DNA of 64,000 bases, taken from Candidatus Roizmanbacteria bacterium RIFCSPLOWO2_01_FULL_40_13. GTDB taxonomy: Bacteria > Patescibacteriota > Microgenomatia > UBA1406 > GWC2-37-13. The translations under genes and the position numbers were made by a program. The DNA lies in contig MGAN01000004.1 in the NCBI GenBank assembly GCA_001789745.1, positions 1 through 64,000 of the forward strand, given 5' to 3'. Positions 1-64,000 of the stretch are shown here, one piece after another. Within the stretch, counting starts at the first letter, position 1; each line of letters begins with the position of its first letter. The notes below the pieces were generated by a model. The model was not told the DNA's origin. It worked only from the letters and a program-made list of their open reading frames with translations, and ran no database searches.

Positions 1-1
1 G

Positions 2-727
2 ATTTTAATTTATAGTTTAATTTTTATTCTGGTTGCGGTATTAGGTTTTATTTCTGCAACTTTACTCTTGCGGGAGAAGCCTACTCTGCCGGGTCGAGCC
101 ACAGAAACACCAACCGAAGCCCCCCAACCGGCAGGACCGGCTTGTTTTGAAAACAGCGGTTCTTGCAGCTGGTCCGGCGACGAAACCGCTACGTCATTTA
201 ATGTTAAAATCATCGATCAGTCTACCGGTGAAGTGATCCATGAGGAAACAACTACCGAAAATGTCGTTTATTTCACACCTAAGGCGGATCAAACCTACAA
301 ATGTGTCGTTACTCCCGTCAACAGCTGTGGCCAAGGACCTGAAGCCGAAGGAGAAGCCACTTGTACGGCGTTACTGACGCCTACTCCGACACCAACGGAA
401 GAACCCACGGTTACGCCTACCGGTGAACCTACGCCAACTGACGAACTAACGCCGACTCCCACAGATGAATTGACGCCTACCCCAACCGAGGAGTTTACGC
501 CTACTCCAACGGAGGAGGATACTCCAACTCCAACCGATGAACCAACCCTTTCGCCTACCGACGAACCAACCTCGACTCCCAAACAGACTAATACTCCGAC
601 AGAAATCATCCTTGTTTCCGAAACGTCGCCTCAAGCAGAGCCGACCATCCCCGAAAGCGGCATCCCGATGCACTGGATCTTCATTCTTGTTCCAGTCTCC
701 ATTCTCATTCTCGGTCTTCTGTTCTAA
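2..727 (+). CDS. Thr/Pro/Glu-rich surface protein, 5'-truncated by window edge, C-terminal TM
   Basis: Open frame continues upstream of the listed TTG start to the window edge (ILIYSLIFILVAVLGFISATLLL, a TM segment). FN3-like region, then (T/D)E-x-TPTPT repeats, then IPESG and a hydrophobic tail. Confidence 0.75.
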   Translation: MLIYSLIFILVAVLGFISATLLLREKPTLPGRATETPTEAPQPAGPACFENSGSCSWSGDETATSFNVKIIDQSTGEVIHEETTTENVVYFTPKADQTYKCVVTPVNSCGQGPEAEGEATCTALLTPTPTPTEEPTVTPTGEPTPTDELTPTPTDELTPTPTEEFTPTPTEEDTPTPTDEPTLSPTDEPTSTPKQTNTPTEIILVSETSPQAEPTIPESGIPMHWIFILVPVSILILGLLF

Positions 728-775
728 CCTAATTGGAAAATACAAAAAAGTAAAGTAAAATATAATACCCTAAAA

Positions 776-847
776 GGCGCGTTGGCGAAGAGGAAACGCA
801 GGTGTCTGCAAAACATCTATGCGCCGGTTCGATTCCGGCACGCGCCT
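776..847 (+). tRNA. tRNA-Cys (GCA)
   Basis: Acceptor GGCGCGT/ACGCGCC, anticodon loop CTGCAAA, T-arm GCCGG-TTCGATT-CCGGC, discriminator T; CCA not encoded. Confidence 0.93.
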
Positions 848-957
848 CATTAGAACTTCTTTTCCGATCTGTTCGGGATTTGGAATTCTTGTTTCCTCCC
901 AAATTCGCTCTTCGAGCCGTGTTCGAATAGAACTTAAAAAGGCGAGAAGTAAGAATA

Positions 958-1047
958 GGAGATGTGCCGGAGCGGTTGAACGGGCCGGTCTTGAAAACCG
1001 GTATGGCATCAAAGTCATCGGGGGTTCGAATCCCTCCATCTCCGCCA
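958..1047 (+). tRNA. tRNA-Ser (TGA)
   Basis: Acceptor GGAGATG/CATCTCC, loop CTTGAAA, long variable arm, discriminator G, encoded CCA. Confidence 0.93.
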
Positions 1048-1092
1048 AACGAAACAAAATACAAAAAATCATCTTTAAAGCCTAATGACAAT

Positions 1093-1117
1093 ATCTTGAA
1101 CTCCCGAGGTTCAAGAT
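1093..1117. repeat. Palindrome ATCTTGAAC-TCCCGAG-GTTCAAGAT
   Basis: 9-bp inverted repeat; same core as 6918-6950 and 49421-49453. Confidence 0.7.
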
Positions 1118-1161
1118 GGCTTTATTTTCTTCTAAATATAAAAATAATAAATTTCTATAAA

Positions 1162-2187
1162 ATGCGAGTAAAAACAGTTCTTTACTTTGGACTAATTGCA
1201 GGATTAATTACGGCTTCTATTTTTGTCTATTTAATATTATTCAGGCAAGAAGCATTTTATTCTCCTCTAGGTAGAGGAAAATTATCAGGTGAAAAAAAAC
1301 TGAATCAGTATTCTTATGATTCTCTACGACAAATGAATTTTTCCGGCAGCCAAATAATAACCGGCAGGCTTCTTAAAGACGAAGATTATTTCAGATCCTA
1401 TCTCTTTTACTTCACCGTCAGAGGAAAAAGAGTTAGTGGTTTATTGAATCTACCCAAAGCACAAGGTAGTTATCCAATTGTTATCATGCTTCGCGGATAT
1501 GTCGACCGGGAGATTTATCAAACCGGAGTAGGTACCAGACACGGAGGCGAAGTATTGGCGCAAAATGGATTTATCACCCTCGCTCCCGATTTTTTGGACT
1601 ACGGTTACTCGGACAAAACTAAACTAGACTCTATGGAGTCCAGATTTATGACTTACGTCACCGCGCTTGAACTGCTCGCATCTGTAAAAAATCTTAACAC
1701 CGCATTGCAATCTGCCTCACTTAATTCACGCTTTGATGAAATTAATATCGGCCTTTGGGGTCACAGCAACGGCGGCCAAATCGCACTTTCTGTATTGGAG
1801 ATTACCGGCAAAGTTTACCCTACAGTTCTCTGGGCTCCAGTCTCCAAACCCTTTCCCTACTCGATTCTTTACTACACCGACGATATCCCCGACCACGGTA
1901 AAGCGCTGCGCAGGGTTGTGGCCGACTTTGAGAAAGATTACGACTCAGAAAAATACTCGCTTACCAACTACTTTGATTGGATTGATGCCCCGATCCAAAT
2001 CCACCAGGGTGAGTCTGACGAATCAGTACCTCTTCTGTGGTCCGATACTCTGGTTAAGACTTTGCAAACTAACAAAAAGCAGGTAGAATACTTTACCTAT
2101 CCTGACGAAGACCACAACTTCGATCAAGGCAGTTGGGATCTGATCATGCAAAGAACCATGGATTTTTTTTCTAATCATTTCAATTAA
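1162..2187 (+). CDS. Alpha/beta hydrolase (S9/dienelactone hydrolase-like), membrane anchored
   Basis: G-H-S-N-G-G nucleophile elbow, C-terminal D..DH; N-terminal TM. ORF trimmed to the ATG after tRNA-Ser. Confidence 0.8.
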   Translation: MRVKTVLYFGLIAGLITASIFVYLILFRQEAFYSPLGRGKLSGEKKLNQYSYDSLRQMNFSGSQIITGRLLKDEDYFRSYLFYFTVRGKRVSGLLNLPKAQGSYPIVIMLRGYVDREIYQTGVGTRHGGEVLAQNGFITLAPDFLDYGYSDKTKLDSMESRFMTYVTALELLASVKNLNTALQSASLNSRFDEINIGLWGHSNGGQIALSVLEITGKVYPTVLWAPVSKPFPYSILYYTDDIPDHGKALRRVVADFEKDYDSEKYSLTNYFDWIDAPIQIHQGESDESVPLLWSDTLVKTLQTNKKQVEYFTYPDEDHNFDQGSWDLIMQRTMDFFSNHFN

Positions 2188-2240
2188 TATATGGTCGGGG
2201 AACCCCACCCAGAGGCGGGGGACTCCAGAATTGTTGTTAT

Positions 2241-3056
2241 ATGACACTAAAAGCCATACTTAGCGATTTTGACGGAACATTAGTAGATAAAGATAATAAA
2301 TATAATTTGGAAGTCAAAGAACTGCTTAATTTTATTAAAAGCAAAGGGATACGCTTTTCCGTAGCAACTGGTCGAGGGTTTTATAGCGGAATCCACAACG
2401 TCTTGGAAGAGCTGCAACTGTTTGACTATCATATTTGTAATGGAGGCGCATTGATAATGCATAATAAGTCAAGAAAAATACTCTGGGAGCAGGCGATACC
2501 TTCTGATTCAGCCAGAAAAATCAAAGATTATTTAATTAAAACCAGAATTAATTTTGCTTTCGAAAGCGTAAACTATACATATGTAAATAAAAAAGTAGAT
2601 TTTCCTAACTACGCAGACAAAAAATCAATGAGGTCGCTTACTGATCTGAATGATTTTTCAGATGTTCTAAAAGTTTTGATCTTCGGTTATTTAAACAATC
2701 TGTCAGAGGGTGATGTTGAAAAGCATAAAAAAAAATTAAGTAGGCTCTGCAATGATATTTCATTAATCAAATTTAAATTCGCCGATCGATTCGGTATGGA
2801 TATCACTTCCATTAAAGCCACCAAGCATACGGCTGTTTTAGAATACGAAAAATTATTAGAAATTCCTCGCGACCAGATAGTAGGTATGGGCGACGGGTAT
2901 AACGACTATCCATTACTAACTGCCTGCGGTTACAAAATCGCCATGGGAAATGCGCCTAAAGAACTCAAGGAAATTGCCGATTTCATCGCCCCATCCGTTG
3001 AAAACAACGGAACAATCGTTGCCCTGCAGCATATCATAAAAAAATTTAATCTATGA
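2241..3056 (+). CDS. HAD-superfamily hydrolase, Cof type
   Basis: DFDGTLVD motif I, ATGR motif II, GDGYNDYPLL motif IV. Confidence 0.88.
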   Translation: MTLKAILSDFDGTLVDKDNKYNLEVKELLNFIKSKGIRFSVATGRGFYSGIHNVLEELQLFDYHICNGGALIMHNKSRKILWEQAIPSDSARKIKDYLIKTRINFAFESVNYTYVNKKVDFPNYADKKSMRSLTDLNDFSDVLKVLIFGYLNNLSEGDVEKHKKKLSRLCNDISLIKFKFADRFGMDITSIKATKHTAVLEYEKLLEIPRDQIVGMGDGYNDYPLLTACGYKIAMGNAPKELKEIADFIAPSVENNGTIVALQHIIKKFNL

Positions 3057-3107
3057 CCATTTTGACAACGGCCGTTACCGAAACGGTATCTATATTACCA
3101 ATATTAT

Positions 3108-4301
3108 ATGAACTGGACAAAAAAGGAAAGAAAGATTTTACAACTTATCAAAAATAATCTAAAAAGCCCTTCGCATGGTCTGGATCATTTGATTAATGTG
3201 GCTAAATACGCTCTAATTTTGGGCAAAAAATATCGCGCCAATCGCGGGATTATTATTGCCGCAGCTCTGCTTCACGACCTGGGCCGAAATAATCCCAAGT
3301 TACATGGCAAAAAATCAAGCAGCCTCTCAGCCGTAAAAGCTAAACCAATTCTTATCAAAGCCGGTTATTCGAATAAAGAAATCGGTCTGATTTTGCAGAT
3401 AATCAAAGAGCATGACCTGCCCTTTTTTACCTCGAAGCTCCCGGAGTCCAGAATTCTCAAAGATGCAGATTTCCTCGACGGATTTGGTTTTAGAGGGATA
3501 CTTCGATCGGTTTATTTTACTTCGGAAGCAGGACAACCTATGTCAAAAGCTGAAGAGCGATTGACAGTCAAAATGCCCCAAAGATTTGCCGGACTAGAAT
3601 TTCCCGAAAGCAAAAATATCGCAAGACAACAGTATTATTTATCTAAAATTTTGTTTTCCGGTCAAAATAAATCTGCGGTACATACATTTAAGGAAAAACT
3701 TATTGTCTTCGAAGGAATAAGCGGCACCGGCAAAGAAACCCAAGCAAAACTGCTGGCGGAATTCTTGCAGAAAAAAGGCGAAAAGCCCGAGATCGTATAT
3801 CACCCGACCCCGGAAATGAAAAACATCCTCAAGCTCTGGCGCCAAAATAATAACGAGATTTTCTCCGAGGTCTTCTTTTTCCTAGCCGACCGGTTTGCTA
3901 TGGTTAAAAATAAAATCCTGCCGGCTTTGAAATCGGGTAAAACTGTCATCAGCTTACGAAATCCCATCAGCTCTCTTGTTTACCAAGCCGAAAACCAGTT
4001 TCACCTTGATTTGATCAATTACCTATATTCTACTTTCGACCCCCTGCCTGATATTGTCTTCTGGTTCGATATTAAACCTGAAGTTGCTTATCAAAGAATC
4101 GAAAGCCGGACAAAAAAAACCGGAGAGGAAAAAGGGAAATTCGAAAAATTAAATTTATTAAAAGCCAACAGTCAAAAATATATAAAAATTCTAAAAGAAT
4201 TCAAAAATGTGATTAGAATTGATGCAGAAAAATCTATTGACGAAATACACCAAAATATAGTAGACTCACTGGTGACCGTATGGCAAAAAAAGGGCATCTG
4301 A
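3108..4301 (+). CDS. HD-domain phosphohydrolase fused to thymidylate kinase-like domain
   Basis: N-terminal H..HDLGR HD motif; C-terminal VFEGISGTGKETQAKLL P-loop of the TMK family. Confidence 0.82.
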   Translation: MNWTKKERKILQLIKNNLKSPSHGLDHLINVAKYALILGKKYRANRGIIIAAALLHDLGRNNPKLHGKKSSSLSAVKAKPILIKAGYSNKEIGLILQIIKEHDLPFFTSKLPESRILKDADFLDGFGFRGILRSVYFTSEAGQPMSKAEERLTVKMPQRFAGLEFPESKNIARQQYYLSKILFSGQNKSAVHTFKEKLIVFEGISGTGKETQAKLLAEFLQKKGEKPEIVYHPTPEMKNILKLWRQNNNEIFSEVFFFLADRFAMVKNKILPALKSGKTVISLRNPISSLVYQAENQFHLDLINYLYSTFDPLPDIVFWFDIKPEVAYQRIESRTKKTGEEKGKFEKLNLLKANSQKYIKILKEFKNVIRIDAEKSIDEIHQNIVDSLVTVWQKKGI

Positions 4302-4846
4302 CCGTACTTGCCGGTTCCATGTTCGCCGGCAAGACTACCAAACTCATTACCTTGTACAGAGTATTTACAAAAAACGGATATAAGACTTTATGCTTCAAAG
4401 CAGAAGGAGCCGAAGTTAAAGATCGAAAAGGCAAAACCAACTCTCACGACGAACGGAATTTACCTGTCACCTTTATAGAGAATAATAAACCCCAGTTGAT
4501 CCTAAAAATAGTAAAAAAAGAAAGACCCGATAAGGTTTTGATCGACTCCGCCCAATTTTTCCCCGACAAAGCAACCAAAAAAGTCGTCTTTAAACTCCTG
4601 GATCAAGGAATTGACGTTGTGGTAAACGGCCTGCTTTACGACTACAGAAGAAAGTACTTTCGCCTTATGCACGAGCTTTTTGATCTGGCGGACGAGCGGA
4701 TGGAGCTATTTGCCATCTGCGAAAGGTGCGGCGCCAGAGCCAAAAATACCGAAAGAGTCGCAGGCGGCACCAAAAGGCTTGAGGCAACAAGCAAAGCCAA
4801 ATATATCGCCGTCTGCACCAGACACCACAAAATTTATAAAGGCTAA
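4280..4846 (+). CDS. tdk: Thymidine kinase (type II)
   Basis: GSMFAGKTTKL P-loop, DSAQFF, zinc-ribbon CERCGARA...C.RH. Overlaps the preceding CDS by 22 nt. Confidence 0.88.
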   Translation: MAKKGHLTVLAGSMFAGKTTKLITLYRVFTKNGYKTLCFKAEGAEVKDRKGKTNSHDERNLPVTFIENNKPQLILKIVKKERPDKVLIDSAQFFPDKATKKVVFKLLDQGIDVVVNGLLYDYRRKYFRLMHELFDLADERMELFAICERCGARAKNTERVAGGTKRLEATSKAKYIAVCTRHHKIYKG

Positions 4847-4848
4847 CA

Positions 4849-5610
4849 ATGGCAAATATTGTAATTCTTAATGGTCCGTTTGGATCTGGAAAAACAGATT
4901 TAAAAAATGAACTTATACAAAAAATCACAAAATTACAACCAGAGCTCCCTATATTTACTTTAGAAGACGGACCTATTTTGGTTGATCAAATTAGAGATAT
5001 TGCCCATGGAACAAATTGGTCTAGAGACTCTGCTTCACATCAACATTCCTGGACCCAGACTGAACACAATCATTTAAATCTGCTTCCTGAATCACATTTC
5101 CCCTTTACTGTGCTTGATAAAAGTGTAAGTGAAAACATGTTCTCGCGTTATTTAGATCAAATGCGGTCTTATCAAAATAATCCAGGCTTGTTGATTGCAG
5201 AGCTTGGTACAGGCAAAGCTAATAAAGTATTTGGTAATCCGGATTTCAGTACGCGAAAATTTTTACAAAAAGCTGCGAAAAAAAATTATTGGGGAAGATT
5301 AAAACAGCACTTTTCTTCAATTATTGCTGTTGGGGCTGAATGGGAGAGCAGATTAAAATATAATCCCAGTCGTCCGGCAGTAGCCGATGGAATAAGTAGC
5401 TCTTGGGAACTTATGGAAAGCGCAATGAGAATAACTTATGAATCAGATTTTGACTCTTGGAAAAGTCAATTTCCACCAGATATAATTATATATTATAGAA
5501 ACCTTTATAATGGATTTGATGAAAACCAACTGAACGAACTTACAAAAATGATTTTAAATCGTAACCGTTCATTACTTGAAGGTAGAAATTCTGGATATAA
5601 AGAAATTTGA
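4849..5610 (+). CDS. P-loop NTPase/kinase of unknown specificity
   Basis: NGPFGSGKTDLKNEL Walker A; in line with nucleotide kinases. Confidence 0.6.
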   Translation: MANIVILNGPFGSGKTDLKNELIQKITKLQPELPIFTLEDGPILVDQIRDIAHGTNWSRDSASHQHSWTQTEHNHLNLLPESHFPFTVLDKSVSENMFSRYLDQMRSYQNNPGLLIAELGTGKANKVFGNPDFSTRKFLQKAAKKNYWGRLKQHFSSIIAVGAEWESRLKYNPSRPAVADGISSSWELMESAMRITYESDFDSWKSQFPPDIIIYYRNLYNGFDENQLNELTKMILNRNRSLLEGRNSGYKEI

Positions 5611-5634
5611 TTTTTAATAAATTTGTATATCAAA

Positions 5635-6090
5635 ATGAAATTCAAAACCGAGGACTCGGCAGGAGGAATTGTATATAAACAAATCAAAAGTCAAAAATCA
5701 AAAGTCAAAAGTTTTTTCTGGTTAATAACGCAGCATTCTCAACACAAAGGCTGGGGATTTCCCAAAGGTTTAATCGGTGATAAGGACTCCTCGGAAAAGA
5801 TGCATGACGCCGCATTAAGAGAAGTAATGGAGGAAGGCGGAGTAAAAGCAAAAATAGTCAATGATAAGCCGATCGAGGTTAAATACAAATACCGCTTCAA
5901 AGAGAATTTGGTCGACAAAACCGTCTGTTATTTCCTGATGGAATATCTATCCGGAGACCCGAAAAATCATGACTGGGAGATGATGGACGCCAAATTCGTC
6001 TCCGCTGATGAAGTCAAACGCACTCTCACCTTCAAATCCGACCAGGAAGCTTTTGAAAAAGCATTAGACTTGCTCAAAAATTCATTTTGA
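5635..6090 (+). CDS. NUDIX hydrolase
   Basis: Nudix box GLIGDKDSSEKMHDAALREVMEEGG. Confidence 0.85.
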   Translation: MKFKTEDSAGGIVYKQIKSQKSKVKSFFWLITQHSQHKGWGFPKGLIGDKDSSEKMHDAALREVMEEGGVKAKIVNDKPIEVKYKYRFKENLVDKTVCYFLMEYLSGDPKNHDWEMMDAKFVSADEVKRTLTFKSDQEAFEKALDLLKNSF

Positions 6091-6161
6091 GCGGTGGAAG
6101 GGATTTGAACCCTCGACCTTCTCCTTGGCAAGGAGACATTCTGCCGCTGAACTACCACCGC
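6090..6161 (-). tRNA. tRNA-Gly (GCC)
   Basis: Reverse complement GCGGTGG...CCTTGCCAAGG...GAGGGTTCAAATCCCTTCCACCGCT. Confidence 0.93.
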
Positions 6162-6228
6162 ACTTTTAAAAATTAATTATACCAACTCTTTAACCGTTTG
6201 TTTTCTGAAAAATGATAAACTGGATTTT

Positions 6229-6852
6229 ATGAACCGAAAAGGTACATCTTCGTTAAAAGCGGTACTTTTTCTCTCATTAATTATTGGCAGTTATTTACTG
6301 TTCCAAAATTACCACGAGTCACTCTTAAAATTTTTATCAAATAACCAGAAGAAGTTTTCCAAATTTTTCGATTTTCAAACCCCGCAAACTTTTTATCATG
6401 CCAAATACAATTATTCAATCGCTTATCCCAAAGATTTCACTTTGGGATTTTACAATTTTGTCGACGGCACTTTCAAAGAAATTAAGGGGTTCGAATCACG
6501 AATAGGCATTTACAGCTATGACCAAAATCCGTATAAACACTTCCTTGAGATTCAAGCGATTGAAGGAAGCGATAAAGCAATTAAGGATATAGCTCAAGAA
6601 AGCTTCCAAAAAAATACGACTCATCCTCAAACAACTGCATTCTCGCCTCTTGTGCCGATTAAGATCCAAACCAGAGAGGGGTTTGAATATACTTTTACAG
6701 GTCAGACTTTATCCAGCTACAATTGGAGTGCCGACGTACCGAATGACAAATATAAAGTCGTGTTTACCGAAAAAGAGGGTGTTATTCTTTCAATTTATTT
6801 TACCGACAACGATGACCTCAATCAAATTTTCAACAATCTGGTTATTAACTAA
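6229..6852 (+). CDS. Membrane-anchored hypothetical protein
   Basis: N-terminal TM, then HAKYNYSIAYPKDFTLGFY...; downstream of tRNA-Gly. Confidence 0.55.
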   Translation: MNRKGTSSLKAVLFLSLIIGSYLLFQNYHESLLKFLSNNQKKFSKFFDFQTPQTFYHAKYNYSIAYPKDFTLGFYNFVDGTFKEIKGFESRIGIYSYDQNPYKHFLEIQAIEGSDKAIKDIAQESFQKNTTHPQTTAFSPLVPIKIQTREGFEYTFTGQTLSSYNWSADVPNDKYKVVFTEKEGVILSIYFTDNDDLNQIFNNLVIN

Positions 6853-6917
6853 TTCTGGCTAAAATCTGTCTGATATATCTAAAAAAAATTAAAATAATCA
6901 AGTTTATAGCGTCTGAA

Positions 6918-6950
6918 CAATATATTGAACCCCCGAGGTTCAATATATTG
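6918..6950. repeat. Palindrome CAATATATTGAACCCCCGAGGTTCAATATATTG
   Basis: 13-bp perfect outer stem, shared core with 49421-49453. Confidence 0.8.
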
Positions 6951-6955
6951 TCAAA

Positions 6956-8188
6956 TCAACAAGAATCTGTAGGTTTAAAATCTTTTTTATACGAACCGAC
7001 TGCGTCACCTCCTGTATTCCCCTCCATCTTGTTGTCGCAGATTCGACCTTGTGGTTTGCGTTGGAATTTGATTCCGCCAGCAGCGTTGTCAATTATTACA
7101 TTCCCGTAGACATCGTTATCAATTCCATCCGAATCCTCATCTCCGCCTAAGCGGACACCTGCGCCTCTATTTCCTTTAATCTGATTGTAGCGAAAAACAT
7201 TCTTATTGCCGCGTGAGTCCATGCCGCCCGACTCGGGATCTTTTTGTCCGGTGCAATTGTTGTATTCGATAATATTTCCCGATGACCCCTCTTTAATATC
7301 TACACATTCGTTGCCTTGCGTATCGATCGTGTTGTGGTGCACATGGTTATTGTTGGACTGGTCGGGATCCGAGGTTGGACTTCTGCCGTCGTCTGTCTGT
7401 TCCGGGGCAGTGCCGATATAAACTCCTTCGCCGTTCTTGCCGCCTGCATCAAAGCCAAAATCAAAGACTCCACAACGGGTGATTGTGTTATATGCTATCT
7501 CATTACGGCTTGCAAAATATCGAAGCCTGATACACTCTCCCCCGGCGTTTTTCAGACTCAGCGAAAGTATTTTAACCCCGGTCTCTCCTTTCCCTGCCGT
7601 TTTACTGATGATATAAATTAATTTATCTCTGTAATCTTTTTCGCTTCCGCCCCCGCCATGCAAACCGTCAATGGTGAATCCTTCAAGGGTAATATAATTA
7701 TGATTGATCTCGAATATCCGAGAATTTCCTCCTCCACGGACAATTGCATTTTTCTCACCTTTTATAATTATCGGATTGGCGACTGTTCCGCTTCTTTTGC
7801 TTACCGCGTCCTGAAAATAAGCGCCCGGCAGTAGATATATCATCTCACCCGGCTGAGCAATATCAACCGCTTTTTGGATGGTTTTCAGGGCTGTTTCCTG
7901 CGAATCGCCACTATCGCCATCGTCTCCTCCTATAGCTACATAGATTGTTTTGCCGCTAAAACTTGGCTTTTTCGCCCGGACAGTAGGCTCTCCGGGAGTT
8001 ATCGCTTCAGAAGATTCAATAGTAGATTTTTCTTCTTCTGTGGCTACTTCCGGATTTCCTCGGACTATCGGCGTTTTCATAATTTTACTTTCCTGTTTGC
8101 TCTGATAAATCATGACAAACATAAATACAATGAATGCAGATACGACTCCATGGACAAAATAAATAAAGTATTGTTTAATAAATGTCAT
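6956..8188 (-). CDS. Right-handed beta-helix protein (DUF1565/PbH1; epimerase- or lyase-like), membrane anchored
   Basis: IYVAIGGDDGDSGDSQETALKTIQKAVDIAQPGEMIYLLPG plus PbH1-like repeats; N-terminal TM. Confidence 0.78.
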   Translation of the reverse strand: MTFIKQYFIYFVHGVVSAFIVFMFVMIYQSKQESKIMKTPIVRGNPEVATEEEKSTIESSEAITPGEPTVRAKKPSFSGKTIYVAIGGDDGDSGDSQETALKTIQKAVDIAQPGEMIYLLPGAYFQDAVSKRSGTVANPIIIKGEKNAIVRGGGNSRIFEINHNYITLEGFTIDGLHGGGGSEKDYRDKLIYIISKTAGKGETGVKILSLSLKNAGGECIRLRYFASRNEIAYNTITRCGVFDFGFDAGGKNGEGVYIGTAPEQTDDGRSPTSDPDQSNNNHVHHNTIDTQGNECVDIKEGSSGNIIEYNNCTGQKDPESGGMDSRGNKNVFRYNQIKGNRGAGVRLGGDEDSDGIDNDVYGNVIIDNAAGGIKFQRKPQGRICDNKMEGNTGGDAVGSYKKDFKPTDSC

Positions 8189-8236
8189 CTTTTAATCTTA
8201 CCTTTAATAGCCGTTTATATCAAGGGAGTAAGCGCG

Positions 8237-11128
8237 CTATTTCAATTCAAAAGCAGCTACATCGCTCTTGTGATTTTTTAAGAAGTAATTACTATTGGAT
8301 CGTAGATTGGTCAGGCCGCTTTGGATTTTGGCGTAGATACCGTGTCGGGTGTTATAGATAATTGAATTTGAGTCGAGCATATTGCCGTCTGCCTTGCCCG
8401 AAAAGTAAATCCCCACCTCATTTTGCTCCAGTTTATTATTGGTGGCCTGATTTTTGGCGGTTTTTACGTACATCCCTACCTGATTAAATGACAACTTGTT
8501 ATTATCAATTACATTATCGCTTGCTTCCTCATTAAGATAGATTCCGTATTGGGAGTTTTCCTTAATTTCGTTTTTTGTGATGACATTCTCTTTTGACTTT
8601 TTATCGGCCAGAATCCCTCTTCGATTTTTATTGATCATATTATTACTGATGGTGTTTTTACCGGAATTGTCAATGCTTATTCCGTCATGGTTAGCATAAA
8701 TATTGTTGTTCACAATCAAATTATTGTTTGATAATTCGTGAAGCATTATTCCGTGCAGTTTATTGTTGTAGGATTGATTATTTCTGATAGTAAAATCCGT
8801 GCAACGCTTGGAAAGAATCAGGCCGTGCGTACCGTTGCTGTAAAATTTATTATTCTCTACCAAAAATCCCGTTGAATCATCATGAGGATCCAAACCATAC
8901 CGTACGTTGTTGTAAAATTCATTATCTCTCCAGGTCATGCCGGTTGCACCATAGGTATAAGCGCCAAAATAATTGTCATGGAATTTGCTGTTGATTATCT
9001 CACCGGTCAAAAGATAAATTCCCAATTTGCCTGTACTCATTCTCCAGGATATTCCGTAAGAAGAATAAGGTAAATCTTTGGATCGTGCGAATCCAAGATA
9101 GGCAATTTCAGAGTCTGTCACATCCATCCTGGCATTATCTTTAACCAGAAGATAACTTCTCCCGTCCTCCAAATTCTTATCATAGTCGGCTGCGGTCTCA
9201 TCCCAACTGGTGATCTTAACCCCGTTTATTATCACGTCCGCATTTGAACCTCTTATCGAAACATAGCCTTTATTTGAGCTTGCCATCTTCAACCATTTAA
9301 CTTCATCTTTGTCAAGGAACAAAGTCGTGCCGGAGCGAAGTAGGATATTGGCACGCAACAACCAAACCTTAGGTTCCGTCTCCTGCAATAATTCTGAACC
9401 AAGCAGGGCGGAGATCTGACTTAAATTTGTCCCATAACCTCTACCCTCAACCACAATCTGATTGACATCAGGCACGTAGTAGATACGCAGATAATCATCA
9501 TAGATTCTTTGATAATTGAACTGGTAGCTTGGCGTAAGATTTAAGTCATGTGGAGGTACGGTAAGCAGTGTACCTGGCTTCATCCTATTCCAGTTGGTGA
9601 TCTTACTGACATTGGCATAAAGCAGATTATATACATTAACCCCGTATTGAGCGGCAACTCCGGCTAAAGAGTCGGTCTCTTGAAAAATATGGCCTTTAGT
9701 CAATTTTGTTTGTGGATCGGCTGCCGCTACCCCCAGGACATCGCTTTTATTGGACAGCGCTAAAGTTGATGATGTAGGTAATGTCCTTGCTACCAGGCTT
9801 GCCTGATTTTCCCTCGGGAGCAAAAAATTAGTGAATTTATTATAGATCACTCCTGATGCCACAACGCCAATCAGTATGATAGAAAACATATGCCCCCTGG
9901 CTAAACTATATAGTTTTCTCTGCGGCAATCGCGACTCATCCCAGCGGGTGATCCAACCCTGGACATTGACGCTAAACAGCGAGTATATCCTGATATAGGC
10001 CGACACAAAGGTAAAAACTATAAATATTGGCAGCATCCAGATATCGGCGGGGTGTTTTCGTAAGTGGGGATACATCTTAACCAGGCGGCTGATATGCCAC
10101 CAGACAAATATAACCCCAACCGGAATCCACAGTCCTAAAACCAAAGCTACAGAAAAATAAATTGGACTGATCAAGAGTGTAAAAGGCTGTATCGCTCTAT
10201 CAATCAGATAGATTGTAAATATTCTGTGTCTCAAAACCCATGGCTCGATAAATAAAGCCCGCAGGTCATTCCTCCAGCTGTTTCTGGTCCAACGCACCTG
10301 CTGTTTGAGAAATGTCAAAATATCCCTAACTCCCGTGGTATAAACTTGAGAATTGCTTTGATAAGTTGTTTTCCAGCCTTCTGCTTCGATGAGATAGGTT
10401 AACCTTTTATCCTCACCGCTTATCACTTTTTCACCCATAAAAACTTCGCCAACCATCCTGTCTAAAATCGGCATGAGCGCTTTGCTTCTATAGAACGCTG
10501 TTCTTCCGGATAGACAGACCAGCACATCTCCTGAAGCCGCCAGAAAGGGAATGTCGTCCCAATATCTCTGCTCAAGTCGGATGCTGAATAGTTTTTGAGC
10601 GATTGTCTTAGGTTTTTCTACCGACTGTCGGGTAGCCACGCCGCCGATTTTTCTATCGTTGAATGGACCGAGCGCATTTTTCAGCGTATCGCCGGCCCAG
10701 ATAGTATCGCTGTCAACTAAGGCCATAATTTCGCTCTTGGAAGCCCTTATTCCGTCAGCCAAAGCTTCACGCTTTCCCGGAGTTTTGGTGATGATTAGTT
10801 TGGTACCGGGAGTTTTTTTGGCAAAATCTTTAAATATCGAAATACAGTTTTTGTCTGTATGGTCTATGACTGCGATTATTTCATCTGGTTTGTTTCTTTT
10901 CCAAGACTCAATCGCACGGGAAAAAGTATCAGGATCCTCATTATAAACCGGGGTAACAACCGAAACCGAAGTTTCAAATCCGGGTCTTTTGGCTTTATAA
11001 AAAAGTCCGGTCGTTTTTTTGGCTATCCAAACACTCCAACGCCAAAATCCAATCAGCCCCAATGGAAGAAGAAACGGGTATAGATCTAAATACCTTGCTA
11101 GATAAAAATAAAAGTCGTTATTCAACAT
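8237..11128 (-). CDS. Processive GT2 synthase - LysM - AlgG-like C5-epimerase beta-helix fusion
   Basis: GT2: VTPVYNED, DSD, SGED, QQVRW and TMs; LysM-like GHIFQETDSLAGVAAQYGVNVYNLLYAN...GTLLTVPP; C-terminal PbH1 repeats with NNVRYGLDPHDDSTGFLVENN. Confidence 0.83.
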   Translation of the reverse strand: MLNNDFYFYLARYLDLYPFLLPLGLIGFWRWSVWIAKKTTGLFYKAKRPGFETSVSVVTPVYNEDPDTFSRAIESWKRNKPDEIIAVIDHTDKNCISIFKDFAKKTPGTKLIITKTPGKREALADGIRASKSEIMALVDSDTIWAGDTLKNALGPFNDRKIGGVATRQSVEKPKTIAQKLFSIRLEQRYWDDIPFLAASGDVLVCLSGRTAFYRSKALMPILDRMVGEVFMGEKVISGEDKRLTYLIEAEGWKTTYQSNSQVYTTGVRDILTFLKQQVRWTRNSWRNDLRALFIEPWVLRHRIFTIYLIDRAIQPFTLLISPIYFSVALVLGLWIPVGVIFVWWHISRLVKMYPHLRKHPADIWMLPIFIVFTFVSAYIRIYSLFSVNVQGWITRWDESRLPQRKLYSLARGHMFSIILIGVVASGVIYNKFTNFLLPRENQASLVARTLPTSSTLALSNKSDVLGVAAADPQTKLTKGHIFQETDSLAGVAAQYGVNVYNLLYANVSKITNWNRMKPGTLLTVPPHDLNLTPSYQFNYQRIYDDYLRIYYVPDVNQIVVEGRGYGTNLSQISALLGSELLQETEPKVWLLRANILLRSGTTLFLDKDEVKWLKMASSNKGYVSIRGSNADVIINGVKITSWDETAADYDKNLEDGRSYLLVKDNARMDVTDSEIAYLGFARSKDLPYSSYGISWRMSTGKLGIYLLTGEIINSKFHDNYFGAYTYGATGMTWRDNEFYNNVRYGLDPHDDSTGFLVENNKFYSNGTHGLILSKRCTDFTIRNNQSYNNKLHGIMLHELSNNNLIVNNNIYANHDGISIDNSGKNTISNNMINKNRRGILADKKSKENVITKNEIKENSQYGIYLNEEASDNVIDNNKLSFNQVGMYVKTAKNQATNNKLEQNEVGIYFSGKADGNMLDSNSIIYNTRHGIYAKIQSGLTNLRSNSNYFLKNHKSDVAAFELK

Positions 11129-11134
11129 TTGCTG

Positions 11135-12040
11135 TTATAAATTTGCTCCAATCACTTTATGTATGGCCAATCCATTGCCGTTGGCGATTGACTCGTTGAT
11201 TTTTATGATCGTCTTAAGGAGCGGCGCGTCTGCTCCGCTATTTCTGGTAAAGCGGTAAAAAGCTTTTGTATCTTTGGGCAGGCAATTCCCGGAAAAAGGA
11301 CCAAGATCTCTTATCCCGTAGCTGGAATTCCACATCCCTTCGGCCGAAAGAGCCGTAATTTCGAAGATTTTATTCATCCTTAACCCCGACTTCTTACCGA
11401 TTTCTCTCATCTCATTAAAAAAGGTAATTTTTGCGGAGTTGAAAAGATTGTGGACATATTTCTGGAATTCTGCCTCCTCAAGGCTGCTTCTGTAAATGGG
11501 AGACTTGAATTTTTTGTAAACCCCTTCCAGCATATCACCGGACTTTTTATCATATTCCCCGATCAGAATCACCCAAGGGTTAAGCGCGTCATCATAAGCT
11601 GTTTTTTCACGCAGGTATTCCGGGTTCATGCAAAGACCAAAGTCGTGACCCAACTTCCAGCCTGAATGTTTTTCTATGAGAGGCGCGACTATTTTCCTGT
11701 TGGTTCCCGGTGGAACGGTGCTTTTGACGACCACCAGATGGTATTTTTTTTTGGCTTTAGCAAGCCTTTGGCCAAGACCTGCTGAAGCCGACTTAATTGG
11801 TCCAAAATCTATCTGGCCGTCAACCGTGGGAGTAGGCACTGTCAGCATGCTGATATCAAAATCATACCCTCCGTCAAAAAGTTCATCTCTTTTATATGCC
11901 AAGTAGCCTTCTTTTCTTAGACGTGCCGTTTTCATCGGATTTCCGCCTAGAAAAGACGTGCTAAACCCCAGTCTGGCGAAAACTTTGCCCGTAGCCTGCC
12001 CAACAACACCTGGACCTATAATACATATTTTATATTTCAT
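11135..12040 (-). CDS. UDP-glucose/GDP-mannose dehydrogenase family, lacks canonical C-terminal domain
   Basis: GPGVVGQATG Rossmann motif, STVPPGT, catalytic GNCLPKDTKAF; only 301 aa. Confidence 0.82.
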   Translation of the reverse strand: MKYKICIIGPGVVGQATGKVFARLGFSTSFLGGNPMKTARLRKEGYLAYKRDELFDGGYDFDISMLTVPTPTVDGQIDFGPIKSASAGLGQRLAKAKKKYHLVVVKSTVPPGTNRKIVAPLIEKHSGWKLGHDFGLCMNPEYLREKTAYDDALNPWVILIGEYDKKSGDMLEGVYKKFKSPIYRSSLEEAEFQKYVHNLFNSAKITFFNEMREIGKKSGLRMNKIFEITALSAEGMWNSSYGIRDLGPFSGNCLPKDTKAFYRFTRNSGADAPLLKTIIKINESIANGNGLAIHKVIGANL

Positions 12041-12131
12041 AAAGTTTGATGTTGAATTATAAATAACAAAAATACAAAATACAATATATCATAGTATATT
12101 AATTACTATGGATGAGACTTAATTATTTCAT

Positions 12132-12215
12132 TGTTATTTTCGAGAGAGCGAAGCGGATCGAGGAATCCGTATCAATCGCCGCTGTTGGAGATTTCTCGAC
12201 AAGCTCGAAATGACA
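12132..12215. repeat. Interspersed palindromic element (TGTYAT...ATGACA type)
   Basis: TGTTATTTTCGAGAGAGCGAAGC...GCTCGAAATGACA. Confidence 0.6.
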
Positions 12216-12313
12216 TTTATGCCCCGGTCACATTAATCATTATAAAAATGTGGGTTGACTTGGATTGTGATTTATGCCACAATGAAATTACATATAAGTT
12301 TTACTATAAACAT

Positions 12314-12724
12314 ATGAAAAGTTTATCCTTTTTAATAATATTATTGCTTATTTCTTTGTGGTTATTCATACCTAAGTCAATATCTGCCGCCCAATGTCTT
12401 GCAACTAAGCCTGATCATGCGCCCGACCTCTTCCAAATCGATATCAACAAAGGCTCGGCAACACTATATTTTACTCCGGTCAACAACGCCGTAACCAACT
12501 ATACTATAGTCTATGGGCTGTCACGTGGGGACGAACGCTGGGGAATATCCTTTCCTTATGGCGTTTATCACGGAGTAATCAACTATACTGTAAATCATCT
12601 GTCACCTAATACAAGGTATTACTTCAGAGTTAGGGCTGACAACGGTTGTCGTCAGGGATTTTGGTCAGATACTCTGTCGGCCCGAACAAACTGGCACTTC
12701 AAGATGTATACGAGAGTGAAGTAA
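12314..12724 (+). CDS. Secreted fibronectin type III-like protein
   Basis: Signal peptide; LYFTPVNNAVTNYTIVYG...NHLSPNTRYYFRVRADNGC. Confidence 0.65.
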   Translation: MKSLSFLIILLLISLWLFIPKSISAAQCLATKPDHAPDLFQIDINKGSATLYFTPVNNAVTNYTIVYGLSRGDERWGISFPYGVYHGVINYTVNHLSPNTRYYFRVRADNGCRQGFWSDTLSARTNWHFKMYTRVK

Positions 12725-12789
12725 TACTACCTATACTACAAACGTTCACAAATAAATAAATGATTTGGGTATTCATTTGTAGTATTTGA

Positions 12790-14073
12790 TTATTTATTTG
12801 CTGGATTTATTTGTATTATTTGTCGGATTTGCTTATTTGTAGTATTCAAAAAGTCAACTACCCTCCTCCACCAATTATAGATCGGATTTTCGCTTGATAC
12901 GCTCAATACTACGTCCCGCTTAATATCTTTTTCCTTTGCTGCCCTAACCGGAAAATTAACCGATACGAATCCTTTTTTGCTGAAAGTCAAGGATTCTTCA
13001 TTGATTATCGGTATTGCGTAAATTCCGTTTTTAACAAGAAATCCGATATCGGTCATTTTTAAATTAACGTCCTTTATTAAATTTCCCTTGGAGTCGATTA
13101 TTCTCCCGTAGACATTGACCGGATTATAATACTTCTCCAAAGCAGACGCAGCCAACCGCGGTGAATTATCATTTTCCCAAAGCCTGGTACTGCTGGCGTT
13201 ATAGGTCCAATAATTGACAGCTATTACTTTGCCCGTTTTAATCGTTCTGTCAAGCGCCTCATCTATCCATGACGCCTGTTGTTCTTCGCTCAAATCACCG
13301 TGTATGTCCGGAATCGGAGCACCAAACTCTCCCAATACAATTTTACCTCCGCTTTGCTCTGCCAGTTCAACAATGTCATTTTCCAGTTTTTCCGGTGTGC
13401 TGACATAATGATCGATCGTCACTGCGCCGTCCAATTTTTCGGTCGTTTCCCTATCCATAATCAATCTGGCAACGTCTCCGTTCATCGAATAAAAATTAGC
13501 TTTTACTTTTTTACCAGTCTGATCAAATCCCTCTTTTACTGCTTTGTATTCTGCCGCAATAAAATTTCGAAATCCCTCAATATCCCTTGTTTTTCTGGGG
13601 TCTCCGGGACCTCCGTTTTCACATTCGGGGCAGGACGTAAAGACATCCCCGTCTTCAAACAAATCGGGATTGCTGAGAATAAAATTTTGAATTTTGCCTA
13701 TATGAGTGCTTCTGTCAATTCTCGGATAGTCAAACCACTCTTCCCAGCCGGCGAGATTGCCGCGGAACCAGACTTTGAGTTTGTATTTTCTGGCTGCCGT
13801 AACCCATCTTTTAAGATACGGTAAAAATTCATCTTCATAAGGAGTGCCAAGCGAAACATGGGTCGCTCCTGTAGCCGCAATATTTTTAACCTGGGTTTCA
13901 ATTTCTTGATTAAATGTGTTATCTTTTAATTTTTCTCTGGCCAAATCCCGCGAATACTTCATCGTATCGACAGACTGAACCTGGAAAAAACGCTCACGGG
14001 AGTGTACCGGCGAAGTAAAGATTAGAAACAAACTTATCGTAATAACTAGTTTTTTAAGCATAATCTTCTTCAA
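12790..14073 (-). CDS. Secreted TIM-barrel glycoside hydrolase-like protein
   Basis: Signal peptide; KVWFRGNLAGWEEW, VTIDHY, IVLGEFGAP, VNYWTYNASSTRLW. Confidence 0.65.
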   Translation of the reverse strand: MKKIMLKKLVITISLFLIFTSPVHSRERFFQVQSVDTMKYSRDLAREKLKDNTFNQEIETQVKNIAATGATHVSLGTPYEDEFLPYLKRWVTAARKYKLKVWFRGNLAGWEEWFDYPRIDRSTHIGKIQNFILSNPDLFEDGDVFTSCPECENGGPGDPRKTRDIEGFRNFIAAEYKAVKEGFDQTGKKVKANFYSMNGDVARLIMDRETTEKLDGAVTIDHYVSTPEKLENDIVELAEQSGGKIVLGEFGAPIPDIHGDLSEEQQASWIDEALDRTIKTGKVIAVNYWTYNASSTRLWENDNSPRLAASALEKYYNPVNVYGRIIDSKGNLIKDVNLKMTDIGFLVKNGIYAIPIINEESLTFSKKGFVSVNFPVRAAKEKDIKRDVVLSVSSENPIYNWWRRVVDFLNTTNKQIRQIIQINPANK

Positions 14074-14078
14074 ACTCG

Positions 14079-14540
14079 AAATTCGAATATCGAAATCCGA
14101 AACAATTTTACAATCTCAAAGTATAAAGTATTAATAGTTTATTCGTTTTTTCTTAGGATGGATCCAAAAATATTCATCAATTCAGTAGTTTCTCGAATTA
14201 AATCTTTAGTTTCTACTTCTAATTTCACATTACTCTTTGTGTCAACTAATTTTAACCAATAACGACTTTCCTTTGCTTCTTTGCGGCAGATTTTAATCCT
14301 CATAAAAAAATCCTTTCTACTTAGAGCTTCATTAGCTTCAATATAATTAGCACCTACGGAACCGGAAGATCTAATTAGTTGTGAGGAATCTTGAATATTA
14401 CCTAAAGTTTTTATTAATTTCTTGACAAATTCTCTAACTCTTTTTGCAAAAACAAAAGTTCTATCTTCTAAATCGTATTGTTTTGAATTTGTAATTTCTG
14501 TCATTCTTATTTGTTTCGAATTTCGGATTTCGTGCTTCTA
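14079..14540 (-). mobile_element. Candidate S23/four-helix-bundle gene unit bounded by CGAAATCCGAAA-type repeats
   Basis: TCGAAATTCGAATATCGAAATCCGAAAC downstream of the gene and GAAGCACGAAATCCGAAATTCGAAAC immediately upstream (coding strand for the latter). Confidence 0.4.
14139..14504 (-). CDS. Four helix bundle protein (23S rRNA intervening-sequence protein family, S23/Avd-like)
   Basis: VFAKRVREFVKKLIKTLGN...QLIRSSGSVGANYIEANEALSRKDFFMRIKICRKEAKESRYWLKL. Confidence 0.85.
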   Translation of the reverse strand: MTEITNSKQYDLEDRTFVFAKRVREFVKKLIKTLGNIQDSSQLIRSSGSVGANYIEANEALSRKDFFMRIKICRKEAKESRYWLKLVDTKSNVKLEVETKDLIRETTELMNIFGSILRKNE

Positions 14541-14542
14541 AT

Positions 14543-16129
14543 TTATATCCTACGAAATATTAATATATTAGGCGACGTATAAACTTTTTCAAAATACTTA
14601 AATAGCCTGCTCCGTACGCCGGGCTGGTCATAAATTGCGTCCCAGACCGCATCATCCTTCTGCATAATAATCCATCTGGTATACCTTTCCGGCGCTACCA
14701 AAGACTCTTCCCAATAAGGTTTGGTTCCGATATAAATTACATTTTGCATCGGAATTCCGGTTCTTATAATACTCATCGTCCGGGCGTAATCGTCAACCAG
14801 CACCAGACCGTAATCATATTTCTCATCCATAAAAAGCTCTGCGTCTGGCCTTCTGGCTCTTGACAACCCTTCTACTCCGTCAGCCAAAGTGATGATCTTG
14901 GAAAAGCCGACCAAGTATAGTCCAAATTGCCCGATAAATAAAGCCAAAATTAAAATTTTTGTCCCGGTCTGCTTAGCCTTAAACCAAGCCAGAGCAAAAA
15001 AAAGAGCTATTCCGGGGATCATCAAGGTCCCGTATCTGACATTAAAAAGCCTCCACTCGAAGTCAACCGGGGTAAGATGGGGAATAAAGATCACGGACTG
15101 ACCCATGAACATGGTTACGACGTTGAAGATAAAAGGCACAAGAAGTATTAAGCTTATATGAAATCGGCTTCGATTTTTTTTATCTCCAAAAAAGGCACCC
15201 AAGCCAAAAATCGCAATCACAAAGACAAAAAGTCCGGAGTTGCTCATCGCCGTCACTGCATAATAAGCCAAAGCCAAGGGAAAATTACGGAAAGCCGGAA
15301 GTTCTCCTCGCCTCAGCCACTCCTGCTGTTGGGTGCGGGCGGAGAACTGGCTGTTGATGAAATAAAAAGGGTCGCCCAAAATCAGAAGGTCCCAAACCAT
15401 CCAAAGCAAAACGCCAAAAAAGGCAAGCGTGGCAAAAAGCAGTAATTTACCCTCGGTTTTCTTCCAGTCTTTCCGTCTCCGCAGATATAAAAGTATCATT
15501 GTCAGCGCCTCGAATAAAATCAAAAACCAACCGTCATAACGCGTTAACACTGCGCAAAAACCAAAAAAAGCAGCCATGATCAGCGAACCAGTATCCGCTT
15601 CGTTAAGGATGTATTTGGTAAAAAAGTAGGAGGAGAGGATAAAAAAAGCTATCAAAGGAAGCTCGGTCATCGGGGTAGCCTGAAGATAAAGAATATTAAG
15701 ATTTGAGGCAAATACCAAAAAAGCTATGAATGAAGCGTATTTATTTTTGGTTAAAAGATAAACCAATTTATAAAGAAAGGTCGAGCTGATGATAAAAGCG
15801 GCTCCCGAGACAATCGACCCGGCCAACCCTGTCCTCCATAGTCCGTCAAAATAGACAAATGGTACCATGAGAATATGCGGAATGGGAAGCCAGATTCCCC
15901 CAAGTTGAGCCAAACCGGGAGTTAAGGAGTGAATAACGCGCTTGGCGATATTCAGATGTGACTCCGCGTCCCCATAGGCTACAATCAAATCACGGTAGAA
16001 ATAATAGTTGGTAGCAATTAAAGCCAGTATCCAGGAGATAAAAAATACCAACTTTGGATACGGTAGCCTGTCTATCCAACTCTTAATCCTGTTAACCGTC
16101 TTGACAGAAATCGAAAAGCTGAGATTCAT
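14543..16129 (-). CDS. GT-C type glycosyltransferase (GT39-like), multi-TM
   Basis: YGDAESHLNIAKRVI...; many TMs. Confidence 0.7.
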   Translation of the reverse strand: MNLSFSISVKTVNRIKSWIDRLPYPKLVFFISWILALIATNYYFYRDLIVAYGDAESHLNIAKRVIHSLTPGLAQLGGIWLPIPHILMVPFVYFDGLWRTGLAGSIVSGAAFIISSTFLYKLVYLLTKNKYASFIAFLVFASNLNILYLQATPMTELPLIAFFILSSYFFTKYILNEADTGSLIMAAFFGFCAVLTRYDGWFLILFEALTMILLYLRRRKDWKKTEGKLLLFATLAFFGVLLWMVWDLLILGDPFYFINSQFSARTQQQEWLRRGELPAFRNFPLALAYYAVTAMSNSGLFVFVIAIFGLGAFFGDKKNRSRFHISLILLVPFIFNVVTMFMGQSVIFIPHLTPVDFEWRLFNVRYGTLMIPGIALFFALAWFKAKQTGTKILILALFIGQFGLYLVGFSKIITLADGVEGLSRARRPDAELFMDEKYDYGLVLVDDYARTMSIIRTGIPMQNVIYIGTKPYWEESLVAPERYTRWIIMQKDDAVWDAIYDQPGVRSRLFKYFEKVYTSPNILIFRRI

Positions 16130-17679
16130 ATTTTTTTACTGATTTGTTTTCTATTAAGCAGCGGCACAATAAACAAAAGAATAAATACAATCAAAATGAG
16201 TGGAATATAGATCAGGATAAAATACTGCTGCAGATTTATATGCTTCGACACAAACTCATTGAAGACAAAACTCCCGCTTCTTCCATCCATAAAATAATCC
16301 CAGTTTAGGAAAAATCCGTATTTGATCTTCAGATAAACCGCCTCGACCTTTGGCGGTGTGGCCGTAGTAGTCAATACTCCCAAAAGTGAAATAAAACTGG
16401 AATAACAAAATAGCACAAAAGTTATCAGCTTTGCCCGGATTTTATTGTTATTCCTATCAAGCCAGATGAAAGGAAAAACCGACATTACTGCCATAGCGGG
16501 AATAAGATAGCGCGGGCCAAATGCCCACCCGCCCCAAGGCTCGCTCCAGCTGCTGTACATGAATAAATTTAGCAAAAATACGCTGATCAATATTCCCGCC
16601 TCAAGTCTGTACTTATTGGATTTTCTGTAGATTGTGAATATTCCCAGGATCGCCAGAATCAAAATAGGAGAAAAATAAAAAAGTCCCTTATCTGATGCTA
16701 CTGTTAGAGTGTATAAACCGGTGATGATTCTATTTTCTTGAAATAGATTGGAAAAAGTGCTCTTTTTTTTAATTGTCTCTTCGATTGTCTGTTTTGTGGG
16801 AGGCTGTACTGCTTGGTCTTGAACCTTGGATGAGTCGTACCTTTTCAAAAACTGCGCCAGCACTGTAGGGCTGCCGAAATTTACTTTATTGTAGTAAAGG
16901 TGCACTCCTACCAAAGCAAAAAAAACCAGGATTCCTAAATATGCATTAAAGTTGAAAATTATATTTAGTTTCTTTTTAGCGTTATAAATTTTGAGCGATT
17001 TCAGGAAAAGATATAAGAATACCGGAATCAGCAAAAGAACACTGGGATAGTCTAGCCAGATGCTTAGTCCCATCACGGTCCAAGGCACTATAGTCCAAAG
17101 CCACTTTTGCATATTTAGTGCATATTTCCAGACGGAATAATACGAGATCAAAATCAAAAGTACGGTCAGATGATGCTGGTACAAGCTGGCGGCAAAGCTC
17201 CAGGAAGTCGTTGCAAAGCCAAAGACCATCGCTGACAAAATGGCATAACCTATGCTCAACCTAAAAATATTTTTTGCGATAAGGTAGATCAAGACTAAAT
17301 TTAGAATAGCAAACATCGTCATCCCTGCGTAAGTTGAAAGTTGAGCTAGGTGATATTCTTTGGCCAGCAGGTAGAACGGCATCGCAACCAGTGATACGCC
17401 GGGAGGAAAAATTATAAAATATTTTTCACCTGAAAAGACGGTGTCGGGTGAAGCGAAATTTGCCAGATCTTGAGTCAATTCAAAACTTCCTCTTTCGACT
17501 AAAGAAACCAAAAGCGCATAAGGCGCGCGCTCGTGAGAAGACTCAAAAGGACCTGTTGCTTTGGATAACTTGGTCATTCCCTTATCGACCAAGGGATTGC
17601 CAATTTCACCTCTTAACGCGGAAGTATAAAGTAATAAGCCAATAAAAATTACAAAAACTATCGCAAAAAAATTTTTCAC
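16126..17679 (-). CDS. Multi-TM GT39-like membrane protein
   Basis: Multiple TMs, PWGGWAFGPRYLIPAM; overlaps the neighbouring start. Confidence 0.6.
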   Translation of the reverse strand: MKNFFAIVFVIFIGLLLYTSALRGEIGNPLVDKGMTKLSKATGPFESSHERAPYALLVSLVERGSFELTQDLANFASPDTVFSGEKYFIIFPPGVSLVAMPFYLLAKEYHLAQLSTYAGMTMFAILNLVLIYLIAKNIFRLSIGYAILSAMVFGFATTSWSFAASLYQHHLTVLLILISYYSVWKYALNMQKWLWTIVPWTVMGLSIWLDYPSVLLLIPVFLYLFLKSLKIYNAKKKLNIIFNFNAYLGILVFFALVGVHLYYNKVNFGSPTVLAQFLKRYDSSKVQDQAVQPPTKQTIEETIKKKSTFSNLFQENRIITGLYTLTVASDKGLFYFSPILILAILGIFTIYRKSNKYRLEAGILISVFLLNLFMYSSWSEPWGGWAFGPRYLIPAMAVMSVFPFIWLDRNNNKIRAKLITFVLFCYSSFISLLGVLTTTATPPKVEAVYLKIKYGFFLNWDYFMDGRSGSFVFNEFVSKHINLQQYFILIYIPLILIVFILLFIVPLLNRKQISKKI

Positions 17680-17721
17680 TTTTAATATACGGGGAAATTG
17701 GTTTTATTTTTAGACATTGTG

Positions 17722-18630
17722 CTATACGCTCTTGGTTGAGTTTGCCACTGCCCACCTGGCATTCAGTTTGCTTTCTGTCCATCTTGCTCTTAATTTACAA
17801 TATAGATTAATCAAATAAATATATAAAGTTGAGATCGGATGCTTGAGAAAAATCAGAAATTGTGTTTTGTATAAAAGCATGATTGGAATGCTGGTTTCTT
17901 TACTGACTAACCCCTTGGGGAAATATTTTTCCATCCTCAAGGGTGAAGCGCGAAATCTGACATTCTGCTTTATATGGTCTCCGACATCCTGGGGAGAGCG
18001 ATAATCAACAATAGCCGTTGGAACAAATTTATATTTGTACCCTAAAGACAAACAGCATAAATAGCTAAACATGTCGTTGGCTATCATATCTTCCGGAATT
18101 CTCAATTTTTCAACCAGTTCCTTTTTGAAGGCTAAGATTCTGCCGTCAGCCGAGAAAACATTATTGCCCCCTCTTACTTTTTTTCGAAATTGTTGATATG
18201 CCTCAGTCGTCAGATTGATGGCATTTTCCGTAAAAGTGCTCCCTTTTACGGGTAAAGGGTTGCCGCCGCACATAGCAATTTTTGGCTCTTCCAGAAGACC
18301 TAAGATCATATCCCTTGCCACAAACCGGTGTGAATAGATGATATCGGAATCAGACTGCAATAATAAATCCGTATCAAGATTTTTATAAATCTCGTTAAGT
18401 CTGGCGGATTTGCCAATCCTCTCACTATGGTCTGTCACTCTGATTAAGTTTGATTTAAATGACTTGGCTATCTTTACGGTATGATCGGTTGACCCATCCG
18501 AAATCACCAGTATAGTCGAAATCTTAAATCCTTTTTCTTTCTGGTCTAACACAGATTCCAAAAATTTTTTGATATTTGCTTCTTCGTTACAGGCGATCGT
18601 TGCAATTGTTACGGTAGGTAATTTTTCCAT
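17722..18630 (-). CDS. Glycosyltransferase family 2
   Basis: TIACNEEANIKKFLESVLDQ, VISDGSTDHT, DSD. Confidence 0.85.
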   Translation of the reverse strand: MEKLPTVTIATIACNEEANIKKFLESVLDQKEKGFKISTILVISDGSTDHTVKIAKSFKSNLIRVTDHSERIGKSARLNEIYKNLDTDLLLQSDSDIIYSHRFVARDMILGLLEEPKIAMCGGNPLPVKGSTFTENAINLTTEAYQQFRKKVRGGNNVFSADGRILAFKKELVEKLRIPEDMIANDMFSYLCCLSLGYKYKFVPTAIVDYRSPQDVGDHIKQNVRFRASPLRMEKYFPKGLVSKETSIPIMLLYKTQFLIFLKHPISTLYIYLINLYCKLRARWTESKLNARWAVANSTKSV

Positions 18631-18639
18631 TTTTATATA

Positions 18640-20598
18640 TTAAAAAGTAACGGGTATGGGTTTTTTGGTCGACGTCACGGTGTCCCAAACTATGGCTTTT
18701 TTAGAATTTTGCTTTTTCCGGTGAACTTTCTTGACTGTATATTTTAGTACAAGCGCGCTTAAAAATAAAAACGGGTTCTGGCTAAAAGCCTTAACTACTG
18801 CCAATACCTTGTATTTCATCGGCATTTTATATTTGTCTTTTATCCAGCTGCCAAAAATCATCTCCATCTTCTTCCTGTCGGATCCTGTTCTTGTCGTTTG
18901 AGCGATGTAGTCTGCTAAATTGTTGGGTTTCCGATACAGGATAATGGCATTTTTGGCAAAAGCGAATTTTAGATTTCCTGCTTGGCTTAAAAGATATAAA
19001 TACCGTCCGTAGGAATGCACCTCGGGCGGAAAATCGACCTTACTGGCAAAATCTTTAGTTAACGCTATGCAGCAACCGCGGACATTGTGCAGATTATCGC
19101 CATTATTATAACCTATCCTGGCAAGATACCAGATGTAAATTCCGTAGTTTATAATTTTGCCGACTAATGTCCTGCTTTTTACCGGTTGGTTGTTTGCAGA
19201 CACCAACACGGTTTTTTCGTCAGCAAAACAATTCACTACTTCGGCTATTACCTCGCTTTTGCCTAGGACAATGTCTCCGTCTAAGGCCAGGGCAATGCCG
19301 CTTGTGTTAAGTCCAAAAAACTCCTCCAGCCTGTTGATTTTTCCCAACCTTTTGCCGTCGTCTATCAGACGAATAACCGGAAATTTTTCCGCCATTTTTT
19401 TGACCTTGCCGATTGTCTCATCTGTCGATCCGTCGTTTAATATATAAATTGTTTCCAGGCTATAGTTTAAGTCTTTTTGTCGAAGGATGGATTTTATTAA
19501 ATTCTCGATGTTCCCGGCTTCATTGAAAGCCGGTATTCCAATCGAAACGGATTTTTTTTGCTGGTGTTCAAACCTATTATTATTCTCAAATTTCTTAAAC
19601 TCTGGTTTTAGACAAAATTTAAAAAAGTCAATCCACCCAAGAATTATATTTTGGGAAAATCCTGATCCGGTTAAGCCGTGAGTTACGGAATTAATCGCAT
19701 AGGCCTGAAAAAGCTCACTGAAGTTTTTTCTCTTGCTGTTTCTCTTCACCAACTCCTGCAGAAGAAGCTGGGCAAAATTGCTTTCTTTATGCCTGCTCCA
19801 AAAATATCTTAATGTAGTAATATATTCGTGCAGTGGTTCGGAAAAAACCATCTGTTGAAAATCTATGAGATAATACTTGTCTCTGGTTTTAATAAAATTT
19901 TTAAAATGCAGGTCGCGATGAATGAGTGATGACTGATTATTTTTAATCATTATCGGTATCAGACGGAAAAAAATAAACGCTCCTTTTAAAAGATAAGGAA
20001 CGGCAAAGGGGTAAGTTAAAGCCGCCTTAACCCAAAGCAACGGGTAAAATAAAATATAATTTAGAGTGCTTCTTTGCGAAATTCTGGCTCTTTCTCTTTT
20101 TTTTAATTCGCTCCCTAGATATTTAAAATAATCGGCAGCGGTTAGGTACAAATCTAATTTTTCTTGAGATGTCAGGTTTTCTACAGTTTTACCCTCGACA
20201 TGTTCGATTAAAGCAACGAGCCTGTTTTTATCTTCATAAGCTGTAATCAGCCATGGAATAGCAATGTTTTTAAATCTGTCGGGGATGGAGTCTCCCGTTT
20301 TCTTTGTTACGGCGTTCAGGATCTTATACATCTCGATTTCATTGAGGAGCGAATAGTAGTGATACCCTTTTATGTTAGCCCGCTTCATCTTGGCAAAGGC
20401 TTTTTTACCGCTACCGTCTTGATAAAGGGCCAACTGGTATGACTTGCGCGGTCCTACTTTCTTTACTCTTTTAACAAAATAATAATTTCCGATTTCGGCT
20501 GGGAAAACAGGCTGCTTTGCTTTTTGAAACTTTTTCAAAAATTCAGCCAACACGGTCATAAGCAACATCGTGAATAAGTCGTACGGTCTGCTTTTCAT
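18640..20598 (-). CDS. Sugar/lipopolysaccharide kinase-like domain fused to GT2
   Basis: Kinase motif LIHRDLHFKNFIKTRDKYYLIDFQQM in N-terminal half; GIPAFNEAGNIENLIKSIL, LNDGSTDET, DGD in C-terminal half. Confidence 0.78.
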   Translation of the reverse strand: MKSRPYDLFTMLLMTVLAEFLKKFQKAKQPVFPAEIGNYYFVKRVKKVGPRKSYQLALYQDGSGKKAFAKMKRANIKGYHYYSLLNEIEMYKILNAVTKKTGDSIPDRFKNIAIPWLITAYEDKNRLVALIEHVEGKTVENLTSQEKLDLYLTAADYFKYLGSELKKRERARISQRSTLNYILFYPLLWVKAALTYPFAVPYLLKGAFIFFRLIPIMIKNNQSSLIHRDLHFKNFIKTRDKYYLIDFQQMVFSEPLHEYITTLRYFWSRHKESNFAQLLLQELVKRNSKRKNFSELFQAYAINSVTHGLTGSGFSQNIILGWIDFFKFCLKPEFKKFENNNRFEHQQKKSVSIGIPAFNEAGNIENLIKSILRQKDLNYSLETIYILNDGSTDETIGKVKKMAEKFPVIRLIDDGKRLGKINRLEEFFGLNTSGIALALDGDIVLGKSEVIAEVVNCFADEKTVLVSANNQPVKSRTLVGKIINYGIYIWYLARIGYNNGDNLHNVRGCCIALTKDFASKVDFPPEVHSYGRYLYLLSQAGNLKFAFAKNAIILYRKPNNLADYIAQTTRTGSDRKKMEMIFGSWIKDKYKMPMKYKVLAVVKAFSQNPFLFLSALVLKYTVKKVHRKKQNSKKAIVWDTVTSTKKPIPVTF

Positions 20599-21986
20599 AG
20601 CTGTCTTAATCTTAAAAATACTAAAAAATTATGCTCCAGAATTTTTATCCGGTTGGCGAAGATGTGAAATGTGATTGATAATCCCAGATGAAGCATCCAG
20701 ATAATTGACATGACGGCTGCAATCTGGGCAAAGCTCTGGTGATATAAAAAAATAAATATAATCTGAAAAAAAACTAAGAAAGTTGTGGCAATGGTGAAAC
20801 TATAGACCTTTTTTACCAAATAATAATTGACCAGAACCCTGGATATCGTATAGCACATCATGCCAAAAGCAAACCAAGGCAGGTATGGAGTAATCGCCAG
20901 TGCTTTCTCTCCATACAGGATTGGGATCGAGATAGTACCAAATAGACCGAAACTTATATAACCGATAACCGCTAGAATTGTTGTAGCTGTCAAGATTAAA
21001 TATAATGTCTTTTTCGAGTCTTTTTTAGCTCCTTCTTTGCGACTGATTAAAGGTATAATAAAAGGTGTAGTCAATCCACCTAAAAAATATATCATCTTGC
21101 CGACCAGAGAAATTAAGGCGTATTTACCTGCGTCAACAGAGGCTAAATAGTGGTTAGCCATTAAAATATCAAAAGACGAGAAAGCTCTCGAAGAAAAACC
21201 TGTAAAAAGAGAAGCCCCGAAAAATTTGACGGGAAAAGTCTGTAACTTTTTATTCTGATTCTGATCGGTCTTTTTTACTTTTTTACTCAATACCAATATC
21301 CAGCCGACGATAAATGTAGCCAAAAAAGCAATTGGAATCGCAGCAAATGACCAAAATTTAAGTCCGAGCAAAACCAGGACGAGTATCGTTGCCAATTTTA
21401 CAGCCGGATCAACCAAATTCAGGATCGCTAGCCCCGCAAAATTAAATCTGGCCGAAATTAGTGCTCTGTCGGCTGCATTAGCCAAGCCAACCAGCAGAAC
21501 CAATCCAAACAAAATTATTAACCACGGAGTTTCAGCATCGAAAAACTTAGTCAGAAAAGGAGTGAATGTAAACCAAACTATAGCCATGGCAGAGGAGAGA
21601 ATCAATGCCAGCCTTCTTGCGTATCTCCAAAAACTAAATCCGGCGCTTTCGCCGTATTTTCCAATTAAAAAAGCGCTTCGGTAGTTTGAGGTAGTAGAAT
21701 ATGAACCAAAGAGAATTGAGGCAAAAGACTGAAATCCCCCCATCAGTCCGATTAAAGCGAAGTTTTCGAAACTCAAGACCCTGCCCAAATAAGCATTAAA
21801 GAAGAAATTAAGCAAATTTCCTATGAATGAAGCGCTAACTAAATATACCCCGCCCAAGTAAGTACTTTTGCTTTTAATCAATCCTAGCAGTTTTCTTCTG
21901 AATCTGCCCGGAAATCTGAAATTACTCTCCGATTCTTCAATCTCAACTACCGCTCTGGCAATTTTTTCTGGAGCTTTTTTTACCAT
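20595..21986 (-). CDS. Polysaccharide flippase (Wzx/MOP-like)
   Basis: Multi-TM; flippase-like layout; likely start MVKKAPEK. Confidence 0.7.
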   Translation of the reverse strand: MVKKAPEKIARAVVEIEESESNFRFPGRFRRKLLGLIKSKSTYLGGVYLVSASFIGNLLNFFFNAYLGRVLSFENFALIGLMGGFQSFASILFGSYSTTSNYRSAFLIGKYGESAGFSFWRYARRLALILSSAMAIVWFTFTPFLTKFFDAETPWLIILFGLVLLVGLANAADRALISARFNFAGLAILNLVDPAVKLATILVLVLLGLKFWSFAAIPIAFLATFIVGWILVLSKKVKKTDQNQNKKLQTFPVKFFGASLFTGFSSRAFSSFDILMANHYLASVDAGKYALISLVGKMIYFLGGLTTPFIIPLISRKEGAKKDSKKTLYLILTATTILAVIGYISFGLFGTISIPILYGEKALAITPYLPWFAFGMMCYTISRVLVNYYLVKKVYSFTIATTFLVFFQIIFIFLYHQSFAQIAAVMSIIWMLHLGLSITFHIFANRIKILEHNFLVFLRLRQL

Positions 21987-21988
21987 AT

Positions 21989-22900
21989 TTATAATTTCTT
22001 CGAACTTAATGATATATCCCAAATCTGGCTTTGTCTGACAAACTGAGAAGTTAATTTCAGATAAACTTCAAGTAAGAGGTAAAAAACAAGCTCGAATGGA
22101 TGAAGCAGTATTACCGGCAAAGATCTCATTCCCGCCAATAAAATATCGCCGACTGGAATTCGCGTGAAGCTTCTCACAAAGTCTGGAGCAAACAATCTCT
22201 CCATTTCTTTTTCGGAAGAAAAAAAACGCACGCTCTGCTTCTGATGATCCTTCAGCGTCTCTGGCAATCTGTACCAGACAATTGCTTCGGGAACATAACA
22301 ATATTTTAAGTTGAATTCCTTGCATTTTAGATAAACATACATGTCATTGCCTACCGAAACCGGCAAATGTAATTTTTTATAAAAATTATAGGCAAGCGCT
22401 CGTGCTCGACCATGACATGTATAGATGTTGTCTCCTTTGTTAAAGCTGGAAAAGAGTCGATGTTTTATCTGCATGCTGACGTTAAGGACTTTAGCAAATA
22501 AGGACCTTGGCTTAAGTTCGGCATAATATGCGCCTGCCAGAGAGGCTTGTTTTTCTTTTAGGGAAATGGCTATTTTTTCCAGAAAAAAACTGTCCTTAAT
22601 TCTGACGTCGGCATCCAACAATACAAGTATGTCTCCTTCTGCTGCCTGTATAATTTGATTTAAGCCTCTTGCCGCTCCCTGTCTGTCTTTATTGTCTATA
22701 AGTTTAATTTTGGGCTCTGAAAAAGAGTTTATAACAGCAATGGTGTTATCGTCAGAACCATCTGATGAGATGATTATTTCTTTCGCAAAAAATTTTGTAT
22801 TTTTTTGTTTCAATAAATTCTTCAATAAATTACCAATATTTTCTGCTTCGTTATAGGCGGGAATTCCAACTGTTATAGAACTAAGTTTTGTATTTTTCAT
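21989..22900 (-). CDS. Glycosyltransferase family 2
   Basis: GIPAYNEAENIGNLLKNLL, SSDGSDDNT, LDADVR. Confidence 0.85.
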   Translation of the reverse strand: MKNTKLSSITVGIPAYNEAENIGNLLKNLLKQKNTKFFAKEIIISSDGSDDNTIAVINSFSEPKIKLIDNKDRQGAARGLNQIIQAAEGDILVLLDADVRIKDSFFLEKIAISLKEKQASLAGAYYAELKPRSLFAKVLNVSMQIKHRLFSSFNKGDNIYTCHGRARALAYNFYKKLHLPVSVGNDMYVYLKCKEFNLKYCYVPEAIVWYRLPETLKDHQKQSVRFFSSEKEMERLFAPDFVRSFTRIPVGDILLAGMRSLPVILLHPFELVFYLLLEVYLKLTSQFVRQSQIWDISLSSKKL

Positions 22901-23002
22901 AAGTTGAAACTCCCTGTGCTTGCGCTCAGGGAATCTTAGACTAACGCTTCGTCAGGAGTTGAAATCCTGCCGAAGCGAAAATGCCGCTCTTCGTCTCCGG
23001 GC

Positions 23003-25987
23003 TTACGCCAAGGTAGAATTTCGCGAAGGCGGATTAAATAATTTCATACTCTTATCCGCGCTTTTTTGCCAATCGAAGTTTTTCGCCCACTCTAAAGCCC
23101 TTTTGGAAAATTCGTTTCTTAAGTTATTATCTTTTATCAGTAACTCAATCTTTTGAGCGATTTCCTCGACGCTGCCGTAAGGAACCAAAAAACCGCTGTG
23201 GGGATTAAGTACCGAATCGCGAAGGCCCGGTACATCTGATGCCACAACCGGAGTCCCGCAAGCATTGGCCTCAATCGATGTTATCCCGAATCCCTCCATC
23301 ATTGACGGATTGACAAAAACCCATGACCTCTGGTAGAGTCTAACCTTTTCTTCTTCGCTTACTTTTCCTCTAAATTCTATTTTATCCAAAACCCCTATTC
23401 TTTTTGCCAGATTCATCAGCCCCTTTTTTTCTTCACCAAATCCCGCGATAACAAATCTAGCCATAGGTATAAACTTAAGTATTTTTTTGGCGCTGCGGAT
23501 CAAAATATGCAAACTTTTATAGAACTGCAGTCTTCCGATATAAATGATCAAGGGTGAATTGCTTTTAACTCCGGGTTTAAATTTGTCAAGATCTACGCCG
23601 TTGTAGATAATCACGGGTTCGATTTTTGTCAGTCGTTTATCCATTATCTCTTTTTTTGAGGATGGTGAAACAGTAATAATCTGTACTTTTCTATAAACAT
23701 AAGGCATCAACCCCAACTCCAAAAACTCTGCCAGCCCCGCCATCGGGGCAATCAAACTTTTGCGAAAGACTTCCTGATGGATATGATGAATGAGTAAAAA
23801 TTTCTTTTCTTTGGCATACAATGGCGTGAAAAAAGGAATTCCGTTCTCGCAATCTATGATGATATCGAAATTGCCTCTGAATTTCAGAAGATAATAAATA
23901 AATCCCCAAAGATATACCGTGTAAAATCCGCCTCTTCGGACTATCCAAACTCCGTCGATAGCTTCATTTCGCATGCAGTGTCCGTCGTTGCCGCAAAACA
24001 AAGTAACCATGTGACCTGCCTTAACCCAACGCTTGGCTAATTCGTGCGTATAAACCTCGGCGCCTCCGGCAAATTTGTGTTTTGTGTCACGCCAATTAAA
24101 AATTAAAATTCTCTTTTTCTGCCTTTTTTCTTGTTTTAATTTTTGCGGTTCAAATTTTAAGACGTCAAACAGGTCAATTAAGTTTCGGCCAATAAATATA
24201 GCTTTTACTGTCAGGTAACGGAAGATTCCGTAGATAAAATTACCCGATGATCTTTTTTTGGGAATAGGTTGAAAGTATTCATTATTAAAACTTTTGTTCG
24301 CAACACCTGTTTCGGGAGCGAAGCTTCTGGCAATGAGTTTTTTCTTTATAATTTCTGTTGCTTGCTGCATTGTTTTTTCATCTTCGTAGTGAAATCCGTG
24401 TACAGTCTTAGGCCAGAAGTGAGGGCGCCGGATTAACTGGATTATGGCTTTCCAGGCGGCAATACTCATAAAAACCCAGTAAAAAGGAATCAGGTAGACG
24501 TATTTGACCAGATCGTATTGCCCGCGTCTGACACAGGCTATCATGTAGTAATACATGTAGAGGAAGTTGCCGAAAACCAAAGAAAAAGTGCCCAGATAAA
24601 GTATTATTCCCGGGAAAAACTGCTCGATAAAAGGACCCGTAATCGGCCGAAAGGCAAAATAGGCAATGGTGGTCAGCCACATCAGCGGGTTGAAAAACAT
24701 GAATAATACCTTGCCTCCGATAAAAATCTGGAAGATCAGGTGCTTGAAATGGGAATTATTTTTGACAAAACCATTCTTATCTCTTGTGTGGACAAGATAG
24801 GTTTGGATATAGCCTTTGATCCAGCGGGTCCGCTGTGCAAACCAGTTATTGACATCGCTGTTGGCCTCTTCGAGAGTATCGGAGTTGATGATGGCGGTAT
24901 GATAACCGTGCTTCACCAGCCGCATCCCCAGATCTGCGTCCTCGGTGACATTGAATGAATCCCAACCCTTAAGCTTTTTCAAATCTGCCGTTCTAAAGTG
25001 ATTTGAGGTTCCGCCCAAAGGAATTGGAGCATAAAGTGACTGTAGTCCGGTCAAGACCAGATCAAACCAGAGCGCGTATTCTGCCGTAAAAATACGGGTC
25101 AGCAGATTCTGCTTGGGATTGTAGAAATTCAGCTTGGCCTGCATGCAGACCGTATCGGAGCTGGATTTTTTAAATGCAAGGATTACCTTCTTGAGTTGAT
25201 CCGGGTCCGGTATATCCTCGGCGTCATAAACTACGATATATTCGCCGCGGGCTTTCTTTAAACCGTAATTAAGAGCCTTAGGTTTGGTCTTGGGCAACGA
25301 GTGGGGGACGATGACGACCTCAAAATAATCCGGTAGCTGGTATTTCTGGATATATTCTTTAGTTTGCTTATCGTCTTCTTCCAAAAGCAGCATCACCTGC
25401 AGTTTATCCTTAGGGTAATCCAGTCTTGACATGGCAGTAATAAACTGCGGTACGACCTCCCACTCGCGATACAGCGGACAAAGAATTGTATATTTAGGAA
25501 GTTTTTTGTCAGCCAATTTTTTCAATTCCGGTTCGTTAATCTTGACTTGAGGATTTTTGGTAAAACCTCGAAACACCAGGTACAAGTTCAGTAACAAATC
25601 GACAAAGTATGCGATGGTGATCCCGGCTATAATAATTACCGCTGTAAAAAGCCAATCAAAAATGAAACCGGTAATTATCGTGACAGCAATGAGCAATAGA
25701 ATTAATTTCTGATCCGGTATCAAAGTCTTAAAAGCGCTTTGCTGATAGGGAAGATCGCTGTGGTGGATAAATTCCTGTCCTTTGTAATAAAATCCCTTGC
25801 CTTTCCTTTTAGCTACAGGAGGCGTAAATGAAATAGGTTTGTGAGTGAGTTTAAATTTGAAGATGGAAAAAATTCTTTTAATTTTATCAATTAAGAATCG
25901 GTTTGTTGTCTTTTGATCTTTTACTACAGGTTTAAATATGGATCTTACTTTTTTTATATAGTTTGATAGATTAGGACTTATTTTCAT
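23003..25987 (-). CDS. Fused GT2 (cellulose synthase-like) and GT4 glycosyltransferase
   Basis: GT2: CPLYREWEVVPQF, DAEDIPD, EDADLG, QRTRW and TMs; GT4: AGGAEVYTHELAKRW, YIGRLQFYKS, NPSMMEGFGITSIEA. Confidence 0.85.
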   Translation of the reverse strand: MKISPNLSNYIKKVRSIFKPVVKDQKTTNRFLIDKIKRIFSIFKFKLTHKPISFTPPVAKRKGKGFYYKGQEFIHHSDLPYQQSAFKTLIPDQKLILLLIAVTIITGFIFDWLFTAVIIIAGITIAYFVDLLLNLYLVFRGFTKNPQVKINEPELKKLADKKLPKYTILCPLYREWEVVPQFITAMSRLDYPKDKLQVMLLLEEDDKQTKEYIQKYQLPDYFEVVIVPHSLPKTKPKALNYGLKKARGEYIVVYDAEDIPDPDQLKKVILAFKKSSSDTVCMQAKLNFYNPKQNLLTRIFTAEYALWFDLVLTGLQSLYAPIPLGGTSNHFRTADLKKLKGWDSFNVTEDADLGMRLVKHGYHTAIINSDTLEEANSDVNNWFAQRTRWIKGYIQTYLVHTRDKNGFVKNNSHFKHLIFQIFIGGKVLFMFFNPLMWLTTIAYFAFRPITGPFIEQFFPGIILYLGTFSLVFGNFLYMYYYMIACVRRGQYDLVKYVYLIPFYWVFMSIAAWKAIIQLIRRPHFWPKTVHGFHYEDEKTMQQATEIIKKKLIARSFAPETGVANKSFNNEYFQPIPKKRSSGNFIYGIFRYLTVKAIFIGRNLIDLFDVLKFEPQKLKQEKRQKKRILIFNWRDTKHKFAGGAEVYTHELAKRWVKAGHMVTLFCGNDGHCMRNEAIDGVWIVRRGGFYTVYLWGFIYYLLKFRGNFDIIIDCENGIPFFTPLYAKEKKFLLIHHIHQEVFRKSLIAPMAGLAEFLELGLMPYVYRKVQIITVSPSSKKEIMDKRLTKIEPVIIYNGVDLDKFKPGVKSNSPLIIYIGRLQFYKSLHILIRSAKKILKFIPMARFVIAGFGEEKKGLMNLAKRIGVLDKIEFRGKVSEEEKVRLYQRSWVFVNPSMMEGFGITSIEANACGTPVVASDVPGLRDSVLNPHSGFLVPYGSVEEIAQKIELLIKDNNLRNEFSKRALEWAKNFDWQKSADKSMKLFNPPSRNSTLA

Positions 25988-26152
25988 ACTTACTATAAGC
26001 TATAAGGTTAGCCGGTTAAAATGCGTTATTATACACGATTTATACCTATAAATCAATCTTATGTAGTACTTTTAAACAGTTTGAACAGGTTTGAATAAGT
26101 GATTTTTATCACGTTCTTCTCAAATGTGATATTTATTCGATTTTTTCTAAAA

Positions 26153-26710
26153 CTAGAGGTCTTTTACCTGTAAACTTATTTCGTTTTTTGGAGACGCGAT
26201 TACTACCAGCCTCTTCCCGTCAAACAAGCCGATACAGGTGTAAAGCGTGAGTCTCCGATCATCCGTAGGATTGAGAATCCTAACGTCTCTGGGTGAAACT
26301 ACCGCAATTTTTTCAACTTTAAATTCTTTTTCTTTATTGTCTTCAAATTTAATCTTGATCGACTGATTTACTTTTACTTTGGCAAGATTTCCCAAAAGAT
26401 TAGTCCAGTTGTGACCGTATAAAATACTGTTCCCCCTCTCACCCGGTATAGCAGAGGCAGCAAACCATGACACTCCTTGGGTTGTAGATTCCCATTTGTT
26501 CTTTTCAACCTTTGCCGGGTAGATTGGAAGCTCAATTTCTGCATCAGGGATTGTAATTCTAACCGGTCTGAATCCCTGCACTTTACTGTTCTCAACCTGC
26601 GGTGCTTTTGCAAAATTAAGTCTTGCCGGATTATTTCTTTGCCAAAGAAGAACTAGTGCAAAAACTATGCATATAACTCCAAGTGATAAAAAAAATCTTG
26701 ATAAACTCAT
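26153..26710 (-). CDS. Sortase
   Basis: YGHNWTN His motif, TLYTC catalytic Cys motif, KRLVV; N-terminal TM. Confidence 0.85.
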   Translation of the reverse strand: MSLSRFFLSLGVICIVFALVLLWQRNNPARLNFAKAPQVENSKVQGFRPVRITIPDAEIELPIYPAKVEKNKWESTTQGVSWFAASAIPGERGNSILYGHNWTNLLGNLAKVKVNQSIKIKFEDNKEKEFKVEKIAVVSPRDVRILNPTDDRRLTLYTCIGLFDGKRLVVIASPKNEISLQVKDL

Positions 26711-26761
26711 GTTGGATAATTGGATTTTGAATTTGATTAGAATTTTTGGTTAATTAGAAAT

Positions 26762-27313
26762 TTAAACCCGCTTTACTCTAAGAAGATATCCAATCATTAA
26801 TGAGAGAAGGCCAATTAGAAGGAAACTGTAAATTAACCCAATGTTTCCCGTCGCTGCCAACCCTAATATATCGCCGACTGTTGCTCCACCTCCTATAGCA
26901 CGACAGGTATAGTCGTAATTCTTGGCCAGGTAAGCAACCGGGTCAAGTCCCCAAGCCAGTCCGTCGGGGACGAATGTCCAGCCTTGGGTTTTGAAGTCTT
27001 CGATCTCACCGGAAGTGAGTGCCGGAATCTTCCACCAATTGGTCTGAATTCCCCCTGCGCCCGTCTCCGGACAAAAACACTGCGTCAAATTGCCGTCCGA
27101 AAGAGAGTAGACTTTATCACTGCCGGTATACGGCTCTATCTTCCCGGGAATTCCGTGGGTTCCCGACGGGTAGCTAACCTTAAGATTGCCTTCAGGATCA
27201 GAACAGGATGGAAAACGGGGAGGAATGCCAACGGCAGATACAGAAGTTGCAAAAACGGTTAAGAAAACTGCCAATGAGAACAAAATTTGTGCTAGGAAAT
27301 TTTTATTTAACAT
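26762..27313 (-). CDS. Secreted protein with LAATG motif and C-terminal TM; putative sortase substrate
   Basis: Signal peptide; LGLAATGNIGLIYSFLLIGLLSLMIGYLLRVKRV tail, next to the sortase. Confidence 0.65.
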   Translation of the reverse strand: MLNKNFLAQILFSLAVFLTVFATSVSAVGIPPRFPSCSDPEGNLKVSYPSGTHGIPGKIEPYTGSDKVYSLSDGNLTQCFCPETGAGGIQTNWWKIPALTSGEIEDFKTQGWTFVPDGLAWGLDPVAYLAKNYDYTCRAIGGGATVGDILGLAATGNIGLIYSFLLIGLLSLMIGYLLRVKRV

Positions 27314-27699
27314 TTTCTTCTTATAAAAATTTACTAGCGGATTATATCATATTTAGGTTATCAAGTCAATTACTTAGACCATTTTATATAGTATCGATTC
27401 TTATAATCTAATTAATAAGCTAACTAATTAACCTTCTGTCTTTTTTATTTTTATATAGGTTAAATAAAGTATTTAATTTCTTGATATATTAAATTATCAT
27501 TCTACCTATTTTGACCTCTTGACAGAATTTTTCAACCCTCCTACTATCGATTTATAAAGTTTTTTTCCATTATTGCTCGGAGCTCCAAACTAATCTAATC
27601 TGTTATTTTAATGTGTGGTAAATCTTCCCGCGCAGCTTTTTTTTAAGTCAATAAAAATTTATCAATTTGCAATAGGTTATAGAAAGGAAGTGATAAAAA

Positions 27700-28260
27700 A
27701 TGAATAAATCGATCTTCATGAGCATCTTATCAATCTTCACCGTAGTCGTCCTGGTCGGAGGAGTAACTTTTGCCTTATTCTCTTCTGCCGCAAGTAATAA
27801 CAATAATACCTTTGGCGCAGGTACTTTGACTTTAAGCATTAATACTATATCCGGTTCAGGCTCAACCGCTATCTTTTCGGTTTCAGATCTTGATCCGGGA
27901 GAAATGACCGATGTTCAAAAATTGGATTTGAAGAATGGGGGTACGGTTGATGCATCTGATGTTAAATTAACCAGTATCGTCGTAAACCCTACGCCAGCGA
28001 CGCCAAATCTCGGAGATAAACTGATTCTAACCCTTTACAACGACGCAAATAACAATAACTCATATGACGCTGGTATAGATCTTCCCATTGACACTGGCGC
28101 GTTAACATCTTTAGGATGGGCTGATCGTTCACTCGGATTTGGGCTTACAGGTGGAGAATTACATACTATATTTGCAAAAATACTTTTTGATTCAAGCGCT
28201 GATGATGCTTATCAAGGCACAAGTGTTGATTTCGCTTTTAATTTCTTGGCAAGCCAATAA
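27700..28260 (+). CDS. TasA/CalY (camelysin)-like fibre protein
   Basis: MNKSIFMSILSIFTVVVLVGGVTFALFSSAASNNNNTFGAGTLTLSIN...; followed by a SipW-like peptidase. Confidence 0.75.
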   Translation: MNKSIFMSILSIFTVVVLVGGVTFALFSSAASNNNNTFGAGTLTLSINTISGSGSTAIFSVSDLDPGEMTDVQKLDLKNGGTVDASDVKLTSIVVNPTPATPNLGDKLILTLYNDANNNNSYDAGIDLPIDTGALTSLGWADRSLGFGLTGGELHTIFAKILFDSSADDAYQGTSVDFAFNFLASQ

Positions 28261-28273
28261 TTTTCATAATCTG

Positions 28274-28297
28274 AGGAGGGGGCGGTCTTGCCCCCTC
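28274..28297. other. GC-rich hairpin GGAGGGGGC-GGTCTT-GCCCCCTCC
   Basis: 9-bp perfect stem between tasA-like and sipW-like genes; no T-run. Confidence 0.55.
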
Positions 28298-28345
28298 CGC
28301 TACGTCTTAAAATACTATAGTTAGAACAAAACAAAATGTCGTATT

Positions 28346-28407
28346 TGTCATCCTGAACTTGGTTTGGGATCTGATTGATAAGATGCTGAAATAAATTCAG
28401 CATTACA
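28346..28407. repeat. Interspersed palindromic element
   Basis: TGTCATCCTGAACTTGGTTTGGGATCTG...GATGCTGAAATAAATTCAGCATTACA. Confidence 0.7.
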
Positions 28408-28450
28408 TAGAATACAATCTGTCATTTCGTTTTGCGATCGCTATAATTTA

Positions 28451-29002
28451 ATGAAAAACGATTTTTTTCAAAACTTAGGAATAGTTTCTCAAATTTTAGT
28501 CAAATCCGTCATCTTCGGAATCCTGCCTTTTTTAATTTTTATGATGGTTACCTCACGCGTTCCGATATTTGGGATTCAGTCATTCGTAGTTTTGACAGGC
28601 AGTATGGAGCCGCTTCTACCGACCGGCAATATCGTCTTTACTCAAAATTTTGACCTTTATCAAATTGGAGACATAGTCGCTTTTAAAAGCGGAGGTGTTA
28701 ACATCACCCACCGGATAATAGATACTGAAATTAATGATAATCAATTGCTCTACAGAACTCAAGGAGATGCAAACAACAATCCTGATGGTCAATCGATAAC
28801 CGGTGACAAAATATTAGGAAGGGTTTTTTACCATATCCCCTATATTGGCAAATTTGCCATATTCTTACGGACTCTTCCCGGTTTTATAACACTAATCATC
28901 ATTCCTGCTTTGATCTTTATTATCTTGGAAATTATCAATATTAAAAACGAGCTGACAAAAGAGATTGATAAAAAATTAATACGCAAAATACAAACTATTT
29001 AG
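28451..29002 (+). CDS. Signal peptidase I, SipW/archaeal-ER type
   Basis: VLTGSMEPLLPTGNIVF catalytic Ser box; NITHRI His box; TM at both ends. Confidence 0.82.
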   Translation: MKNDFFQNLGIVSQILVKSVIFGILPFLIFMMVTSRVPIFGIQSFVVLTGSMEPLLPTGNIVFTQNFDLYQIGDIVAFKSGGVNITHRIIDTEINDNQLLYRTQGDANNNPDGQSITGDKILGRVFYHIPYIGKFAIFLRTLPGFITLIIIPALIFIILEIINIKNELTKEIDKKLIRKIQTI

Positions 29003-29009
29003 ATTTGAG

Positions 29010-29080
29010 CGTCATTCTGGTTTGTTTACCCCTCGAACCCCGATTCAGTTGGGGGAAGCGAGGTGCAGAATCGTTGTTCC
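29010..29080. repeat. Interspersed palindromic element (partial)
   Basis: GTCATTCTGG...CCCCTCGAACCCCGATTCAG...GCAGAATCG. Confidence 0.5.
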
Positions 29081-29082
29081 TT

Positions 29083-29832
29083 ATGAAACTCAATTATTAT
29101 TTTTTGTTGCTGATTCTATTCATTTTCGCTTTTCTGACCTATAAATTTACCTACTCATACTTTTCTGATTCTGCAACTTTGTCAAATAATATCCTTTCCG
29201 CTTCCGAAACATTTCCCACCCTTACACCAACCCACACTCCAACTCCTCAGATTGCAAACCATATTGTCATAAGTGAGGTACAGATCGACGGAGGGGTAAA
29301 CGAAGCTAACGATTATGATTTTATAGAGCTTTACAATCCAACTTCTTCACCAGAATCACTAAATGGCCTAAGACTTGTTAAAAGAACCAAGAATTCGGAT
29401 TCGGACACAACAATTTTTACTTTTACATCTTCTCATCGTATCAACCCTCATAGCTACTTCTTATGGGGTCATAAGTCTTCAGGCAATAATTTTGCTGATA
29501 GCATATTCGCCGATATATCATCTTCAGATACACTGGCAACGGATAACAGTATAGCTCTTAAAAATGTATCTTCAGGAAAAATTATCGATGCCCTAAGCTG
29601 GGATTCGTCATCATTATCCTACAAGGAGACAACTGAATTTTCTCCCGATCCGGGTGTTAATAAAAGTATGGAGAGAAAAGCCTTATCAGGCTCAACTGTA
29701 GATTCGATGGATTTGGAGGGAAATGATGAGTTTAAGGGTAACGGATACGACTCCGGTGATAATTCAACGGATTTTATTTTACGCTCACTTTCTCAACCAC
29801 AATATAGTACCAGTTCGGCGGAATTACCATGA
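29083..29832 (+). CDS. TasA-like N-terminus plus lamin-tail domain surface protein
   Basis: YSYFSDSATLSNNILSA; HIVISEVQIDGG...DYDFIELYNPTSSPESLNGLRLV LTD signature. Confidence 0.68.
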   Translation: MKLNYYFLLLILFIFAFLTYKFTYSYFSDSATLSNNILSASETFPTLTPTHTPTPQIANHIVISEVQIDGGVNEANDYDFIELYNPTSSPESLNGLRLVKRTKNSDSDTTIFTFTSSHRINPHSYFLWGHKSSGNNFADSIFADISSSDTLATDNSIALKNVSSGKIIDALSWDSSSLSYKETTEFSPDPGVNKSMERKALSGSTVDSMDLEGNDEFKGNGYDSGDNSTDFILRSLSQPQYSTSSAELP

Positions 29833-30911
29833 AAAAACGAATAATGCGCATAATAATTTTACTTTTGCTTATCACGGCAATACTTAATTTAAAAAATGGA
29901 ACGGGTGAATTATTCAAAAGTTCGACTGTTATGGCTGTTGGGGACTTACTGGTTGACTTCCATCGACCCCCCGGAACTCCTATGTTTGACCTTGATAGTA
30001 TGAAGCCGGGAGATAGTGAGGATCATAATGTCGACGTGATAAACGATGGAGCGTTACCTCGATTTATTGCCATACGGGGTATCAAAACTGAAGGCACAAC
30101 AATACTTCCTCTCTTGGAAAATATACTTATTATTCAGATAGCAGAAAATTCCAATATTCTATACGGGCCAAATTCTCTTAAAAGCTTCTTAAATGACAGC
30201 GCCGATGCGGACGGAGTTGCGATCCAGCTTCTCTCTGCCGGAGAACATAAAACATACAATATCAAAATCGACTTTCCTCAGTCCGCAGACAACAACTATC
30301 AGGGAAAGTCGGTAAAGATAAACTTTAGCTTCGGAGAGATCACCGGACAAAATGTAGTGATAAATGAAGTATTCTATAATCCTAAAAAGGACTTCTTCTT
30401 AGGCTTTCTTTTGGATAGACTAGATAAAGACCGTTTCGAAGATGAATATATGGATATCGATAAAAAACGACTATTTAGACGCCAATGGATAGAACTCTAC
30501 AATCCAACAGATCAAGATATTTTGCTCAAAAACTGGAGTCTGACGGACAACTCGGGGAAAAAAATATCAATCCATTTCAATAAAAAAATCAAGGCCCATG
30601 GATTCGTCTTGATTTCAAAAAGTTCATTCCTCTGGTGGTTGACAATACCATGGAAAGGCAATTTTATTCCGATTGGAAGATTTTTCGGTGACGGGTTTGA
30701 TGTTGATGGAGATAGATTAATGCTTAAAGATAGTGAAGGAATTGAGGTAGACCGCATGAGCTGGGGGAGTGACGCATCGGGATTTGATCCTCCCGGAGTT
30801 AATCCCAAAGTCGACAAAGGTCACTCCACCGAACGCCTTGCCCCCGGCTTTGACACCGATTCCTCCTCCGACTGGACCGACCGCTCCTCCCCCTCTCCCG
30901 GTCAAAAATAA
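29829..30911 (+). CDS. TasA/CalY-like plus lamin-tail domain protein
   Basis: KPGDSEDHNVDVINDG; VVINEVFYNP...QWIELYNPTDQDILLKNWSLTDNSGKK. Confidence 0.68.
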   Translation: MKKRIMRIIILLLLITAILNLKNGTGELFKSSTVMAVGDLLVDFHRPPGTPMFDLDSMKPGDSEDHNVDVINDGALPRFIAIRGIKTEGTTILPLLENILIIQIAENSNILYGPNSLKSFLNDSADADGVAIQLLSAGEHKTYNIKIDFPQSADNNYQGKSVKINFSFGEITGQNVVINEVFYNPKKDFFLGFLLDRLDKDRFEDEYMDIDKKRLFRRQWIELYNPTDQDILLKNWSLTDNSGKKISIHFNKKIKAHGFVLISKSSFLWWLTIPWKGNFIPIGRFFGDGFDVDGDRLMLKDSEGIEVDRMSWGSDASGFDPPGVNPKVDKGHSTERLAPGFDTDSSSDWTDRSSPSPGQK

Positions 30912-30930
30912 TCCCCGCACCCACCACACC

Positions 30931-30953
30931 ACTCTAACCTCGTAGGTTAGAGT
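30931..30953. repeat. REP-like palindrome ACTCTAACCT-CGT-AGGTTAGAGT
   Basis: 10-bp perfect stem; exact reverse complement of 31705-31727. Confidence 0.85.
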
Positions 30954-31036
30954 TAGGGCGTTACGACTTATCAAATACGACACTTTGTGGACTATAGTCC
31001 ATTGACAATACGGAAAAAACTATTCTTAATGAAAGC

Positions 31037-31681
31037 ATGAGAAGAGAAAAATTAGTAGAAGGTGAGATTTATCATATTTGTAATAAAAGTATTGCGAACT
31101 TCGGAATATTCAATGACATTAAAAACGGTTACAGATTTCTTTATACTTTAGATTATTATAACAATCAATTAGTAAAAACTAGCTTTTCAGATTATATAAA
31201 TATTAAAGGTAGTTATGAATATGATAATGTTCTTTTTCCCAGAGAAAATTCTTACCTAAAATTTTTGGGATTTTGTATTATGCCAGATCACTATCATTTG
31301 TTAGTAAAAATACTGATTTCTGATTTTTCAAAATATATCAGCAAAGTAGAAAACAGTTATTCGAAGTTTTTTAACGCAAAATTTAAAAGAAAAGGGCCGC
31401 TTTGGCAATCAAGATATCGTTCGGTCTGGATTAAATCAAACGAACAGCTTTTACACGTTCATCGTTATATTCACCTCAATCCAACATCGTCCGGTTTAAC
31501 CAAATATCCGGAAGAGTGGATTCTCTCTTCATACAAAGATTTTATTAAAAATCCTGAATTTCTTAATGAAAAAATAAAAGAAATTTCTATTTCCAATCCT
31601 GTTAAGTATAAAAAATTCGTTGAAGAACAGAGGGATTATCAAAAAAGATTAAAGCAGATCAAAAACCTCCTTTTGGAATAA
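31037..31681 (+). mobile_element. REP-associated tyrosine transposase (RAYT; Y1/IS200-like)
   Basis: HUH motif MPDHYHLL, KRKGPLWQSRYRS, RYIHLNPTSSGL. Confidence 0.88.
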
Positions 31682-31704
31682 TTTGGATTTGCTGCCACAA
31701 TCCA

Positions 31705-31727
31705 ACTCTAACCTACGAGGTTAGAGT
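31705..31727. repeat. REP-like palindrome ACTCTAACCT-ACG-AGGTTAGAGT
   Basis: Inverted copy of 30931-30953. Confidence 0.85.
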
Positions 31728-31790
31728 AGATTGGCAAAGACATTTAATTGTCTCAAGAAGTCTTATTTGATAGAATACTCATTATTGCTT

Positions 31791-31863
31791 GCCAGGGTAG
31801 CCAAGGTGGTCACGGCGCGTGTCTGAAAAACATGAGATCTCAGTTCGACTCTGAGCCCTGGCA
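31791..31863 (+). tRNA. tRNA-Phe (GAA)
   Basis: Acceptor GCCAGGG/CCCTGGC, loop CTGAAAA, T-arm CTCAG-TTCGACT-CTGAG. Confidence 0.88.
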
Positions 31864-31886
31864 CTTTTTTATGAATAAAAAAGTGC
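31861..31886. terminator. Bidirectional terminator-like palindrome GCACTTTTTTAT-GA-ATAAAAAAGTGC
   Basis: 12-bp perfect stem between convergent tRNA-Phe and tRNA-Val, overlapping both 3' ends; T-tract on each strand. Confidence 0.65.
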
Positions 31887-32059
31887 GCCTGTTTGGGTTC
31901 GAACCAAGGACTTCCATCTTACCTGCCCGACGCGCTGTTGTGCGCTTGGATGGGATCGAACCATCGACCCCTACTTTATAAGAGTAGTGCTCTACCACTG
32001 AGCTACAAGCGCTCTAGCAGGCGGGTAAGGATGGCACTCTGCCGCTGAGTTACAGGCGC
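31884..32059 (-). tRNA. tRNA-Val (UAC), interrupted in the anticodon loop by a ~104-nt insert carrying another tRNA
   Basis: 5' exon 32059-32025: GCGCCTG TA ACTC AGCGGCA GAGT G CCATC CTTAC; 3' exon 31920-31884: AA GATGG AAGTC CTTGG TTCGAAC CCAAA CAGGCGC A. Joined loop CTTACAA; acceptor, D and anticodon stems pair; one T-stem mismatch (C-A). Confidence 0.78.
31941..32012 (-). tRNA. tRNA-Ile (UAU), nested in the tRNA-Val anticodon loop
   Basis: GCGCTTG TA GCTC AGTGGTA GAGC A CTACT CTTATAA AGTAG GGGTC GATGG TTCGATC CCATC CAAGCGC A; every stem pairs perfectly; anticodon TAT. Confidence 0.88.
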
Positions 32060-32072
32060 TTATTGAAACTCA

Positions 32073-32078
32073 ATTATA
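32073..32078 (-). promoter_or_regulatory. Candidate -10 box (TATAAT) for the nested tRNA unit
   Basis: TATAAT on minus strand 13 nt upstream of tRNA-Val G1; no convincing -35. Confidence 0.4.
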
Positions 32079-32621
32079 CTACTTTTTCTTCATCAATTTC
32101 TGGTACTCTTTTTCACTGATTAGGTCTTTAGAGGATTCTACCCGATCAACAAACATAACTCCCTCCAAACGATCGTACTCGTGCTGAAAAATTCTGGCTA
32201 CAAAATCTTTATAAACTTATTCAACTTTTTTCCCTTCCCTGGTTATATATGTCACTCTAATCGAAATGTACCGGGGAATTAATCCACGGATTCCCGGAAT
32301 ACTCAAGCATCCCTCCCAATCACTTTTCATCTCTTTGGAAAAAGAGATTATTTTAGGATTAATTATTACCGCAGGTTTCATTTTGGGAGCTTTAGGATAG
32401 CGCGGATTGGGATGAGATGCAGCGATAAAAAGTCTAAGAGATTTATAAATTTGAGGCGCTGCAATACCAACCCCGTCCACTTCCATAACTGTCGCAACCA
32501 AATTATCTATCAACTTCTGCAGATTGGGGTCCTTAATGTTTTTTACGGATTTGGCCCTTTTCCTCAATATCTTGTGCCCAAGTTGAGCAACCTGCAACAA
32601 ATCTCCTTTACTTTTTTTCAT
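32079..32621 (-). pseudogene. def: Peptide deformylase, disrupted by in-frame TAA at 32217-32219
   Basis: GVGIAAPQ and EGCLSIPG motifs precede the stop; the same frame continues VYKDFVARIFQHEYDRLEGVMFVDRV to TAG at 32079. Usual QHExDHLxG reads QHEYDRLEG. Confidence 0.8.
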
Positions 32622-32696
32622 ATTTATTTTTCAAAAAAATATTCTAAAACATTGCCAAAACTATATAGAAATTGCTTAAGATAAAATCAATATTAT

Positions 32697-33209
32697 TCAT
32701 TCTTTAAACTTTTTATAAATATTTTTGTAAACAAAATGGAAAGCGCCTCCGAATATTTTCGGATCGGTTTTCATTAGTCTTTTAATTTCCTCTTTAGTAA
32801 AATATTTAAAATCTTTAGTCTCGTCGCTTAAGACCACTTTGTCATCGGAATAAATTTCAAACAAATTGAAATAATGGTTTTCTCGTCTGCCGATCACGAA
32901 TCGGTTATAAATTCCTCTTCCGATGAATTTGAATTTATAATCTTCTAATCCAACCTCTTCAAATGCTTCCCGCTTAAGCGCGTCTTCAAGAGATTCACCG
33001 GCCTGTACATGACCTCCGATCGGTGACACGTATTGGTGTTTATCCTGTTTATGTTCTGAAGGGACAAACAGCAACCACTCATCTTTTAAATTTATAATTT
33101 CGGATATTACACATCGGTGGAGAAGTCCCTTATCGTGCGCTTCCTTTTTGGAAGTCTTATATAGCGTCTTATTGTTTTCATCAACGATATCGACCATCTC
33201 ATCTTTCAT
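32697..33209 (-). CDS. NUDIX hydrolase, isopentenyl-diphosphate isomerase-like
   Basis: VDIVDENNKTLYKTSKKEAHDKGLLHRCV and GGHVQAGESLEDALKREAFEEVG. ORF trimmed, since its upstream part overlaps tRNA-Ala and tRNA-Arg. Confidence 0.78.
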   Translation of the reverse strand: MKDEMVDIVDENNKTLYKTSKKEAHDKGLLHRCVISEIINLKDEWLLFVPSEHKQDKHQYVSPIGGHVQAGESLEDALKREAFEEVGLEDYKFKFIGRGIYNRFVIGRRENHYFNLFEIYSDDKVVLSDETKDFKYFTKEEIKRLMKTDPKIFGGAFHFVYKNIYKKFKE

Positions 33210-33278
33210 AGGTGAAACGTAATGAATCTTCGTCTTAAACGATCCAACTGCGTTTAATTTACGAAGTGAATTATTACG

Positions 33279-33352
33279 TGGTGGACCTACCGAGAATTGA
33301 ACTCGGATCCCTGCAATGCGAATGCAGTATTCTGCCGTTGAACCATAGGCCC
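33279..33352 (-). tRNA. tRNA-Ala (CGC)
   Basis: Acceptor GGGCCTA/TAGGTCC with G3:U70, loop TTCGCAT, encoded CCA. Confidence 0.92.
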
Positions 33353-33356
33353 AATG

Positions 33357-33428
33357 TGCCTCTAGAGGGAATTGAACCCCCATATCCAGTTCCGGAAACT
33401 GACGCTCTGTCCATTGAGCTATAGAGGC
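33357..33428 (-). tRNA. tRNA-Arg (CCG)
   Basis: Acceptor GCCTCTA/TAGAGGC, loop TTCCGGA. Confidence 0.9.
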
Positions 33429-34207
33429 AATAAAAAAATAAGCAGTATTATTATAACAAGCACAAGGCGGTAATAGGCGAAGACGACCAGGGTATTTTTT
33501 TGTAAAAAATCAATGAACCATTTGACTATAAAATATGAAGATATAAAAGCTGATATAAAACCTACAGTTAAAAGTAAAAAATTATTAGAGTAATTTACTA
33601 TCACTGACCTCATTTTGTACAGATCATAAAAAGCCGCGGCAAATACGGTCGGAACCGAAAGCAAAAAGGAAAAATAGGCAGAGTCTTTTCTCTTATATCC
33701 CAATATCATCATGCCCGTAATGACTGCTCCGGCGCGTGAAACTCCGGGAATAATGGCCAGCGATTGAACTAAACCTATGATTATGGCTTGTTTATAGTCC
33801 AAATTTTTTATATTTTTTTTTAGTTTGATTTTTTCATACTTTACCAGCTTTTCCACCAGCAAAAAAACCGCTGCAACCGCGGCAAAAATTCCCAGCATCA
33901 AAAACCGGCTTTCAAAGAGTATGTTTTTGATGAATTTGTAGAGAATAAACCCGATTAAAGCCGTTGGAATAAAGGAAAAAAATACCCGCTTCATCAATTC
34001 TTTGGATTTAACGACGTCAGAAAAATAGAGCAGTATAACGGATAAGATCGCGCCTGACTGAATAAAAACTTCAAATAATTTAATGAAATCATTTTGTTGA
34101 ATTCCCAGTAACTTTGATGTGAAGATTAAATGAAAAGTTGATGATATAGGCAAAAACTCCGTTATCCCCTCCACCACACCTAGTATCGCGGCTTGAATAA
34201 TATTCAT
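33419..34207 (-). CDS. uppP: Undecaprenyl-diphosphatase
   Basis: GVVEGITEFLPISSTFHL and IPGVSRAGAVITGM motifs. Confidence 0.92.
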   Translation of the reverse strand: MNIIQAAILGVVEGITEFLPISSTFHLIFTSKLLGIQQNDFIKLFEVFIQSGAILSVILLYFSDVVKSKELMKRVFFSFIPTALIGFILYKFIKNILFESRFLMLGIFAAVAAVFLLVEKLVKYEKIKLKKNIKNLDYKQAIIIGLVQSLAIIPGVSRAGAVITGMMILGYKRKDSAYFSFLLSVPTVFAAAFYDLYKMRSVIVNYSNNFLLLTVGFISAFISSYFIVKWFIDFLQKNTLVVFAYYRLVLVIIILLIFLLPL

Positions 34208-34217
34208 TTCCGGTTAC

Positions 34218-34311
34218 GTCATTCTGAAAAAGCAGTATGATTAAAAAGTCTATCACGAAGGCGATTTTCTGAAATAAAATCAGGGATCCTTCGCTTTCGC
34301 TCAGGATGACA
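34218..34311. repeat. Interspersed palindromic element
   Basis: GTCATTCTGAAAAAG...CTTTCGCTCAGGATGACA. Confidence 0.65.
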
Positions 34312-34332
34312 TAATAAAGTATAATACATAGA

Positions 34333-35451
34333 ATGAAAATAGCCTTGGTTCATGATCAGTTGCAGGAGTTCGGCGGGGCCGAAAGAGTCTTGGTAGCCCT
34401 AAAAAAAATCTTCCCGGCAGCTGATGTTTTTACATCTTTTTATAATCCTGTTACGCTCGGTGTTAACAATCGACATTTTAAAAACTGGAAAATCGATACA
34501 TCTTGGGCAGATAAATTGCCTTTGATGAAAAAACTTCACTCTCCTTTGCGGTTTATAATTCCCTGGGTGTGGGAAAGTTTTGATTTTACAGATTATGATT
34601 TAGTTATTTCCTCATCGGGATCCTACATGTCCAAAGGAATCATAACCAGACCTGAGGCTTTACATATTTGTTACCTGCACCATCAACCTCGCTATCTTTA
34701 CTTTTATCAGACGGCAATCGAATGGCAGAAATACTTACCCGTAAAAATCTACGGACATCTGATTAATCACGGTCTTCGCCAGTGGGATTATATTTCATCC
34801 CAAAGAGTCGATTACTTCATCGCCAACTCCGAAGAAACCAAAAGGCGAATCCGCAAATTCTACCGCCGCGACTCATCCGTCATCTATCCTCCAGTAAATA
34901 TTCCAAAAAAAATTGCTACCGACTACCGACAACCGAATGCCGAATACTTTCTTACGGTCTCCCGTCTCGCCCGTGCCAAACAGATTGGCATTCTGATTCA
35001 GGCGGCAAATCAAATGAAATTTGATTTAAAAATTGTCGGTTCCGGCCGGGATCAATCTTATTTAAAATCTCTTGCCGGTCCAACCGTTGAGTTTTTGGGT
35101 AATTTGCCGGATGAAAAATTACCCGCACTTTTTCAAAATGCCAAAGCGTTCCTTTTCTCGGCAATTGATGAAGAATTCGGTATAGCCGCAGTTGAAGCGA
35201 TGGGATACGGTTTACCCGTTATAACTTACGCTTCCGGGGGTTTGAAAGAAACCGTCAGACATGGTCTTAATGGTTTTCTTTTTGATGAATTGAATCCGTC
35301 ATCGCTCATTACTCAAATAAAAAAACTGGAGGGTTTAACTAAAAATAAATACCTGCAAATGCGCAAAATGGCAAGAAACGAATCGGAAAAATATAGTTTT
35401 GAAAAATTTAAACAACAGTTATTAAAATTTATTAGTAAATTCAGGAATTAA
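34333..35451 (+). CDS. Glycosyltransferase family 4
   Basis: QEFGGAERVLVALKKIFP; LTVSRLARAKQI; DEEFGIAAVEAMGYGLPV. Confidence 0.85.
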   Translation: MKIALVHDQLQEFGGAERVLVALKKIFPAADVFTSFYNPVTLGVNNRHFKNWKIDTSWADKLPLMKKLHSPLRFIIPWVWESFDFTDYDLVISSSGSYMSKGIITRPEALHICYLHHQPRYLYFYQTAIEWQKYLPVKIYGHLINHGLRQWDYISSQRVDYFIANSEETKRRIRKFYRRDSSVIYPPVNIPKKIATDYRQPNAEYFLTVSRLARAKQIGILIQAANQMKFDLKIVGSGRDQSYLKSLAGPTVEFLGNLPDEKLPALFQNAKAFLFSAIDEEFGIAAVEAMGYGLPVITYASGGLKETVRHGLNGFLFDELNPSSLITQIKKLEGLTKNKYLQMRKMARNESEKYSFEKFKQQLLKFISKFRN

Positions 35452-35504
35452 CTTTACGGATGCTTCGATTAATCGATTAATTAGAGCATTCATAAATAAA
35501 ATCT

Positions 35505-36317
35505 TTGCCCGAACTTCCGGAAGTTGAAACAATTAGGCGCGGATTGGAAAAACATCTGGTCGGTAAAAAAATAAATGAACTTGAGATTCTTGATCTTAAA
35601 CTGTCAAAAGAAAACCTATCTCATGTTAAAAGTGTAAAAGTTACTACCGTCAGACGCTTTGGTAAGGGACTCGTTATTGAACTGGATAATGAATACTCAA
35701 TTGCTGTCCATATCAAGATGACCGGCCAACTCATATTTAAACAAAATAAACAGGATATCCTTCCCGATAAACATACCCGGGCTATATTTAAATTAGAGAA
35801 TGCCGCCGTTCTTTACTTCAATGATATCCGCAGATTCGGCTGGATAAAAATTTTAAAAACTGATGAGGTCGGCAGGCTTCCTTTTTTCAAAAATCTTGGT
35901 CCCGAACCGTTTAAAAATCTTACTCCCCGATATTTACAAGAAATTTCCCAAAAATCCAATTTACCGATCAAGACTCTGATTATGGATCAAAGAAAAATCA
36001 GCGGTATCGGAAATATTTATGCTAACGATGCGCTAAATCTTGCCAAAATAAACCCCTCCAGAAAAGCAAAATTCTTGACAGAAAAAGAGACGAACAAACT
36101 ATATCTGTCGATTCTTGAAGTTTTAAACCGCGGTTTAAAATATGGAGGTTCTTCCGAAGTTAATTATGTTAACGCGGACGGGAATAAAGGAAAATACCAG
36201 AATCATTCTTTTGTTTATAACCGTGAAGGAGAAAATTGTCTCAACTGCGGTAGTAAAATTAAAAAAACAAAAGTCTCCGGACGGGGTACATACTTTTGTG
36301 AATCTTGTCAGAAATAA
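35505..36317 (+). CDS. mutM: Formamidopyrimidine-DNA glycosylase (TTG start)
   Basis: MPELPEVETIRRGLE; KISGIGNIYANDAL; C-terminal CLNCGSKIKKTKVSGRGTYFCESCQ. Confidence 0.93.
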   Translation: MPELPEVETIRRGLEKHLVGKKINELEILDLKLSKENLSHVKSVKVTTVRRFGKGLVIELDNEYSIAVHIKMTGQLIFKQNKQDILPDKHTRAIFKLENAAVLYFNDIRRFGWIKILKTDEVGRLPFFKNLGPEPFKNLTPRYLQEISQKSNLPIKTLIMDQRKISGIGNIYANDALNLAKINPSRKAKFLTEKETNKLYLSILEVLNRGLKYGGSSEVNYVNADGNKGKYQNHSFVYNREGENCLNCGSKIKKTKVSGRGTYFCESCQK

Positions 36318-36341
36318 TTTTAAATCATTAAATATTAAGTT

Positions 36342-36450
36342 TGTCATCCCGAGAGCAATCGAGGGATCTCTCAATTTGTTAGAGACTTTTTGCTCGCATT
36401 CGTGTCGTATAGGGCTTTGCGAGAGATGCTTCGCTTCGTTCAGCATGACA
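36342..36450. repeat. Interspersed palindromic element
   Basis: TGTCATCCCGAGAGCAATCGAGGGATCTCTC...TTCAGCATGACA. Confidence 0.75.
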
Positions 36451-36468
36451 AATTTTGTTGTAACAATT

Positions 36469-37674
36469 TTATTCATACCTCATCGCCTCGACCGGCTCCA
36501 GATTGGCGGCTTTTCTGGCGGGGAAAACCCCAAAAGTTATTCCGATAAACGAAGAGACCGATAAGGAAATCGCAACCGTAACCAAATCGATATATGCCGG
36601 AAAATATCGGCTGATGAAAAACACTGCTACATAAGCCAAAGCCAGCCCTAAAAATCCGCCGACAAAAGATAACAATACCGACTCCGTAAGGAACTGGTAC
36701 ATGATATCGCTTTTTTGCGCGCCCAGAGCACGCCTTATCCCTACTTCTTTGGTCCTGTCGGAAACTGTCACATACATGATATTCATGATACCTATTCCGC
36801 CTACAACCAACGACACCGCCGCAATGGCAACTAAAACTAAATTAAAAATATTGAAAATTGAGTTAACGGCAGACATCAGTTCCGTCGGTTCAACGATGGA
36901 AAAATTTTCTTCATCGTATCTTTTCAAAAATTCCTGTTTGATATCCTCTTTTACTTGGGAGACATACTGCTCGCCTTTGGTTTTAACCGCGATGCGAAAA
37001 AATTTTTTCTCCGGGTTAAATATGTACCCGGTCGTATACGGCCCGAACATATAATTGTCATAGTCAAATCCGCCGAACCCACCTCCCCCTTTGCTTTTGA
37101 TCACGCCGATTATGGTAAACCTGACGTCCTCAATTCTGATTTTTTTGCCTATGGCTTCCTGGTTTCCGCCGAAAAGTTTTTCTGCTATCTTTGGTCCGCT
37201 GACAATGACTTTGGCTCTTTTGGTCAGATCAGTCTTATCGAAAAATCTTCCTACATCCACTTCAAAACCCATTAAATCCTGAATCGCTTCTGAGGAAAAC
37301 ATCACGTCAATAAATTCTTCATCTATCGTGCCTTGTGCGTTGGCCGACTTAAGAGTCAAAGGCGCCGTACTTACAACATTGTCAATTCTTTTCAACTTAT
37401 CTACATCTTTATTGTCAAAAGTCCCGGTGAAAGAAGATGCGCTTCCTGAAAATCCTCCACCCGACAATATTCTGCCTGGTACCAAAAAAATCGTGTTATT
37501 ACCCAAAGATTCGAATTGGTCGGAGATATATTTCTTAAGCCCTAATCCCAAAGCCATGAGTATCACAACGGCAAATACTCCGATCAGAATACCCAGACTG
37601 GTTAAAAATGTCCGCAGTTTATTCCGTGAAAAATCAGCTAATCCTTCCTTAAACACAATAGCTAGATTAATCAT
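36469..37674 (-). CDS. ABC transporter permease (MacB-like)
   Basis: NKLRTFLTSLGILIGVFAV; RTKEVGIRRALGAQKSDI. Confidence 0.88.
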   Translation of the reverse strand: MINLAIVFKEGLADFSRNKLRTFLTSLGILIGVFAVVILMALGLGLKKYISDQFESLGNNTIFLVPGRILSGGGFSGSASSFTGTFDNKDVDKLKRIDNVVSTAPLTLKSANAQGTIDEEFIDVMFSSEAIQDLMGFEVDVGRFFDKTDLTKRAKVIVSGPKIAEKLFGGNQEAIGKKIRIEDVRFTIIGVIKSKGGGGFGGFDYDNYMFGPYTTGYIFNPEKKFFRIAVKTKGEQYVSQVKEDIKQEFLKRYDEENFSIVEPTELMSAVNSIFNIFNLVLVAIAAVSLVVGGIGIMNIMYVTVSDRTKEVGIRRALGAQKSDIMYQFLTESVLLSFVGGFLGLALAYVAVFFISRYFPAYIDLVTVAISLSVSSFIGITFGVFPARKAANLEPVEAMRYE

Positions 37675-38363
37675 ATGATTTGACCGTCTTTAATTTTTAT
37701 CGTTCTTTTGGCATGTTTGGCAATATCCAAATCATGGGTAACCAAAATGACCGTGATTTTTTCTTTATGGTTAAGATCGTCAATTAATTTCATCACTTCC
37801 CGGCCGCTTCGACTGTCAATATTTCCCGTCGGTTCATCCGCCAGGATCAATCGGGGATTCATGATCAACGCCCTCGCTATTGCCACCCTTTGCTGTTGTC
37901 CGCCGGACAACTTATTGGGATATGAATTTTTTTTCTCTTCCAATCCGAATCTCCTCAAAAGCTCCAAGGCCTTCTCTTTTGGTTCAAAGCTTAAAGATTT
38001 CCTGCAGTAGAAGGCAGGTAGTATAATATTTTCCAGCACGGTCAACTTTGGTATCAGATTAAATTGCTGGAAGACAAATCCGGTAAACTCATTCCTCAAA
38101 CGTGAAATTTCGTCATCTTCCAAATTGGATATTTCTTGATTATCCAAAAAAACTTTTCCCGAAGACGGTTTGTCCAAAAGTCCTATTATATGCATTAATG
38201 TAGATTTACCTGACCCGGAAGGTCCCATAATCGAGCAAAACTCTCCCGCTTCAATCCTGATATTTATATTTTTTAGAGCATAAAAAATTATTTCATTATC
38301 CAGTCTATAGCTTTTATTGACATTCTGAAGTTTAATCATGGTATCACTTGACGATGAGATCAC
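37671..38363 (-). CDS. ABC transporter ATP-binding protein
   Basis: GPSGSGKST, LSGGQQQRVAIARAL, ILADEPTG. Confidence 0.94.
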   Translation of the reverse strand: MISSSSDTMIKLQNVNKSYRLDNEIIFYALKNINIRIEAGEFCSIMGPSGSGKSTLMHIIGLLDKPSSGKVFLDNQEISNLEDDEISRLRNEFTGFVFQQFNLIPKLTVLENIILPAFYCRKSLSFEPKEKALELLRRFGLEEKKNSYPNKLSGGQQQRVAIARALIMNPRLILADEPTGNIDSRSGREVMKLIDDLNHKEKITVILVTHDLDIAKHAKRTIKIKDGQII

Positions 38364-39375
38364 CTTCTTGAAGTCCGGAAATAATTGTCATCATGCCGTC
38401 TATCTCCTCTCCAGTCACAACCGGGGTCTTCACTATTTGTTTATTTTCCAACTTCCAGACATATGCCTGCCCCTTGGAGGTTTTAATATTTAAACTTGGA
38501 ACTGCTATCACGTTGCTTTTCTCCTGTAAAACAAAATCCACATCTCCCGTCATCCCTACTCTTAATACATATTCTCCATTAAGATCCAAAAAACGCATCT
38601 TGGCTTCATAGACTGCGCCTGTTGCTCCGTCTTTCGGCACAAAGGAAATCCTGTCTACTTCGCCTTTAACATTTTCGTCCGGGTATGAATCGAAAATAAT
38701 GTCTCCCTGCATGCCGTCTTTTAACTTTATTACTTCTGTCTGGTCGGCAGCTACGGAAAAATAGACGGTGTTGGGATTAATAATTTCAAACTCTGCCTGG
38801 GCCGGAGTGGTGTTAACGCCCGCAAAAGGAGAACTTACACTTACGACAATTCCCTCGATGGGCGAAAATAGATGCGAATATTCGATAGCTAAATTTTTTA
38901 GTTCAACATCGATAATCGCATTGTTTAAGTCATACTGGGCTTTTTCCAAGACTCTTAATGCTTCCCGTCTAGCATCTTCCGTCAATCCGCCTGTATATTT
39001 AATCTGACTGTCTTGCATTTCCTGGTCAAAATCCAGCCTTTCGTTGACGAAAGTATTCAAATATTTTTTCAGATTCTGCTGCACTTCCCGCTGGTCAAGC
39101 GAGGCAACGGCCTGAAATTTTTCCACATAATCTCCCTCCCTTACTCCTACCCAGGAAAGCCTGCCCGATGACTGAAACCGGAGGGTAACTTGCTCTTCTG
39201 CCACAATTTCTCCCGAAAGCGACAGCTCTTCTTTGAGCGTCTGTCTTTTGACTTTATAAGCAGACTTTTCTTCATCAGATTTAATGCCAAGCGGAGTATT
39301 TTGATAAACGACTATTCCTATAATAATCAACAGTATCACAATAAAGTACCATCTTTTTTTAAGAATTTTAACCAT
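38344..39375 (-). CDS. HlyD/MacA-like periplasmic adaptor
   Basis: LSLSGEIVAEEQVTLRFQSSGRLSWVGVREGDYVEKFQ; RVGMTGDVDFVL. Confidence 0.82.
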   Translation of the reverse strand: MVKILKKRWYFIVILLIIIGIVVYQNTPLGIKSDEEKSAYKVKRQTLKEELSLSGEIVAEEQVTLRFQSSGRLSWVGVREGDYVEKFQAVASLDQREVQQNLKKYLNTFVNERLDFDQEMQDSQIKYTGGLTEDARREALRVLEKAQYDLNNAIIDVELKNLAIEYSHLFSPIEGIVVSVSSPFAGVNTTPAQAEFEIINPNTVYFSVAADQTEVIKLKDGMQGDIIFDSYPDENVKGEVDRISFVPKDGATGAVYEAKMRFLDLNGEYVLRVGMTGDVDFVLQEKSNVIAVPSLNIKTSKGQAYVWKLENKQIVKTPVVTGEEIDGMMTIISGLQEGDLIVK

Positions 39376-39462
39376 TTCATGATTATAATCGAAGTTTGGA
39401 CTGAATTTCTATACTTTAAATCACTGAATAAATACGGCAAGAGCCGCGCCAAGTTTACAGCT

Positions 39463-40707
39463 TTATTTTGAAAAAAAGGATGTCCAGTCGGAGACGGGCA
39501 GCATATTCTGCAGACTGAAATTCCAAGCGTAGAGGTAAATCGCAGGCAATAAAAGTACTAAAACCAAGAGAAATTTTTTCGAAGTAAAAAATTTCTCAAA
39601 AGCTATAGCTGCCAACGGCCACATTGGTAAGCTGTATCTGCCAATATCTCGATGCTGTACCATAACTGTCCCCAAAAAAAACACCAAAGAGAAATAGAAA
39701 AAACTTCTATATTTTATACTTTTAAGGTAAATTACCGCCGTAAGATATAAGAAAAAATAGAGAAGCACGTCTTCAAGCCAGCCGTTTCCTACCCAGCGGT
39801 TGGCCGAATTAAAGACGGCAAAAGGAGCAACCAGATGGATATTGTCCCCGGAGTGAAAATAAGCAAAAAAGTCGTTGTACTGAATATGGTAGATAAAAAA
39901 AACTAACAGTAATCCTAATGGAATTAATAAAACATATAAAAATCTCCAATTCCTCTTTTTGTCAGCCTGAGCAATTAGCGGAGGATCTCTTAACTCGTTT
40001 GAGTTTGATTTTAGCGTTCGCCACGTCAGACGCGGCTGTCGCAGGAGATTCTTCACTCCGTTCAGAATGACATACGGAACGTTTCCTTTTTCCAAAAAAA
40101 ACAAAATATAAGCAGCGAACAATAAAATTCCCGGGGTTTTGGTCATCGTTGCCAAACCGCCGAATACTCCGGCCAACAGCAAATTATTTTTCTCAAAAAA
40201 GGCAAGCGATAATAATAAAAGTAGCATAAATAGGCTTTCAGGCGCTCCTACCGACCTTACAACCAAAAATCTGGGGAACATCAACAAGACAAAAGTAAGA
40301 AGCAACGGCTTTTTAGTTAAGGCAAAATGCTTAACGAAATAATGAAAAAATACACCCAGTATCATTGTTGATATGAGGTTAACAAATATCGTCGCTTGGG
40401 AATAATTAAAAAGCGGGACAAATATCCTGACCAATAAAGGATACAGAGGCAGATGTGCGGCAAAATATTTTACATCAAAAGATATATCGAGAATGAAGCT
40501 CTCTATTTTCCACGGATTGTATAGCGTCTTAGCTACCACGGCATAAAGCGGTCCGTCATAATGGCGGTAAATATAGAGGAAATCAGAGTTGGGAATATTT
40601 AATCCAAACCAGGAAGTTGCCCTAAGTATGAAAGGCGACCAAAAAAGAAAAGTAGTTATCAAAACTATCCCGGCTAAGGTAAAATAGGTTAATATGTCTT
40701 TACGCAT
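39463..40707 (-). CDS. GT-C mannosyltransferase-like membrane protein, carries repeat element
   Basis: Multi-TM; YRHYDGPLYAVVAKTLYNP; internal VILNGVKNLLRQPRL...DPPLIAQADKK insert. Confidence 0.65.
   Translation of the reverse strand: MRKDILTYFTLAGIVLITTFLFWSPFILRATSWFGLNIPNSDFLYIYRHYDGPLYAVVAKTLYNPWKIESFILDISFDVKYFAAHLPLYPLLVRIFVPLFNYSQATIFVNLISTMILGVFFHYFVKHFALTKKPLLLTFVLLMFPRFLVVRSVGAPESLFMLLLLLSLAFFEKNNLLLAGVFGGLATMTKTPGILLFAAYILFFLEKGNVPYVILNGVKNLLRQPRLTWRTLKSNSNELRDPPLIAQADKKRNWRFLYVLLIPLGLLLVFFIYHIQYNDFFAYFHSGDNIHLVAPFAVFNSANRWVGNGWLEDVLLYFFLYLTAVIYLKSIKYRSFFYFSLVFFLGTVMVQHRDIGRYSLPMWPLAAIAFEKFFTSKKFLLVLVLLLPAIYLYAWNFSLQNMLPVSDWTSFFSK
39960..40072. repeat. Palindromic element inside a CDS
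   Basis: Minus strand TGTCATTCTGAACGGAGTGAAGAATCTCC...GATCCTCCGCTAATTGCTCAGGCTGACA. Confidence 0.75.
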
Positions 40708-42196
40708 TAAACATATTCTACCAATTCTAGTTTTAATTGGAGCGATTTTTCTTCGTTTCTACCGCTTTGAGGAATTTATCACTTTTTTAGGCGACCAAGG
40801 AAGAGATGCAATCATCATCAAAAGAATAATAACCTTTGAGCATTTTCCGGCTATTGGACCGCCAAGTTCAATTGGACAAATTTACCTGGGTCCTTTTTAT
40901 TACTATCTTGTATCTCCCTTTCTCTTGCTTTTCAAATCCAATCCGCTTGGACTTGCTCTTGCAGTTGGCTTTTTTAGCCTTTTAGGAATAATTGCTTCAT
41001 ACTTCATTGTCAAACAGGAGTTTAAAATTACATTTGCCTTGATTTTTTTTGTTTTTGTGGCATTCTCCAAGACTTTAATCCAGCAATCACGCTTCTCTTG
41101 GAATCCGAACCTCCTTCCCTTTTTTGCCTTTTTAACTCTTTACTTTTTCTCTCAAATGTTGACCCGGGGCGCAATGATATGGGCGATACTTGTTGGCGCT
41201 TTTCTTTCATTTTCCATTCAACTCCATCACCTGGCTTTTTTACTTTTTATCCCGATCATTGCCGGGTATTTGTCATTCCGAATTTATTTCGGAATCTCTT
41301 TCAAACAGATCCTGAATCGAGTCCAGGATGATTTTGTAAAAATATTAGTCTCGCTATTTTCTTTTCTATTATTCTCTCTCCCTCTAGTCATCTTCGATCT
41401 TCGTCACAATTTTTTAAATAGTCGTAATTTAATCAAATTTTTATTTGAACAATCTCCTGCAGGAAGCGAAAATGTTGTTGCGAGAATTTTAGAAACCAAC
41501 ACTGTCTTTTATTCTCACCTATTACAAATCAATGTCAATAAATATTTATCTTTAATTTTTACTCTGCTTATTTTTATCTTTTTAATTAAAAAGGTAGAAA
41601 TTAAGCGGCATCTTTTCTTATTTATAAACCTCGTGTCTTTTGTCTCTTATCTTTTACTTTTCTCTTTATTTAATACGTCTCGAATTGCTCATTACTTCAA
41701 TCCTGTTTACCTAAGTTTTTATTTGATTGTTACTTTTGTTTTGCTCAATTTCAGCAAAAAAGGGGTTATAAGGATTGTCTTGGTTTTTTTAGCGATAACC
41801 CCTTATTTATATTTTAATTTAAAAGCACTCGACTATCTTCTTGCCGCAAGAGGCAATAACCAGATCCAAATTGCCGAAATTATAGCCGACAGCATACTCA
41901 ACCAATCTCCAAAGACCCCATACCAAACAGTAGCTCTTCCCTATGTAGAAACGGATGGTCATGTTAGATACTTTCTGGAAATTAAAGGTTCTAGGCCGCT
42001 GCCTGCAGACACTTTGGCCAACCCCAGGGAATTATATATCCTTTGTTTTGAGAAAGATCCCGACAGACCTATTGGAGGATGTCGGGTGCTGGGCAATCCT
42101 CAATGGCAAATCGCAGCCTTTTACAACGCTAAAATTGCTAAAATATGGGAGGTAGAAGGAGTAATAATTTATAAATTAATCCACATTGACAACTGA
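40694..42196 (+). CDS. GT39-like membrane glycosyltransferase, carries repeat element
   Basis: FRFEEFITFLGDQGRDAIIIKRI-type DxD loop; multi-TM. Confidence 0.7.
   Translation: MSLRIKHILPILVLIGAIFLRFYRFEEFITFLGDQGRDAIIIKRIITFEHFPAIGPPSSIGQIYLGPFYYYLVSPFLLLFKSNPLGLALAVGFFSLLGIIASYFIVKQEFKITFALIFFVFVAFSKTLIQQSRFSWNPNLLPFFAFLTLYFFSQMLTRGAMIWAILVGAFLSFSIQLHHLAFLLFIPIIAGYLSFRIYFGISFKQILNRVQDDFVKILVSLFSFLLFSLPLVIFDLRHNFLNSRNLIKFLFEQSPAGSENVVARILETNTVFYSHLLQINVNKYLSLIFTLLIFIFLIKKVEIKRHLFLFINLVSFVSYLLLFSLFNTSRIAHYFNPVYLSFYLIVTFVLLNFSKKGVIRIVLVFLAITPYLYFNLKALDYLLAARGNNQIQIAEIIADSILNQSPKTPYQTVALPYVETDGHVRYFLEIKGSRPLPADTLANPRELYILCFEKDPDRPIGGCRVLGNPQWQIAAFYNAKIAKIWEVEGVIIYKLIHIDN
41271..41332. repeat. 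Palindromic element inside a CDS
   Basis: TGTCATTCCGAATTTATTTCGGAATCTC...ATCCTGAATCGAGTCCAGGATGA; translated SFRIYFGISFKQILNRVQDD. Confidence 0.75.
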
Positions 42197-42201
42197 TGTG
42201 G

Positions 42202-42264
42202 ATTATCCCGAACTTGTTTCGGGATCCCCATAAAATCAGATCCTGAAATAAATTCAGGATGACA
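42202..42264. repeat. Interspersed palindromic element
   Basis: TTATCCCGAACTTGTTTCGGGATC...ATCCTGAAATAAATTCAGGATGACA. Confidence 0.75.
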
Positions 42265-42272
42265 ATATTATT

Positions 42273-43016
42273 ATGTCAATATCACTTATTGTTCCTTGTT
42301 ACAACGAGGAGGCTAATATCCAAAAAGGCGTGCTGGATAAAATCGGTAATTTTACCAAGCACAACTCTGATTTTACCGAGGTGCTTATAGTCGACGATGG
42401 ATCAACGGATCTTTCCAAAAAAATAATTAAAGCAGAATACCTCTATCAGTTTCCCAAGTTCAAATTGATTGAAAACCGACATCAAGGCAAGGCTTTTGCT
42501 ATTATAACCGGTGTACAAAAAGCCCATGGAAATATAATAATGTTTTCCGATATTGACTTGGCAACGCCAATTGAAGAAGCAAATAAATTAATAAAGGAGG
42601 TTGACAACGGCTATGATATCGTCATCGGCTCCCGCAACAACAAAAGGGAAGGCGCGCCTATCTTACGTAAATTAATGTCCATCGGATTTATTGTCATCAG
42701 AGATATGATTATCGGTTTAAAAGGACTAAAGGACACTCAAAATGGGTTTAAATTATTCAAACGTCAGGTAGCTTTAAAAATCATCGATAGATTACAAGTC
42801 TTCCATAATAAAAGAACTGCTGAAGGTTCTTCTGTTACGGCCGGATTCGATCTGGAATTTTTATTCATCGCGATCAAACTCGGATATAAGATCAAGCAAG
42901 TACCTGTAAGTTGGCTTCATGTCGAGACAAAAAATGTCAATTTTTTTAGCGATTCGCTGGATACGCTCGAAGATATAATAAAAATAAAATATTACGATTT
43001 ACTCCATAAATATTGA
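42273..43016 (+). CDS. GT2, dolichyl-phosphate glucosyltransferase-like
   Basis: IVPCYNEEANI, VDDGSTD, SDIDLATP. Confidence 0.86.
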   Translation: MSISLIVPCYNEEANIQKGVLDKIGNFTKHNSDFTEVLIVDDGSTDLSKKIIKAEYLYQFPKFKLIENRHQGKAFAIITGVQKAHGNIIMFSDIDLATPIEEANKLIKEVDNGYDIVIGSRNNKREGAPILRKLMSIGFIVIRDMIIGLKGLKDTQNGFKLFKRQVALKIIDRLQVFHNKRTAEGSSVTAGFDLEFLFIAIKLGYKIKQVPVSWLHVETKNVNFFSDSLDTLEDIIKIKYYDLLHKY

Positions 43017-43026
43017 TATCACCTGT

Positions 43027-43090
43027 TGTCATCCACGACTTGTTCGGGGATCCAGCTACCGTTCTGGATTCCCGCTTTCGCGGGAATGAT
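43027..43090. repeat. Interspersed palindromic element
   Basis: TGTCATCCACGACTTGTTCGGGGATCC...GGATTCCCGCTTTCGCGGGAATGA. Confidence 0.7.
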
Positions 43091-43100
43091 ATTAAATCAA

Positions 43101-44450
43101 ATGAAAAAATTAAGTATAGAAATATTTATTTTATTAGTTGTTTCTTCTTTCGTAGTCTTTTTTCAATTCAACCAAGTTCCCAAAAAATTATCTTGGGATG
43201 AAGTGGAATTTACCCGCTTGGCATTATCTTTGGAGGGGGAACGTTATACGTCTTTTAGCCAATTAGCTACAGGTCACTCGACACTGTATTTTTATATCAT
43301 CTTGGGATCTATTAAACTTTTTGGTCTGAGTAATTTTGCTTTAAGATTCCCCTCGGCTTTCTTTGGAATTTTAAATATATTGCTTTTTTACTTCATCTGC
43401 AGAATTGTATTTTTCCGACTGCATTATTTTAAAAAACACTTTTTAAATTACCGGTTTCTCCCTTTTCTCTTGTCATTTATTCTGCTTACTTCCCGCTGGT
43501 ATTTTAATTTCGCCCGCTTTTCTTTCGAAGCAACTTTTCTTTTGTTTTTGGAGCTGGCGGCGATTTATTTTTTTCTTAAATATTTTCAGAAGTCATTCTG
43601 GCAACCAGATACTATACGGTACCCGGGCGTCCAGAATCGTACTTCCAAACAACGATTCCGGGCAAGCCGGAATAACCCAATAGCGTATCTTTTACTTACT
43701 GCTTTTTTTTCCGGTCTGGCTTTTCATTCTTACTACCCCGGCCGGATTTTTTTTCTTTTGCCTTTTCTTTTTATAATCTTTTACTCGGGAAAACGACTAA
43801 TTAAACGTAATGCTCTAATTTTTGCATCGGTATTTTTGATTGCCGCTTCACCTCTGGTTATCTATCTTTTATCTCACCCCGATTTAAGAATTAAAGAACA
43901 GTTATTTCTTACCGATAAAAAACTTGATCTCCAGACTAAACTGTCTTATTTTGCTGAGAATATAACCAAGCTTACCGGCATGTTTACTTTTTCCGGTGAT
44001 TTAAACGGCAGACATAATTATCCCGGAAAAGCTCATTTCAATCCTGCCATCGGAGCATTATTTCTTTTTGGAGCGGCAGTATCGATTTTCAAGGTGAAAA
44101 ATTTTTTTAACCAGTTTTTTCTTACTTATTTTTTATTATCTCTGCTTCCGGCCTTATTTACTTATCCTGCCGGAAATCCTAATTCTTTAAGAACTTTTAC
44201 AGTTTTGGCTCCTTCCGTTTATTTTATCGGAAACGGCTTGATATACTTGTTTCAATCCGAACAAAAATCTAATAAATTTTTACTGCTTACAATTATTTCC
44301 CTTATTTTTTTGATTATACTTTCTTCATTGTACGACTTAAGGACATATTTTCGCTATCAAAAAATAGTATTTAATAAGTCTTTTGAATTAAACGGATCAA
44401 TCCGGAGAATTTTAAATCTGCGACTATGGGAAAAAATCCAAACTCTGTAA
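43101..44450 (+). CDS. GT39-like membrane glycosyltransferase, carries repeat element
   Basis: LSWDEVEFTRLALSLEGERYTSF; multi-TM; start trimmed to MKKLSIEIF. Confidence 0.68.
   Translation: MKKLSIEIFILLVVSSFVVFFQFNQVPKKLSWDEVEFTRLALSLEGERYTSFSQLATGHSTLYFYIILGSIKLFGLSNFALRFPSAFFGILNILLFYFICRIVFFRLHYFKKHFLNYRFLPFLLSFILLTSRWYFNFARFSFEATFLLFLELAAIYFFLKYFQKSFWQPDTIRYPGVQNRTSKQRFRASRNNPIAYLLLTAFFSGLAFHSYYPGRIFFLLPFLFIIFYSGKRLIKRNALIFASVFLIAASPLVIYLLSHPDLRIKEQLFLTDKKLDLQTKLSYFAENITKLTGMFTFSGDLNGRHNYPGKAHFNPAIGALFLFGAAVSIFKVKNFFNQFFLTYFLLSLLPALFTYPAGNPNSLRTFTVLAPSVYFIGNGLIYLFQSEQKSNKFLLLTIISLIFLIILSSLYDLRTYFRYQKIVFNKSFELNGSIRRILNLRLWEKIQTL
43592..43676. repeat. Palindromic element inside a CDS
   Basis: GTCATTCTGGCAACCAGATAC...CGTCCAGAATCG...CGATTCCGGGCAAGCCGGAATAAC. 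Confidence 0.7.
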
Positions 44451-45604
44451 TTTTCTCGCTAGTTTTAGTTCTTGTTTCTCTGATCATTTTTAGCCTCAAT
44501 ATCTTCTGGTATAAATATAGGAATTTGAATTCTTATAACCCGAATTATTACAAGAATAAATACCTAAATTCCCAATGGGTAATTTCGGGGTCGGATAACC
44601 CGATTTCTGACGAAGAACTATACTCTTATGCCGCCTATGAATATATTAAGGGAGTAAATCCGATTTTAATTAATCCGGAAGTTCCTCCTTTAGGAAAATA
44701 CTTAATAGGATTGTCTATAGCAGTTTTTAATAATCAACATGCCGGAAATTTTATTGCCGGTTTAATATCTTTAGTCTCAATTTTTGTTCTTGTATATCTA
44801 TCCACCGATTCAATCATTTCCGGTTCATTGGCTACGTTTCTTACTACCGTATCGACTGTTTTTCATGAACAACTGATACATGTACCCCAACTGGATATTT
44901 TTCAATTGCTGTTTTTTGTGTCATTTTCGGTTTTTTTTGTCGCCTATCAAAAAAACGCCAATTTTTTTTATCTAATATTTTCAGGAATTTTTTTTGGTTT
45001 TTTCATTTCGGTAAAATTTTTCCTTTTTTATTTTTTGTTATTAGATTTAACACTGGTTTTGTTTTATCTTTTTCGAAAAAGTAAAATTAATTATTTTATT
45101 AAAGATCTGTTTTTCATCAATTTCTTCGGTCTCGTAGTATATTTGTTAACTTATTTCCGTTATTTTGTACTGGGAGGTAACTTTAGAGGATTTTTGGGTG
45201 TGCAGAAATGGATCTGGACTTTTTATTCTCAATCACAGATTGATATGTCCAGACTTTGGGGGAATTATTTAAATCTAATCTTTTTCAACAAATGGAAGTT
45301 TTGGTCTGGAGATTATCCAGTTTATCCATATAAGTACTGGACAATAGTTTGGCCTATATTTTTCGTCTTAGGGTCTTTATCTTTATATCCATTATTGAAA
45401 AAAAAAGACGGAAAGCATAATATCAAAGATTTAGTCCGGTTCTTGCTTGCATTTTTATTGGTCTACAATGGTTTTCTTTTTTTCACTCCCATTTATCCAA
45501 GGTATTTACTACTGCTTTTTATTCCCTTAAATATTTTGCTGGCAATTTATTTTGGAAGATTAATACAAAATATATTAGTAAACATTAAATTTAAAATTCG
45601 TTGA
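44426..45604 (+). CDS. PMT/GT39-like membrane glycosyltransferase
   Basis: SDEELYSYAAYEYIKGVNPILINPEVPPLGKYLIGLSI. Confidence 0.7.
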   Translation: MGKNPNSVIFSLVLVLVSLIIFSLNIFWYKYRNLNSYNPNYYKNKYLNSQWVISGSDNPISDEELYSYAAYEYIKGVNPILINPEVPPLGKYLIGLSIAVFNNQHAGNFIAGLISLVSIFVLVYLSTDSIISGSLATFLTTVSTVFHEQLIHVPQLDIFQLLFFVSFSVFFVAYQKNANFFYLIFSGIFFGFFISVKFFLFYFLLLDLTLVLFYLFRKSKINYFIKDLFFINFFGLVVYLLTYFRYFVLGGNFRGFLGVQKWIWTFYSQSQIDMSRLWGNYLNLIFFNKWKFWSGDYPVYPYKYWTIVWPIFFVLGSLSLYPLLKKKDGKHNIKDLVRFLLAFLLVYNGFLFFTPIYPRYLLLLFIPLNILLAIYFGRLIQNILVNIKFKIR

Positions 45605-47268
45605 AAAATTCAAGTTTCAAATTTCAAATTAAATCTCATTTACCATTAATTATCTTTCTTCTTTTTTATTTTTTTATTATCGGTTATAAACTAATCGTTT
45701 TTTCTGCTCCATTCTTCGACTGGGACGAGTCTATCAACGTCCAGGTCTCCAAAGAAGTTATCGAGAATAAATCTCTTGTGCCTCTGTGGCAGGGAGAACC
45801 GTGGTTGGATAAACCTCCGCTTCCCTTTTGGATCTTTGGATTGGTTATGAAACTTACTTCCTTTATTCGGCCGGAAATCTCACTGAGAATTTTCTCCTTA
45901 ATATTATCAATAATCGCCCTTATTTTTGTTTATTCCAATTACCTTAAAGCCTTCACTGTAACCGAAGCGGTTGAGAAGCAAAGTGGTATACCCGTTTCGG
46001 TTTATAATCTATTGGCAAGTCTAACTGTAATCATCACCGCCTTTACCCCTATCTTTCTCCAACGATCACAAATTGTGAACTTAGATGTGTTTCTCCTCAT
46101 CGGATGGCTCGGATATCTCCTATTCGTTCAAAATTTTTGGCTAAGTTTTGTATTTTTAACAATCTCTGTCTTGACAAAATCTTTAATCGGATTCTACCCT
46201 GCGTTCATTCTTCTCGCCTACAACTTAATTATTTTGTGGGGAGCGATACGTTTTAAATTTCGTAAACCGAAACGGTTGGAGAAGCCGACATTAAGTCGGC
46301 TGGGAGAACCGCTTCGGTTAATAAGAATGGCAATGATACAAATCGCTTTTTTGTCAATCTGGTATATAATCATGCTTTTCTCCTTCCGTAAAAACTTCTG
46401 GCAGCAGCACATAATCGAAACCCACTTCATGCGAGTCACTACCTCTATCGAATCCCATTTCGGCCAGCGTACTTATTACATTGATTTAATGCGCGAACAA
46501 CTCGGTGTCTTCTTTTGGCCTTCTTTGGTAGGTTTAGCAATTGTCATTCTGAGCGCAGCGAAGAATCTCTCAATTTATTTGAGAAAAAATCGCATTCGCG
46601 ATAGATCCCTTACCATGGATCAGGTTGCTAAATTATTATATTCATCGTTCTTACTTCCCTGGTTTATTTTTCTCAACTTAACCAAAACTAAAATCTTCTG
46701 GTATCTCTACCCCGCCATTCCCCAATTCGCATTTCTTGCAGTCTATCCTTTTTACCATTTATCATTCCCGCGCCAGACTGCGCTGACAGGAAAGCGGGAA
46801 TCCAGTCTATTTAGTCATCCCGAACATGTTTCAAGATCTGGATTCCGGAACAAGTCCGGAATGACAATTATTTTAATCATGCTAATTATTAGTTACCTCT
46901 TCTATACCAACTTCCTAAAAACCAACTTCTTCACTACCTTTTACTCCAAACCCGAAGACTACTACGATCTTGCCCTTTTCGCAAAAGAAAAATGTGATTC
47001 TCTGTCGGTGTTGGTTGGAAGGGATACCCGCGAAGCAACAAAAACTCTTGAGAGTATGAAGTTAACCATCACTTCCACAAGACAATGGGGTGACCACCCT
47101 TCAATTGTCTATTATTTTGGAAAGAAGGTTAATTTTATTTATCAAACTCCCGTAGAAAATTTAAAGAAAAATGAATGTCTTGCTGTAAAAAGTGATGACT
47201 CACAATTAATAAATAACAATTCAAATGAAATTAAAAAATTTAATTCTTTTTCCCTGTACAAACGGTAG
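45601..47268 (+). CDS. ArnT/GT39-like glycosyltransferase with several repeat inserts
   Basis: FDWDESINVQVSKEVIENKSLVPLWQGEPWLDKPPLPFW is the typical DE...KPPL signature. Confidence 0.78.
   Translation: MKNSSFKFQIKSHLPLIIFLLFYFFIIGYKLIVFSAPFFDWDESINVQVSKEVIENKSLVPLWQGEPWLDKPPLPFWIFGLVMKLTSFIRPEISLRIFSLILSIIALIFVYSNYLKAFTVTEAVEKQSGIPVSVYNLLASLTVIITAFTPIFLQRSQIVNLDVFLLIGWLGYLLFVQNFWLSFVFLTISVLTKSLIGFYPAFILLAYNLIILWGAIRFKFRKPKRLEKPTLSRLGEPLRLIRMAMIQIAFLSIWYIIMLFSFRKNFWQQHIIETHFMRVTTSIESHFGQRTYYIDLMREQLGVFFWPSLVGLAIVILSAAKNLSIYLRKNRIRDRSLTMDQVAKLLYSSFLLPWFIFLNLTKTKIFWYLYPAIPQFAFLAVYPFYHLSFPRQTALTGKRESSLFSHPEHVSRSGFRNKSGMTIILIMLIISYLFYTNFLKTNFFTTFYSKPEDYYDLALFAKEKCDSLSVLVGRDTREATKTLESMKLTITSTRQWGDHPSIVYYFGKKVNFIYQTPVENLKKNECLAVKSDDSQLINNNSNEIKKFNSFSLYKR
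45960..46002. repeat. Second-family palindromic element in CDS
   Basis: AACCGAAGCGGTTGAGAAGC...CCCGTTTCGGTT. Confidence 0.6.
46265..46319. repeat. Second-family palindromic element in CDS
   Basis: AACCGAAACGGTTGGAGAAGCCGACATTAAGTCGGCTGGGAGAACCGCTTCGGTT. Confidence 0.7.
46542..46612. repeat. Palindromic element inside a CDS
   Basis: TGTCATTCTGAGCGCAGCGAAGAATCTCTC...CGCATTCGCGATAGATCCCTTA; translated VILSAAKNLSIYLRKNRIRDRSL. Confidence 0.75.
46761..46866. repeat. Palindromic elements (two halves/adjacent copies) inside a CDS
   Basis: TCATTCCCGCG...GCGGGAATCCAG...AGTCATCCCGAACATGTTTCAAGATCTGGATTCCGGAACAAGTCCGGAATGACA. Confidence 0.7.
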
Positions 47269-47290
47269 TATAATTATAATAAGCTGATTT

Positions 47291-48802
47291 ATGTTCAATA
47301 TATTTAATATTTTTGTTTGGATAAAAAAAAGCTTTTCTAAAAAAGATTTCTTACTTTTAATTCTTCTTATTTTTATTTACTTATTAACCAGACTCTATAA
47401 TCTTGACCAATTTCCGATTTTTTCCGATGAGGGAATCTATATCAGATGGGCTAAAGTCGCCTGGCATGATGCCAGCTGGAGATTCATCTCGCTCACAGAC
47501 GGCAAGCAGCCGCTTCAAACCTGGGGAACCATACCTTTTCTTAAACTGTTTCCAGATAATGCACTCCTTGCAGGAAGGCTATTCTCGGTTATTACCGGTT
47601 TTGCAGCATTAATCGGAATGTTCACTCTTCTTTTTTATCTTTTTAACAAAAAAACCGCTTTTGTTGGCGGTTTTATCTGCGTATTTACTCCTTACTTTCT
47701 CTTTTACGACAGAATGGCTTTGGTTGACTCTGCCGTTAATGCGGGATTTATATGGATTTTGTTCTTCTCGATTCTTCTGGTAAAGACAGTCCGTCTTGAT
47801 ATAGCTTTAATTTTTGGCCTGGTTGCGGGATTTTCACTTCTTGCCAAATCGTCGGTAAGAATATTTTTTGCATTATCCGTCTTAGCCCCTTTATTACAGC
47901 TTGAAAAATCTATAAAAAAGACAATTCCTAAAATTATTAATTATTATTTATTATTTATAATTTCCTCTATCTTAGCTTTAGTTGTCTACAACGTCCAAAG
48001 ACTCTCCCCTTTCTTCCATTACGTAGCGCAAAAAAACGCTACCTTTGTAATGACCATGGATGAATTTTTACAAAATCCGTTTATGAGCTTTTTCCATAAT
48101 ATAAAAATAATTCCCGAATACGTCATTAACGAATCGGGGTTCATCCTTTTCTTTTTTGCAATTTTGGGACTTTGGAAACTACTTAAGGCAGAATTGAAAT
48201 TAAGTTTGTATCTTGCGTCTTGGATCTTGTTTCCTTTCCTTGCTATAGCTTTTTTTTCGAAGGTAATCTTTCCCCGCTATCTCATTTTTTTCGGAAGTAT
48301 TCTGGTTGTTTTTGCAAGTTATTTCTTCACCACTTTAAATAATCGTTATCAAACTGTTTGCTATTTACTGCTGGCTACTTTTTTTATTTACTACAACTAC
48401 ACAATTTTCTTCGATTACCCCAAAATTCCCTTTCCTGAAATCGACCGGGGGCAGTACGTGGAAGGGGCAACCGTGGGAATCGGAGCCAGGGAAATAGTTG
48501 AATTTGCCCGCGAAATATCCGATGACAAAGAAGTGGTTCTTCTTGCCGAAGGCAACTTCGGTCTCGTTGGGGATGTCCTGGATGTGTTTACTAAACCAGG
48601 GGATAAAATTTTTATCAAAGGTTTCTGGCCGCTGGACAAAAAAGCTCTGTTAGAAAATCAAAAAGAACTTGATGAAAAATTTGTCTATGCAGTCTTTGCT
48701 CAAAGAAAAGATTTCCCTTCGGAATGGCCGCTTAGATTAATTAAGAAATTTGACAAACCGGGCAAAAAATCAACCATCTACCTTTTTGAACTGACGAAAT
48801 AA
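47291..48802 (+). CDS. GT39-like membrane glycosyltransferase
   Basis: FPIFSDEGIYIRWAKVAWHDASWRFISLTDGKQPLQTW. Confidence 0.7.
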   Translation: MFNIFNIFVWIKKSFSKKDFLLLILLIFIYLLTRLYNLDQFPIFSDEGIYIRWAKVAWHDASWRFISLTDGKQPLQTWGTIPFLKLFPDNALLAGRLFSVITGFAALIGMFTLLFYLFNKKTAFVGGFICVFTPYFLFYDRMALVDSAVNAGFIWILFFSILLVKTVRLDIALIFGLVAGFSLLAKSSVRIFFALSVLAPLLQLEKSIKKTIPKIINYYLLFIISSILALVVYNVQRLSPFFHYVAQKNATFVMTMDEFLQNPFMSFFHNIKIIPEYVINESGFILFFFAILGLWKLLKAELKLSLYLASWILFPFLAIAFFSKVIFPRYLIFFGSILVVFASYFFTTLNNRYQTVCYLLLATFFIYYNYTIFFDYPKIPFPEIDRGQYVEGATVGIGAREIVEFAREISDDKEVVLLAEGNFGLVGDVLDVFTKPGDKIFIKGFWPLDKKALLENQKELDEKFVYAVFAQRKDFPSEWPLRLIKKFDKPGKKSTIYLFELTK

Positions 48803-48811
48803 GAATTATTG

Positions 48812-48880
48812 CGTCATCCTGAACTTGATTCAGGATCTGTTTTTTCTTAAATTTAGATGCTGAAATATATTCAGCATGAC
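48812..48880. repeat. Interspersed palindromic element overlapping a CDS 3' end
   Basis: GTCATCCTGAACTTGATTCAGGATCTG...GATGCTGAAATATATTCAGCATGAC. Confidence 0.75.
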
Positions 48881-50680
48881 TAAAACTCCAACGGCAGTAA
48901 GAGTTAAAAAATTGGCAAGATTTCTTACTGGTGTATTTTTAAATACAAATTTAAGTTCGTGTTGTCCTTGGGGAATATTTAGGGTAATTAATTTATAATC
49001 ATTCCTGTCGTTAATGGACGTTTTTTGCGAGTTTAAATATGTAGTCCAGCCCGGGAAATTATAAGTATTAAGTCTAAAGATCAACTGTGTTTTTGCATTG
49101 ACGGAAAACTCCTTATTTTGAAAATTGTTTTTGACTGTTTCGATATCTGCATCTCCTAAAATCACTTTATAAGGATCCTGCGGTAGATCTTTTTTTTCTA
49201 TTGCCAGCTCTGTCGTATCCAGCTCCGACTTTTTAGTTTTGATTCCTTTAGGTACGAATTCATAAGAAGTCCTGCTTATTCTCCAACTTATCTCCTCCCG
49301 GGCCGTTAACTCTTTATCAGTAACCATCAGTACTCTCTGCGGTTTAAAGTATTTCTGATAAGTAATTATCGTCCCCGCCACTAAAAAAATTACAAGAATA
49401 TTATATATAAAGCCTTGTATCAATACATTGAACCCCCGAGGTTCAATATATTGATTTAATAATCTAAAAATGAAAAAAATACAACAACCTCCAAGGATAG
49501 AAATTAAAATTGTAGTAAAAGTCAAAAATCTCCAGGGAAATTGCAGATACCAAAGGTATCCAACCCTATCCCAGATGAATGACGAGTACCCCGTGGTCAT
49601 AAAAAGACTAAAAATAAGTAGAAAAACACAAAAAAAGAAATACGGCAATGTCATCCCGACTAAGTCGGGATCGCTGTTTTGAACTACGATTCTGGACGAC
49701 CGGGTACCATATGGCACCCGGCTGACAGAATGACGAAAGCGCTCTAAAAAATAAGTAACAACTGCTAATAATATTGCCCCAATTGTTAATCCTATATGAA
49801 CCTTGCCTAATTGAAACGTTACTCCGTCTGCCAAACCCTCAGCCGATCCTCCGAATCCCCAAGGGGAGTAAATAAATTGCCCGGGATAGATATAGTGCAG
49901 TTTATAACTTGCCAACTCACCGGTGAGAATCTTATCGGTTAAAGTATATTTTCTCTCCGACAGGGATGGCAACCAATAAAAAGCCGATAATGATAATCCC
50001 AAAATTAATGATCCGGCAAACAGATATATAAATTTGTGTTTAAATTTTGTCTTGAGCAAATAAAAGATAAAATAAAACCCGATAAATATCATCGAAGGCA
50101 GAGCGATCAGGGGTTGAGTCAAAATCAGCAAAGCCAAACTTACTCCAAACAATATACAATTCCTCCAATTAGTCTTATCAACCAAATTATCCATGGATAA
50201 AAAAACAAAAGGTAAAATAGCTAGCGCGAAGAACTCAGCCAAAGCCCCTCTGGCATAAATTAAAACCGCATGATAGAAAAAATAAGTATAGAGAGCAGCA
50301 CTGACTAAAGCAGATAGTCTGTTAGTATATTTTTTTACCAATAAATAAATCCCTATTGCTCCTAAAATAAACCCGGAGATAAAAACCAACTTAACCGACC
50401 AAATAAGGGAAAATCCCAATATATGAAAAAACTCACCAATGTAATATATCAAAGGTGGATAAAAATTATATAAAGGATAGCCGAACCCAAAACCCAATCC
50501 GTCTACCCAGCGTGGATAAAGGTAACCCTGCCTTATGCCCTGATCCAGAAGATATAATCTGACTATATGTTGATCGTCATGCATTGAGAAATACTCACTA
50601 TTCAGAAGACTCAAGAAAGCCGGTACTGTTATAATAAATAAAAGCAGTAGATCAAACACTGCCGACCTTACCTTATGCAT
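48830..50680 (-). CDS. Large multi-TM membrane protein (6-TM YfhO/PTPS-related-like), repeat-invaded
   Basis: Multi-TM N-terminus with HDDQHIVRLYLLDQG; extracellular C-terminus; two internal inserts and a repeat-derived C-terminus. Confidence 0.6.
   Translation of the reverse strand: MHKVRSAVFDLLLLFIITVPAFLSLLNSEYFSMHDDQHIVRLYLLDQGIRQGYLYPRWVDGLGFGFGYPLYNFYPPLIYYIGEFFHILGFSLIWSVKLVFISGFILGAIGIYLLVKKYTNRLSALVSAALYTYFFYHAVLIYARGALAEFFALAILPFVFLSMDNLVDKTNWRNCILFGVSLALLILTQPLIALPSMIFIGFYFIFYLLKTKFKHKFIYLFAGSLILGLSLSAFYWLPSLSERKYTLTDKILTGELASYKLHYIYPGQFIYSPWGFGGSAEGLADGVTFQLGKVHIGLTIGAILLAVVTYFLERFRHSVSRVPYGTRSSRIVVQNSDPDLVGMTLPYFFFCVFLLIFSLFMTTGYSSFIWDRVGYLWYLQFPWRFLTFTTILISILGGCCIFFIFRLLNQYIEPRGFNVLIQGFIYNILVIFLVAGTIITYQKYFKPQRVLMVTDKELTAREEISWRISRTSYEFVPKGIKTKKSELDTTELAIEKKDLPQDPYKVILGDADIETVKNNFQNKEFSVNAKTQLIFRLNTYNFPGWTTYLNSQKTSINDRNDYKLITLNIPQGQHELKFVFKNTPVRNLANFLTLTAVGVLVMLNIFQHLNLRKNRS
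49421..49453. repeat. Palindrome CAATACATTGAACCCCCGAGGTTCAATATATTG in CDS
   Basis: One mismatch from 6918-6950; translated NQYIEPRGFNVLI. Confidence 0.8.
49649..49735. repeat. Palindromic element inside a CDS
   Basis: TGTCATCCCGACTAAGTCGGGATCG...GATTCTGGACGACCGGGTACC...CCGGCTGACAGAATGACG. Confidence 0.75.
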
Positions 50681-52096
50681 AAGCAGATTATAACAAGCGT
50701 GATGAGTCTATTTTTCCAAAGCGGTTACTCTGCGGTTTTGGGTTTGGTTGCCAATCTTACTCTTACAATCTTGCTCTCGCCTACTATTTTTGGCATGTAT
50801 ATAACCGTCTTATCAATTATTTCTCTACTAAACTATTTCTCTGATATTGGTCTTGCAGCTTCTCTCATTCAAAAAAAAGAGATCAGTAAAAATGACATCC
50901 GAACAACTTTCACCGTCCAACAGCTGCTTATCTTGACGTTAGTCACAGTCGGGTTCTACTCAACAGCTTTTATCAGGGATTTCTACGGTCTTCCTCTGGC
51001 GGGGATTTATCTTTATTGGGCTCTTTTGGCGGCTTTTTTTATTTCCTCGCTTAAAACCATTCCCTCGATTTTCCTGGAGCGAAAAATTCAGTTTCAAAAA
51101 ATAGTCATTGTGCAAATCATCGAAAACACCTGTTTTTATTTGACTACGATAATTTTGGCTCTTCTAAACTTCGGCGTTATGAGTTTTACTTATGCGGTGC
51201 TTTTTAGATCTGCCGTTGGATTAATTGCCATGTATACTATATCTTTTTGGGTTCCCGTTATCGGTATCTCTATAAAAAGTCTAAAAAACCTTCTTTCTTT
51301 CGGAGTTCCTTTTCAGGCAAGTTCTTTTTTAGCTTTGTTTAAGGATGACCTTATCACTCTTTATCTTGGCAAGGTATTAGGATTTGAAGGATTGGGTTAT
51401 ATCGGCTGGGCTAAGAAGTGGGCAGAGTCGCCGATAAGAATAATCATGGATAATATCAACCGCGTCCTCTTTCCGGTCATTTCAAGAATCCAGACCGACA
51501 AAGCCAAAATCGGCAGACTTACCGAGAAGCTGTTAAACTATCAGACAGCGCTACTTGCCCCTACTCTGGTCGGACTCGCGATCCTGATGATGCCATTGGT
51601 GAAGATAATCCCCCGCTATAACAAATGGGAGCCTGCATTACCTTATTTTTATATCTTTCTAGCAGCTTCCTTTTTTTCTTCTTATTCAACTCCCTTTATC
51701 AATCTGTTTAACGCCCTGGGAAAAGTTAAAATTTCTTTTTCTTTCATGCTTCTATGGACTGTGTCAACTTGGATTCTCACTCCGCCCTTCATTAACTACT
51801 TTGGACTTTACGGATTCCCCTTAAACCAGTTAATCCTTTCACTTTCGTTTATCGTTGTTGTTTTTATTAGCAAAAAGGAAATAGCCTTCAACTTTTTGCC
51901 ATCGGTTTATAAACCGATAATTGCAGCTTTACTGATGGGAATAATTACCTACCTCATTGTCGTCTCAGCCGCTCCATTACTCTGGCTTTTGATTTTTGCC
52001 ATCGTTTTCTCCGTTCTAATTTACTTTATAATATTGAAACTGATCTTTAGAACTGATCTGATATCCGAGGTTAAAACATTATTTTTCTCAAAATGA
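50675..52096 (+). CDS. Polysaccharide flippase (Wzx/MOP-like)
   Basis: FFQSGYSAVLGLVANLTLTILLSPTIFGMYITVLSIISLLNYFSDIGLAASLIQ. Confidence 0.84.
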   Translation: MHKQIITSVMSLFFQSGYSAVLGLVANLTLTILLSPTIFGMYITVLSIISLLNYFSDIGLAASLIQKKEISKNDIRTTFTVQQLLILTLVTVGFYSTAFIRDFYGLPLAGIYLYWALLAAFFISSLKTIPSIFLERKIQFQKIVIVQIIENTCFYLTTIILALLNFGVMSFTYAVLFRSAVGLIAMYTISFWVPVIGISIKSLKNLLSFGVPFQASSFLALFKDDLITLYLGKVLGFEGLGYIGWAKKWAESPIRIIMDNINRVLFPVISRIQTDKAKIGRLTEKLLNYQTALLAPTLVGLAILMMPLVKIIPRYNKWEPALPYFYIFLAASFFSSYSTPFINLFNALGKVKISFSFMLLWTVSTWILTPPFINYFGLYGFPLNQLILSLSFIVVVFISKKEIAFNFLPSVYKPIIAALLMGIITYLIVVSAAPLLWLLIFAIVFSVLIYFIILKLIFRTDLISEVKTLFFSK

Positions 52097-53001
52097 AAAT
52101 TACTGCAATCATCGTTGTAAAAAATAATCCTCCCCGTCTTTTTGAGTCGCTTGAGTCAATAAAAGCTTTAGTATCGGAGATAATTATCGGTAATATCGAT
52201 ATTGGCAATGATTATAAAAAAAGACTGCTTAATGATAAAAAAATTAAGCTTATTGATTTGCCTTCTGACACTCCTTTTGCCGATCTGGTCAAGGAAGATT
52301 TGAAAAAACGGGCAAAAGGCGATTATATTCTTTATCTTGATCCGGATGAAATATTTCCGAAGGAAATTATCTCCTATCTCCAGACTCTTATCGAGAAACA
52401 CGATTATATATTCTTCCCCCGCAAAAATATCATCTTCGGCAAGTGGATACAGCAGTCCCGCTGGTGGCCAGATTATCAACTGAGACTTTTCAAAAAAAAT
52501 TCGGTCATTTGGCCAAAAGAGTTGCATCCGGTTCCTAAAGTAAAAGGAAAAGAATTTAAATTTGAGGCAAAAGAAACAAACGCTCTTCTTCATTACAACT
52601 ACGACAATTTGGATCAATATCTGGAAAAAGCCATAAGATACGCCAAATCAGAAGCTAAATTAGCAATTGCAAAAAAAGAAAAATTTACTCTTGCTTCAAC
52701 TTTTCAAAAATCAATTACCGAATTCATCAGCCGCTTTTTCGCACTTGAAGGTTACAAAGACGGAATGCACGGACTTGTCCTCTCAATCTTGCAGATGTTT
52801 TATTATTTCTTGGCTTATTTTTACTTTTGGGAGATGAAAAAATATGCTGAAACTGAAAAAAATACTCCAAAAGAGTTCCAAACTTTTACAAAAAACTTGC
52901 ACTTCGAAACCAGCTTTTGGCTGGTTAATAAAAATTTGGTACCGGCAGGTGAAAAAATGAGACTTAAAATACAGAATAAACTGCTTAAAATTTTTAAATA
53001 A
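52093..53001 (+). CDS. Glycosyltransferase family 2 (WaaE-like)
   Basis: KNNPPRLFESLESIK; YLDPDEIFPKE; QLRLFKKN. Confidence 0.78.
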   Translation: MKITAIIVVKNNPPRLFESLESIKALVSEIIIGNIDIGNDYKKRLLNDKKIKLIDLPSDTPFADLVKEDLKKRAKGDYILYLDPDEIFPKEIISYLQTLIEKHDYIFFPRKNIIFGKWIQQSRWWPDYQLRLFKKNSVIWPKELHPVPKVKGKEFKFEAKETNALLHYNYDNLDQYLEKAIRYAKSEAKLAIAKKEKFTLASTFQKSITEFISRFFALEGYKDGMHGLVLSILQMFYYFLAYFYFWEMKKYAETEKNTPKEFQTFTKNLHFETSFWLVNKNLVPAGEKMRLKIQNKLLKIFK

Positions 53002-53006
53002 TATTA

Positions 53007-53069
53007 GTCATCCCGAACTTGTTTCGGAATCTGGTTTTAAATCAGATGCTGAAACGAGTTCAGTATGGC
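53007..53069. repeat. Interspersed palindromic element overlapping a start codon
   Basis: GTCATCCCGAACTTGTTTCGGAATCTG...GATGCTGAAACGAGTTCAGTATGGCA. Confidence 0.7.
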
Positions 53070-54702
53070 AAAAATAATTGATTTTTTAAAAACAAAAAAA
53101 GTTTTATTTTTCCTCTTTTTTTTATTCATCCTCATACGCCTCCCTGCGCTTGATCAGATTTTTCTTCTCCATGATGAGCGGGATATTGTATTATCCGGCT
53201 ACTCAATTGCCAAAACCGGCAAAGATCTGTATGGCAACCGTTTCCCGCTGGTTTTTGATAAGATCAGCCCAAACAATCCCTTAATTGCCATCTATTATTC
53301 AGCTATCTGGTCATTATTTTTACCTCCGAATGTCTTTAATGCGCGTCTGCCGTTTATCTTGATATCTGCACTGCTGATATTTTTAGTTTATGACCTGATT
53401 TTTTTTATCACTAAAAATAAGACTCTGTCACTTCTGACTACAATTATTTTTTGTTTCAGCCCCTGGATCTTTCACCTCGCCAGGCTGGCTCTTGATATTC
53501 CTCTGGCCATAGTATTACTCCTGCTTGGAATTCTTTTCTATTTTAAAAAAAAGAGGTTTTTAGCCTATCTGCTTTTTAGTTTAACTTTTTTTACTTATCA
53601 GGGTTTTCGACTTCTCATTCCCTTTCTCCTTATCTATCTCGAATTATTTTATTTTTTGAAAAACAAAAATAAATACTCTTTTTTAAAAATTTCTTTAGTA
53701 AATTTATTATTTTATTTTTTATTGGTTTTCCTTGCCTTCAATTTTGAACCTCAAATCAGTACGAACAGGTTACAAGAAATTATCTTTTTTAATTATGAAA
53801 AAAATGCGCTTGAGGTGGACTTTCGCAGGATGACTTCGCTTGCGCCTGCAATTGTTGACCGGTTTTTCAGTAATAAATTAACTGTACCCATAGACTATAT
53901 CTTAGAAAATACCGTAAAAGCCTTTGATCCCAGCTTCTTATTTAAAAAAGGCGATGACAGCGCGATTAACGGCAACGCGGTAGGAGGCCAGTTCTTTTTG
54001 ACTTTCGTCATCTTTTATTTTTTAGGAATAATTTCGCTGGGCAAAAGGGCCGAACTTAAAGATTTTTACATACTGGGTTTTATTCCGGTTGGGATTATCC
54101 CAACTTTACTCAGTACCCATGGCGCCTCTTTTGCCATCAGAGGAATACTTTCAACTGTAGGATACTCTTATCTTTTGACACTGGGAATTAATTTTGGACT
54201 TTCAATAATTCAAAAAAATAAATATAAAAAACTTATTATTGCTTTATGCTTCTTGCTTCTTGCATCTAACATTTTGACTTTTATCTATGGTTATTATTTC
54301 CGAAGACCGGTTACCGTAGGAGAACTTTTCAATGAAAACGAAAGACAGCTTGCCGGTTATCTTCAAACTAATGAAGGCAATAAAATTACAATCTACCATA
54401 ATTCACCCAAAGATCTGCTTTTCAGTCTGGTCTTTTTAAAAAATCCTTCGTCCGGGCGACTTAACTCAGCTCAAACTTCGCTCAGCAAAGGATTAACTCT
54501 TGATTGGGAAGGATTTTATTTTAAAACGTGTGATAAAACAAAAAATTACTTCTCGTTAATTAATGCCGTCGTCTCGGAAAAATGCTTTGAGGAAAAAGAA
54601 TACAATAATATCGTCGAAAAAATAAGTCTGGATAAATTGAAAGCGGATCAAATTTACTATAAAGACTACTCTGATAAAACTGCTTATTTCATCATCGAGT
54701 AA
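53065..54702 (+). CDS. GT39-like membrane glycosyltransferase
   Basis: LDQIFLLHDERDIVLSGYSIAKTGKDLYGNRFPL. Confidence 0.7.
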   Translation: MAKIIDFLKTKKVLFFLFFLFILIRLPALDQIFLLHDERDIVLSGYSIAKTGKDLYGNRFPLVFDKISPNNPLIAIYYSAIWSLFLPPNVFNARLPFILISALLIFLVYDLIFFITKNKTLSLLTTIIFCFSPWIFHLARLALDIPLAIVLLLLGILFYFKKKRFLAYLLFSLTFFTYQGFRLLIPFLLIYLELFYFLKNKNKYSFLKISLVNLLFYFLLVFLAFNFEPQISTNRLQEIIFFNYEKNALEVDFRRMTSLAPAIVDRFFSNKLTVPIDYILENTVKAFDPSFLFKKGDDSAINGNAVGGQFFLTFVIFYFLGIISLGKRAELKDFYILGFIPVGIIPTLLSTHGASFAIRGILSTVGYSYLLTLGINFGLSIIQKNKYKKLIIALCFLLLASNILTFIYGYYFRRPVTVGELFNENERQLAGYLQTNEGNKITIYHNSPKDLLFSLVFLKNPSSGRLNSAQTSLSKGLTLDWEGFYFKTCDKTKNYFSLINAVVSEKCFEEKEYNNIVEKISLDKLKADQIYYKDYSDKTAYFIIE

Positions 54703-56396
54703 ATAATCACGGATTCATTTTTGAAAACAATCTTAGAATTTTTGGGTTTGCACCTCGCCAATATTTTGTCAACCTTGGGAAAATTTCTGATTTCATAAAC
54801 ATAGCCGACTTCTTCAAGGACGGTACAATCTTTTTTCTTTATTCGCTGAAGTCTTTGCTTGTAATCTACACCCATCACGCCTAAAGTTTGGGCTTCGGCA
54901 AAATAAAGTCTTTTGCCGGTAAATGCTGCTATATAAGAACTGTCCTGAAAATTACTGAGCGGGATAGGATCATTGATGTTTTTGGATAATTCTTCACGGT
55001 TAGAGATAAACACTATTCCTTCGGGTAGTTTTTTGAGAAATTTAAGAGCTTCTATCTCCGGTGTTGGAATAAAAACCGGACTGGTTCGCCGTTGATGAAA
55101 GGCCAGGTCGTAAGAGGTCGGAACGGACGATAAAATCAGCAAAACTCCAATTAGAAGTCTTTGTATTCTTCCGGTTTTTATAAGATTAAAAACCATTTCG
55201 GCTAGATAAATCGTAAGCAAGAAAATAGCATAAAAGAGGAACTGTATCGTGTTCCACCAGACTCCTTTCTGGACCAACATCACCGTCAACAGGATGGAAA
55301 AAAGTATTGCAGATATTACTGCTGTATCAAACTTATCCAGTTTCTTTTTAACCAATAAGAAACCGGTGTAAAAAAATCCGAAAAACCTTGTCCCTAAATA
55401 AAAAAACAGGAATAGGAATAAATTCAACGATTCTATAACAATCAGTCTTGGCCCGATCTTGCCTTGCGCTTGGATAAAATATCTTGCGTTTGTTAGACCG
55501 CGGAGATAAAAAAGATTGGGCGACTCGGTAATCGTATGTACCAGAGCAAAAGGGGAAAAACCGAAGATTTGTCCTGTTTTTAAGGATCTTAGGGGATCGT
55601 AGAAAAACAAAAGACCGGCTATTACAGATAGACTGATGATCAACAAATATTTGAATTTAATTATCATTCCCGCTTCCTGACTTATGTTTGATAGAATGAC
55701 ATATGTAAAAACAAGAAAAACGCTTATTGCTCCTCCATAGAACTTCAACCCCATGATTAAAAACAGGCAGACACCGATGTGAATTATTTTTTGAAAGTTT
55801 AATTTACCTGCTTTTAAGATAATCAGTATCGGTAAAAATAACAGCAATGAAAAAGCATAAGATAGATTGGACATCATGTGTATCACAGGTTGGGGAAACA
55901 GCAGTGAAGATCCCTTAATCGATCCCGTATGGAATAAGGTCAGCAGATATGAAAATGATCCGGCGAAGTAACTCAACAATAAAAATAGCATTACAAAAAG
56001 CGGATTATTCTTAATTTTTCTGGCAAAGAAGATCAACAAAAAGGTAAAAAGAATAAACCAGACAATAGGTAAAAATCTGAAATAAGCGGTCACACTCGAC
56101 ATACCCAGCTTGGTTAATAAAAAAATCAACCAATCGAGAAGCCAATTATATCCATAAAGCTTTTCTCCCGAAAACACCGGATTAACAAAGGGAATTTTAT
56201 TGAATGAATTTTCAATTATTGCCAAATGCCAGATAGCATCCCTTCCCTGCGCCCCGAAAAAATAAATACCACAATCTCCCCCAAAACAATAATAACTACC
56301 GCTGGGAAATATAACCGATAAATATGAAAAAAACGCAGGCAGAATGACTAATAAAAGAAGTTTATTTTTTTTGGCATAGTCGACTACTGACTTCAT
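54684..56396 (-). CDS. Multi-TM membrane protein, tandem paralog A
   Basis: GRDAIWHLAIIENSFNKIPFVNPVFSGEKLYGYNWLLD; close paralog downstream. Confidence 0.65.
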   Translation of the reverse strand: MKSVVDYAKKNKLLLLVILPAFFSYLSVIFPSGSYYCFGGDCGIYFFGAQGRDAIWHLAIIENSFNKIPFVNPVFSGEKLYGYNWLLDWLIFLLTKLGMSSVTAYFRFLPIVWFILFTFLLIFFARKIKNNPLFVMLFLLLSYFAGSFSYLLTLFHTGSIKGSSLLFPQPVIHMMSNLSYAFSLLLFLPILIILKAGKLNFQKIIHIGVCLFLIMGLKFYGGAISVFLVFTYVILSNISQEAGMIIKFKYLLIISLSVIAGLLFFYDPLRSLKTGQIFGFSPFALVHTITESPNLFYLRGLTNARYFIQAQGKIGPRLIVIESLNLFLFLFFYLGTRFFGFFYTGFLLVKKKLDKFDTAVISAILFSILLTVMLVQKGVWWNTIQFLFYAIFLLTIYLAEMVFNLIKTGRIQRLLIGVLLILSSVPTSYDLAFHQRRTSPVFIPTPEIEALKFLKKLPEGIVFISNREELSKNINDPIPLSNFQDSSYIAAFTGKRLYFAEAQTLGVMGVDYKQRLQRIKKKDCTVLEEVGYVYEIRNFPKVDKILARCKPKNSKIVFKNESVIIYSMMK

Positions 56397-58099
56397 AAAC
56401 TATTTTTTACTGAATAGACTGTTGTTTTGCTGTTTTCATAAATTTTTTTGGCATTTTTCGGGCTGCATCTTGCCATAATTTTTTCCCCGTCGGGAAAAAT
56501 CTTAACTTCGTAGACGTAATCCACCTCATTAAGAACCGAACAATCTAAATCCTTAACTCTTGTCAACCTGTCTTCATACGAAACGCCTGTTAATCTCAAC
56601 TGCAAAATATTCGCCAGATATAGCTGCTTGCCCGTAAAAGCTGCTACATATGCCGTATCCTCATAAGCAAAGATCTCCCCGGTTTTCAAAATATCTTTCC
56701 ACTTCTTATTGTATAAAGAAGTCAAAACGACACCGTCTGGTTGTTTGCTTAAAAATTTTAAAGCATCTAATTCGCTTTTAGATACGTAGGTTGCTCCGGG
56801 CGCGGTCCGGAAGAATTTAGTCATATCGAAAGTGGTTGGTATGGAAAGCAATATAATCGCAATGACTCCCGCCTTTAATGCCATATTTTTACTATTCCAT
56901 AAATCAAAGGACAATCTGCTTAGATAAATTGTCAGAAGAAAAATCGAATAGTAGAAAAACTGTATCGTGTTCCACCATTCCGCTTTCTGCACTAAAGTAA
57001 CGGTCAATAAAATCGAGAAAACAATCGCCAGGATAACCGCAAAATCAAACTTCCCCAACTGCTTTTTCAAAAGTAAGAACGCTAAATAGAATAATCCGAA
57101 AAAGCGGGTTCCCAGATAAAAAAATAAAAAGATTGCTAGATTCAAGGTCTCAATCGCTATAAGACGGGGACCGATTCCGTGTGCTATTAAAAAATAGCGG
57201 GCATCGGTAAGATTTTGCAGATATACCATATTGGGTGATTCCGTAATTGTATGTACCAAAGCAAAAGGAGCAAAACCGAAAATCGCTCCTGTTTTTAGGG
57301 ATCTTAGGGGGTCGTAAAAAAGTAAAATGCCCCCTATTACAAATAAGCAAATGATAAACAGGTATTTTAATTTAATCCTCATTCCGGGGATGAATAACAT
57401 TACATAAGCTACAACCAAAAATACGCTTATCGCTCCCGCGTAAAACTTCAGGCCTATGATCAAAAATAAGCAGAAGCTGATTAAAAAAAATTTTTTTAGA
57501 CTGACTTCTTTATCTTTTAAAAGAATCAGTATCCAAAGGATTAATAATAAGGAATAAGCAAAGGGGGGGTTTGACATCATGATCATTGCCGGTTGCGGTA
57601 TTTGCGTTGAAGAGTCATTGATGCTGCCCTCATGATAAAGCTTGATTAAATAATAAAAAGATCCGGCAAAATAATTAAAAAAAAGAAAGAAGCCGACAAA
57701 TTTGGGATTGTTCTTGATCATTCTCGCCAAAATAATCAAAAGGCAGGTAAATAAAATGAACCAGATAGCCGGAAGTATCTTAAAATAGCTGACAATCGCC
57801 GGAATTCCGGCTTTTGACAGCAAAAAAATAAACAAATCGAGCAGATAGTTATAGCCGTATAGATTTTCACCGGAAAAGGTGGGCGCGACAAAGGGAAATT
57901 TGTTAAAAGCGACGTTGGCTATAGCCAGATGCCAGATCCCGTCATGACCATGTACACCCCAAAAGTTTATTCCGCACGCAGCCTTAAAACAGAAAAAAGT
58001 TCCGCTCGGGAAGATGATCAACATATATAGCAAGAAGGCTGGAAGGATAACCAAAAGGAGTATTTTATGCTTTTTGCTATAATCAAAGGCAGATTTCAT
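56393..58099 (-). CDS. Multi-TM membrane protein, tandem paralog B
   Basis: GHDGIWHLAIANVAFNKFPFVAPTFSGENLYGYNYLLD. Confidence 0.65.
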   Translation of the reverse strand: MKSAFDYSKKHKILLLVILPAFLLYMLIIFPSGTFFCFKAACGINFWGVHGHDGIWHLAIANVAFNKFPFVAPTFSGENLYGYNYLLDLFIFLLSKAGIPAIVSYFKILPAIWFILFTCLLIILARMIKNNPKFVGFFLFFNYFAGSFYYLIKLYHEGSINDSSTQIPQPAMIMMSNPPFAYSLLLILWILILLKDKEVSLKKFFLISFCLFLIIGLKFYAGAISVFLVVAYVMLFIPGMRIKLKYLFIICLFVIGGILLFYDPLRSLKTGAIFGFAPFALVHTITESPNMVYLQNLTDARYFLIAHGIGPRLIAIETLNLAIFLFFYLGTRFFGLFYLAFLLLKKQLGKFDFAVILAIVFSILLTVTLVQKAEWWNTIQFFYYSIFLLTIYLSRLSFDLWNSKNMALKAGVIAIILLSIPTTFDMTKFFRTAPGATYVSKSELDALKFLSKQPDGVVLTSLYNKKWKDILKTGEIFAYEDTAYVAAFTGKQLYLANILQLRLTGVSYEDRLTRVKDLDCSVLNEVDYVYEVKIFPDGEKIMARCSPKNAKKIYENSKTTVYSVKNSL

Positions 58100-58110
58100 T
58101 TTTTTAATTT

Positions 58111-58219
58111 TTTCATCCCAAGCGGAGCCGAGAGATCTCTCAATTTATTTGAGCAGTATTTACTTGCTTTTGAGAGAACTCGCATTCGCGAGAGATGTTT
58201 TACTGCGTTCAACATGACA
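58111..58219. repeat. Interspersed palindromic element overlapping a start codon
   Basis: TTCATCCCAAGCGGAGCCGAGAGATCTCTC...GCATTCGCGAGAGATG...GCGTTCAACATGACA. Confidence 0.7.
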
Positions 58220-59098
58220 ATTGGAAAACTGGCCTTAATCAACGTCGTCTACGAGAATTATACTGTACTTGACGGATTCTTAGACAGTCTACGTAAACAA
58301 ACAAATAAAAATTACTTTTTATACAATATCGATGTTTCTCCGCAGCGAAAAATAATCAAATTAGACGGAATTGCCGGAATAACAATTCCGGCTAAAAATA
58401 AAGGCTATGCCCATGGAATAAATTGCGGATTAAAAAATGCTTTAAAAGACGGTTACAAATATTTTTGTATCTTAAACAATGATATTTATTTTGAGGAGGA
58501 TTTTGTCAAAAAATGCATTAAATCAACCTCCAGTCACGTCTCCGCAATAATCGGGGGAAAAATCTATTATGCCCCTGGCTACGAGTATCATCAAAACAGG
58601 TATAAAAAATCCGACCTCGGTAAAATCATCTGGTATGCAGGAGGATTCGTCGACTGGAATCACGCCATGACACCTCATATCGGGGTAGATGAAATAGATA
58701 AAGGACAGTTTGATAAATTTAAAAAGATTGATTTCGTCAATGGCTCGCTCATGCTTTATGACAAAAGCGTCCATGAAAAGATTGGGTTCTGGAATGAAAG
58801 TTATTTTCTCTACTTTGAGGATGCGGATTTTTGTGTCAGGGCAAAAAGAGCCGGTATTAATCTTTATTTCGACCCCTCAATTGTCATTTGGCACAAAATC
58901 TCACAATCAACCGGCGGATCAGGTTCCCCAATCCATCAAAAATTTCAAAATAAGAACAGATTGAAATTTGGTTTGAAATACGCTCCTTTCCGGACAAAAC
59001 TCCACCTCCTAAAAAATTATTTATTAAATCAATATCATTCCGCACCTGCCCGGCTCAATGAAACCGATAGACGAAGTTGGGATGCGGAATCTATATAA
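58214..59098 (+). CDS. GT2, rhamnosyltransferase-like
   Basis: LNNDIYFEEDFV, GSLMLYDKSVHEKIGFWNESYFLYFEDADFC. Confidence 0.85.
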   Translation: MTIGKLALINVVYENYTVLDGFLDSLRKQTNKNYFLYNIDVSPQRKIIKLDGIAGITIPAKNKGYAHGINCGLKNALKDGYKYFCILNNDIYFEEDFVKKCIKSTSSHVSAIIGGKIYYAPGYEYHQNRYKKSDLGKIIWYAGGFVDWNHAMTPHIGVDEIDKGQFDKFKKIDFVNGSLMLYDKSVHEKIGFWNESYFLYFEDADFCVRAKRAGINLYFDPSIVIWHKISQSTGGSGSPIHQKFQNKNRLKFGLKYAPFRTKLHLLKNYLLNQYHSAPARLNETDRRSWDAESI

Positions 59099-59105
59099 TT
59101 TAACT

Positions 59106-59134
59106 TCTGGATTCCCGCTTAAGCGGGAATGGCA
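59106..59134. repeat. Half palindromic element
   Basis: CTGGATTCCCGCTTAAGCGGGAATGGCA. Confidence 0.55.
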
Positions 59135-60532
59135 ATCATGCGCAAAAATCTTTTCCTCCTTTTATTTTTGGGATTGATTTTTCGTATCTTTATCAGTTTC
59201 CAGACCTTCAGCGGCGACGTAACCAACCATATGATCTGGGGTGAAGATGCCGTGAGAAATGGATTTTCTGGATTTTATGACCGAAACTTCGAAAAACTCT
59301 ATGGTCATACATCAGCTAATTATCCTCCATTAATTATCCTGATTTTCGCTTTACTTTATCAAGTTAAGAATTGGATATATCAGTTGGCCTGGTTTTTGAA
59401 TCTTCATGTTCCTGTCTTTCCTTCTAATTTAATTTATTTTCTGCAGAATTTTAATTACTTTCCCTACCTGCTTAAACTTCCGGCAATACTGGCTGACATT
59501 GGCATTGCCTACATATCTTATCTACTTATTAAAAAAATTAATGACAAAAACCGGTCGATCAGCAATATAGTATCTATTTTAGTACTTTTTAATCCCGCCT
59601 ATTTTTATAATAGCGCTTACTGGGGCCAGATAGATTCTATCCCGCTTTTTTTTGTCTTGTCCTCCTTTTATTATCTTATTTTTAGAAGTAAAACTGTTTT
59701 GTCTTGGGGTTTATTTACCTTAGGATTGCTCTCCAAACAGACAGCGATTATTTTTGCTCCGCTATTTCTAATTACACAGTATGTCATCCGGAACGAAGTG
59801 AAGAATCCAACTCCGGTTAAATCGGTGCGTAATAAAAATCTCCGGACATCAATAATTAATTCCGCTTTTATCTTTTGGCTTTTTTTTCTCCCTTTTTATA
59901 AAACCGGCAATATTATTACGTTTCCTTTATCAATCTACCTGAACAAAATCCTTCTTGTTTCCGGAATTCCTTATACTTCAAATCATGCATTTAATTTTTG
60001 GTACCTGTTAACCGGATCACGCGCCACTCTTGCCTCGAAAATTTTTTTATTTTCGCTTTCATATGAGATTTGGGGGTATATGATTGTGGGTGTCTTAAGT
60101 TTATTTATCCTTATTAGACTTATTTGTCATTCCTGCCTGATTGCCCCTCGAAGCCCGAATAACGAAGCGGCGTTCAGAATGGTTTTTTCAATAAAAGTGT
60201 TTTATGCCGGATGTCTCCTCTCTCTGGCTTCTTTTCTTTTTCTTACTAAAATACACGAAAGACACTTGATTCTCGCGCTCCCTTTTTTACTGATTGCTTC
60301 TATCAAGAATAAATATCTCCTTATCTCTTATCTCTTTATCTCATTATTTAGTTTTGTCAATATGTACCATAATTGGTGGTCGCCAAAGTTCCCTGTTCTA
60401 AAAAATATTTTACAAAGCGATATTTTTCTTAAAATAATAACTCTTACCCTTATTCAAGTCTTTGTTTTATTGTTATTTAAGTATATGAAGTTAAGCAAAA
60501 GTAAAGCGGCGAAAAATGTCTCTCAGGAATAA
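59129..60532 (+). CDS. GT-C mannosyltransferase-like membrane protein, carries repeat inserts
   Basis: FSGDVTNHMIWGEDAVRNGFSGFY; AYWGQIDSIPLFF; KIHERHLILALPFLL (ALG6/8-like motifs). Confidence 0.72.
   Translation: MAIMRKNLFLLLFLGLIFRIFISFQTFSGDVTNHMIWGEDAVRNGFSGFYDRNFEKLYGHTSANYPPLIILIFALLYQVKNWIYQLAWFLNLHVPVFPSNLIYFLQNFNYFPYLLKLPAILADIGIAYISYLLIKKINDKNRSISNIVSILVLFNPAYFYNSAYWGQIDSIPLFFVLSSFYYLIFRSKTVLSWGLFTLGLLSKQTAIIFAPLFLITQYVIRNEVKNPTPVKSVRNKNLRTSIINSAFIFWLFFLPFYKTGNIITFPLSIYLNKILLVSGIPYTSNHAFNFWYLLTGSRATLASKIFLFSLSYEIWGYMIVGVLSLFILIRLICHSCLIAPRSPNNEAAFRMVFSIKVFYAGCLLSLASFLFLTKIHERHLILALPFLLIASIKNKYLLISYLFISLFSFVNMYHNWWSPKFPVLKNILQSDIFLKIITLTLIQVFVLLLFKYMKLSKSKAAKNVSQE
59782..59845. repeat. 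Palindromic element inside a CDS
   Basis: TGTCATCCGGAACGAAGTGAAGAATCC...AATCTCCGGAC; translated VIRNEVKNPTPVKSVRNKNL. Confidence 0.6.
60125..60182. repeat. Palindromic element inside a CDS
   Basis: TGTCATTCCTGCCTGATTGCCCCTCGAAGCCC...GCGGCGTTCAGAATGG. Confidence 0.55.
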
Positions 60533-60538
60533 AAAATT

Positions 60539-62197
60539 TCAATTAATATAACCATGGTTCTTCAATTTCATTAATATTTCGTCTTTTTCCGAATTTAGGA
60601 TATAAAGATGCTTATCTATTTTAAAAGATGATGGACTTTTGAGAATTTTTAATCCTTCAAATTCCTCAAGCAAAGTATAACCGCTTCTCATCCAGTCAAG
60701 AAGAAAACTGCCAAACTCATATGTTGGAGTCCCGAATATTCCGGTATCGGTCTTAAAAATTATGACTTTGGGCGGATTTTTGGCAAAATCCGATATAAAA
60801 TTATTTTTTATATAGTCGCTCTGACCATACTGCGGAAGCATGATATAGTAGCGCCCTGGAATCCTACCTTTTTTAACAAAAAAGGACTCATGAGGTTCAT
60901 ATGGCCCGACCCAATAATTGTCTCCTTCTTCAAGAATCTCATCTAAAAAATCTGCGGTAAAAGACTTATCCATTATTGAGGGCATTTTTTGCGTATATCT
61001 CAGATACCATTTGTCATAAGTATTTTTCAGCAAAAAGACGAATGAGAAAAATAAATAAACTCCCAATATTAATCTGACGATTCTTTTAATATCCGCCTGC
61101 AAAACGCTTTCTAATTTACTTCCGTTGGTAGCTATCAAAAAATATACAGCGCTTATCACTCCCAACAACAGAAATACCCCAATTTGATAATCGGTTTCTT
61201 TAAACTCCTGCATATTTCCCCGGGGCGCGGAAAACGATAGCAGTAAAAAAAATATCGCTCCCTGCACAAATCTTTTTTTTAATAATATTATCAACAGGAC
61301 AAAGCTTCCCAAAATTGCAGTCAACCCAATTGGAAGATACAAATTCAAGTCTTTGATAGTGGTAAGCTTGCTTAAATACTTTCCCCAAAAATTGTAGATT
61401 AAAGTAAAGCCAAACTTTAGCGGATTAAAAAACCTGCCTTTAGTATAGTTTGGAATATCAATATAAAAATCCGTATTATAAATGACATTGGCAAAATAAA
61501 AATCCGCTAGACTTTTAGTCAAAAGAAGATAAATAAAATAGCCAAGGTACGGTAAAGCTGCAATTAGACAATAACGAAGCATCTTTCTCAAATCAGTTTT
61601 TAAATGGTACAACTGCCAGAGATACAAAACTAATCCCGCATAGATATAGGTTAAGGAGGTTAAAACTAGACAAAAAGTCAGAATCGAGGTGACGATACTT
61701 AATCTGATATTAATATTTTTGCTATCCGACTGAGCAAGCAGAAGCCAAAAAATAAGCGAGAAAAGTAAAGCTGCCAAACTGTCTGCCAAATAAAGATGCA
61801 GCCAAAAGTATACAGCAAGAAGCGGATATATAAGAAAAAATAATAGATATCCCTTGTAAAGCTTCACTGAGTTTTTTCTTATCCAAATACCTAATATCCC
61901 CAGCGATAAAAATGCCAGAATAGACCAGAGTAGTCTAAAAGCCACAAAAGATTTTTGTGTAAAAATCATTATCAAAGCTCCCAAATACCAAGCAAAAGGC
62001 ATATGATGATTAAAAAAATCTCTAAACGGAACAAACCCTTGTTTGACAAATGTTGCTCCCATTAGGTTCGAAAATCCATCAGGATATGAAACATAAGTTG
62101 CGTTAATTAGGAAGAATAATAATGACAGGAGATAAATTACTGCTTCTACAAATGCAATTTTTCTGATTTTCAAAAATCTAATTATTCTTTTTAACAT
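60539..62197 (-). CDS. GT39-like membrane glycosyltransferase
   Basis: YVSYPDGFSNLMGATFVKQGFVPFRDFFNHHMPFAWYLGAL. Confidence 0.7.
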   Translation of the reverse strand: MLKRIIRFLKIRKIAFVEAVIYLLSLLFFLINATYVSYPDGFSNLMGATFVKQGFVPFRDFFNHHMPFAWYLGALIMIFTQKSFVAFRLLWSILAFLSLGILGIWIRKNSVKLYKGYLLFFLIYPLLAVYFWLHLYLADSLAALLFSLIFWLLLAQSDSKNINIRLSIVTSILTFCLVLTSLTYIYAGLVLYLWQLYHLKTDLRKMLRYCLIAALPYLGYFIYLLLTKSLADFYFANVIYNTDFYIDIPNYTKGRFFNPLKFGFTLIYNFWGKYLSKLTTIKDLNLYLPIGLTAILGSFVLLIILLKKRFVQGAIFFLLLSFSAPRGNMQEFKETDYQIGVFLLLGVISAVYFLIATNGSKLESVLQADIKRIVRLILGVYLFFSFVFLLKNTYDKWYLRYTQKMPSIMDKSFTADFLDEILEEGDNYWVGPYEPHESFFVKKGRIPGRYYIMLPQYGQSDYIKNNFISDFAKNPPKVIIFKTDTGIFGTPTYEFGSFLLDWMRSGYTLLEEFEGLKILKSPSSFKIDKHLYILNSEKDEILMKLKNHGYIN

Positions 62198-63266
62198 TAT
62201 GCAAATATCTGAATTTTAAGAAAATTAGCTGTATGACATTGGCAACAAAGAAGATAATTATAATTGAGTGTTTTAAATTTATCTTCTCTACCGTATCCCA
62301 ACCGCCGAGCCTTATATAAGGATAATAAGAAAGTAGCAAACCTAAGAAAAAAATGTCCAATCGATTAATCGAACGAATAATAGGTAAGAATATAAATAAA
62401 TTAAGAAAATACCAGGGTTGGATCTCCGACTTTAAAGATAGATAAATTAAGATTCCTCCGGTGAAGGCAAAAATAATCTTATTCCAAATTAATTTTTGCT
62501 TACTTAAAAAAACTATCGGCAAGGTAATAAATTTGATACCCGTGGAAAGTAATAATAAAAGTCTTGCATTAAACTGCAATTTGGAAACTAATAAATAGTA
62601 GATACCGATAATTGCCAAAGCCACCGCGATTAAGTCATTGTGTGAATTGACCAACCCCTCTATTAATAACAAAGGATTGGTGGCAAAAAAAACTGCGGCT
62701 TTTTTATCGAGTTTTGCCAGATAGTAAACTGCCAATATGTAAAACCCTGCGAATGTCAGTTTGAAGAAGAAAAAACTCAAGATAAATTTCCCTAAGCTTA
62801 AAAAGGATGGAACTAAGCTAATCAGTAAAAATACCGGACCGTAAGGGTAAGTTCTATGTGTCCAGTGCATAAATCTTAACCATGGGTCTGAAGGAAAATC
62901 CAAGGCCTTTTTGAGATAAGGGTTATGATTGTAATAAGTCACAATCCGCGCATCGAAGAGATAGTTAAAAAAATCATGTGATAGTAAAGGGTAAGAAATA
63001 AGTAACACTCCACTAATCAATAAAGCAATTTTTAACGGATTAAAACCTTTATGCTTTTTTAAAAAGTAGAGGTGAAATATAAAAAGCAAAATGATTAAAG
63101 ATAGATAAACAAACCAGGAGAGATCTCTTTGATAATAGCCAAAATAAACCATCTTTGCTCGAAAAATTTCCCACCAGTGAGTTTGAAAGAAAGTAAGATT
63201 AGGATCGATTAAGGAGTAAGAATAAACGGATAAAAAAAATAATATTATTGAATAAATTATCAGCAT
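62178..63266 (-). CDS. GT-C/GT87-like membrane glycosyltransferase
   Basis: SHDFFNYLFDARIVTYYNHNPYL; TYPYGPVFLLIS; FATNPLLLIEGLVNSHNDLIAVAL. Confidence 0.7.
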   Translation of the reverse strand: MLIIYSIILFFLSVYSYSLIDPNLTFFQTHWWEIFRAKMVYFGYYQRDLSWFVYLSLIILLFIFHLYFLKKHKGFNPLKIALLISGVLLISYPLLSHDFFNYLFDARIVTYYNHNPYLKKALDFPSDPWLRFMHWTHRTYPYGPVFLLISLVPSFLSLGKFILSFFFFKLTFAGFYILAVYYLAKLDKKAAVFFATNPLLLIEGLVNSHNDLIAVALAIIGIYYLLVSKLQFNARLLLLLSTGIKFITLPIVFLSKQKLIWNKIIFAFTGGILIYLSLKSEIQPWYFLNLFIFLPIIRSINRLDIFFLGLLLSYYPYIRLGGWDTVEKINLKHSIIIIFFVANVIQLIFLKFRYLHNVKKNN

Positions 63267-63991
63267 TATGGATTTGTCAGAATGGAAAACGAGTTGTTTT
63301 TTTCCAGCAGTTTATAAGCGATATTTTTACTTTCCAAATCGTCAACCACCCAATTGCGGGTAATGACGACAAAATTCTTCATATCCGATTGCATAAACTT
63401 TTCCAAAGTTTTTTTATCATCCGACAGATAAGCCAGGGGTTGGACGCTTTGACCGGAATAAAAGACTGCAATCGGCAGGTAATCGTCGTCCAGAAAAATC
63501 GGTTTATCATATTTGGCAGCCGCTTGCGAAATTGCCACATCATCCGGTATCCACTTATTGGCTGGAAATACTTCAGGGTAAAAAATCTTTATTTGGATGA
63601 AAGAAATGTAAAGAAAAAACAATAAATATAGAAAATGTGTCATTCCGGGGAGAAGCGGGACGGCGACTCCGGAATCGTTGTTTAAATCGGGATGCACTCT
63701 CGGGTACCGGCCGGTACCTGATCGCTTACCAGAATGACGCGAAATAATCCGAATCAAAATATGATTAGCCAGGAGCGCTCCTTCATACATTCCAACCGCG
63801 ACAATAAAACTTAATGGCAGATAAACCGGTATCAAATGCCAAAGCTCAGTCTCTTTGGCAGTCAAGAAAGGATAAAGGATAACGAAATTCCACAAAATTA
63901 AGAAGAAAATATTTTTTTTAATAAATTTGAACGTGATGAATATAAATCCCAAAGACGCAATCCAAATGTAATACCATTTCCGCACACCCAT
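63266..63991 (-). CDS. GT39-like membrane protein, 5'-truncated by window edge, carries repeat insert
   Basis: YPFLTAKETELWHLIPVYLPLSFI typical of GT39; internal ISRHSGKRSGTGRYPRVHPDLNNDSGVAVPLLPGMTH. Confidence 0.6.
   Translation of the reverse strand: MGVRKWYYIWIASLGFIFITFKFIKKNIFFLILWNFVILYPFLTAKETELWHLIPVYLPLSFIVAVGMYEGALLANHILIRIISRHSGKRSGTGRYPRVHPDLNNDSGVAVPLLPGMTHFLYLLFFLYISFIQIKIFYPEVFPANKWIPDDVAISQAAAKYDKPIFLDDDYLPIAVFYSGQSVQPLAYLSDDKKTLEKFMQSDMKNFVVITRNWVVDDLESKNIAYKLLEKNNSFSILTNP
63638..63738. repeat. Palindromic element inside a CDS
   Basis: TGTCATTCCGGGGAGAAGCGGGACGGCGACTCCGGAATCG...GTACCGGCCGGTACC...CCAGAATGACG. Confidence 0.75.
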
Positions 63992-64000
63992 ATGCAGATA

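Follow-up and report, generated by a model that had tools for sequence, protein, structure and literature searches.

A polysaccharide synthase fused to an AlgG-type epimerase points to a compact alginate-type exopolysaccharide operon in Candidatus Roizmanbacteria

Why would a bacterium with a single membrane carry a polysaccharide synthase and a putative C5-epimerase on one polypeptide, and which polymer would such a protein make? The question is raised by a gene in a 64,000-nucleotide stretch of Candidatus Roizmanbacteria DNA (hereafter the window), which a sequence-only reading had described as an Alg8-like synthase, a LysM segment and an AlgG-like epimerase joined in a single protein. The gene is an uninterrupted open reading frame with an ATG start, 963 codons and no internal stops, and all three parts do lie on one chain. 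The features of the locus are as follows.

8237..11128 (-): 963-aa fusion of a GT2 synthase, a LysM-like domain and a predicted AlgG-type C5-epimerase (open reading frame, domain searches)
9788..11128 (-): membrane synthase module, residues 1-447, with TM helices and GT2 domain (Pfam, NCBIfam, structure, hydropathy and charge)
9554..9715 (-): LysM-like domain, residues 472-525 (PF01476, model)
8324..9487 (-): AlgG-type right-handed beta-helix, residues 548-935 (NF038177, PDB AlgG, VIA-align)
8879..8890 (-): DPHD motif, D747-P748-H749-D750 (alignment to 4nk6)
11135..12040 (-): putative short two-domain GDP-mannose/UDP-glucose 6-dehydrogenase, 301 aa (PF03721 and PF00984, no PF03720)
6956..8188 (-): putative membrane-anchored PsAly-type beta-helix lyase, 410 aa (profile search, VIA-align, active-site residues)

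The sequence-only reading had proposed a search for the same fusion in other CPR genomes, and this search was positive. Within the order, 12 of 83 genomes and 9 of 43 genera have the fusion, as do two genomes (G328 and G395) from a different family elsewhere in the phylum, and a chance or assembly artefact was rejected on the basis of this distribution. Named carriers include Roizmanbacteria, Levybacteria, Daviesbacteria and Chisholmbacteria, the contig of the last stopping inside the fusion gene, and one genome (G006) has three copies; these whole-genome statements rest on family searches. A second copy at L032:9189-12111 (-) is split into two overlapping frames, one with the GT and the beginning of the beta-helix and one with the remainder, and could be a pseudogene, a frameshift or an assembly error. 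A viral source of the fusion was also rejected, as a scan of viral sequences turned up GT2 matches that were all weak (32% at best). In the literature searched, we found no published report of alginate synthesis in CPR bacteria or of a synthase-epimerase fusion of this type; as far as that literature shows, the architecture and the host are new, and the enzymes are all members of known families.

An alignment of 17 homologues shows the fusion to be conserved, and the same 17 rows were the input for an AlphaFold2 model. The mean pLDDT of the model is 84.9 and its pTM is 0.54, a low value because of which the placement of the two halves relative to each other is not set by the model. A flexible linker is predicted near residues 443-470, followed by a long beta-helix that runs to about residue 934. 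Comparison with the PDB using VIA-align ranked AlgG highest (4nk6, Z 37.2, 363 residues, 2.3 Å), then hyaluronan synthases (Z 33.0 over model residues 19-444) and AlgE4 (2pyh, Z 29.8), and the Foldseek ranking concurs.

The synthase module matches PF13641 at 4e-26 and PF00535 at 1e-16 (Pfam), NodC at 6e-29 (NCBIfam) and, in a PDB sequence search, the Chlorella virus hyaluronan synthase at 1.5e-11. The GT2 motifs noted earlier (DSD, GED and QQVRW) were confirmed and are conserved across the family alignment as DSDT (D139/D141), GED (238-240) and QQVRW (276-280), together with W-TRW (392-396; WITRW in the window copy). The DxD, GED/TED and QxxRW signatures and the membrane channel fold of the model are those of a GT2 of the hyaluronan synthase/NodC type, and the module is predicted to be processive. 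The label "Alg8-like", by contrast, had to be dropped. Although Alg8, which works with Alg44 in alginate synthase, carries out the reaction that is proposed for the fusion (polymerisation of GDP-mannuronate, GDP-ManA) and has weak GT2 similarity to it (about 24%), three Alg8 candidates from Gammaproteobacteria gave no NodC match at 1e-20, and Alg8 has a branch length of 4.4 in a GT tree built without the NodC and hyaluronan synthase sequences themselves. Alg8 orthology is unsupported by these results; judged by sequence, the synthase is of the NodC/hyaluronan synthase type and true Alg8s are distant. In the same tree the fused GTs form one group (support 98/98).

The general topology of hyaluronan synthases served as the template for orienting the fusion. 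Positive charge follows the first TM helix and recurs in two loops (351-363 and 386-408); the hydropathy profile has only one hydrophobic helix after WITRW. Based on this analogy and the charge pattern, the GT domain is probably inside the cell and the C-terminal domains outside. The hyaluronan synthases of Chlorella virus and Xenopus, as well as NodC, likewise have a GT2 core, QxxRW, a WxTR gating motif and TM helices that form a secretion channel. The fusion differs from them in its shorter N-terminal membrane part, in apparently having only one TM helix past the gating motif with the C-terminus outside, in the added LysM-like and epimerase domains and in its donor sugar, which we infer to be GDP-ManA.

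The claim of a LysM segment stood in part. In the window copy, PF01476 scores 18.0 bits (E 0.0028) at residues 483-525, which is under the 20.9-bit gathering cut-off, but 13 of the 17 orthologues match the family (E up to 0.01, best 6e-9) and residues 478-524 of the model have the beta-alpha-alpha-beta order of LysM. The domain may tether the protein to the wall or to the polymer.

The AlgG-like assignment of the C-terminal half was upheld. The beta-helix matches PF13229 at 1e-37 (Pfam), the NCBIfam AlgG family NF038177 at 1.1e-43 over residues 558-839 and the PDB sequence of AlgG (4nk6) at 4.5e-32 over residues 557-866. Its score against NF038177 is 149.7 bits where the equivalog cut-off is 700 bits and, by sequence, the domain is an AlgG homologue rather than an equivalog. 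The DPHD motif aligns with D317-D320 of Pseudomonas AlgG and falls within the superposed AlgG-like fold. The conservation of its His and Asp, put forward earlier as a check, is complete: no full-length CPR copy departs from YG(L/F)DPHD (YGLDPHD in the window copy), while the flanking coils vary. Neither of the two outcomes that the sequence-only reading had named as refuting it was observed. At the position of AlgG Arg345, nearly all CPR copies have Lys (SKRC) and one (L036) has Val, with Gln in Streptomyces and Glu in Pseudonocardia; the Arg expected of a strict AlgG orthologue is absent from the CPR copies. These positions were read with the roles that we take Arg345 and His319 to have in AlgG. 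The Val-containing copy, from G395, is the most divergent CPR fusion; it keeps YGFDPHD, and SVGC replaces SKRC, leaving neither of the basic residues near the Arg345 position. Pseudomonas AlgG has the same right-handed beta-helix, N-terminal region and YG-DPHD motif. However, it is a separate periplasmic protein of a two-membrane cell, working with Alg8/44/K/E/X, and the fusion domain is only 22-24% identical to it, has Lys for Arg345 and is fused to the synthase. In the epimerase tree the fused epimerases are probably one group (support 67/96). A second, free-standing 605-aa epimerase in Daviesbacteria (L044:5046-6863 (-)) clusters with Streptomyces epimerases and not with the fused ones. Taken together, sequence and model suggest that the domain is an epimerase of the AlgG type whose DPHD active-site motif is intact and whose activity is predicted.

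For a uronan, the chief evidence comes from two neighbouring genes that the sequence-only reading did not mention, one for the short dehydrogenase and one for the protein of alginate lyase type. The dehydrogenase gene lies 6 bases upstream of the fusion, also on the minus strand. All 17 homologues have PF03721 and PF00984, and the C-terminal domain PF03720 was found in none of the 17; in this genome PF03720 occurs only in a separate full-length UGD gene (G000:C8). A frameshift was rejected as the cause of the short form because all 17 homologues end early, and the catalytic residues C253, K256 and D257 are invariant among them. The best profile match is AlgD (1mfz, 1.2e-65), against 6.5e-57 for UGD. 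In BLAST comparisons with three AlgD candidates taken from alg8/algG loci, the enzyme scored 39-41% for two and 33% for the third, and it is 28% identical to the full-length UGD of the same genome. In the dehydrogenase tree the short enzymes, AlgD and UGD fall into three groups whose closest pair is not decided, so GDP-mannose is favoured, not proven, as the substrate. A ManC-like guanylyltransferase encoded at G000:C14 is a candidate for GDP-mannose supply. Of 12 fusion genomes, 11 have the short dehydrogenase, against 0 of 80 others (Fisher p 2e-13); in the lone exception, G017, the contig is only 3 kb.

The lyase-type gene lies 48 bases downstream of the fusion, again on the minus strand. 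The best PDB match of its profile is the alginate lyase PsAly (6kfn, 3.9e-10), and its model superposes on 6kfn with Z 34.3, the next structure reaching 30.8 (VIA-align). In PsAly, Tyr184 and Lys221 are catalytic and Glu181, Glu216 and Asp219 are metal ligands (PMC6796002); Y257, K299, E254, E294 and D297 of the window protein correspond to these residues and all are invariant. An N-terminal membrane helix is predicted, suggestive of an anchored alginate lyase. Among the relatives, the gene occurs in 5 of 12 fusion genomes; six genomes carry it, one of them without the fusion.

Several other genes nearby deserve mention. A 427-aa secreted protein with no Pfam match (12790-14073 (-)) is conserved (51-66%) next to the fusion in several relatives; inspection by eye suggests a TIM-barrel hydrolase, and the motifs CPEC and LGEFGAP are present. 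A small secreted fibronectin-III-like protein (12131-12724 (+)) has homologues (34-79%) adjoining the fusion in many genomes. A 994-aa polypeptide (23003-25987 (-)) combines a membrane GT2 with a GT4 glycosyltransferase, and a 1549-aa relative of it is found near the fusion in L029. By eye, the 652-aa product of 18640-20598 (-) has a kinase-like N-terminal part and a GT2 domain, and the 397-aa product of 3108-4301 (+) an HD-type domain and a thymidylate kinase; the gene after the latter (4280-4846) encodes a thymidine kinase.

A similar gene set occurs in Actinobacteria. In Streptomyces and Pseudonocardia, the GT (about 40%), the AlgG-type epimerase (about 35%) and the short dehydrogenase are encoded by separate neighbouring genes; in one Actinomycetota MAG (L046/L138), two homologues of the lyase (54% and 41%) accompany them. 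These clusters, including that of Streptomyces ruber, share with CPR the short dehydrogenase, the GT2 family, the AlgG-type epimerase and sometimes the lyase, but synthase and epimerase are unfused. A search of 396 further Actinomycetota returned an 814-aa fusion of opposite order (L181:7323-9764 (-)), with the epimerase at 91-365 (AlgG 4e-25), the synthase at 455-797 (NodC 4e-40) and a short dehydrogenase directly upstream. Both domain orders fit an epimerase outside the cell because the first TM helix of the synthase runs from outside to inside, and two fusions of opposite order argue for selection of epimerisation at the channel exit. An apparent 987-aa fusion in L182 was rejected because of a frame change in the GT and an apparent signal sequence on the epimerase itself.

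Our reading, to which we give a probability of roughly three in four, is that this monoderm CPR bacterium, of the Microgenomates type, has at the locus a compact operon for an alginate-type exopolysaccharide, with epimerisation at the synthase exit. The short dehydrogenase would convert GDP-mannose to GDP-mannuronate, which the GT2 module would polymerise in the cytoplasm while threading the chain out via its own membrane channel. On the same polypeptide, the LysM-like domain and the AlgG-type beta-helix would sit outside at the channel exit, where the beta-helix would turn some D-mannuronate into L-guluronate as the chain emerges, and the anchored PsAly-type lyase would trim, release or clear the polymer. 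Coupled polymerisation and epimerisation of a uronan had been suggested from the sequence alone; the physical coupling stands, the two modules being fused and conserved in a single-membrane lineage, and the polymer and the activities are predictions.

The polymer could be of another kind. Known NodC and hyaluronan synthase members use UDP-sugars; with a GT resembling these enzymes and a full-length UGD encoded in the genome, the product may be a glucuronan-type polymer. The product would then be another polyuronate (e.g., a chain of glucuronan or hyaluronan type, made from UDP-GlcA), the epimer L-iduronate or another sugar, and the short dehydrogenase would act on UDP-glucose, which is common in these cells; its family matches UGD well too. 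We consider this unlikely, as the genome already has a separate full-length UGD, the short dehydrogenase matches AlgD best and has the length and motifs of the proven brown-algal GDP-mannose dehydrogenases (PMC4782291), and the epimerase and the lyase both best match mannuronate enzymes.

The beta-helix could also do something other than epimerise. Its catalysis may have been lost or changed, leaving a lyase, comparable to the dual epimerase/lyase enzymes, or a mere polymer-binding cap. The residues at the Arg345 position fit such a change, and an epimerase/lyase structure (8ja4) superposes as well (Z 27.0, VIA-align), but YG(L/F)DPHD persists in every full-length CPR copy amid varying coils and a dedicated lyase already adjoins the fusion; we give this only a slim chance. 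It is hardly credible that the domain serves as a surface protein of the NosD or adhesin kind without any part in polysaccharide chemistry. Pfam reports NosD at 2e-29 along with generic beta-helix matches, yet NCBIfam (AlgG 1e-43, NosD 4e-18) and structure (Z 37, compared with 27.7) place AlgG far ahead, and the beta-helix occurs joined to a synthase in either order.

The gene set also resembles the alginate pathway of brown algae. The enzymatically proven GDP-mannose dehydrogenases (GMDs) of Saccharina have 315-320 aa, GxGxVG and GGxCLPKDV motifs and an incomplete N-terminal Rossmann fold, and their Val17 and Pro257 differ from other bacterial GMDs (PMC4782291). The window enzyme (301 aa) has GPGVVG (V12) and Pro248 five residues ahead of the catalytic Cys, is gapped in the N-terminal Rossmann fold relative to AlgD (profile alignment) and fits the short brown-algal type as matched to the published description. 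A 2024 study found the brown-algal GMDs closest (40%) to a Woesebacteria (CPR) protein and the ManC5-epimerases closest to Actinobacteria, and reported that no Alg8 homologue exists in brown algae and that their mannuronan synthase had yet to be identified (PMC11468063). The algal pathway thus shares with the CPR set the short GMD (GxGVVG, Pro before Cys, shortened Rossmann fold) and a DPHD epimerase (PMC4782291, PMC11468063), and the SjAly/PL41 lyase has the Tyr/Lys/Glu/Glu/Asp set of PsAly and of the window lyase (PMC6796002); no synthase-epimerase fusion is reported from brown algae. Judging likeness from published descriptions, we hypothesize that the algal genes descend from a CPR/actinobacterial set. 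Tentatively, and with real doubt, CPR and some Actinobacteria may hold a third alginate machinery, distinct from Alg8/Alg44 and consisting of a short GMD, a mannuronan synthase of the hyaluronan synthase type that carries its own extracellular epimerase on the same chain, and a PsAly-type lyase. This set may be the counterpart in prokaryotes of the brown-algal pathway, mannuronan synthase included, and could be its source.

Because algal GMDs are likewise short and the closest relative reported for them comes from CPR, the CPR synthase is a good bait for the brown-algal mannuronan synthase, and we offer this sequence family for finding it. Alginate synthesis is known from brown algae and from two-membrane pseudomonads, and in the latter an envelope-spanning complex is needed. 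A one-protein synthase-epimerase in a one-membrane cell with a genome of about 1 Mb would amount to a minimal alginate machine, and CPR cells would gain a defined, testable surface polymer.

Follow-up and report, generated by a model that had tools for sequence, protein, structure and literature searches.

In the window analysed here (the whole stretch of 64,000 nucleotides), two tRNA genes lie one within the other at 31884-32059 of the minus strand, and the sequence, coordinates and strand that the initial annotation had given for them were correct on re-check. The inner gene is an intact, perfectly paired tRNA-Ile(UAU), on which ARAGORN and Rfam agree (31940/31941-32012, 75.1 bits), and, as first described, it sits precisely within the anticodon loop of the second tRNA gene, the flanking halves of which pair up as one tRNA (Table 1). 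Within the insert, the inner tRNA is preceded by a 13-nt left arm and followed by 19 nt of right linker and arm, a stretch that has conserved relatives (GCGCGGCGGGCAGG). In the predicted fold the arms pair with each other, prolonging the anticodon stem into one long helix with a 1-nt bulge, a 5-bp helix and a small internal loop at the junction, and the arm duplex is not stronger than that of shuffled arms (p 0.33).

A TATAAT box similar to the one upstream of the outer tRNA is found upstream of the tRNA-Ile(UAU) gene in congeners as well, and the box in the window likely drives transcription of the inner tRNA, which itself is preceded by a linker of only 13 nt. Where the tRNA-Ile and tRNA-Phe genes converge, their 3' ends make up the inverted repeat downstream (12 bp), which possibly acts as a bidirectional terminator common to both. 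Two further observations concern the surroundings. The peptide deformylase frame is interrupted by an in-frame TAA (32217-32219, minus strand), either a nonsense mutation or a sequence error, and resumes past it with VARIFQHEYDRLEGVMFVDRVES, the expected catalytic HExxD-type region. An IS200-like Y1 transposase (PF01797) is encoded at 31037-31681 on the plus strand, about 110 nt from tRNA-Phe; it is one of two matches in the genome, possibly a REP-associated transposase.

Table 1. Features of the nested tRNA locus (window coordinates).
Feature	Position	Strand	Sequence or basis
Putative promoter-like -10 box (TATAAT), upstream of outer tRNA	32073..32078	-	Sequence
Outer tRNA-Ile(UAU) 5' half, ends at anticodon base 35	32026..32059	-	GCGCCTGTAACTCAGCGGCAGAGTGCCATCCTTA
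104-nt insert, between anticodon bases 35/36 of outer tRNA	31922..32025	-	Empty sites of congeners read CTTATAA
Left arm of insert	32013..32025	-	CCCGCCTGCTAGA, a relative of conserved CCCGCCTGCCAAAGC
Inner tRNA-Ile(UAU), intact	31941..32012	-	ARAGORN and Rfam
Right linker and arm, complements left arm	31922..31940	-	CAACAGCGCGTCGGGCAGG; predicted fold
Outer tRNA-Ile(UAU) 3' half, anticodon base 36 to discriminator	31884..31921	-	C49-A65 mismatch in T stem
Perfect inverted repeat between convergent outer tRNA-Ile and tRNA-Phe	31861..31886	.	Similar sequence in G001

Identity of the outer gene and the insertion point

The edge of the insert is ambiguous by one base, the outer gene reading as tRNA-Val(UAC) if it is joined as CTTAC/AA and as tRNA-Ile(UAU) if it is joined as CTTA/TAA. 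The former was the initial proposal and it is not borne out by the relatives. BLAST alignments with the uninterrupted genes of six genomes (G002, G004, G061, G066, G008, and G071), all of them tRNA-Ile(UAU), break between query positions 85 and 190, that is at CTTA/TAA, and G022 likewise has an uninterrupted tRNA-Ile(UAU) gene. In the congeners G004 and G002 this gene is found at the same locus, downstream of the same peptide deformylase gene end; the outer 5' half aligns with it without gaps as far as CTTA, where the matches end to restart at TAA, the relative being gapless. The neighbourhood of tRNA-Ile(UAU) is also usually the same across relatives, with Arg(CCG) and Ala(CGC) before it and Phe and Gly after it. 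Synteny thus rules out tRNA-Val(UAC) as the outer gene, and the intact tRNA-Val(UAC) elsewhere that the initial annotation had suggested looking for is indeed present in the genome (G000:C9:17189-17261), together with Val(GAC) and two Val(CAC). The inner gene, on the other hand, is the sole intact tRNA-Ile(UAU) among the 37 tRNAs found in the source assembly (G000), a draft of 21 contigs that is 89% complete.

Because the alignments with congeners break at CTTA/TAA, we place the 104-nt insert between bases 35 and 36. The exact insertion into a host with all its stems intact, as originally described, thus stands as regards the precision of the site, while the point is not 36/37 and the stems are not all intact, since the outer T stem has one mismatch. 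No target-site duplication is seen at the insert when it is compared with the uninterrupted sites of the congeners. The view that a group I intron would not fit into so short an insert was upheld: a gathering scan with Rfam of window positions 28000-36000 gave matches to tRNAs alone and none to a group I core, and 72 of the 104 nt are tRNA, by which such an intron is ruled out.

Nested tRNA genes across the Patescibacteria

The initial annotation had also proposed a check of relatives, in which the nested layout does recur. We have collected 42 nested loci in about 39 genomes in a census of Patescibacteria, a number that is a lower bound because the searches require particular sequences. They cover 15 isoacceptors, mainly Ile(UAU) with 13 loci and Ile(GAU) with six, followed by Met(CAU) and Val(CAC) with four each, Val(GAC), Arg(UCU), Thr(UGU), and Thr(CGU) with two each, and Val(UAC), Arg(GCG), Thr(GGU), Glu(UUC), Gly(CCC), Ala(GGC), and Phe(GAA) with one each. 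Scanning GTDB genomes for CTTACC followed by tRNA-Ile(UAU) retrieved the same layout, in varying states of preservation, from Gottesmanbacteria, Woesebacteria, Portnoybacteria, Colwellbacteria, Jorgensenbacteria, and others. A pattern that is independent of the arms (two successive D arms spaced more closely than tandem tRNAs allow) retrieved 11 nested pairs from 384 genomes of the class, against 0 for the reversed-pattern control, and additional nested cases from four of 366 genomes of the phylum. The inner tRNA has the direction of the outer one in every nested locus, whichever way the arms point, and the joined outer anticodon equals the inner one in all curated cases but two (G035 and G358, which differ at base 34), the outer identity being putative in strongly decayed loci.

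A second nested tRNA is present in the same genome as the window (G000:C17:20698-20822; L012, L219), where the 5' half of an outer tRNA-Arg(GCG) is followed by the arm CCCGCCTGCCAAAGC and an intact tRNA-Arg(GCG), the outer 3' half being lost. Repeated nesting or duplicated halves were seen for Ala(GGC) in G469 (L218) and Met(CAU) in G492 (L287); in both, as in L054 (G066), one tRNA lies inside the remains of two others. L055 (G092) is unlike the other cases: in this nested Ile(UAU), TTATAA is present three times and there are two differing 3' halves, one of which fits the outer acceptor stem and the other the outer anticodon stem.

Complementary arms able to form a hairpin are found in most nested loci, the window itself not rising above the shuffled level, and they occur in both orientations. 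Of 11 exact occurrences of the conserved left-arm form CCCGCCTGCCAAAGC in a phylum sample, 10 fall within or next to a nested tRNA. Viruses are ruled out as carriers of the element, given that none of 50 exact left-arm copies in IMG/VR viral contigs is near a tRNA. Copies of the left arm without tRNA cargo exist too (L197, L199). The arm CCTGCCCGC gave 291 hits in 24 nested genomes vs. 55 for its reversed control, and only seven vs. two in G000, so that its dispersed character is weaker than that of the arms in two other genomes, G492 and G505. In these, the nested Met locus is bounded by CCCCGTTAGAAAT and ATTTCTAACGGGG, which recur at several further places in each genome, mostly as inverted pairs, forming intergenic elements of 72-116 nt, often at TATA or TTA sites and with interiors that are not tRNAs. 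Since the same arms bound these dispersed, cargo-less elements, the nested tRNA insert looks like the tRNA-carrying member of a mini-element family. No long autonomous version of the G492 element was found in the 3-kb neighbourhoods examined. The insertion points, taking nested and intergenic copies together in a list of 31 put together by hand, share A at -1 (26/31) and T at +1 (25/31).

Some of these hairpins touch tRNA genes in other ways. At L313 (G505:C3) a mini-element with the arms CCCCGTTAGAAAT/ATTTCTAACGGGG reaches into the beginning of a tRNA-Leu gene, and its right end provides the first acceptor-stem bases (GGGGCGAG). Cargo-less hairpins are also seen in the outer T loop at L035 (G041), L076 (Colwellbacteria), L216 (G598), and L064 (G093), where they hit outer tRNAs that were already disrupted, as if tRNA loops were preferred targets for hairpin insertions.

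Origin of the inner tRNA and fate of the outer one

The inner tRNA of the window is identical at 71 of 72 positions to the uninterrupted tRNA-Ile(UAU) of G063, which belongs to another family and whose copy is not flanked by such arms, and at only 52 of 72 to its own outer tRNA, which in turn is about 90% identical to those of the congeners. A similar affinity is seen for the inner tRNA of G052, with 97% identity to that of G015, from another genus. In the congener G003 there is a single tRNA at the same locus, identical to that of G017 (again another genus), the outer halves are gone, and the tRNA is preceded by GCTGTAGA, which is like the end of the window left arm (CTGCTAGA); it may be a resolved case. 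The inner tRNA-Ile of the window was apparently acquired from another lineage, although tRNAs span only 72 nt and such affinities are therefore strong hints rather than proof. Simple duplication of the resident tRNA is ruled out, as inner and outer genes differ at about 20 of 72 positions, in different self-paired stems, with the inner gene matching other lineages.

The outer tRNAs are often broken, whereas the inner ones remain intact. Among the 16 best-preserved cases (a curated set with junctions set by hand, which favours well-preserved loci) the mean number of stem mismatches is 0.88 in the outer vs. 0.29 in the inner tRNAs, and in about half of the cases the outer stems remain free of mismatches; letting ARAGORN join the outer halves by brute force was too permissive and was not used for this comparison. 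In many loci outside it the outer 3' half is gone, or additional hairpins sit in the T, D, or anticodon loop. The 3' half is missing or broken in G019, G309, G224, Portnoybacteria, the Arg(GCG) locus of the window genome and G505, and where it is lost the 5' half tends to persist. Base 34 of the outer anticodon is altered in G035 (L057, AAT vs. GAT) and G358 (L277, AGT vs. TGT), consistent with relaxed selection. A single insertion is common to G492 and G505, which are syntenic around it; their flanking DNA is about 70-75% identical, the inner tRNA is the same in both and the outer T arm is destroyed in G505. The arms and the outer 5' half are also better conserved than the flanking DNA in this pair, and for this reason a leader role of the 5' half is possible.

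Proposed replacement of resident tRNA genes

We consider it probable that a mini-element bounded by inverted repeats breaks the resident tRNA gene and supplies a foreign replacement, the outer halves being a decaying relic. The element would be a miniature mobile type (REPIN/MITE-like), with no coding capacity and a target preference for A/T as in TTA/TAA, and by entering the anticodon loop of the resident tRNA-Ile(UAU) it would break that gene. What would keep the cell alive is the cargo itself, a full foreign tRNA-Ile(UAU) that has the orientation of the disrupted gene and would be expressed from the promoter of that gene. Polycistronic tRNA transcripts are generally cleaved into tRNAs by RNase P and 3' processing, and RNase P together with the ordinary 3'-end tRNA processing enzymes could cut out the inner tRNA in the same manner. 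The outer halves would from then on serve as the leader and trailer of the new tRNA and would degenerate, beginning with the 3' half, and the net outcome would be the replacement of the resident gene by a foreign one. As the inner gene lacks room for a promoter of its own, an insertion into a single-copy tRNA gene would be lethal unless it brought the same tRNA in the same direction, and this survival filter would leave only the matching isoacceptor and direction. The recent disruption of the outer gene that the initial annotation had offered as an option comes nearer to this than ligation does, but it overlooks that the insert carries its own replacement tRNA.

Several points weigh against replacement by a mobile element. 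No transposase or recombinase is linked to the element, its arms are not the same from one lineage to another, and movement of a unit has not been observed. The matching isoacceptor of the cargo is accounted for only by survival bias, the affinity of the inner tRNA is measured over 72 nt, and the arm duplex of the window does not exceed shuffled arms. The fully paired half of the curated outer tRNAs and the conservation in G492 and G505 would fit a function of the outer transcript. The Y1 transposase gene next to the locus is a lead, but mobilisation by a neighbouring Y1/RAYT transposase is rejected for want of an association across genomes: such a transposase is found in 23/32 nested genomes and 24/32 controls, nine nested ones having none at all.

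An explanation without any mobile unit, which we regard as unlikely, is that, during recombination with DNA that had entered from a related species, repair or template switching placed a copy of the donor's tRNA in a hairpin of the tRNA loop. The lack of a mobilising enzyme and the variation of the arms by lineage, which fits dispersed hairpin repeats, speak for it, and so does the resemblance of the inner tRNAs to ordinary genes of other species, the G063 copy having no arms. However, a cell should not survive if a single-copy tRNA gene received nothing but a hairpin, and the hairpin would thus have to come together with the donor tRNA; the junctions at the arm ends, along with the A/T target common to intergenic elements, suggest that a bounded unit was inserted.

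A spliced outer tRNA is unlikely on the sequence evidence. In this split-tRNA or intron-like scheme, the release-and-ligate route of the initial annotation, the inner tRNA would be freed by RNase P and 3' processing while the arms hold the halves for a ligase to join, giving two tRNA-Ile(UAU). The long helix predicted from the arms and the anticodon stem would suit it, as would the conservation of arms and 5' half between G492 and G505 and the full pairing, with the same anticodon after joining, seen in about half of the curated outer tRNAs. RtcB, however, was not found in the 89%-complete G000 and is absent from 28 of 32 nested genomes, by which RtcB-dependent splicing is rejected; the predicted fold has no 3-4-3 motif, that is, no bulge-helix-bulge at the exon-intron junction; and the arms point either way. 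Insertion points vary among tRNAs (34/35, 35/36, 36/37, 37/38, and the D arm), and outer tRNAs have lost their 3' halves in many loci, gained insertions or changed their anticodon (AAT in G035, AGT in G358). We therefore hold the split-tRNA scheme to be quite improbable, and its variant in which the outer halves are rejoined by an RtcB-independent route, so that two tRNAs would come from one nested gene, to be slightly more so.

There is an even smaller chance that the outer halves are kept for a role as RNA, for instance as a structured leader presenting or insulating the inner tRNA for its processing, without ever forming a tRNA themselves. The tendency of the 5' half to stay while the 3' half disappears and the conserved arms and 5' half of G492 and G505 would agree with this, but G003 appears to have dropped the outer 5' half, and retention of this half is expected anyway, as it lies between the promoter and the inner tRNA. 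An assembly chimera or chance resemblance can practically be discarded in spite of the 21-contig draft, because the same architecture recurs in about 39 independent genomes, including an insertion common to the syntenic congeners G492 and G505, and because the left arm is in or beside nested tRNAs in 10 of 11 occurrences vs. 0 of 50 near a tRNA in viral contigs, and the arm-independent pattern gave 11 nested pairs vs. 0 for its reversed control.

The replacement by a tRNA-bearing mini-element resembles tRNA-dependent lysogeny, in which an integrating mycobacteriophage breaks an essential tRNA gene and supplies a tRNA of the same isotype (Guerrero-Bustamante and Hatfull 2024, PMC10865867); here too the host gene is disrupted and the insert provides the same isotype, outer and inner tRNAs both being Ile(UAU). 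In the phage system, however, a whole prophage enters by means of a tyrosine integrase and about 10 bp of shared core, whereas the present insert is 104 nt long, has no gene but the tRNA and no room for a protein gene, and similar inserts occupy a variety of tRNA loops, each tRNA being enclosed in the broken gene and presumably dependent on its promoter. REPINs are REP doublets forming hairpins (Bertels and Rainey 2011, PMC3116915), and like them and bacterial MITEs the elements described here are short, non-coding, bounded by inverted repeats and able to form hairpins, with dispersed copies in G492 and G505. They differ in their apparently functional tRNA cargo, in a site within a tRNA gene, in arms that vary between lineages and, compared with REPINs, in having no association with a RAYT/Y1 transposase. 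The archaeal and eukaryotic tRNA introns and archaeal split tRNAs (reviewed in PMC4090602) offer a third parallel, as in such introns the gene is interrupted mostly in the anticodon loop and its flanks pair, but the nested genes show no bulge-helix-bulge, their insertion points vary, their exons decay, RtcB is missing from most of the genomes, and what would be the "intron" is another tRNA gene of matching kind. Among bacterial tRNA genes, group I introns (reviewed in PMC3984707) likewise occupy the anticodon loop, but the present insert of 104 nt has no group I core. We have found no description of nested tRNA genes in the literature searched, which covered few subscription journals or preprints, and neither tRNA-dependent lysogeny nor REPINs/MITEs covers a mini-element whose whole cargo is a tRNA placed inside the tRNA gene that it has broken.

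For genome annotation, this layout means that tRNA predictions in candidate phyla can hide nested genes or miscall interrupted tRNAs as another kind. Genes for tRNAs are usually thought hard to lose or exchange, since each one is essential in a small genome. The nested layout offers a concrete and recurrent path for swapping a resident tRNA for a foreign one, with fresh, decaying, doubly nested and apparently resolved intermediates seen in present-day genomes. Our confidence is evenly balanced on the broader proposal that Patescibacteria host a class of tRNA-replacing mini-elements, a minimal "addictive" DNA driving the horizontal turnover of single-copy tRNA genes. If this is true, their sole cargo would be a tRNA made indispensable by the element's own insertion and, provided that they move as units, they would represent a minimal mobile element that persists by making its cargo essential.

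Follow-up and report, generated by a model that had tools for sequence, protein, structure and literature searches.

We found that an intact tRNA-Ile(UAU) gene lies within the anticodon loop of a second, resident tRNA-Ile(UAU) gene, and that comparable nested tRNAs recur across the class Microgenomatia and the phylum Patescibacteria. The explanation we favour, with a probability of about 0.72, is that small mobile cassettes carrying a complete tRNA enter the loops of cognate resident tRNA genes and take over their function, and that AUA is read directly in this organism. Its support comes from an empty syntenic site in a relative, the outcome of in silico excision, the agreement of inner and outer anticodons, a near-identical cassette in two families (loci L048 and L297), independent hits, the nested tRNAs that X-arm searches mostly recover, resolved remnants (L068 and L071), and the class-wide occurrence of the UAU tRNA with TilS mostly absent.

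The window (the whole stretch of 64,000 nucleotides analysed) belongs to a genome of 1.04 Mb in 21 contigs, estimated to be 89% complete. ARAGORN places a minus-strand tRNA-Ile, anticodon TAT, at 31940-32012, and Rfam RF00005 matches 31941-32012(-) with 75.1 bits (E 1.3e-14), the highest score of 37 tRNAs detected with Rfam across the genome. All four stems are fully paired, and the anticodon loop reads CTTATAA, with A73 as discriminator; over 79 bases the gene is 97% identical to a free-standing tRNA-Ile(UAU) of G039, a genome of another family. The UAU tRNA-Ile called by the sequence-only reading is thus borne out as a canonical tRNA; that reading left the strand unstated and overlooked the split tRNA-Ile(UAU) in which the gene sits. 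The parts of the locus are as follows.

32073-32078, minus strand: TATAAT resembling a -10 box, located before the outer 5' half and conserved in G004.
32026-32059, minus strand: 5' half of the outer tRNA-Ile(UAU), GCGCCTGTAACTCAGCGGCAGAGTGCCATCCTTA, ending in CTTA; its orthologue in G004, G037, G042 and G047 is the first half of an unbroken tRNA.
31922-32025, minus strand: inserted cassette of 104 bp (arm X, inner tRNA and arm Y), missing from the syntenic site in G004.
32013-32025, minus strand: left arm X, CCCGCCTGCTAGA, delimited from the sequence; it pairs with Y in the predicted fold and is akin to the X arms of other nested tRNAs.
31940-32012, minus strand: inner tRNA-Ile(UAU), intact and presumed functional, from ARAGORN, Rfam and the identity to the G039 tRNA.
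31922-31940, minus strand: right arm Y, CAACAGCGCGTCGGGCAGG, delimited from the sequence; its first base is the C that ARAGORN appends to the inner tRNA.
31884-31921, minus strand: 3' half of the outer tRNA-Ile(UAU), TAAGATGGAAGTCCTTGGTTCGAACCCAAACAGGCGCA, beginning with TAA, recognized by comparison with relatives.
31861-31886, no strand assigned: perfect 12-bp hairpin with T/A runs, a terminator-like inverted repeat shared with a tRNA-Phe on the opposite strand.

Along the minus strand the order is TATAAT, outer 5' half, X, inner tRNA, Y, outer 3' half and terminator-like hairpin. The insert splits the outer anticodon loop between positions 35 and 36 (CTTA^TAA), and removing the cassette in silico restores the older tRNA-Ile base for base, with loop CTTATAA and no target duplication. 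The same site is empty in G004, a member of the same genus, in which the tRNA is contiguous, syntenic and preceded by the same TATAAT, and the outer-type tRNA-Ile(UAU) is likewise uninterrupted in G037, G042, G047 and G008. As the outer tRNA is uninterrupted in relatives and syntenic in G004, the outer gene is native and the 104-bp unit at 31922-32025 is the insertion. The cassette arms form a GC-rich imperfect palindrome (CCCGCCTGCTAGA / GCGCGTCGGGCAGG), and within its 104 bp the cassette lacks both an ORF and an integrase gene; its ends do not form a direct repeat.

Under the favoured explanation, the cassette would have entered the anticodon loop of a single-copy resident tRNA-Ile(UAU), duplicating no target bases, in a clade mostly without TilS and tRNA-Ile(CAU), where tRNA-Ile(UAU) would read AUA directly. 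The old promoter would then transcribe through the outer 5' half into the new tRNA, which ordinary tRNA processing would release, and the function of the outer tRNA would be lost. Arm X offers too little length for a promoter serving the inner tRNA, and a promoter-like box is found only upstream of the outer half. The outer tRNA has one T-stem mismatch (C49-A65) that G004 and G037 do not have, and there are hints that its halves are a relic starting to decay. Against replacement, many outer tRNAs are still well paired and not clearly dead; these insertions may be young, and intact outer tRNAs are also easier to detect.

The same replacement would have been repeated for other tRNAs in Patescibacteria. 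We searched for two tRNA D arms lying 41-78 bases apart, which is closer than most neighbouring tRNAs can lie, and found this pattern in 142 of 373 genomes of the class and 56 of 153 genomes of the phylum; these counts are upper bounds, because coding sequence, close tandem tRNAs and chance also match. On reading the loci, nested tRNAs were seen for Ile(GAU/UAU), Val(CAC/GAC/UAC), Thr(CGU/UGU), Met, Arg, Pro, Gly, Lys and Leu, with insertion sites in anticodon loops and D loops, and other classes are also affected. Inspection of the present genome by eye revealed outer fragments around at least Arg(GCG), Leu(CAA), Leu(GAG) and Ser(CGA), and probably around a Met tRNA too. Several outer tRNAs at loci other than the present one have no anticodon or only one half. 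At L068 (G021) and L071 (G015) arm Y and a solitary 3' tRNA half come after an intact tRNA; these are likely to be resolved remnants from recombination between the outer and inner 5' halves.

Two observations on the clade's tRNA genes may be recorded here. At L274 (G135:C5:13503-14220) three tRNA-Thr layers are nested, each split after TTTTG, with the same arm sequence between them. A tRNA-Arg(GCG) occurs in the clade (L017, G000:C17:20750-20821); bacteria normally use Arg(ACG) with inosine (PMC8007984).

To compare inner and outer anticodons, the outer tRNA was rejoined by a rule blind to the inner anticodon, at loci picked for two D arms and not for an anticodon match. Every flanking pair with a left start CC and a right end GG was removed and the remainder tested with ARAGORN; this rule was adopted because unrestricted joining with ARAGORN gives arbitrary junctions and anticodons. 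Excision yielded a joined outer tRNA at 32 of 265 tRNA loci, against none in ten shuffles of the flanks; re-dealing the right flanks among loci gave 4-13 joined tRNAs, because conserved tRNA halves can partly match. Among the nested cases of the class (n = 31), the anticodon was the same inside and outside in 22 and the amino acid in 24, whereas 20,000 permutations gave 2.3 anticodon agreements on average and never more than 9. Mis-set junctions (L129, L276, L274) or decayed outer tRNAs (L070 AAU, L286 AGU) account for some of the nine exceptions. Across 22 compared pairs, 11 stem positions were unpaired in the outer tRNAs and three in the inner ones. The anticodons would agree because insertion destroys the resident tRNA, so that only a cassette with the same isoacceptor survives.

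Comparison between loci favours movement of cassettes between species together with repeated independent insertion, as judged from sequence identities. The inner tRNA-Ile(GAU) of L048 (G014, family f1) is 97% identical to that of L297 (G170, family f9) and the X arm is the same, whereas the outer tRNAs are 79% identical. Conversely, the outer tRNA-Val genes of L303 and L305, and of L298 and L299, are 93% and 88% identical and interrupted at the same position, whereas their inner tRNAs and arms are unrelated. At L282 the inner and outer tRNA-Arg(UCU) are nearly identical except in the acceptor stem. Across the clade the acceptor stem is the arm that varies most between genomes, with 0.63 identity against 0.72-0.75 for the other arms, and its pairing is kept.

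Of the alternatives, the one that survives best is repair of a break, or transformation, in which a palindrome in a tRNA loop is severed in the middle and a cognate tRNA of foreign origin is copied in under selection, with no transposition of a cassette. The divergence between inner and outer tRNAs is close to that between tRNAs of different genomes, as this would lead one to expect, and an empty palindrome and a nested copy that is not a tRNA also speak for it. The former, at L344 (G042:C2 near 20495), reads A^CCCGCCTGCCAAAGCCTTGTACGACGGGCAGG^T and has no tRNA nearby; at the latter, L347 (G247:C3 near 121880), an arm of this type splits a non-tRNA hairpin, AATCGGCCAAAAC...GTTCTGGCCGATT, and encloses a near copy of that hairpin. 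The cell would, however, have to survive with its only tRNA-Ile(UAU) broken, and the near-identical cassettes of L048 and L297, which include arm X, occur in two families and indicate that the unit moves whole. We consider break repair unlikely, and the least unlikely of the alternatives.

Selection by itself also leaves something unexplained in the favoured explanation, as it does not account for cassettes being rarely seen outside tRNA genes, with few arm copies elsewhere. X arms vary from locus to locus, and searches with them that did not require an outer tRNA found mostly nested tRNAs: six of seven hits within the family, and most of the loci examined in a further search. Apart from the palindrome of L344 and the hairpin of L347, the exceptions were intergenic palindromes (L336, L342) and a chance match in a gene (L329). 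With 0-5 copies per genome, the X arm was rejected as a high-copy REP. The nested copy in L347 is a non-tRNA hairpin, and therefore tRNA rescue cannot be the reason there. It is possible, albeit somewhat improbable, that the cassettes are minimal mobile elements whose sole cargo is a complete tRNA and which target cognate resident loops, the cognate match being part of the insertion mechanism and not only a product of selection.

As to what moves the cassettes, our first guess, which is tentative and held far less firmly than the replacement itself, is that they travelled as single-stranded DNA hairpins mobilized in trans by HuH/Y1 (TnpA_REP-like) transposases; break repair at a palindrome, with cognate tRNA DNA brought in from outside, is only slightly less probable. 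Palindromic ends and insertion without target duplication, by which REP and IS200/IS605-type elements are recognized, are both found in the cassettes. Genes of the Y1_Tnp type were present in 15 of 18 genomes tested, none of them tied to cassette arms, and among the loci examined with their flanks only L127 has one nearby besides the present locus. As regards the fixed recognition tetranucleotide beside the hairpin that such elements would have, the base 5' of the cassette hairpin is A, G or C.

The window itself contains a Y1_Tnp (PF01797) gene at 31037-31681(+), between two ACTCTAACCTnnnAGGTTAGAGT palindromes at 30931-30953 and 31705-31727; together they look like a TnpA_REP-type unit that was inserted next to the tRNA cluster. 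This particular gene was rejected as the mover of the cassette, because the palindrome on either side of it (ACTCTAACCT...AGGTTAGAGT) is a different one and the gene was not found at the syntenic locus of G004.

An improbable alternative is an intron-like or split tRNA: the insert would be cut out of the transcript and the outer tRNA made as well, with the X-Y helix joining its halves in the manner of archaeal split or intron-containing tRNAs. The outer halves do fit exactly and are mostly well paired, X pairs with Y beside the junction, and inner and outer acceptor stems are 0.53 identical, less than the 0.63 obtained when tRNAs sharing an anticodon are compared between genomes, which would suit an avoidance of cross-pairing. 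In the predicted fold, however, the X-Y helix continues through the junction (UUACC/GGUAA) and forms no bulge-helix-bulge; the inner tRNA already supplies the isoacceptor; and several outer tRNAs elsewhere are without a half or an anticodon. Only tRNA families exceed the Rfam gathering score in the window, with no group I or group II intron core, and the insert has just 104 bp. Neither a bulge-helix-bulge nor a self-splicing intron is thus supported, the helix being continuous and no ribozyme family matching. As modelled, the helix through the junction is more in keeping with a hairpin in DNA than with an archaeal splice site. Against the favoured explanation, the whole precursor reaches a minimum of -72.6 kcal/mol without the inner cloverleaf, compared with -55.8 for a double cloverleaf; co-transcriptional folding would therefore have to matter.

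The sequence-only reading had regarded the gene as a sign that this organism may have lost TilS and switched its decoding of AUA. In the genome (89% complete) we found no match to the TilS model TIGR02432, which rings in 14 of 14 control genomes, and no tRNA-Ile(CAU). Only two CAU tRNAs are present, both matching Met types that recur in relatives: an elongator (TCATAAGCG...) and a second tRNA (TCATAATCTCCTAGACCG...) whose sequence we read as the initiator type. Because the genome is 89% complete, the absence of both genes rests mainly on the relatives. Among 57 genomes of the clade, TIGR02432 matches strongly only in G006 (103 bits, above the cut-off) and G029 (85 bits), with weak matches in 18 others that fall mostly within longer frames; the sole Ile2-like CAU tRNA among relatives is in G012, a MAG with 5% contamination. 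A tRNA with the CTTATAA loop occurs in 46 of the 57, in a single copy in each. AUA use is normal, at 493 of 1837 Ile codons (27%), or 24.5 per 1000, in window ORFs of at least 150 codons.

As the UAU tRNA occurs in so many of these genomes and a strong TilS match in only two, the switch was not made by this organism. Direct reading of AUA by tRNA-Ile(UAU) is, to judge from gene content, a trait of the clade (class Microgenomatia, Patescibacteria) and older than this strain; the earlier idea was right in outline and wrong in placing the change here. A plain, lineage-specific loss of TilS accompanied by a UAU tRNA in surroundings without meaning would suit the missing tilS and tRNA-Ile(CAU) and the normal AUA use, but the trait extends across the clade and the split tRNA around the gene is an orthologue of the native one; as a complete account this is refuted, and we give it very little weight. 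Least probable of all is a chimera of two tRNA-Ile(UAU) genes produced in assembly or binning, an idea to which a draft, metagenome-type assembly of 21 contigs lends some colour but which is largely refuted by dozens of independent genomes, from different families and classes, that show the same architecture with exact junctions and cognate pairs.

Transfer RNA genes are thought to be nearly fixed and vertically inherited. If cognate replacement has occurred repeatedly, they turn over horizontally in a bacterial radiation that ranks among the largest, the tRNA genes of Patescibacteria being replaced from within by horizontal transfer, sometimes in several layers (as at L274). Such replacement would leave datable relics and could help to explain the variable acceptor stems of the group. 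For annotation the loci carry a warning, as outer halves can pass for introns, pseudogenes or missing tRNAs.

The open-access literature, to which our search was confined (subscription papers and preprints lay outside its scope), yielded no description of tRNAs nested in tRNAs; it does describe archaeal disrupted tRNAs (PMC4390854, PMC3293823) and introns in CPR rRNA genes (PMC11270868). The tRNA-Ile(UAU) of Mycoplasma mobile (Taniguchi et al. 2013, as cited in PMC11938285) resembles the present one, as far as that citation describes it, in reading AUA with U34 instead of a lysidine-modified C34 and in that tilS is not found; here, by contrast, the UAU tRNA is common to most of a large uncultured clade and its gene is nested. 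Archaeal tRNA introns and split tRNAs (PMC4390854, PMC3293823) share the break in the anticodon loop and complementary sequences at the break, whereas the insert here holds a complete cognate tRNA, has no bulge-helix-bulge and lies in a bacterial host. REPs and REPINs, which are moved by the IS200/IS605-like TnpA_REP (PMC8266576, PMC3116915), are likewise short imperfect palindromes that leave no target duplication, but the cassettes differ from them in their low copy number, the tRNA cargo between their arms and their sites in tRNA loops.

Elements that target tRNA genes offer a further parallel. Phages and integrative elements insert in tRNA genes and carry a piece that restores the tRNA, and in both cases the harm of insertion is undone by the DNA brought in; the cargo here, however, is a whole diverged tRNA within about 104 bp, and neither an integrase gene nor a duplicated core comes with it. 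The nested tRNAs may thus be a variant on a known theme, that of elements inserting in and restoring tRNA genes, by a mechanism that could be new.
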